Positions 1 to 20,110 of a stretch of 20,110 bases of DNA are shown piece after piece (the stretch's first letter is position 1; each line of letters begins with the position of its first letter). The notes under the pieces were generated by a model. The model was not told the DNA's origin. It made no database searches and saw only the letters and a program-made list of their open reading frames with translations. The translations under genes and the position numbers were made by a program. Source of the DNA: a virus. The stretch is from positions 1-20,110 of the IMG/VR virus record IMGVR_UViG_3300042691_042864; one strand, written 5' to 3'.

Positions 1-3
1 CTA

Positions 4-43
4 ATACCCCGCCGCTTTTGGCGGGCTGCCTGCGGCAGGGTAT
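4..43. repeat. GC-rich double hairpin
   Basis: CCCGCC (8-13) pairs with GGCGGG (20-25) around a GCTTTT loop. CTGCC (26-30) pairs with GGCAG (34-38) around TGC. An outer ATACCC/GGGTAT pair (4-9 with 38-43) can enclose both, competing with the first stem for bases 8-9. The island is far more GC-rich than its surroundings. It could be a terminator of a gene to the left, a palindromic repeat element, or part of an origin. Confidence 0.6.
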
Positions 44-146
44 AAAAAACATTACGATCCCTATACTATTCCCCCCATATATACAAACAATATATCCTGG
101 AAATAAGATTACGAAGGGTCAAATATTTTTCCAGATTTATGGAATA

Positions 147-181
147 TTTTCAAACATTTTTATATTGTTTTCAAACATTTT
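147..181. repeat. 14-base direct repeat, two copies
   Basis: TTTTCAAACATTTT occurs at 147-160 and again, without mismatch, at 168-181. The 21-base period is two helical turns, so a protein could bind both copies on the same face of the DNA. It lies in the AT-rich part of the gene-free region. Confidence 0.6.
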
Positions 182-239
182 GCCCATGTTTTTTAATATT
201 TTTATAACTTTTTGTTATGTTTTTATTGGGCATATTTGT

Positions 240-268
240 TTGACAAACCACATGTTTTGGGATATAAT
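240..268 (+). promoter_or_regulatory. consensus sigma-70-type promoter, rightward
   Basis: TTGACA (240-245), a 17-base spacer and TATAAT (263-268) match the housekeeping consensus perfectly. The predicted start is near 275. No gene begins close downstream, so the transcript would run through the iterons and DnaA boxes. That fits an origin-activating or primer transcript, or an untranslated leader for the 514 gene. Confidence 0.6.
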
Positions 269-287
269 GCCCATATTTTTATGTTTG

Positions 288-330
288 ATATGGTGTTTGA
301 CAATATGGGGTTTGTATGATATGGGGTTTG
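288..330 (+). repeat. iteron-like repeats ATATGGKGTTTG, three copies
   Basis: ATATGGTGTTTG (288-299) and ATATGGGGTTTG (303-314 and 319-330) form three head-to-tail copies at 15- and 16-base spacing. This is the arrangement of initiator-binding iterons or of a repressor array. No initiator gene is visible in the window. Confidence 0.55.
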
Positions 331-404
331 GCATTACGAAGCCCCCTCTTAAAAGTGCTCCATTCCCCACTATCCTCCACTTCCCTCCATTACAATCCAT
401 AATA

Positions 405-497
405 TTATCAACAGTAACATTTATCTGTGGATAAACATGTGGATAACTAACATTTTCTGTGTATAATATCTCATATTGTGGACAAACCTGTGGATAT
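405..497. promoter_or_regulatory. cluster of DnaA-box-like 9-mers
   Basis: Two perfect reverse-orientation DnaA boxes (TGTGGATAA, complement of TTATCCACA) lie at 426-434 and 438-446. One-mismatch copies follow in the same orientation at 458-466 (TGTGTATAA), 477-485 (TGTGGACAA) and 489-497 (TGTGGATAT). An opposite-orientation near-match, TTATCAACA, is at 405-413. Offsets between the five same-strand copies are 12, 20, 19 and 12 bases, which is unlikely to be chance. The last two overlap the promoter of the 514 gene, so DnaA binding could also control that gene. Confidence 0.65.
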
Positions 498-507
498 CTG
501 ATATAAT
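479..507 (+). promoter_or_regulatory. promoter for a leaderless transcript of the 514 gene
   Basis: TGGACA (479-484), 17-base spacer, TATAAT (502-507) with an upstream TGA (extended -10), then exactly six bases to the ATG at 514. The transcript would start at or next to the start codon. Two DnaA-like boxes overlap the -35 and the spacer. Confidence 0.65.
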
Positions 508-513
508 CTTTAT

Positions 514-777
514 ATGCCTAGTCAAGAAACAAAATGGTATAAAGATGCAAGACTTATACAAGCATTGGACGAGATACGCCAACGCAATCAAGCATTCATG
601 TCATATTGTCATTATTGTGGCGCTAAGTCCATAGATATTAAAGCAGTCAAAGAAAAGCTATATCCTGTTTGCCAAGAACATCAAGATTCAGAAGATCTAT
701 CTGATTGGATGGAAGCATCAAAGGGTAGACATGATATTAATAGATTATTAGAATCTCAATCCTCATTTGAGGAGTAA
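514..777 (+). CDS. small zinc-ribbon-like protein, function unknown
   Basis: An 87-residue protein that I cannot assign to a named family. It has a charged N-terminal helix region (about residues 5-30), then C32-x2-C35 and C53-x2-H56, which together would bind one zinc ion, and an acidic C-terminus. There is no Shine-Dalgarno sequence; the ATG lies six bases after a TATAAT box, so a leaderless mRNA is expected. Its 3' end overlaps the end of a convergent small zinc protein by 22 bases. It sits directly downstream of the DnaA-box cluster, so it could be an early or replication-linked factor (inference). Confidence 0.7.
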   Translation: MPSQETKWYKDARLIQALDEIRQRNQAFMSYCHYCGAKSIDIKAVKEKLYPVCQEHQDSEDLSDWMEASKGRHDINRLLESQSSFEE

Positions 778-965
778 ATTTCAGGGGTATTGGTATAGTC
801 CGTATATGCCTCTTCACATAATGGGCAATAGGAATTAGCTGTTCTACTATTATCCAGACTAATCAGCAATAAGCCTTTATTCTGCATATCCATTACTTCT
901 GTATCTAATCGTCCATGGACTATAGGTATTAATTTAGTCTTACATCTTATACAATTGGTTATCAT
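756..965 (-). CDS. small protein with two CxxC knuckles
   Basis: A 69-residue protein with C5-x2-C8 at the start and C47-x2-C50 near the end, the pattern of a zinc ribbon interrupted by about 38 residues. The family is not recognised. It is the only leftward gene in this part and runs into the tail of the 514 gene. A TATAAT box preceded by TGC (976-981, complement) lies ten bases before its ATG, so the leader would be only a few bases and there is no Shine-Dalgarno site. The two cysteine pairs argue that it is a real gene rather than an antisense open frame. Confidence 0.65.
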   Translation of the reverse strand: MITNCIRCKTKLIPIVHGRLDTEVMDMQNKGLLLISLDNSRTANSYCPLCEEAYTDYTNTPEIYSSNED

Positions 966-975
966 ACTAGGGTTA

Positions 976-981
976 ATTATA
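976..981 (-). promoter_or_regulatory. extended -10 promoter for the 756-965 gene
   Basis: TATAAT preceded by TGC on the complementary strand, ten bases before the ATG. No good -35 is visible; extended -10 promoters can work without one. Confidence 0.45.
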
Positions 982-1021
982 GCATTTGCCCTATACCGCC
1001 CAAAATTGTGGCTATCCCTAT

Positions 1022-1050
1022 TTGACAGGATATTGGGGATTTGATATACT
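1022..1050 (+). promoter_or_regulatory. strong promoter for the candidate small RNA
   Basis: TTGACA (1022-1027), 17-base spacer, TATACT (1045-1050) with TGA just before it (extended -10). Six bases further, at about 1057, transcription would begin immediately before the first hairpin (1058-1075). No open reading frame begins near the predicted start. Confidence 0.7.
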
Positions 1051-1056
1051 TATATT

Positions 1057-1180
1057 ACAGTCAAGCGATTGACTGCCTACCCTCCCTTTCTGGGGTAGAA
1101 ATGGTCCCTCCCTTTCTGGGGATCTCCTCCTGAGCATGAGTGATAAAAGGCTCCCTTTCTGTATAAAAAGCTTTATAATA
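1057..1180 (+). ncRNA. candidate structured small RNA with repeated C-rich loops
   Basis: The predicted transcript starts with a perfect 7-bp stem CAGTCAA/TTGACTG (1058-1075) closed by GCGA, a GNRA tetraloop. Two hairpins follow: 1077-1098 (stem CTACCC/GGGTAG) and 1103-1124 (stem GGTCCC/GGGATC). Both have the same loop, TCCCTTTCTG. Their stems differ in sequence but both still pair, one G-U included, which is internal covariation. The loop word occurs a third time at 1152-1161, unpaired or weakly paired. A CTCCTCC run at 1124-1130 and the loops resemble the 16S anti-Shine-Dalgarno tail. The two C-rich-loop hairpins recall the actinobacterial 6C small RNA, whose C-rich loops bind G-rich mRNA sites. 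The 3' end is uncertain; an AT-only hairpin (TATAAA/TTTATA, about 1162-1177) may mark it. Confidence 0.55.
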
Positions 1181-1366
1181 TTCTAATGCATCTTCATCAA
1201 TATATTACGATAGAACTAGAAAATTCCATATTGTATAAATGTTTGCATACATGTGGATGGGAGAGAATAGTTGAAACAGATAACACAGGAAATATTTCCT
1301 ATTCAGCGTGATATAGACGATCATATTGATCAGTACGAAAATATAGGCATAGAATAAATAAAGCTG

Positions 1367-1395
1367 TTGCAATATCTAATACAACGATGTATAAT
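1367..1395 (+). promoter_or_regulatory. promoter of the 2OG oxygenase gene
   Basis: TTGCAA (1367-1372), 17-base spacer, TATAAT (1390-1395). The predicted start near 1402 gives a 20-base leader containing AAGAGGG before the ATG at 1422. This rules out any start codon upstream of about 1402. Confidence 0.6.
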
Positions 1396-1421
1396 TGATA
1401 TACCATAGAAAAGAGGGCAAA

Positions 1422-1910
1422 ATGTCAGATGTAAGAGTTTTCAATAATTTTGTTGAAGATAAAGATTGTGACGAAATGATACAAAGATTAGAATATCTGT
1501 GTCAAGAAGGATTGGTTACAAAAAGAGATGATGGAAGAATAGGCGTAATAAACGCAGTAGATGAAGTATTTAATAAGTTTATCAAAAAGTATTACGACAA
1601 GGCTTTAATTGAGATCAATGATAACTTTGTAAAATATAATGGATATATTGCTACTAAGTATGTAGAGGGTGTTGGAATGGCAACACATTTAGACTCTAAT
1701 CCAGATGAGGAGATGGGTCTTTTGATGTATCTTAATGATGATTATCAAGGTGGAGAACTTACCTATACCGCTCCAGATGGGACAGCTCACGCTATTAAAG
1801 CTAAAAAGGGAGATATGATTTATTGCCCTTCTTGGTATCCACACGGAGTTAATAAAGTAATTAGTGGTACTAGGTATTTCTTTACTATCAGCCTTTTCAA
1901 GCAAGACTAG
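1422..1910 (+). CDS. 2-oxoglutarate/Fe(II)-dependent oxygenase (prolyl-4-hydroxylase type)
   Basis: A 162-residue protein of the 2OG-Fe(II) oxygenase superfamily. The iron ligands are visible as H89-x-D91 and H141, and R151 is placed to bind the 2-oxoglutarate carboxylate. The family uses O2 and 2-oxoglutarate to hydroxylate a substrate, releasing succinate and CO2. It is about the size of the catalytic core alone, as in many phage versions. The substrate is unknown; protein side chains, nucleobases or sugars are all possible. The ATG at 1422 is chosen because AAGAGGG lies just before it and the in-frame upstream start falls inside the -10 box. A hairpin terminator follows directly, so it is probably transcribed alone. 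Confidence 0.88.
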   Translation: MSDVRVFNNFVEDKDCDEMIQRLEYLCQEGLVTKRDDGRIGVINAVDEVFNKFIKKYYDKALIEINDNFVKYNGYIATKYVEGVGMATHLDSNPDEEMGLLMYLNDDYQGGELTYTAPDGTAHAIKAKKGDMIYCPSWYPHGVNKVISGTRYFFTISLFKQD

Positions 1911-1918
1911 AATAGCTA

Positions 1919-1954
1919 ACCATATTGCCCTGTAAAAGGGCAAATGGTGGTTTT
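1919..1954 (+). terminator. intrinsic terminator after the oxygenase gene
   Basis: ACCAT-A-TTGCCC pairs with GGGCAA-ATGGT around a TGTAAAA loop, giving an 11-bp stem with one bulged base, followed by GG and four T. The short T-run makes it moderate in strength. Confidence 0.6.
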
Positions 1955-2001
1955 ATATTTCTATTTTGCGCCGAACTTAAAAACATATTGGGGGATATTA
2001 A

Positions 2002-2733
2002 ATGTTTGATATAAAAAACAAGGTTCTTTTTATTAATTTAGATTCAGCCATAGATAGAAAAAACTATATTGAAAAAGAATTTAGTCAATTTAATATTAGT
2101 CCAATAAGAATATCTGCTATACCACATAATGAAATAAATAATTTTCTATATGGAGAAAAGCCAGATGGTGTCACAGATAAAGAAATAGCTTGTACTATGT
2201 CTCACTTAAAAGCAATCAAATACTTTATAGAAGAAACTAATGATGATAATATTTTTATTTGTGAAGATGATTTATCTTTAAATACAGTACAACATTGGAA
2301 TTTTAAGTGGAGTGATATATATAATAATTTACCATATGACTATGACGCTTTTCAGTTTACCGTCATAAATCCACTTAGAATTATAATTCCAATGCACAGA
2401 TCTGAGATGAACGATTTCTCTGCTGGTGCATATCTAATAACAAGGCATCATGCTCAAAAATTATATAATTTACACATAATAAATAATATGTATAAACTTG
2501 ATAATAATTTTTTAGATTTTGCATTATCCGAAAGAATTTTATTTTATAGTGGAAAATCTTATTGTATGCCAATATTTTATTGTAGTTATGAGTTTGATTC
2601 CCAAATTCAAGAATTAACAAAACAAGCAGTCAATACCGATTCAGCTAAAGTGGTATCCGAATTTTGGGAAGAATATTCTAAAAAAATAGAAATTAAAGAT
2701 TTAATGAGAATTGACAAAAACAGACTGCCGTGA
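2002..2733 (+). CDS. glycosyltransferase family 25-like
   Basis: A 243-residue protein with the marks of GT25 (LPS-type galactosyl/glucosyltransferases). It opens with a hydrophobic strand followed by INLD...R (residues 9-19), has the ACTMSH motif (63-68), an E-D-D metal-binding triad (88-90) and SAGAYLIT (140-147). The family transfers a sugar from a nucleotide sugar to a glycan or to hydroxylysine. GGGGGAT lies six bases before the ATG. It follows a 2OG oxygenase; hydroxylation followed by glycosylation of a protein side chain would be an attractive pair, as in collagen lysine modification, but that is inference only. A terminator separates the two genes. Confidence 0.82.
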   Translation: MFDIKNKVLFINLDSAIDRKNYIEKEFSQFNISPIRISAIPHNEINNFLYGEKPDGVTDKEIACTMSHLKAIKYFIEETNDDNIFICEDDLSLNTVQHWNFKWSDIYNNLPYDYDAFQFTVINPLRIIIPMHRSEMNDFSAGAYLITRHHAQKLYNLHIINNMYKLDNNFLDFALSERILFYSGKSYCMPIFYCSYEFDSQIQELTKQAVNTDSAKVVSEFWEEYSKKIEIKDLMRIDKNRLP

Positions 2734-2745
2734 TATTATATATAT

Positions 2746-2853
2746 ATGAATAGGGTAGTAATTTGTGATATTTGTAAGAAAGAGATTGAGTTGCGATGGG
2801 GTATTTTTGGTCATGATGCCCTTTCAAGACATAAAGGAAAGGAACATAAATGA
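2746..2853 (+). CDS. 35-residue zinc-finger-like microprotein
   Basis: A very short protein with C7-x2-C10 and a later L-x2-H29-x4-H34 pattern, so it resembles a single C2H2 finger with a basic tail. It starts 13 bases after the glycosyltransferase gene and its stop overlaps the next start as ATGA. No Shine-Dalgarno site is evident, and a run of alternating TA precedes the ATG. The motif and the coupled overlap favour a real gene. Function unknown; DNA or RNA binding is a guess from the fold. Confidence 0.55.
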   Translation: MNRVVICDICKKEIELRWGIFGHDALSRHKGKEHK

Positions 2854-2981
2854 AGAAGGTTAGTATACTTGCTTTAGCTGTTATTGCAGCAGTATTTACT
2901 GCATATAAAGCTTTTGATGATCTTGCAAAATCACTTGAAAAAGCAGATATAAATTGGGATGAAGACACAGATAATGAATAA
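2850..2981 (+). CDS. small exported or membrane-anchored protein
   Basis: Forty-three residues: a KK start, a hydrophobic helix (about residues 4-16, rich in A, V, L, I), then an acidic tail. It could be a signal anchor or a one-pass membrane peptide. Its start overlaps the previous stop (ATGA), with AAAGGAAAGG upstream as a likely ribosome site, and its end overlaps the following gene. No family recognised. Confidence 0.55.
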   Translation: MKKVSILALAVIAAVFTAYKAFDDLAKSLEKADINWDEDTDNE

Positions 2982-3306
2982 TCTAAAAATAAACAAGACA
3001 AACATTCTTCCCTTACGTTGGTTTGCTAATATGTGTGGAAGTATTGCTGGCTGGGCTATTTTAAAAATATCAGATTATGATGAGTTAGAAAATTTTGGTT
3101 GGAAATATAAAATCCATTCATTTATTTGGAAATATACATGGGCAGTATATTATAAGTTTGGCACGTTTTATGAAATGAATTTTGACATGAATGGTGACGG
3201 ATGGAATGATTACGATTCAGACGGCATACCGTATTGGGAAAAATGGATTGATTGGGATTTTGAAGATGAGTGGACAGGCGATGCTTTTAGGATTATAAAA
3301 AAATGA
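2974..3306 (+). CDS. phage protein with a calcium-loop-like motif
   Basis: A 110-residue protein rich in W, Y and F. Residues 71-84 carry D-x-N-x-D-G-x3-D-x-D-x-D-G, which resembles EF-hand, dockerin or thrombospondin-type calcium-binding loops. The N-terminal half has a weakly hydrophobic stretch (about 17-31) and several aromatic residues that could associate with membrane. The ATG at 2974 is preferred over 2959 because the overlap with the preceding gene is then 8 bases. The stop overlaps the next start (ATGA). Calcium binding is inferred from the motif alone; function unknown. Confidence 0.65.
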   Translation: MNNLKINKTNILPLRWFANMCGSIAGWAILKISDYDELENFGWKYKIHSFIWKYTWAVYYKFGTFYEMNFDMNGDGWNDYDSDGIPYWEKWIDWDFEDEWTGDAFRIIKK

Positions 3307-3380
3307 AATATGCTATCTTGATATTAATAATCTTATTTGCTATACTTAACTACTTCGCATGGCTACAAGGGAGAGTTTAA
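3303..3380 (+). CDS. 25-residue membrane micropeptide
   Basis: Almost the whole peptide is one hydrophobic helix (residues 4-20, mainly I, L, F, A) ending in a short basic tail. It starts within the previous stop codon (ATGA) and ends one base before the next ATG. Its frame is kept in a tightly coupled gene run, which supports translation, but its short length leaves doubt. Function unknown. Confidence 0.45.
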   Translation: MKYAILILIILFAILNYFAWLQGRV

Positions 3381-3381
3381 A

Positions 3382-3570
3382 ATGGGAACATGTAAGTGTG
3401 GGTTTTCTACAGACCCTGAAAAAAATTGCAATGGTACACATAAAGTTGTCAAAGCAGTTCGTGAACAAATTGCAAGTGAAATTGAATCTATTGATCTGGG
3501 CGGTAATGCTCAAGTAAATGGTCTTGGTATGAGAACAATGGCTGCAAATATTGCTAGGGGGCAAAAGTGA
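3382..3570 (+). CDS. CDGSH-type iron-sulfur domain protein
   Basis: Sixty-two residues starting at the ATG after AGGGAGAG. Residues 4-20 read C-x-C-x2-S-x2-P-x3-C-N-G-T-H, close to the CDGSH signature in which three cysteines and one histidine (here C4, C6, C16, H20) hold a 2Fe-2S cluster that is redox-active and can be transferred. The spacing of the proline differs by one from the strict consensus, and C-N-G-T-H replaces C-D-G-S-H. The rest is a short helix region and a Gly/Asn-rich tail. A small zinc-binding role is the main alternative. Overlaps the next gene as GTGA. Confidence 0.65.
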   Translation: MGTCKCGFSTDPEKNCNGTHKVVKAVREQIASEIESIDLGGNAQVNGLGMRTMAANIARGQK

Positions 3571-3734
3571 AATATTACATTATAGATCCAGACAATGGCG
3601 AAACTATTAAGGTGCCAGAGTACATGGTTGATGGAGTTATTAAACAATATCTTGATAGAAAGTATACATTTGCAATAGCAACTGGAGCTTTTTTGGTAGG
3701 ATTTTTTGCTGGATTACTAGCAGCTTTAGTATAA
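3567..3734 (+). CDS. small C-terminal tail-anchored membrane protein
   Basis: Fifty-five residues, GTG start overlapping the preceding stop (GTGA). Residues 1-32 are polar with a short beta-like start, and residues 34-55 form one hydrophobic transmembrane helix rich in G and A that ends at the C-terminus. The preceding gene ends in AGGGGGCAAAA, which supplies a ribosome site. Last gene of the rightward run; it ends eight bases before a convergent glycosyltransferase gene. No family recognised. Confidence 0.6.
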   Translation: MKYYIIDPDNGETIKVPEYMVDGVIKQYLDRKYTFAIATGAFLVGFFAGLLAALV

Positions 3735-3742
3735 AATAATTA

Positions 3743-4756
3743 TTATTTAACAGAAATTAAATTAGATACATAATTAAATTTTTCAATTATTTTATGTGCA
3801 TCATCTTCTACACCCATACCAACGCAGTGATAATCTAGATTTGCTGCATTGGCTATATTAACCCATTCAAAAGCAATGTGTGGTATAAACTGAGTTATTT
3901 CAACAACTTTTGTACCTTCTTCACACCATAAAAGATTTGTAAAGCCAGTTCCAGATAAACCTATTATTTCTTTAGCGTTTCCATATAGATCTATTTGTTC
4001 TTCCAAACTTAGGCGTTCATTATATACAATAGAATATCCCTTATCTCTAAAGAAATTTTCTAGAACTTCTTCGTTTTTTACTTTTCTTGGAGTGTCAGCC
4101 ATAAAGTTTGAATATCTTCTACTCATATAAATTTTGTGTTCTTGTTTATTTGAAAAGTTTTTAGGCTTCAAAGCTTTTCTTGTTGTATATGTTAATAGTG
4201 CAGGGTGTGTAGTAACAAGACTATACTCATCAAACCCAAAATCTTTTTCTGGTATTAAATAATATAGCGATTCTACTACAAGAATATCTCTTAGATCTTC
4301 TGCAAAAATATATTTAATGCCAATTTTTTCTAATGTCTCAATGTTTGTTTTAACTAATTGATCTTCACTGTGTTTAGGATGTCCAACTAAAAATAGTATA
4401 TTAAGATCTGGAACAAGAGCTTTGGCATATAAAAAGGGACCAAGCATTTCTATTAATAAATGTCCATATGCCATTGGAAAATAAGGTAAAACATAGAAGT
4501 TTCCCTTTATAATAGTTTTATTATTATCACGTGGATATCTTCTTTGTAATCTATCTATTACGACATTACTATATTTAGCTAGTTTAGGTGGTGCAACTAC
4601 CTGATCAATATATGTATTTTTAAATAATGATTTTTGTATGAATGTATATTCTTTTAATTGATCTTCTGTTGGGTCTATAAATGACATATCAGAATTTGAT
4701 TGATCAACACTATAAAAAGATGCAGGAATTTTAATTTTATATAAAGGATTTTCCAT
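3743..4756 (-). CDS. glycosyltransferase family 61-like (DUF563)
   Basis: A 337-residue protein resembling GT61 enzymes. The recognisable parts are a YxSRR-type motif near residue 212, a later E-x-LS-x2-EQI segment, and G-L-S-G-T-G-F-T-N (about residues 268-276), which corresponds to the family's G-x-H-G-A-G-L-T-N motif. The histidine of that motif is replaced by serine, so catalysis or donor use may differ. A C-terminal segment ends in a conserved-looking V-x-E-I strand. GT61 members transfer pentoses or other sugars to glycans. The gene is leftward and alone. Its ATG lies six bases after an extended -10 box (TGC-TATAAT, 4763-4768 complement), so it is probably leaderless. Confidence 0.78.
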   Translation of the reverse strand: MENPLYKIKIPASFYSVDQSNSDMSFIDPTEDQLKEYTFIQKSLFKNTYIDQVVAPPKLAKYSNVVIDRLQRRYPRDNNKTIIKGNFYVLPYFPMAYGHLLIEMLGPFLYAKALVPDLNILFLVGHPKHSEDQLVKTNIETLEKIGIKYIFAEDLRDILVVESLYYLIPEKDFGFDEYSLVTTHPALLTYTTRKALKPKNFSNKQEHKIYMSRRYSNFMADTPRKVKNEEVLENFFRDKGYSIVYNERLSLEEQIDLYGNAKEIIGLSGTGFTNLLWCEEGTKVVEITQFIPHIAFEWVNIANAANLDYHCVGMGVEDDAHKIIEKFNYVSNLISVK

Positions 4757-4762
4757 CTTTAC

Positions 4763-4768
4763 ATTATA
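4763..4768 (-). promoter_or_regulatory. extended -10, leaderless promoter of the GT61-like gene
   Basis: TGC-TATAAT on the complementary strand, six bases before the ATG. No clear -35. The divergent tRNA cluster begins 33 bases away. Confidence 0.55.
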
Positions 4769-4800
4769 GCAGTTCTATGCTACTATTGTATATATAAAAA

Positions 4801-4874
4801 GGAACAGTAGCTTAGTTGGTTAGAGCCCCGAACTCATAATTCGGTAGTCGTAGGTTCGAGTCCTACCTGTTCCA
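4801..4874 (+). tRNA. tRNA-Met(CAT) or tRNA-Ile2(CAT)
   Basis: Seven-base acceptor GGAACAG/CTGTTCC with discriminator A. The anticodon stem CCGAA/TTCGG holds loop CTCATAA with anticodon CAT, and the T arm GTAGG/CCTAC carries TTCGAGT. The anticodon stem lacks the three G-C pairs of an initiator. CAT may be elongator Met, or Ile2 if the C is modified to lysidine. No CCA is encoded. Confidence 0.92.
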
Positions 4875-4877
4875 CTT

Positions 4878-4951
4878 GGTCTGTTAGCTCAGTTGGTTAG
4901 AGCGCTACCCTGTCACGGTAGAGGTCGTGGGTTCAAGTCCCATACAGATCG
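4878..4951 (+). tRNA. tRNA-Asp(GTC)
   Basis: Acceptor GGTCTGT/ACAGATC with one G-T pair; anticodon stem CTACC/GGTAG, loop CTGTCAC, anticodon GTC; T arm GTGGG/CCCAT-type with TTCAAGT. Discriminator G is followed directly by CCA in the DNA, so the tail may be encoded. Three bases after the previous tRNA. Confidence 0.93.
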
Positions 4952-4955
4952 CCAA

Positions 4956-5027
4956 GGCTCTATCGTCTAGTGGTTAGGACACCAGGTTTTCAACCTGTAA
5001 ACGAGAGTTCAATTCTCTCTAGAGCTG
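4956..5027 (+). tRNA. tRNA-Glu(TTC)
   Basis: Acceptor GGCTCTA/TAGAGCT (first pair G-T). The D arm reads TCGTCTAGTGGTTAGGA, typical of tRNA-Glu. Anticodon loop TTTTCAA gives TTC; T arm GAGAG-TTCAATT-CTCTC. Discriminator G, no CCA. Decodes GAA, a very common codon in these AT-rich genes. Confidence 0.93.
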
Positions 5028-5028
5028 C

Positions 5029-5100
5029 GCCTCCCTAGCTCAGTGGTAGAGCATCCGCCTTGTAAGCGGAAGGTCGTCAGTTCAATCCTGACGGGGGGCT
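5029..5100 (+). tRNA. tRNA-Thr(TGT)
   Basis: Acceptor GCCTCCC/GGGGGGC (one T-G pair), anticodon stem TCCGC/GCGGA with loop CTTGTAA and anticodon TGT, T arm GTCAG-TTCAATC-CTGAC, discriminator T. It ends one base before the GTG start of the next gene, whose only purine-rich upstream sequence is this acceptor stem. Confidence 0.93.
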
Positions 5101-5101
5101 C

Positions 5102-6025
5102 GTGGCAAAACTATCTTTAAAAGAATTAAGCAAGCGCAATAACTTTTACGTTTTTGCTAAACGTATAGCTATTGGTCAAGGCTTTTATGTTATCAACAAT
5201 GATAAGTTAGTTGTCCTTCATCCTAATATTTTAGAAAATATTATAGATATTCAAGATCTTAATAAGTATAAAATAAATAATTCTATTGTTCTTCCTACAA
5301 TAGATGGCGAGGTAATAAAGTTAAGTAGTTTATATAAAGACTCTGAATTTGCAAATAGAACACAAAATTCTACTGCAAGACAGGATGCAGAAATTTTTAA
5401 TCTTTCACTTATGATGGATACAATTAAAGAACAAACTGAAAAAGATTATGTAACAATTAAAATAATTAATAATGTATATCATGTTAAATCAATTAAAGTT
5501 CTTGGAGATAAATCAAAAGCAGATTTTTGTTTTATGGATTTAGACAATAAAAGAGTTGGATTTGTTTCTCATAAATATGGAACAAGCCCTAAAGATTTTC
5601 AACAATGGTCTGGAACATCTAAAAGATTTCAAAATCTGATAGCAGATCACCCAGAAACTATTTCTTTTATCTCAGACCTTAAAAATTTATTTAAAGATGG
5701 CTGTCCAAGAGCCTCTACCGTTGCTCGTAAAATAATAGATCCAGAGCTAAAGAAAGTGGCAGTTTTTGGAAATGAATTTGGGTTAAAATTTAGTAAGGAT
5801 AATGTAGAGGCAGTTATGCAGGGAGAATTGGCTCTGGAGCCTTCTGGAGAGGGTTTCTTGCTATCTGGATCTCATTACACCATACCCAATGGAGAATTGC
5901 CCCTATATGGCTACGATCCTGTTTTTATGGCGGTACATAAAAAAGATAGGGCAGATCATTGGATACCTAATTGTAGGGTTACCATTAATCCTATTGGAAG
6001 TAGAAAGATTAAGCAGTTTATTTAA
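5102..6025 (+). CDS. conserved phage protein of unknown function, possibly nuclease-like
   Basis: A 307-residue protein starting with GTG one base after tRNA-Thr. I know similar proteins only as uncharacterised phage proteins. Around residues 138-160 a KADF strand is followed by a second strand ending in S-H-K and then an FQQWSG segment. This strand-D/strand-x-K pattern resembles the PD-(D/E)xK nuclease core, but I cannot confirm it. The C-terminal third ends in a conserved-looking stretch (about 270-300) with paired Y-D-P, D-H-W and N-P motifs. The ribosome site can only be the G-run of the tRNA acceptor stem. tRNA genes flank it on both sides, a common place for phage cargo genes. Confidence 0.75.
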   Translation: MAKLSLKELSKRNNFYVFAKRIAIGQGFYVINNDKLVVLHPNILENIIDIQDLNKYKINNSIVLPTIDGEVIKLSSLYKDSEFANRTQNSTARQDAEIFNLSLMMDTIKEQTEKDYVTIKIINNVYHVKSIKVLGDKSKADFCFMDLDNKRVGFVSHKYGTSPKDFQQWSGTSKRFQNLIADHPETISFISDLKNLFKDGCPRASTVARKIIDPELKKVAVFGNEFGLKFSKDNVEAVMQGELALEPSGEGFLLSGSHYTIPNGELPLYGYDPVFMAVHKKDRADHWIPNCRVTINPIGSRKIKQFI

Positions 6026-6028
6026 TAT

Positions 6029-6100
6029 ACCCCTGTAACTCAGAGGAAGAGTAGCGGACTTCTAATCCGTTTGTCGTAGGTTCGAATCCTATCAGGGGTG
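6029..6100 (+). tRNA. tRNA-Arg(TCT)
   Basis: Acceptor ACCCCTG/CAGGGGT, anticodon stem GCGGA/TCCGT-type with loop CTTCTAA and anticodon TCT, T arm GTAGG-TTCGAAT-CCTAT, discriminator G, no CCA. It reads AGA, the main arginine codon of these genes and usually a rare codon in GC-richer hosts. Its last two bases (TG) also form the extended part of the next gene's -10 box. Confidence 0.92.
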
Positions 6101-6101
6101 C

Positions 6102-6107
6102 TATAAT
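6102..6107 (+). promoter_or_regulatory. extended -10, leaderless promoter of the 6114 gene
   Basis: TGC-TATAAT, in which TG are the last bases of tRNA-Arg (6099-6100), then six bases to ATG 6114. The spacer and any -35 would lie inside the tRNA gene. Confidence 0.5.
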
Positions 6108-6113
6108 AAAAAT

Positions 6114-6266
6114 ATGAGCCTAGAAGATGAAATAAAATCTATTTTGTTTGAAATAGGAAAAGATATTAAAATACATAAACTTATAGATGGAAATTTAATT
6201 ATTGATATTAATTATGATAAATATGTTAAACAAATAATAGAAATACTTAATCAAAAAGATTCATAA
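6114..6266 (+). CDS. small acidic protein, function unknown
   Basis: Fifty residues with alternating charged and aliphatic positions and a predicted helix-strand-helix pattern, but no motif that I recognise. It begins 13 bases after tRNA-Arg with a TATAAT box six bases before its ATG and no ribosome binding site, so it fits the leaderless group. It ends 16 bases inside the end of the convergent sugar-transferase gene. Coding status is supported mainly by promoter placement. Confidence 0.55.
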   Translation: MSLEDEIKSILFEIGKDIKIHKLIDGNLIIDINYDKYVKQIIEILNQKDS

Positions 6267-6910
6267 ACTGTTTTATTAGGAAATTTTAATTTTAAAAAGT
6301 CAACTATTTTATTAAAAGAATTATCTTCACTAGACAAAAAAAATTTATTTATATAAATATCTTCAGTGTGCTTATATATTTTTACATCTTTTATTTTTTC
6401 TCCACCTACATTATAAAAGTTTCCATACATAGATCTGGGTGCACTAGAGATACCTATTATCTTGGATAGTTTTTCTTTATTAAATAAAATTGGAGTGTGA
6501 ACATCATAGTTTAGTGGTTGTTCTATTTTAATCTGTTTTAATTTTTTATTTGTTGCTGATAAAATTCTTGCATATTTTGATAAACCAAATAATTGAGTAT
6601 GAGATTGTATTTTTTCTTCTATTGTGCCATCAAAATAATAATTAAAATTTTCTGGCTTATTTATGATATAAAAATCATCATTCATTAATATAAAATTGTC
6701 AAGGTCGGAGCTGCATATTGCTTCATAGCATTTATCTATATTATCAAACTTGTTACCAATATCTTCTACTTCAGTAAAAGATCCAATATACCACCTTGGT
6801 TTTCCACCAAAAATATGAATACTAGCATCTGGATAAAAATGTATAACTGATCTAATAGAGTATCTTAATTCTTCATTTTCACCATTACGACATATATAAA
6901 CAAAATCCAC
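6251..6910 (-). CDS. Stealth-like sugar-phosphate/glycosyltransferase
   Basis: A 219-residue protein with a D-x-V-Y-x-C-R start, an R-x-S-I-R-S (about 16-21) and G-G-K-P-x-W-Y segment (35-41), and M-N-D-D-F-Y-I (95-101). The last resembles the N-D-D-F motif of Stealth-type hexose-phosphate transferases, and related proteins in actinophages are usually called glycosyltransferases. A later N-Y-D-x-H-T-P (about 134-140) fits the same fold. The start is GTG at 6910, five bases after a TGA-TATAAT box, so the mRNA is probably leaderless. It is divergent from the FkbM gene and converges on the 6114 gene. Donor and acceptor are unknown. Confidence 0.7.
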   Translation of the reverse strand: MDFVYICRNGENEELRYSIRSVIHFYPDASIHIFGGKPRWYIGSFTEVEDIGNKFDNIDKCYEAICSSDLDNFILMNDDFYIINKPENFNYYFDGTIEEKIQSHTQLFGLSKYARILSATNKKLKQIKIEQPLNYDVHTPILFNKEKLSKIIGISSAPRSMYGNFYNVGGEKIKDVKIYKHTEDIYINKFFLSSEDNSFNKIVDFLKLKFPNKTVYESF

Positions 6911-6915
6911 ATTAA

Positions 6916-6921
6916 ATTATA
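6916..6921 (-). promoter_or_regulatory. extended -10, leaderless promoter of the Stealth-like gene
   Basis: TGA-TATAAT on the complementary strand, five bases before GTG. It shares a 50-base divergent intergenic region with the rightward -10 box at 6930-6935 (TATAAT). Confidence 0.5.
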
Positions 6922-6929
6922 TCATGCGG

Positions 6930-6935
6930 TATAAT
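6930..6935 (+). promoter_or_regulatory. -10 box upstream of the FkbM gene
   Basis: TATAAT 25 bases before the TTG start, giving a short leader that contains GGGGTGAT as ribosome site. -35 not obvious. Confidence 0.4.
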
Positions 6936-6960
6936 TATTATAGAAAATTTGGGGTGATAA

Positions 6961-7644
6961 TTGAGCGCTTTATGGATACAACCTGTTATTGATTACTATA
7001 AAATATTTTTTGGTAATGATGCAGATATAGTAATAGATGTTGGAACTAGAGATGGTGATGATGCCAATATTATTGCTACCCAACTAAATTCAAAATATAT
7101 TTATGCTATAGAAGCACGTCCTGAAGCAGCATATGAAACAAAAATAAAATATCCAAATTTTAATGTATATCAAACAGCAATATCTGACTATATTGGAACT
7201 ACAAGATTTTGCTCTGTTACATCAGAGGATAAGGATTATGCAGGATCTTCTTCTATTTATAATTATAAATTTAAACGAGATGAATATAAACATGAAGTTA
7301 TTGAGGTTCCAGTAATAACTATGGACAAGTTTATTGAAGAAAATAATTTAGATTATAGATTTTTAGATATTGTTAAAGTAGATATTGAAGGATATACGTG
7401 GGAGTTTTTACAAGGATTTTCTAAGCATATTAATAATGTTAAACTATTTCATCTAGAAACAGAAAAAGGATCAACGCATAGAGGTCATAAAAATAGTGAA
7501 GAAATAAAAAACTTTATGTTTAGCAAAAATTTTATATTAGTAGGAACACAATATGAGTGGGATAAAGAAATAGAAGATCAAATATGGATTAATAAATATT
7601 TAATAAATTCAGAATTAGAAAGAAAAAAATGGCTAAGATACTAA
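6961..7644 (+). CDS. FkbM-family methyltransferase
   Basis: A 227-residue S-adenosylmethionine-dependent methyltransferase. Motif I is V-I-D-V-G-T-R-D-G (residues 24-32), an acidic strand end Y-A-I-E-A-R-P follows (48-54), and the FkbM signature V-K-V-D-I-E-G is at about 138-144. FkbM enzymes O-methylate sugars or other small hydroxyl groups. The start is TTG, supported by GGGGTGAT directly upstream and by alignment of motif I near the N-terminus. Its 3' end overlaps the glycosyltransferase fusion by 16 bases, so the two probably act together, for example capping a glycan built by its neighbours. Confidence 0.85.
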   Translation: MSALWIQPVIDYYKIFFGNDADIVIDVGTRDGDDANIIATQLNSKYIYAIEARPEAAYETKIKYPNFNVYQTAISDYIGTTRFCSVTSEDKDYAGSSSIYNYKFKRDEYKHEVIEVPVITMDKFIEENNLDYRFLDIVKVDIEGYTWEFLQGFSKHINNVKLFHLETEKGSTHRGHKNSEEIKNFMFSKNFILVGTQYEWDKEIEDQIWINKYLINSELERKKWLRY

Positions 7645-9530
7645 TTGTAAGTGCTAACCTTCGTGATTGGAATAAAAATAGTGGTGGTAAAGAAAGAACC
7701 GCAAACCTTATAGAAGCTTTATCCGATCACCAAATAACATTTTTGTCTTTTTCTTGGGATACTCAAAGTTTTGAAAAACAAGTATCTAGCAATATATATC
7801 AAATACAACCAGGAATTTCATCTACAGCACTTAACCATTATAAAAAACTTATTAAAGGCATAGCAAAAACAAATTATGATGCTTGTTTTGAATTATTAAA
7901 AGAAGATTTATTACCATTTACTAAAAAAGTAAAAGAGTTATCAAAACAATCTGATTTAATTATTGTAGATCATATGTCAATATCGCCTCTTGTTTATGAT
8001 ATTGGAGAGATACCAATTATTTATAACTCCCATAATTGTGAATATGATATGGCAAAACAGTTATACCCTGACAATATTAAAATTGTTGAATTAGTTAATA
8101 AGATAGAAAAAAGAATTATTAAAAATAGTGTTATAACCACATACTGTTCTAAAAAAGATATTGCTCGTATGGAAGAATATTATGGGAAAATTGGAAAATC
8201 TTTTTATATTCCAAATGGAACAGATATGCAAAAATACATTGAACCAAAAACAAGATTACGATCCAGGGATATTATTTTTGTTGGTAGTGGACATCCACCG
8301 AATGCAGAAGCTGCAAAAAAAATAGTGCCACTTGCAAAAATAATGCCACAATATAACTTTATTATTATAGGGAATGCAGGACATGCTTTAAATGGAGAGT
8401 CATATACAAATAATATCAAAGTTTTGGGTCAAGTGTCTGAAGATGTTTTGCATAAATATTTTTCAAAATCTCTTGCTTTTATTAATCCAATGAACACAGG
8501 ATCTGGAACTCATTTAAAAATGATGAAAGCTTTAAGTTATGGAATTCCAATTATAACCTCTAAGGTTGGAGCAAGAGGTTTTGATGAAGATGAAATAAAT
8601 GAGTCAATGATCATTGCAGAGTCAATAGATGAAATTAAAAAAGCAATAGAAAGTTTAGAGAATAAAAAATTATATATAAAATTATCTGAAAATGGTTTTT
8701 CTCATTCTAAAAAATATGATTGGAAAAAAATTAAAAAAGATTATGCAGATATAGTTAATAATTTAATATCTAACAAACCATTAAAAATATCTGTAAATAA
8801 TAAAAAAGAAAAGGTATTAATATATTCGATAATTCGTAATAGAGCAAACAGCATGAATAGGTTTTATTCTCAAATTAAAAAATTTGTAAAAGCAATGCCA
8901 GAATATGAATTTTATTTATCTATATATGAAAATGATTCTAACGATGGAACAAAAACAGAGATATTTAATAAAGATTGGTCATTTTTAAAGGGCATATCTA
9001 TAGTTTCAGAAAACATAGATACTGAATATTATGGATCAGTTAAGGATGCTCAGCGTGTAGAAAATTTAGCAAAGGCAAGAAATAAAGGTATAGAGTCTGG
9101 TGGATTTTTAAATAACTCTGACTATGTTTTAATGATTGAGGGAGATGTTTTATATACTACTGATGATATTAAAAGACTTTTGGATTTTAAAAACATCGAG
9201 CCAAACTTTGATATTGTTTCTTCTATTTCATTAAGGAAGAATGGAACACACTATGATTGGTGGGCAACTAGAACTTCTGCTATTTTTAATAAGGACAAAT
9301 CTGAAATAGAAGATGATTATCAAAATAAACAATATGGAAAATATTATTCAACATCAAATGGTTTATGCTTATATAGATCTAAACCTTTTAAGGAAGGTGT
9401 AAGACACCATTGGATAAATAAGGTTACTAAAGAATTTGATTGTGAGATGGTAGTTTTATGTCAAAATTTCCATAGTGCTGGATATAAAAATATTTATATT
9501 TTATATACATCTCAAGCTCATCATATATAA
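7629..9530 (+). CDS. two-domain glycosyltransferase fusion (GT4 + GT69/GT2-like)
   Basis: A 633-residue protein with two catalytic domains. Residues 1 to about 375 form a GT-B fold GT4-type enzyme: an N-terminal Rossmann strand and G-G-K (18-20), N-S-H-N-C-E near 135, and a C-terminal donor site with S-G-T-H-L-K-M-M-K-A-L-S-Y-G-I-P-I-I around 290-308. After a K/N-rich linker, residues about 395-633 form a GT-A domain resembling the CAP59/GT69 type, with E-N-D-S-N-D-G-T (about 435-442), an M-I-E-G-D-V strand (500-505) and W-W-A-T-R near 540. A two-domain enzyme could add two successive sugars. The ATG overlaps the FkbM gene by 16 bases and a strong terminator follows the stop. Confidence 0.8.
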   Translation: MAKILIVSANLRDWNKNSGGKERTANLIEALSDHQITFLSFSWDTQSFEKQVSSNIYQIQPGISSTALNHYKKLIKGIAKTNYDACFELLKEDLLPFTKKVKELSKQSDLIIVDHMSISPLVYDIGEIPIIYNSHNCEYDMAKQLYPDNIKIVELVNKIEKRIIKNSVITTYCSKKDIARMEEYYGKIGKSFYIPNGTDMQKYIEPKTRLRSRDIIFVGSGHPPNAEAAKKIVPLAKIMPQYNFIIIGNAGHALNGESYTNNIKVLGQVSEDVLHKYFSKSLAFINPMNTGSGTHLKMMKALSYGIPIITSKVGARGFDEDEINESMIIAESIDEIKKAIESLENKKLYIKLSENGFSHSKKYDWKKIKKDYADIVNNLISNKPLKISVNNKKEKVLIYSIIRNRANSMNRFYSQIKKFVKAMPEYEFYLSIYENDSNDGTKTEIFNKDWSFLKGISIVSENIDTEYYGSVKDAQRVENLAKARNKGIESGGFLNNSDYVLMIEGDVLYTTDDIKRLLDFKNIEPNFDIVSSISLRKNGTHYDWWATRTSAIFNKDKSEIEDDYQNKQYGKYYSTSNGLCLYRSKPFKEGVRHHWINKVTKEFDCEMVVLCQNFHSAGYKNIYILYTSQAHHI

Positions 9531-9532
9531 AA

Positions 9533-9558
9533 AGGGCGGACCAATTAAGATCCGCCCT
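9533..9558. terminator. bidirectional intrinsic terminator
   Basis: Perfect 8-bp stem AGGGCGGA/TCCGCCCT with a 10-base loop. T-rich tracts lie on the right for the + strand (AATTATTATTATTTT) and on the left for the - strand (CTTTTTATAT). It separates the convergent glycosyltransferase fusion and holin-like gene. Confidence 0.88.
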
Positions 9559-9574
9559 AATTATTATTATTTTA

Positions 9575-9820
9575 TTAAGCGTCAGACTTTTTCTTTGCCT
9601 TCTTCAATGCCTTTTCTAAAGCACTAGCTGATGGCAAACGACCAAATGCTGGATCGTTTGGATTAAGTGCACGAGCTGCTACTGGAATAATTGCACCTAC
9701 AAGAGCTGCCCATAGATCCTTTGGATCTGTTACTCCAGCAACGTACAGAGCTGCTGTTGCACCCACAATTGAACGTACATACGATGCAAGCATCGCCTTG
9801 TGTTCCTTCTTTAGTTCCAT
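9575..9820 (-). CDS. holin-like phage membrane protein
   Basis: An 81-residue protein: short charged N-terminus, hydrophobic segments at about 13-30 and 35-53, then A-L-N-P-N-D-P-A-F-G (about 54-63) and a lysine-rich C-terminus. Actinophage and other phage proteins with this L-N-P-N-D-P-A-F-G pattern are often annotated as holins, which form inner-membrane lesions that time lysis. No endolysin gene is visible nearby, so the lysis role is not secured. The ATG at 9820 follows AGGAGG and is preferred to a long in-frame extension that reads through another gene. Last gene of the leftward block, before a strong terminator. Confidence 0.75.
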   Translation of the reverse strand: MELKKEHKAMLASYVRSIVGATAALYVAGVTDPKDLWAALVGAIIPVAARALNPNDPAFGRLPSASALEKALKKAKKKSDA

Positions 9821-9831
9821 TTTTTTTCCTC

Positions 9832-9990
9832 CTAGGATAGAACTTTTATTAGTATAGCATAGCCAGCCCAAAGACCAATAATACCTGCAACTCCTGCAAA
9901 TACTGGTGGCGCTGGAACTGGCAATTTGAATGCTGCGAATACTACGCCACATCCAAAACCTGTTAATACAGATAACAATATATCTTTCAT
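9832..9990 (-). CDS. XapX-domain membrane protein
   Basis: Fifty-two residues made of two hydrophobic helices (about 3-20 and 30-50) joined by L-P-V-P-A-P-P, with a following G-x2-G-I-I-G-L-W-A-G-Y. This matches the XapX (DUF1427) pattern of two glycine-rich helices around P-x-P-A-P-P. Function of the family is unknown. GGAGAG lies just before the ATG, which overlaps the previous stop as ATGA, and the gene ends 11 bases before the holin-like start. The pairing suggests a membrane role in lysis, perhaps as a second holin or antiholin (inference). Confidence 0.75.
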   Translation of the reverse strand: MKDILLSVLTGFGCGVVFAAFKLPVPAPPVFAGVAGIIGLWAGYAILIKVLS

Positions 9991-10184
9991 TTCTCTCCAT
10001 TTATACTATTTGGATCATCTATTGGTGTTGGAGCAGTACAGAAAGCTCCACACTCATTACATTCCATATCTAAATGATACATCCCTATTGTATAGGTTTC
10101 TGGATCAAAAGAAACTAATACTTTAAATAAGGTTCCTCCACAAATTGGACATTCACAGGTTGGAATTCCCCTAGCGTTTATCAT
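9987..10184 (-). CDS. zinc-ribbon protein
   Basis: Sixty-five residues. C10-x-C12-x2-C15 near the start and C42-x2-C45 later form a likely four-cysteine zinc ribbon with about 27 residues between the knuckles. The ATG follows AGAGGA with good spacing and overlaps the preceding gene by 14 bases; the stop overlaps the XapX start as ATGA. Function unknown. It could equally well be a nucleic-acid or protein-interaction module. Confidence 0.68.
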   Translation of the reverse strand: MINARGIPTCECPICGGTLFKVLVSFDPETYTIGMYHLDMECNECGAFCTAPTPIDDPNSINGEK

Positions 10185-10566
10185 CAGTTTCCTCTGGAAG
10201 TAATCTTTTTAAATCTTCAAATTCTTTAGATATTTTTTTTAAAGCAAAATCATGAGGTGGTACCATTCCATCTATTACCATACCGTATTTATTATAATAT
10301 TCTATCTGTGGTTCAACCTCTTTAATAAATTTTTTTAATCCGTCTTGTACTTGTTCTATATATTCAAATGCCCACTCACGAGACTCAGATAAAAACTTAA
10401 TAAAATTTTCTCTATCAATATCAATATCTTTTGCAGATATGCTCTCAGACTCTAAAATTAATTTCATAGCAGCCTGTTTCATTATTGATAAACGTTTTTG
10501 TGATATATAATATGCAATAGCAAAAGATAAAGATAGTAAAGACATTACTACTAGCGAAATTTCCAT
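10171..10566 (-). CDS. membrane-anchored coiled-coil protein
   Basis: A 131-residue protein with an N-terminal transmembrane helix (about residues 3-21), then a long charged helical region (about 24-110) likely to form a coiled coil, and an acidic C-terminus. The ATG at 10566 is chosen because AGGAGG lies four bases before it. Placed first in the run with zinc ribbon, XapX and holin-like proteins, it may be a spanin-like or holin-associated protein, but no lipobox or family signature is visible. Confidence 0.6.
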   Translation of the reverse strand: MEISLVVMSLLSLSFAIAYYISQKRLSIMKQAAMKLILESESISAKDIDIDRENFIKFLSESREWAFEYIEQVQDGLKKFIKEVEPQIEYYNKYGMVIDGMVPPHDFALKKISKEFEDLKRLLPEETDDKR

Positions 10567-10596
10567 ACGTCCTCCTAACATATTATATACCTTATA

Positions 10597-11298
10597 TTAT
10601 TTATAACTTTTTGTTTCCCTGATAGAACGATAATATCCATAGAGTTTAGTTTTCATTTTTTCTATATTAATATAATATTCTTCAGATTCTAGCTCATCAT
10701 ATTCTGCCATCCAGTTAGATCTTTTTATTGGAATTATTTGTGCAATTGGGGTTCCTTTTTCAATTATACCTTCAAAATTATTTTTTATAACAAATGGACA
10801 ATTAATTTCGGTATCAAGAATATCTGTATCAACTATTCCAGAAATTGCTTTTATTGGAAGATTTGAATATCCAATAGGATGAATAAATAATGTTGACCAA
10901 CCAGGTGGTGTTTTTATTGTCCATCCATGGAGATATTTAAAAACTTCTTTGCCAAAACCTTCTGGAATCTCTACCCCTCCAGATTGCTCACTATTCCAAA
11001 CATCCATTGCTGGAGTTTGATTATTCCATTGAATTAACGGAACACCATTTTGTCTAGTAATAAGAATATCTGTCCACAATGGAATTATGTATCCAGAAAC
11101 TAGTCCATCAAACATTGGAGCACATTGTTTTGCAGTGATAGACGGACCTGGACTCATTTCAAATTTATTTGAATCATTTGCATATTTAGGAATATCTTTC
11201 CACCATTGTGGTATGTATTGTGATGCTGGAACTGGCTTCATCCTTACTTCAGCTACATGATGGTCCTGTGCTTTGAATATAATTTTATTTGATTTCAT
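10597..11298 (-). CDS. conserved phage protein of unknown function
   Basis: A 233-residue soluble protein rich in W, P and I. It has Q-W-W-K (about residue 32-35), a P-P-G-W-S-x-L-F-I-H-P segment (about 135-145), a following V-D-T-D, and F-E-G-I-I-E-K-G-T-P-I-A-Q-I-I-P near 180-195. I know this pattern from uncharacterised proteins of large phages, including cyanophages; no activity has been assigned that I can name. The ATG at 11298 follows GAGGGT and overlaps the glycosylase gene by 14 bases, so the two are probably translated together. Confidence 0.68.
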   Translation of the reverse strand: MKSNKIIFKAQDHHVAEVRMKPVPASQYIPQWWKDIPKYANDSNKFEMSPGPSITAKQCAPMFDGLVSGYIIPLWTDILITRQNGVPLIQWNNQTPAMDVWNSEQSGGVEIPEGFGKEVFKYLHGWTIKTPPGWSTLFIHPIGYSNLPIKAISGIVDTDILDTEINCPFVIKNNFEGIIEKGTPIAQIIPIKRSNWMAEYDELESEEYYINIEKMKTKLYGYYRSIRETKSYK

Positions 11299-11776
11299 TT
11301 TTACCCTCATGTGTTACCCAATAATATTTACAAGTAGAGCAACATGGCTGATTATAAATACTATGTTTAGCATAAGCAAATTTAACATAATAAATAGGAT
11401 CTTTATCAAATAAATTTGCTTTATGTGTAGTTGTCAAACGCATTACTTTATTGTTGTCATGCCAGAACTCTGGGCGATTGTTTCCCCAAATATCCCAACA
11501 AAGATCTTTTAGTCTATTAAGATTAGCCTCATTGTTTTCTGTGCGTATGCCACGATTACGAGCTTCACGAACCATTGCCTGAACATATTCCCATAACCCA
11601 CGCTCAAATCCTTTCCACATTAATACAGCAGGATGATTACGCCATCCTCCAGTTGGAGATTGACCAGATAAAACATTTAAAATTTGGTATCCTTCAAGTA
11701 TTTGTTTATTAAGACGTTTATTATCTAACAACATTGCAGAGTTTTGTATATTAGCAGATGGTAAAAAGGTTTGCAT
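11285..11776 (-). CDS. pyrimidine dimer DNA glycosylase-like protein
   Basis: A 163-residue protein resembling the endonuclease V/pyrimidine-dimer glycosylase group (T4 DenV-like and its bacterial relatives). It has the N-terminal M-x-T-F-L-P, L-D-N-K-R-L-N-K-Q (17-25), a W-R-N-H-P-A-V-x-M-W block (45-54) and T-H-K-A-N-L...P-x-Y-Y-V-K-F (about 116-131). Such enzymes cut the glycosidic bond at UV-made dimers. In T4 DenV the catalytic residue is Thr2; here position 2 is Gln, so chemistry or substrate may differ. The C-terminal tail has three cysteines (CCSTC). A perfect promoter lies six bases before the ATG, so the mRNA is leaderless. Confidence 0.72.
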   Translation of the reverse strand: MQTFLPSANIQNSAMLLDNKRLNKQILEGYQILNVLSGQSPTGGWRNHPAVLMWKGFERGLWEYVQAMVREARNRGIRTENNEANLNRLKDLCWDIWGNNRPEFWHDNNKVMRLTTTHKANLFDKDPIYYVKFAYAKHSIYNQPCCSTCKYYWVTHEGKNEIK

Positions 11777-11782
11777 AGTTAT

Positions 11783-11811
11783 AGTATATCAAGACTCTTG
11801 TTTTTTGTCAA
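11783..11811 (-). promoter_or_regulatory. leaderless promoter of the glycosylase gene
   Basis: TTGACA (11811-11806), 17-base spacer, TGA-TATACT (11788-11783), six bases to ATG 11776. The -35 and spacer are the last codons of the upstream small zinc protein, and its TGA stop sits just before the -10. Confidence 0.72.
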
Positions 11812-11938
11812 TAGAAAACATATTTTCACAATTAATACACATGTTATATGTTAAACCTGTAAACGGACAAGATCCAGCGTCAATTAACTTATGTCCATTT
11901 ATTTTGCATTTTATAGATTTAATTAGATATTTAATCAT
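11789..11938 (-). CDS. small Cys/His zinc-binding protein
   Basis: Forty-nine residues. C11, H16, C24 and C34-x2-C37 give enough ligands for one zinc site; the rest is basic. Its ATG overlaps the preceding stop by 8 bases, so translation is probably coupled. The last 12 codons carry the -35 and spacer of the promoter of the following repair gene, a constraint that limits how this protein's tail can evolve. No family recognised; at this size it may be a host-interaction factor. Confidence 0.6.
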   Translation of the reverse strand: MIKYLIKSIKCKINGHKLIDAGSCPFTGLTYNMCINCENMFSIDKKQES

Positions 11939-12164
11939 CTAGCTTCTCCCTTGTTACTAAAACAATTGCACCTTCCATTTCTAATGCTTTTTTAACAATA
12001 GAAACATATTTTACTGCTTCTATCTTTTCATCATGGCTCATATTAATAAAAGATTTTTCATTTAATTTAATAGTTATAAAATGATCGTTATCAATAATAT
12101 TAACTCCAAAGTTTTTTGGAGGAATAATATTGTGAAAAGCCCTACGCATTGTATCTGTATACAT
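11931..12164 (-). CDS. small hypothetical phage protein
   Basis: Seventy-seven residues with no motif that I recognise. An R-R-A-F-H-N-I-I-P-P segment comes first, followed by alternating strand-like stretches, then a C-terminal helix with a hydrophobic strand V-I-V-L-V. The ATG at 12164 is preferred because GGA lies a few bases upstream and it starts two bases after the WhiB stop; an in-frame ATG at 12191 would overlap WhiB by 25 bases. Its end overlaps the next small zinc protein. Confidence 0.55.
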   Translation of the reverse strand: MYTDTMRRAFHNIIPPKNFGVNIIDNDHFITIKLNEKSFINMSHDEKIEAVKYVSIVKKALEMEGAIVLVTREKLDD

Positions 12165-12166
12165 TA

Positions 12167-12448
12167 TTATTCCATTGTTAGGGCTTGCCATGTATAAGAC
12201 CACTTTTGTTTAGTCTTGTGATTATTAAATTCTTTAGAAATTTCTCCAGCTTCTAAGTATATACCGCCCCAAACACCCCACTCTTTACCTGAAACACCAA
12301 CAGCAAAACACTGTCTAGCAACTGGGCATGATCTACATATAGAGTCTACAAATTCTCTAGTATCTGGATTTTCTTCATATATATCAAAATATACATTAGT
12401 GTCAGACCCAAGACATTCAGCATCATCTTTCCATAAATGCTGCTGCAT
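12167..12448 (-). CDS. WhiB-family iron-sulfur transcription factor
   Basis: A 93-residue WhiB-like protein. The four cluster ligands are C12, C38-x2-C41-x5-C47, and the G-V-W-G-G turn is at 58-62, followed by a short basic C-terminal region. WhiB proteins bind a 4Fe-4S cluster, contact region 4 of the principal sigma factor and change promoter choice, sometimes in response to NO or O2. They are confined to Actinobacteria and their phages, so this gene is the strongest pointer to the host group. In mycobacteriophage TM4 a WhiB homologue represses host whiB2. GAGGAT lies five bases before the ATG. It sits in a run of small proteins typical of host-takeover genes. Confidence 0.92.
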   Translation of the reverse strand: MQQHLWKDDAECLGSDTNVYFDIYEENPDTREFVDSICRSCPVARQCFAVGVSGKEWGVWGGIYLEAGEISKEFNNHKTKQKWSYTWQALTME

Positions 12449-12450
12449 AA

Positions 12451-12660
12451 TTATCCTCTATATTTATTCGGTATGTCCCATCCATTACGAGTTACATTAT
12501 AAATGCGCTGAAGATACCAGACTCCATTTACTCTAACTCCATTAACGGCTGTTCGAGCAGATTCAGATTTCTTTAAATCTCTTACATCCCACCCAATCCA
12601 TGAAAGATTATTATTTTTCTTAACAATTTTTTCCATTGTTTCTAAACTTTTAATTATCAT
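12451..12660 (-). CDS. small hypothetical phage protein
   Basis: Sixty-nine residues with L-S-W-x-G-W-D-V (about 19-26) and a W-D-I-P-N-K-Y end. I cannot name a family, although W-rich small proteins of this kind occur in actinophages. The start at 12660 is set by AGGAGAT directly upstream, which avoids overlap with the SLOG-like gene. Its stop lies two bases before the WhiB start, so the two are likely co-translated. Confidence 0.6.
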   Translation of the reverse strand: MIIKSLETMEKIVKKNNNLSWIGWDVRDLKKSESARTAVNGVRVNGVWYLQRIYNVTRNGWDIPNKYRG

Positions 12661-12667
12661 ATATCTC

Positions 12668-13018
12668 CTAATATCTAAATATTCCAACTTCAATATTTTG
12701 AAGTTCTGCTTTTGCAACTAACTTTGATACTGTTTCTTTTGGATTGCTCATATATGCAACATAGTTCATATATGACATGTTTTCTTCAACCCATGATTGT
12801 GGTACTTTATAGTGTCTTATTTTTTTACCACGAGCCCTCATACCACGCTCAGATAAATTGCAGAACTCTAGAACCATTGAGTTAATCTTTGATGGACCAA
12901 CTGAATAGATATTAAGTTCATAATCATCTTGCTTCATTCCAGACATAGCAACACCCATGGCACGAAGAAAAACGTTATAATCCTGGAACTCTTTAGTTCC
13001 CTGTACCACCACGTTCAT
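12668..13018 (-). CDS. SLOG/YspA-like nucleotide-binding protein
   Basis: A 116-residue protein beginning with a hydrophobic strand V-V-V-Q-G-T-K-E-F-x-D-Y (residues 3-14), close to the G-[ST]-R-x-F-x-D pattern of YspA/SLOG proteins, which bind nucleotides or nucleotide-derived signals in a Rossmann-like fold. A second strand I-Y-S-V-G-P is near residue 40. The C-terminal half is helical and basic. Such proteins occur in phage and defence settings; its ligand is unknown. GTGGGGGT precedes the ATG at 13018, which overlaps the upstream gene by 26 bases. Confidence 0.55.
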   Translation of the reverse strand: MNVVVQGTKEFQDYNVFLRAMGVAMSGMKQDDYELNIYSVGPSKINSMVLEFCNLSERGMRARGKKIRHYKVPQSWVEENMSYMNYVAYMSNPKETVSKLVAKAELQNIEVGIFRY

Positions 13019-13337
13019 TTTTACCCCCACTTAAATTATCCAATATAAAAAGCATTTTGTCAAGTTCTTTTTTAGGCATATTATAAATGTCTACAGGAGC
13101 AGCATCTGAAATATTTGGTTTCCCATCAACAATATTAGATGTATAAAAAACACTGTCAGAAACCCAGTATGCCCTATTATCTATAACAATAATATCTGTA
13201 GTTCTATCATCAATTCTTTTCTTTATTTGAGAAGATCTATTATTATAGACTTGTCTTGAAAAAAATAATTTTAAGGTATTATGCATATCGCTTTGTCTTA
13301 ATATAATATGCTTAAATCTTTTTTTATTTTTTTTCAT
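12993..13337 (-). CDS. hypothetical phage protein
   Basis: A 114-residue basic protein. The first 45 residues are rich in K, R and H; residues about 48-65 form a strand-turn-strand with A-Y-W-V-S-D-S-V-F-Y; the end is a leucine-rich helix with M-P-K-K-E-L-D-K-M-L-F-I-L. No family that I can name. Its ATG lies six bases after TATAAT, and TTGACT lies 17 bases further up, so a leaderless mRNA is expected. It is the first gene of a leftward sub-operon running through SLOG-like, WhiB and following genes. Confidence 0.6.
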   Translation of the reverse strand: MKKNKKRFKHIILRQSDMHNTLKLFFSRQVYNNRSSQIKKRIDDRTTDIIVIDNRAYWVSDSVFYTSNIVDGKPNISDAAPVDIYNMPKKELDKMLFILDNLSGGKNERGGTGN

Positions 13338-13343
13338 AATACC

Positions 13344-13372
13344 ATTATACTATAATAGATACTAAGAGTCAA
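13344..13372 (-). promoter_or_regulatory. leaderless promoter of the 12993-13337 gene
   Basis: TTGACT (13372-13367), 17-base spacer, TATAAT (13349-13344), six bases to ATG 13337. The TGA stop codon of the upstream gene is part of the -35 box. Confidence 0.7.
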
Positions 13373-13770
13373 GAGTTACTAAATCCGCTACCCTGCCAAA
13401 ATTTTTCTGCTTTTTTCTTTTCACGTTCTACAATATTACGTGACCATGTAAAACCAGCATCTCCGCCCCATGCGTCCCACATAATACGACCATTTGATGG
13501 ATTACTGGTATTATAAAAATCTTTTCCTTTTTTATCTACTTCGTGACGTGAAAAAAAAGAATACATACGCTTGACAGTATCCAAACTAAGGCTTTCTCCT
13601 CTTGCAAGTTGTCCTGCACGAGTCCAACCTACTGCTGTTCCAGCACCTCTTGCCTTTCCTTCTTCTTTCCAACGAATAGCACGACGTGCAGCTGATTTCA
13701 TTCCAGATGTTGGGGTATATGTTTCTGCTTTATGAATGTCTGAAGGCTGAACTATTTTACTTCTTGTCAT
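13369..13770 (-). CDS. phage head-cluster domain protein (XkdF-like C-terminal type)
   Basis: About 133 residues. The core reads A-A-R-R-A-x-x-W-K-E-E-G...G-T-A-V-G-W-x-R-A-x-x-L-A-x-G-E...S-x-D-T-V-K-R-M-x-S-F-F-S-R-H-E-V-D-K-K-G, then W-D-A-W-G-G-D-A-G. This domain is familiar from phage and prophage proteins of head/portal gene clusters, where it is often fused to a prohead protease or portal-associated protein. Its biochemical role is unknown to me. Here it is a stand-alone protein. GGAGAG lies upstream of ATG 13770; in-frame starts at 13788 (ATG) and 13797 (TTG) are alternatives. Confidence 0.65.
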   Translation of the reverse strand: MTRSKIVQPSDIHKAETYTPTSGMKSAARRAIRWKEEGKARGAGTAVGWTRAGQLARGESLSLDTVKRMYSFFSRHEVDKKGKDFYNTSNPSNGRIMWDAWGGDAGFTWSRNIVEREKKKAEKFWQGSGFSNS

Positions 13771-13900
13771 TTTTTTTATACTCTCCATATTTTCCAAGTA
13801 CAGCTTTTATTGTTCCATCTTTTCTTAAACGAACAATCATTCCGTTTTTAATTTGAACTGGATTAAACGGATGCTTTGTTTTATATTTTCCAGATGACAT
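13757..13900 (-). CDS. 47-residue basic protein
   Basis: Starts in the stop codon of the preceding gene (TAATG) and overlaps the following one, so it is embedded in a coupled trio. It is lysine-rich with an N-P-V-Q-I-K-N-G-M-I-V-R-L-R-K-D-G-T-I-K-A-V-L-G core (about 13-36), which looks like a small beta-barrel or SH3-like hairpin. No family recognised. The one-base overlap on one side and conserved frame favour a real gene. Confidence 0.55.
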   Translation of the reverse strand: MSSGKYKTKHPFNPVQIKNGMIVRLRKDGTIKAVLGKYGEYKKNDKK

Positions 13901-14622
13901 TACTTTGAAAATCCTTTAAAGTCCAACAATCCACCACTCCAAATACTTTTTGTTGTAGTTTTTTCTGACTTGTATGTTCCTCCACGACGCTTATATTCTT
14001 GTACTACCCAAGAATTTGCAACTGCTGATGGATATACATCAAACTTATCTTTTGCTTCACGAATAATTTGTGCATAAAGACGAGCATTAGATGGTTCTGA
14101 TCCACCACTACGTGGTTTAATCATTTCATCATATTTAGGTTTTGCTGCTTTTTCATACATCATAGAATTATTCATTGATGTTTCCATATCTGCCAACTCT
14201 GGTTCAGTTGGTAGTGGATCTATTGCAACCATAAGGCTCATCATACATGCAGAATAAAGTCTTGTTGCTTCCCAAAATCCACTTTCATCTTGTTCATACA
14301 ATTGAATTAAAACTGCTGGATTTTCTGCTGTTGCTTCAAGAGTATATTCCCCACCTTCAACTCCAAGCATTCCTTCACGCATAACGTGAACTACTTGACC
14401 AATATGAAATTCATCTTCTTCGCCATGCGAAGTCATTGCCCAGTCGCCTTCTTGAAGATTAGGAATTCCTTTTCCTATATTTCCTTCAGACTGGTTGATA
14501 GCATAAATTTGTGCTGCTGCTTGTGCTCTTGTTTCGTGGCAACCCATTACTGTTCCATCGTCCTTGACGGCTGGGTAGCCTGAGCAACCGTTTGAACCCT
14601 TAGAACCTACATGATATGGCAT
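13900..14622 (-). CDS. multi-domain phage protein with head-cluster type modules
   Basis: A 240-residue protein with three parts. Residues 11-45 are a small C-x-G-Y-P-A-V-K-x-D-G-x-V-M-G-C-H-x-T-R-A-x-A-x-x-Q motif, seen at the ends of prohead protease or portal proteins of actinophages. Residues about 53-140 resemble a small beta-rich module (G-D-W-A...I-G-Q-V...N-P-A-V-L-I-Q-L-Y-E) that often follows it. The C-terminal part has D-V-Y-P-S-A-V-A-N-S-W-V-V-Q-E-Y-K-R-R-G-G (about 199-219), another motif common in phage proteins. No catalytic residues are evident. The ATG follows TGC-TATAAT by six bases (leaderless). A scaffold or internal head role is possible. Confidence 0.65.
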   Translation of the reverse strand: MPYHVGSKGSNGCSGYPAVKDDGTVMGCHETRAQAAAQIYAINQSEGNIGKGIPNLQEGDWAMTSHGEEDEFHIGQVVHVMREGMLGVEGGEYTLEATAENPAVLIQLYEQDESGFWEATRLYSACMMSLMVAIDPLPTEPELADMETSMNNSMMYEKAAKPKYDEMIKPRSGGSEPSNARLYAQIIREAKDKFDVYPSAVANSWVVQEYKRRGGTYKSEKTTTKSIWSGGLLDFKGFSK

Positions 14623-14628
14623 AGATCC

Positions 14629-14634
14629 ATTATA
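14629..14634 (-). promoter_or_regulatory. extended -10, leaderless promoter of the 13900-14622 gene
   Basis: TGC-TATAAT on the complementary strand, six bases before the ATG; no clear -35. It starts the trio 14622-13369. Confidence 0.55.
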
Positions 14635-14640
14635 GCAGAG

Positions 14641-14967
14641 TTATTTGGAGGCTATAGATCTTTTAATTTCTTCTATTGCCCACTTGTCTTCTTTAGATAG
14701 GCTAGATAATTCATTTTGATCAAAAGCTTTTTGAGTCAATGTTACCCTTGGGTTGTCCTCCATAAAATCTATATTTAAAAATCCACGCTCCCATAGACCC
14801 ATTATTTCTTCATTAACATGATTCATATATTCATGGTATAACTGGGGATGTACATCTTTTAGTATTGGAGTAAATTGATATAAAAATTCACCAGTTTCTG
14901 AATCTATACCTGCTATAGAAACTGCTCCAGATAATATTAATTTTTCCAACAGCTTATCTTCATCCAT
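14641..14967 (-). CDS. hypothetical phage protein, helical
   Basis: A 108-residue acidic protein. An early strand pair S-I-A-G-I-D-S-E-T-G-E-F-L-Y (17-30) reads like a beta hairpin, and the rest is helical with a basic end. Related small proteins occur in actinophages without a known role. The ATG lies inside the last codons of thioredoxin (8-base overlap), so it is translationally coupled to it. A promoter for the next gene lies right behind its stop. Confidence 0.6.
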   Translation of the reverse strand: MDEDKLLEKLILSGAVSIAGIDSETGEFLYQFTPILKDVHPQLYHEYMNHVNEEIMGLWERGFLNIDFMEDNPRVTLTQKAFDQNELSSLSKEDKWAIEEIKRSIASK

Positions 14968-15214
14968 TTATAAATTCTACCAAACTTTCCCTAGTTTGTC
15001 CACCAACAATTCTATTTTTTTCTACACCCTCATCAAATAATATAAATGTTGGCACAGATTTAATCTCAAAAGTCTTAACTAGTTCACCATTAACGTCAAC
15101 ATCAATTATTTGAAATCCTGCAATAGTTTGTTCTCTATTTAATTCTTCTACAATTGGCTTTGTGCGCTTACATGGTTGACACCAATCAGCAGTAAAATAA
15201 TAAACTGTTTTCAT
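14960..15214 (-). CDS. thioredoxin
   Basis: An 84-residue thioredoxin with the redox pair W11-C12-Q-P-C15 and the cis-proline V54-P55-T56. It is shorter than the usual 105 residues and lacks most of the first helix, as in many phage and archaeal mini-thioredoxins. It would reduce disulfides in the cytoplasm, feed ribonucleotide reductase, or serve as a polymerase processivity factor as in T7; no polymerase or reductase gene is in the window to choose between these. AGGAG precedes the ATG, and it follows the epimerase gene by 7 bases. Confidence 0.9.
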   Translation of the reverse strand: MKTVYYFTADWCQPCKRTKPIVEELNREQTIAGFQIIDVDVNGELVKTFEIKSVPTFILFDEGVEKNRIVGGQTRESLVEFING

Positions 15215-15221
15215 ATTTCTC

Positions 15222-16229
15222 CTAAATATATAACCACTCTGGATTTTTTAAATACCACTCTATAGTCTTTGATAAAGAATTTTCCAAAGACACTGGTTGT
15301 TTCCATCCAGCGTTAAGTAGTTTTGATCCATCCAACCCATATCTAAGATCATGCCCTGGTCTAGATGAATGAAAATCTACAATTTTAAATTTTAACTCTT
15401 TATCTAACATACTAGCAATTAATTCTGCCATATATAAATTAGATAATTCCTTTTCTCCAACAACATGATATTTTGAAGGCAATGACTCTTTACCATAAAT
15501 ATTAAAGTCCATTTTTGAAATATATAACAGAGCATCTGATTGATTTCTTGCATGTAAATAAAATCTTGATCCTATTCTTCCATCAGATGAACCATGTATG
15601 GTTACTTCTTCATTATTTAATACTTTTCTAATTACCATTGGAACAAATTTTTCAGGATCTTGCATTTCTCCTATCATATTCATTGTATTAGTAATTGCAA
15701 TTGGCATTCCATATGTTCTCCAATAAGAATATACTATGCTCTCTTGTGCTGCTTTGCTGGCACTGTATGGATTGCTTGGAAGATATAAGTCTTCCCACTC
15801 TTTATGATCATGTCCTATATCTGCTGGACCATAAACTTCATCTGTAGAAACATGTATAAATTTCTTAACATTGATTTCTTTTGCCCAGTCCAATAAGTTG
15901 CAAATTAAAGAAACGTTATTAATTATAAAAGGTGTAGGTTCAGATATACTTCTATCAACATGACTTTCACTTGCTAAATTAAAAATATAGTCTATTTCTC
16001 CTATTTCTTTTTTTGTAATATCTGAAATAGGATAAGATAAATCACATTTTACTAATTTTATTCTTTTACTAGAATCACTTATTCCATTAATTGCTAAAGA
16101 AATTCTATCCTGTATACCTTTGTGTTTAAAGGTAACTGGACATATAATTTCCCAATCTGTATTAATTAATAAGTGTCTAAGTGTGTGAGATCCAACAAAA
16201 CCAGACGCTCCAGTTAATAAAACTTTCAT
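15222..16229 (-). CDS. NAD-dependent sugar epimerase/4,6-dehydratase (SDR family)
   Basis: A 335-residue extended short-chain dehydrogenase. The NAD site is T-G-A-S-G-F-V-G-S (6-14). The catalytic S-T-D-E-V-Y-G segment (128-134) and Y155-x3-K159 are intact. The T-D-E triad is that of dTDP-glucose 4,6-dehydratase (RmlB-like), so a dehydratase is more likely than a simple epimerase. Sugar-binding R-I-G-S-R-F motifs occur in the C-terminal part. It makes an activated deoxy- or epimerised sugar and so could supply the nearby glycosyltransferases. The ATG overlaps the thermonuclease stop by one base (TAATG). Confidence 0.88.
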   Translation of the reverse strand: MKVLLTGASGFVGSHTLRHLLINTDWEIICPVTFKHKGIQDRISLAINGISDSSKRIKLVKCDLSYPISDITKKEIGEIDYIFNLASESHVDRSISEPTPFIINNVSLICNLLDWAKEINVKKFIHVSTDEVYGPADIGHDHKEWEDLYLPSNPYSASKAAQESIVYSYWRTYGMPIAITNTMNMIGEMQDPEKFVPMVIRKVLNNEEVTIHGSSDGRIGSRFYLHARNQSDALLYISKMDFNIYGKESLPSKYHVVGEKELSNLYMAELIASMLDKELKFKIVDFHSSRPGHDLRYGLDGSKLLNAGWKQPVSLENSLSKTIEWYLKNPEWLYI

Positions 16230-16636
16230 TATTTACCAGATTTTTTTCTTTGTGTTGCTAAAGCTTCGAAATCTTTAATTTTTGTTTCGCCAAGATATCC
16301 CCAAGCATACCCATCATTAATCATTTTATTATTAATTGATTCAGATTCTCCATCAAGGTATACCCAGCCAAGAATACGACCATATTTTTCTGATGAGTCC
16401 ATTTTTTCTGTACGAATAATGATATTTTTTGCAGCCTTAATATGTTTCTTCAAATATTCTTTTGCTTCAAGACCCAAAGCTTTTTCTGTTTTATTGGTAG
16501 TGCGAGACTCTGGAGTATCAATACCAGCTAACCTGACACGTTGCTCAAATAAAACATTGAATCCAAGATCTATAACAACATCCATAGTATCTCCATCAAC
16601 AACATTCTTTACTTCTCTTACATAATATTCGTACAT
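16229..16636 (-). CDS. thermonuclease (SNase-like)
   Basis: A 135-residue staphylococcal-nuclease-fold enzyme. R35, D40, E43 and R87 coincide with the catalytic residues of the S. aureus enzyme even in numbering; V-D-G-D-T at 13-17 and L-A-G-I-D-T-P-E at 36-43 are typical. It cleaves DNA and RNA in a calcium-dependent way. There is no signal peptide, so it acts in the cytoplasm, perhaps degrading host DNA or nucleic acid during takeover. AAGGAG lies just before the ATG. Confidence 0.9.
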   Translation of the reverse strand: MYEYYVREVKNVVDGDTMDVVIDLGFNVLFEQRVRLAGIDTPESRTTNKTEKALGLEAKEYLKKHIKAAKNIIIRTEKMDSSEKYGRILGWVYLDGESESINNKMINDGYAWGYLGETKIKDFEALATQRKKSGK

Positions 16637-16658
16637 TTTTTCTCCTTAAATAATTGTA

Positions 16659-17519
16659 CTATAAAAAATTTGTAAATTCAACATCATTTTTACATCCCTT
16701 ACAGATACCTTCTTTTGGACCTATAACTTTTAAATGTTTTCTCCATGGATCATATTTTTTATTTTGATATGTATTCCATAAAAAATCATCGTCAACATGT
16801 GCCATAATACCATCAGCATGTTCTGGTATATCAGACCTTGTATTACAACATACCATTATATATCCATTATAATCAATATACATATTGTTAAATGGTTGTT
16901 TGCATGGTGCAGTTCTTACATACTCTTCATTAAATTTTGATACAAGATCTGTTCTAGATGTTCCCTCATAAGCAAAATTTCTAGCACGTATATGAACTGT
17001 TATTCCTGGAATGTTTAAATTATATTCAATTCTGTGATTTTCTATATCACTAATAATAGAATATCCAACACCAAGTGATTGAATTTTTTCTAATATTCTT
17101 TTTTTCATTTTTTCATGATTGTATAATTCATTATTTGCTAAATATTGTTGTATAAAAAGTTCATTTAAGCCTGCTTCTTTTAATTCATGTATGTATTCTA
17201 TATTTATAAAATCACCATTAGTATTTGTTCTTAATTTAGCATTTGGCAAAAAATCCCTAGCTTGTTTGATTCTTTTTAAAATAACGTCCCTGTATGACAA
17301 TGGTTCATTGTATCTACTATAAGTTACTTCTTCACTATAATCAATTTCTTTAAGCTGAGAAAGTATTTTAATATATGTTTCCTCAGACATTAGTGTGTTA
17401 TCACTATGTCTGTTAATAAAAGAGTTTGGACAAAACCAGCATTTTCTATTACAATATGAAAAAACTTCTATTTCAATTAATTTTAATTGTTTTTTAAATA
17501 ATTCTTTATTATTTAACAC
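16659..17519 (-). CDS. radical SAM enzyme with SPASM-like C-terminus
   Basis: A 286-residue radical S-adenosylmethionine protein. C23-x3-C27-x2-C30 binds the catalytic 4Fe-4S cluster. The C-terminal region carries further cysteines (A-P-C, V-C-C-N and G-I-C-K-G-C), as in SPASM domains that hold auxiliary clusters. Such enzymes modify peptides, sugars or cofactors. With epimerase and glycosyltransferase genes nearby, a sugar dehydrogenase or dehydratase is possible, but phage radical SAM proteins with SPASM are poorly understood. Start is GTG at 17519, overlapping the preceding stop by one base (TAGTG). Confidence 0.87.
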   Translation of the reverse strand: MLNNKELFKKQLKLIEIEVFSYCNRKCWFCPNSFINRHSDNTLMSEETYIKILSQLKEIDYSEEVTYSRYNEPLSYRDVILKRIKQARDFLPNAKLRTNTNGDFINIEYIHELKEAGLNELFIQQYLANNELYNHEKMKKRILEKIQSLGVGYSIISDIENHRIEYNLNIPGITVHIRARNFAYEGTSRTDLVSKFNEEYVRTAPCKQPFNNMYIDYNGYIMVCCNTRSDIPEHADGIMAHVDDDFLWNTYQNKKYDPWRKHLKVIGPKEGICKGCKNDVEFTNFL

Positions 17520-17770
17520 TATTGCACCTGAAGCTTATTGCGCTCATCAATGATTTCTATCATGAATGACATCATTTTCGCATAGCTTTCAGGGTTATTC
17601 ATTATTTTTTCATAATGATGATTACAAAACATTAAGTCTCCAGTTATTCCATTTACTTTAACATATGCCTGTGCCCCACAACTATCACAGCGATCATTGG
17701 CATTAAGATGCCATTCTTGGTTATTTAAATTTTGTGCGCTTGGGTGATCTTTAATTATTGGACGTGCCAT
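17519..17770 (-). CDS. small zinc-ribbon protein, actinobacterial (DUF7455-like) type
   Basis: Eighty-three residues. D-R-C28-D-x-C31-G-A-Q-A-Y-V and F-C49-N-H-H52 form a zinc site of the type C-x2-C...C-x2-H seen in small proteins of Actinobacteria and actinophages (I recall this as DUF7455). Function unknown. The ATG at 17770 lies six bases after TATAAT, so the upstream in-frame ATG (17785), which overlaps the -10 box, is not the start. The C-terminal 35 residues are helical and coupled to the radical SAM gene. Confidence 0.75.
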   Translation of the reverse strand: MARPIIKDHPSAQNLNNQEWHLNANDRCDSCGAQAYVKVNGITGDLMFCNHHYEKIMNNPESYAKMMSFMIEIIDERNKLQVQ

Positions 17771-17776
17771 AGTATT

Positions 17777-17782
17777 ATTATA
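17777..17782 (-). promoter_or_regulatory. leaderless promoter of the 17519-17770 gene
   Basis: TATAAT six bases before the ATG on the complementary strand. -35 not clear. The region between it and the FmdB-like stop is only 10 bases. Confidence 0.55.
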
Positions 17783-17792
17783 CATCTACTTT

Positions 17793-17960
17793 CTACTTAT
17801 CAGTTGAATAAAACCCAGAACCTTTGAACTGTATACCAAAAGAATTCCATACTCTTTGCATTATGTTGCCACAACACGATGGCTCTCTGTCTTCTCCAAA
17901 ACCACGCTCAAACTCCACTTGAGATGAACAAATAGTACACTTATAGTCATATTTAGGCAT
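17793..17960 (-). CDS. FmdB-family zinc ribbon protein
   Basis: Fifty-five residues. M-P-K-Y-D-Y-K-C8-T-I-C11 and C29-C30-G form the zinc ribbon, and the protein ends in F-K-G-S-G-F-Y-S-T-D, the hallmark end of FmdB/CxxC_CxxC_SSSS proteins. They are small putative regulators with unclear function. A perfect leaderless promoter precedes the ATG. It is the only gene between two promoters and may be transcribed on into the radical SAM group. Confidence 0.85.
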   Translation of the reverse strand: MPKYDYKCTICSSQVEFERGFGEDREPSCCGNIMQRVWNSFGIQFKGSGFYSTDK

Positions 17961-17966
17961 ATATAA

Positions 17967-17995
17967 ATTATATCCTATGCGCTTTGCATTGTCAA
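17967..17995 (-). promoter_or_regulatory. consensus leaderless promoter of the FmdB-like gene
   Basis: TTGACA (17995-17990), 17-base spacer, TATAAT (17972-17967), six bases to ATG 17960. The -35 and spacer are the last codons and stop of the HNH gene. The spacer holds ATGC-AAAGC-GCAT, a possible operator. Confidence 0.75.
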
Positions 17996-18250
17996 TCTAT
18001 CATGTGTTCTAATTCTATGGCAATTAGCACATACAATTTCACATTTTTGAATTTCTTTCATTATTGCCTTCCATGAAAATCCGTCATGAATCATTCTAGA
18101 AACATTATACTTTTTATCTCTAATATGATCAAAATCAAGCACTATATGATTATTTTCTCCGCAGTCCACACATCCACTTGCCTGCTTTATTTCAGCAAGT
18201 CTTTTTTTATACTGCTGCTTTGTTTTATGTGCTAGTTCTTTTTCAGTCAT
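17975..18250 (-). CDS. HNH endonuclease
   Basis: A 91-residue HNH protein. C27-x2-C30 and C74-x2-C77 form the zinc knuckles, D41-H42 and H78 the catalytic histidine region, and S-W-x-x-I-x-x-E-I-x-K-C precedes the second knuckle. Free-standing phage HNH enzymes act as homing endonucleases or as packaging/recombination nicking enzymes. No intron or interrupted gene is visible beside it. The ATG lies nine bases after TGA-TATAAT (18260-18265), giving a leader of at most a few bases. It lies directly downstream of the candidate small RNA. Confidence 0.88.
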   Translation of the reverse strand: MTEKELAHKTKQQYKKRLAEIKQASGCVDCGENNHIVLDFDHIRDKKYNVSRMIHDGFSWKAIMKEIQKCEIVCANCHRIRTHDRLTMQSA

Positions 18251-18259
18251 AGCACTTTT

Positions 18260-18265
18260 ATTATA
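18260..18265 (-). promoter_or_regulatory. extended -10 promoter of the HNH gene
   Basis: TGA-TATAAT on the complementary strand, nine bases before the ATG. It overlaps the T-rich tail of the small RNA candidate. Confidence 0.5.
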
Positions 18266-18279
18266 TCAAAATATAAAAG

Positions 18280-18356
18280 CCCTACACGAGAGTCGAAGCA
18301 CGAATGCCACGGAATATAAAGTAGGTAACTAATCCACCCTAAGTTCTCGTGTAGGG
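18280..18356 (-). ncRNA. candidate small structured RNA closed by a 12-bp terminal stem
   Basis: CCCTACACGAGA (18356-18345, complement) pairs perfectly with TCTCGTGTAGGG (18291-18280, complement), joining the two ends of a 77-base RNA; three more pairs can add beyond a bulge. A TATAAT box (18368-18363) directly follows the Hsp20 stop and lies exactly six bases before the 5' base of the stem, so the transcript should start at the stem. The 3' side runs into CTTTTATATTTT, a plausible terminator tail. Inside is a TAGG/CCTA mini-stem and a T-rich bulge. It is not a tRNA: no T-loop or anticodon arm fits. Long-loop terminator of Hsp20 is the alternative. Confidence 0.5.
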
Positions 18357-18362
18357 ACTTCT

Positions 18363-18368
18363 ATTATA
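18363..18368 (-). promoter_or_regulatory. -10 box of the small RNA candidate
   Basis: Perfect TATAAT immediately after the Hsp20 stop codon, six bases before the RNA stem. No convincing -35 is visible in the Hsp20 tail. Confidence 0.5.
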
Positions 18369-18788
18369 CTACTTGATTTTAATTGATTTAGGTTTCTTTT
18401 CTTCTGGAATAACACGATCAATGTCAATATGTAACATGCCATCTTCCATGTTTGCACCAGTTACCTCCATATATTCACCAAGAGCAAATGTGCGAGTAAA
18501 CTTTCTACCAGCAATACCCTTATGAACAACTTCAGCATCTGTAACTTCAGCAATTTCTCCCTTAATAATAAGAGTTCCATTATCTATAGAAACATCAATA
18601 TCATCTTTAGAGAAACCAGCAACAGCCAATGATAGCTTATATGTATCATCATCCAACTTCAATAAATCATAAGGTGGATAATTTGTCTGTCTTGATGCTA
18701 ATTGAACATTGCTCAATCTTTCCATTTCACGATTGAAGCCAATAAAAAAAGGATCTTTAAATAGATCCCATGCAAATGAACTTACCAT
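18369..18788 (-). CDS. small heat shock protein Hsp20
   Basis: A 139-residue alpha-crystallin-type chaperone. The alpha-crystallin domain runs from about residue 35 to 125, with the A-G-F-S-K-D-D-I-D-V strand and D-G-M-L-H-I near its end; the C-terminal S-I-K-I-K holds the I-x-I anchor that links dimers into oligomers. It binds unfolding proteins without ATP. Phage Hsp20 genes are known in large phages. The ATG at 18788 follows AAAAGGAG; an upstream in-frame ATG at 18815 lacks such a site. Unlike most neighbours it has a real leader of about 50 bases. Confidence 0.9.
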   Translation of the reverse strand: MVSSFAWDLFKDPFFIGFNREMERLSNVQLASRQTNYPPYDLLKLDDDTYKLSLAVAGFSKDDIDVSIDNGTLIIKGEIAEVTDAEVVHKGIAGRKFTRTFALGEYMEVTGANMEDGMLHIDIDRVIPEEKKPKSIKIK

Positions 18789-18857
18789 ATTTTTCTCCTT
18801 TTCAGCGAGTTTCATTTATGTACCCCCTTGTGGCAGGTACAAATTAATTATAGCATA
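18789..18857 (-). promoter_or_regulatory. Hsp20 leader with 5' hairpin
   Basis: The predicted RNA begins at about 18840 with GTACCT...GGGTAC (18840-18820), a stem of six pairs plus two inner pairs around ACAA. The ribosome site AAAAGGAG is about 20 bases downstream and not obviously covered, so an RNA thermometer is not shown. The hairpin could stabilise the mRNA or be an operator. Confidence 0.4.
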
Positions 18858-18875
18858 CTATCTACATATTGTAAA
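18847..18875 (-). promoter_or_regulatory. promoter of hsp20
   Basis: TTTACA (18875-18870), 17-base spacer, TGC-TATAAT (18852-18847). The -35 and part of the spacer are codons and stop of the carbamoyltransferase gene. No HspR or CIRCE operator is visible. Confidence 0.65.
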
Positions 18876-20110
18876 ATTATATGTTTTTTCCCAATCTAAA
18901 ATATCATTATGATCATTTAACAATGGCTGACCTTTGATATTTAAGCTTGTATTTAATAATACTGGAACTCCAGTTATTGCACACCAATTAGACAATACTT
19001 CATATAGTCCTGGATGTTGTTTTTTATTAACAGTTTGAACCCTTGAAGTTCCGTCTTTATGAACAACTGCAGGTATTTTATCTGGTTGTAAACATTCAAC
19101 TGCATATTGCATATAAGGGCTTGTAAAATCCATATTAAACCATTTAGATGCATATTCTTCTAAAACAACTGGTGCAAATGGTCTAAAAAGCTCACGTTTC
19201 TTAATTAAATTAACCTTGTCTTTTATATTTGGATCTCTTGGGTCGGCTAATATGCTTCTATTTCCCAATGCTCTTGGTCCATATTCTGCCCTGCCACTTG
19301 CTACTGCTGCTACTTTATCTCTAATTAGTGCTGTAATAATTTTAGATACTGGATAATTTCCTTCTAAATTATATCCAAGATATGGAGTTTGCCAATTTAA
19401 ATGTTTTCCATAAAGTGCTGCTGCAGCGCCCAAAGAGCTTCCAGCGTCTCCTGGGTTAGGCATAATCCATATATCTTTAAATATATTCCATAATATTGTA
19501 TTTGCAGAACAGTTTAAGGCACACCCACCCATAAAAACAAGATTGTTTTTTCCAGTTATATTATATGCAAAATGCATAAAATCATTTAATCTTAATTCAT
19601 AAACTTTTTGAACTGCTGCTGCAATATCAAACTTATCTTGTTCTGTAATTGGTTTATCCCAATCAAATATTCCTTTATGAAAATTATATTTTTGTTTCCA
19701 GTAATAAGGAAAATACTCATCTATTTTTTTATAATATTTTTTCCAGTCTCCGTATGCAGCCATACCCATCATAATATATTCTTCTTGGTTAGGCATGAGA
19801 CCAACCAGTTTAGTAAATGCTGAATAAAATAAACCAAAACTTACTGGATAATTTTGTTTATATTTCAGTTTAATTTTATCGCCTTCGCCTATCCAAATTG
19901 TTGATGTATTGTATTCACCAATAGCATCTAAAACAACAATAACAGCACTATTAAACTTACTTGTGTAGTAGCCAGCGCAGGCGTGTGAATAATGGTGATT
20001 AAAATACTTTACTGGCAAATCCATGGGTATATTTGGTTTCCAGTCTGCTGCCCCACCCCTAAGAACTATTCTAGATCTTTTTAGCCAAGGTTTTTCATAA
20101 TATGCTATAG
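18858..20110 (-). CDS. carbamoyltransferase (NodU/TobZ family), 5' end outside the window
   Basis: The reading frame stays open to the right edge, so the gene is partial; 416 residues are visible. The region starts with an E-K-P-W-L-K-R segment, then H-H-Y-S-H-A (shared with the family's YrdC/Kae1-like ATPase fold), D-A-I-G-E, G-G-C-A-L-N-C-S-A-N and the C-terminal R-A-E-Y-G-P-R-A-L-G-N-R-S-I-L and L-N-T-S-L-N-I-K-G blocks. These enzymes carbamoylate hydroxyls of sugars or antibiotics from carbamoyl phosphate and ATP. The missing N-terminus would hold the first ATPase strand. The protein ends soon after the last motif. The target is probably a glycan made by the neighbouring transferases (inference). 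Confidence 0.87.
   Translation of the reverse strand, partial: IAYYEKPWLKRSRIVLRGGAADWKPNIPMDLPVKYFNHHYSHACAGYYTSKFNSAVIVVLDAIGEYNTSTIWIGEGDKIKLKYKQNYPVSFGLFYSAFTKLVGLMPNQEEYIMMGMAAYGDWKKYYKKIDEYFPYYWKQKYNFHKGIFDWDKPITEQDKFDIAAAVQKVYELRLNDFMHFAYNITGKNNLVFMGGCALNCSANTILWNIFKDIWIMPNPGDAGSSLGAAAALYGKHLNWQTPYLGYNLEGNYPVSKIITALIRDKVAAVASGRAEYGPRALGNRSILADPRDPNIKDKVNLIKKRELFRPFAPVVLEEYASKWFNMDFTSPYMQYAVECLQPDKIPAVVHKDGTSRVQTVNKKQHPGLYEVLSNWCAITGVPVLLNTSLNIKGQPLLNDHNDILDWEKTYNFTICR

Follow-up and report, generated by a model that had tools for sequence, protein, structure and literature searches.

B11, a 6C RNA, can repress mRNAs with either of its C-rich loops alone, by pairing with their ribosome-binding sites (RBSs), and its overexpression slows or stops mycobacterial growth (PMC10470900). 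In phages P1 and P7, the c4 RNA pairs close to the RBS and thereby blocks phage mRNA translation; its complementary stretches are thought to sit in loops, and the target described for it is the ant mRNA (PMC12197685). Our literature search for phage anti-Shine-Dalgarno (anti-SD) RNAs returned nothing relevant. The timing of phage gene expression is usually ascribed to promoters, sigma factors, and anti-terminators. Here we analyze a candidate small RNA (sRNA) carried by a viral sequence of 20,110 nucleotides (IMG/VR record IMGVR_UViG_3300042691_042864, positions 1 to 20,110; hereafter, the window), which a preliminary description had proposed to be a relative or an analogue of 6C RNA.

Architecture of the Candidate sRNA

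The RNA is predicted to start near position 1057 and to extend over about 1057–1165; like all the elements described in this section, it lies on the plus strand. As previously noted, it is preceded by the promoter TTGACA-N17-TATACT with an extended TG (1022–1050), which matches the consensus at 11 of 12 positions and faces DNA that holds no gene of known kind. Its first element is a 5′ hairpin of 7 bp with a GCGA loop (1058–1075; stem strands 1058–1064 and 1069–1075), followed by two putative anti-RBS hairpins, CTACCC/TCCCTTTCTG/GGGTAG at 1077–1098 and GGTCCC/TCCCTTTCTG/GGGATC at 1103–1124, which share one identical 10-nt loop, UCCCUUUCUG. Downstream of them, at 1127–1153, we identified an H-type pseudoknot that the earlier reader had missed, with stem S1 formed by CTC (1127–1129) and GAG (1138–1140) and stem S2 by GAGC (1132–1135) and GCTC (1150–1153). 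The CTCCTCC at 1124–1130, formerly read as a separate SD-binding element, is mostly one strand of this pseudoknot and is not conserved as such. The third copy of TCCCTTTCTG announced for 1152–1161 is indeed present; it belongs to the single-stranded 3′ tail, however, and comparison with the tails of relatives showed that it is only partly conserved.

No Rfam gene was found in the window at the promoter-RNA stretch at the gathering score, nor did positions 950–1260 match any family up to an E-value of 10. We also considered an intrinsic terminator or attenuator and rejected it, as no terminator-like site (a GC hairpin with a U-run directly after it) was found near 1077–1161 and the downstream gene often has a leaderless promoter of its own. 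The folding energy of the window RNA alone was only mildly more stable than that of shuffled sequences (z = −1.5). Because single-sequence folding energy is weak evidence, we judged the structure on the relatives of the RNA.

A Family of Covarying RNAs in IMG/VR

Pattern scans of IMG/VR retrieved 30 loci, representing 24 distinct members, with the same layout as the window RNA; they constitute a previously undescribed family. Two loop hairpins occur in 21 of the 24 distinct members and a single one in L005, L215, and L030, while locus L236 resembles a further single-hairpin member. The loop reads NNCCUUUCUG in all members, with the invariant core CCUUUCUG. A scan keyed on the 3′ part only, and thus blind to the loops, recovered two-hairpin members, every one of which has CCTTTCTGG in each of its two hairpins. 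The CCTTTCTGG repeat pattern also has many chance matches in coding sequence, which were dropped by demanding the stems and the pseudoknot. A sigma-70-like −35/−10 pair stands in register in 24/24 distinct members, upstream DNA being covered in the members counted. The 5′ hairpin folds in 21/21 two-hairpin members despite its differing sequence and is absent from the single-hairpin ones, so this part of the preliminary description stands as far as the hairpin is concerned, but outside the closest relatives of the window the GNRA tetraloop is not conserved.

For the covariation analysis we aligned 20 two-hairpin members over four helices (21 pairs) and ran a separate, independent structure prediction. 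Overall, 97.1% of the helix cells of the 20 aligned members were paired, and 13 of the 21 pairs showed two-sided changes. The covariation score was 0.464, compared to 0.155 in shuffles, none of which (0/500) reached the observed value; slid partners scored at most 0.08. In these 20 sequences, hairpin 1 was paired in 99.2% of its cells, with two-sided changes in four of six pairs, and hairpin 2 in 100%, with two-sided changes in five of six. The claim that the two hairpins combine one loop with stems that differ and still pair is thus supported across the aligned relatives, and what was observed in the window is, at the level of sequence, confirmed as more than chance.

Outside this group of viruses the searches were negative. 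Seven members matched no Rfam family up to an E-value of 10, and blastn against the cultured phages of INPHARED found no relative of the RNA. A strict pattern search of 84,980 bacterial and archaeal genomes returned only five stretches, none of them with the family architecture or a promoter, and hence no credible copy, although a more diverged host copy might escape so strict a pattern.

The Loop Core Is Complementary to the RBSs of an Adjoining Gene Block

The preliminary description had suggested that the loop might bind SD sequences. CAGAAAGG is the sequence exactly complementary to the loop core, and in relatives of the window phage the corresponding site class, (C)AGAAAGG, is the RBS of about 13 genes gathered in one block of 10–12 kb adjoining the sRNA, as a scan of these phages revealed. 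In nearly all the sRNA-phage regions that we fetched, CAGAAAGG lies just ahead of several genes on the sRNA strand, a few bases from the ATG. Moreover, no 7-mer is more frequent than AGAAAGG upstream of the ORFs around the sRNA (69/721, against 3.3 expected), and orthology grouping showed that orthologous genes keep it across divergent sRNA phages. In sister phages, which have the same genes and in which no sRNA was found, it precedes only 20 of 947 ORFs, and the orthologues carry CAGAAACGG, CAGAAAAGG, or CGAAAGG, or are leaderless.

The sites are also confined in position. In G014 (107.7 kb), AGAAAGG-N4-11-ATG occurs only at 44.2–54.1 kb, with the sRNA at 57.4 kb; in G005 (101.8 kb), it occurs only at 16.6–28.0 kb, with the sRNA at 30.3 kb. 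Such clustering recurs in four further records, except for matches antisense to the sRNA itself, whereas AAGGAG-N4-11-ATG is scattered over the genomes. The block encodes Gp88 (PF17338), DUF932, an Api92-like protein (DUF1281_C), and small unknown proteins, and by their position in cultured phages these are probably early genes.

All this evidence comes from relatives, as the window contig ends short of the block: the window has no AGAAAGG RBS, its record has about 1 kb of sequence ahead of the sRNA, and the block ends 2–4 kb before the sRNA in relatives, so the targets were presumably cut off. Neither the loop core nor the target varies, which leaves no loop-target covariation. Nor was a compensatory loop found in the fetched stretches, from incomplete contigs, of sister phages with CAGAAACGG or CAGAAAAGG sites. 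In a DUF932 tree, the phages with the sRNA fall essentially into one group, and the association of the sRNA with AGAAAGG sites may therefore represent a single evolutionary event. One further record, G032 (104.6 kb), has, at locus L245, a single CCCCTTTCTGGGG hairpin and a pseudoknot after a gene and no full sRNA; in this record CAGAAAGG occurs only opposite that hairpin, and the MPNW and MARQK orthologues carry CGAAAGG.

Loop Pairing Compared With the 16S rRNA Tail

The 3′ tail of actinobacterial 16S rRNA carries CCUCCUUUCU, the usual tail being CCUUUCU. This CCUUUCU is common to the tail and the loop; the loop differs from the tail by one additional C, which shifts the register, and by a G that follows (CUCC-C-UUUCU-G). 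Computed pairing energies for the loop were −10.0 kcal/mol with CAGAAAGG, −3.3 with AAGGAG, and −4.0 with AGGAGG, whereas the 16S tail gave −7.5 with CAGAAAGG and −9.2 with AGGAGG. The loop thus pairs poorly with AGGAGG and better than 16S rRNA with CAGAAAGG. It had been remarked that the loop resembles the 16S tail with one C inserted; according to these computations, the extra C spoils pairing with AGGAGG and leaves pairing with AGAAAGG complete. In cofolding, the third TCCCTTTCTG copy in the tail of the RNA also pairs with a target RBS.

The base before the site speaks to the same preference. A C precedes AGAAAGG at 40/85 sites, against a base frequency of 18% (p about 1e-9), although it is missing from about half of them; in sister phages, the figure is 7/37. 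Since the G of the loop pairs with this C and the 16S tail would not, the leading C appears to be selected by the loop rather than by 16S rRNA. Together, the pairing energies and the excess of leading C argue that the loop prefers the AGAAAGG class and avoids AAGGAG and AGGAGG. AGAAAGG itself could be a normal SD variant, since the usual 16S tail of actinobacteria can pair with it as well.

These data bear on the alternative that the RNA mimics the 16S tail and blocks mainly the SD-led mRNAs of the host, sparing leaderless phage genes, in which case the phage site matches would be a side effect of sharing the ribosome code of the host. The identity of CCUUUCU with the usual tail and the many leaderless neighbors of the sRNA would suit such a role. 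So would the growth arrest or slowing caused by overexpressed B11 in mycobacteria (PMC10470900). We nevertheless consider it unlikely, given that the loop pairs poorly with canonical AGGAGG and AAGGAG, that AGAAAGG RBSs gather in one phage block with AAGGAG used elsewhere, and that the leading C suits the loop and not 16S rRNA. It is also conceivable that the loops act as a decoy: by resembling the 16S 3′ end, they would sequester a protein with affinity for that end, such as a nuclease or a factor involved in initiation or rRNA processing. A loop that is kept while its stems vary suits a protein ligand equally well, but such a decoy would leave unexplained both the C at the extra position and the marking of a single gene block next to the sRNA by the exact complement, and we rate it as highly improbable.

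Neighboring Genes and Host

Two genes of unknown function upstream of the sRNA are conserved: one of 87 aa (514–777, plus strand), with homologs in about 30 sRNA-phage sequences, and one of 69 aa (756–965, minus strand), with homologs in about 40. Downstream, a −10 box (TATAAT, 1174–1179) is followed 6 nt on by a leaderless 41-aa ORF on the plus strand (1186–1311; MHLHQYITIELENS...), whose homologs directly follow the sRNA in several relatives. ORF lists restricted to products of at least 50 aa had missed it. That the upstream genes and the 41-aa gene have homologs beside the sRNA of relatives places the window phage in the sRNA group.

Leaderless mRNAs are common in actinobacteria. Among the window ORFs, the commonest upstream motif is a −10-like box at leaderless spacing, and in 14/24 members the gene after the sRNA has a leaderless look, with its own −10 box 5–6 nt before the start codon, in agreement with the early impression that genes near the sRNA are often leaderless. 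Its own −10 box suggests that the 41-aa gene does not use the sRNA as a leader. More generally, a small gene close downstream might be expected of a cis-acting leader or attenuator, to which we give almost no credence in view of those 14/24 members, the variation of the downstream genes among members, and the complementarity of the loop to other genes.

The nearest cultured relatives of the block proteins belong overwhelmingly to Mycobacterium and Streptomyces phages, which points to an actinobacterium as the probable host, likely from a low-GC group considering the GC content of 31–37%. Elsewhere, the window holds sugar/glycosylation genes (epimerase, carbamoyltransferase, radical SAM, glycosyltransferases) and five tRNA genes, on the minus strand of 10–20 kb and at 4801–6101.

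A Recurrent 3′ Pseudoknot Module

The pseudoknot that ends the sRNA has the H-type consensus NNUC-[CU-GAGCA-U]-GANN-nnUAAAC-UGCUC (CCUGAGCAUGA..UAAACUGCUC). Its stems S1 and S2 covary inside the sRNA family and also across a set of 39 modules that come from many phage contigs and mostly stand alone. Across the 105 loci fetched, whose selection by the search introduces a bias, we counted 212 matches. The module is repeated many times per genome (L146, L163, L170:310-505, L186, and about 100 other loci), in tandem in L170, and 55 of 69 distinct non-sRNA copies lie within 80 nt after the stop codon of an ORF. Given this position, it is a common 3′-end element of the transcripts of related phages, present in the sRNA too, and we think that it probably serves in termination or in protection from exonucleases. 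An Rfam search of the L170 region that holds it found no family, and a literature search for the pseudoknot string found nothing relevant. Weak matches in INPHARED are apparently due to chance; the one from Aeromonas, which we inspected, lacks the module. In one sister phage, which lacks the sRNA, a promoter-driven RNA (L163:6437-6520) has a UUCG hairpin and the same pseudoknot end but carries no anti-RBS loop; it may be a different sRNA built on the same plan.

Discussion

Our preferred reading, to which we assign a probability of roughly 0.7 from the comparison of sequences, is that the RNA is a trans-acting, RBS-blocking phage sRNA that silences the early-type block of the phage itself. Transcribed from its own strong promoter, the RNA (about 1057–1165) would present CCUUUCUG in two rigid hairpin loops, with a third copy held in the tail. 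Each loop would pair directly with the AGAAAGG or CAGAAAGG RBS of mRNAs from the early-type block, located 2–4 kb from the sRNA and mostly on the same strand. Such pairing would stop 30S binding, with repression rather than activation as the outcome, and the block would be shut down, while the rest of the genome, with its AAGGAG sites or leaderless starts, would be spared. On a broader formulation we are evenly divided: these phages may run two SD codes, with an anti-SD RNA that reads only AGAAAGG acting as a block-wide translational switch and ending in a widespread pseudoknot module.

If this is true, a class-wide translational switch would be encoded in slightly more than 100 nt, with a loop tuned to miss ordinary RBSs and to hit one marked class, and it would offer a handle on early-gene turn-off in actinobacterial phages. 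In addition, phages whose RNAs are hardly annotated gain a new RNA family, together with a recurrent pseudoknot.

Finally, how does this RNA compare with known systems? Among phage RNAs the nearest case is the c4 antisense RNA, although the present RNA would direct two copies of the same loop against many RBSs. As to 6C, the RF01066 covariance model matched neither the window, positions 950–1260 (to an E-value of 10), their own record, nor seven members (to an E-value of 10), and the loop NNCCUUUCUG of all members lacks the run of about six consecutive C by which 6C loops are defined. For these reasons we do not file the RNA as a 6C member, and of the proposed relationship only analogy is left: none of the thresholds reported gave an RF01066 match that would support kinship, but build and presumed mode of action are similar. 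Tandem hairpins with C-rich loops are present in 21/24 distinct members, and by computation these loops are complementary to the RBSs of several mRNAs, as in 6C/B11, where the loop of either of two such hairpins can pair with the RBS (PMC10470900). The differences are that the present RNA is phage-encoded, carries the loop CCUUUCUG instead of a C run, adds a 5′ hairpin and a 3′ pseudoknot, and has next to it a compact gene block that shares one RBS class. By analogy, 6C/B11 is thus the closest working model for this phage RNA.
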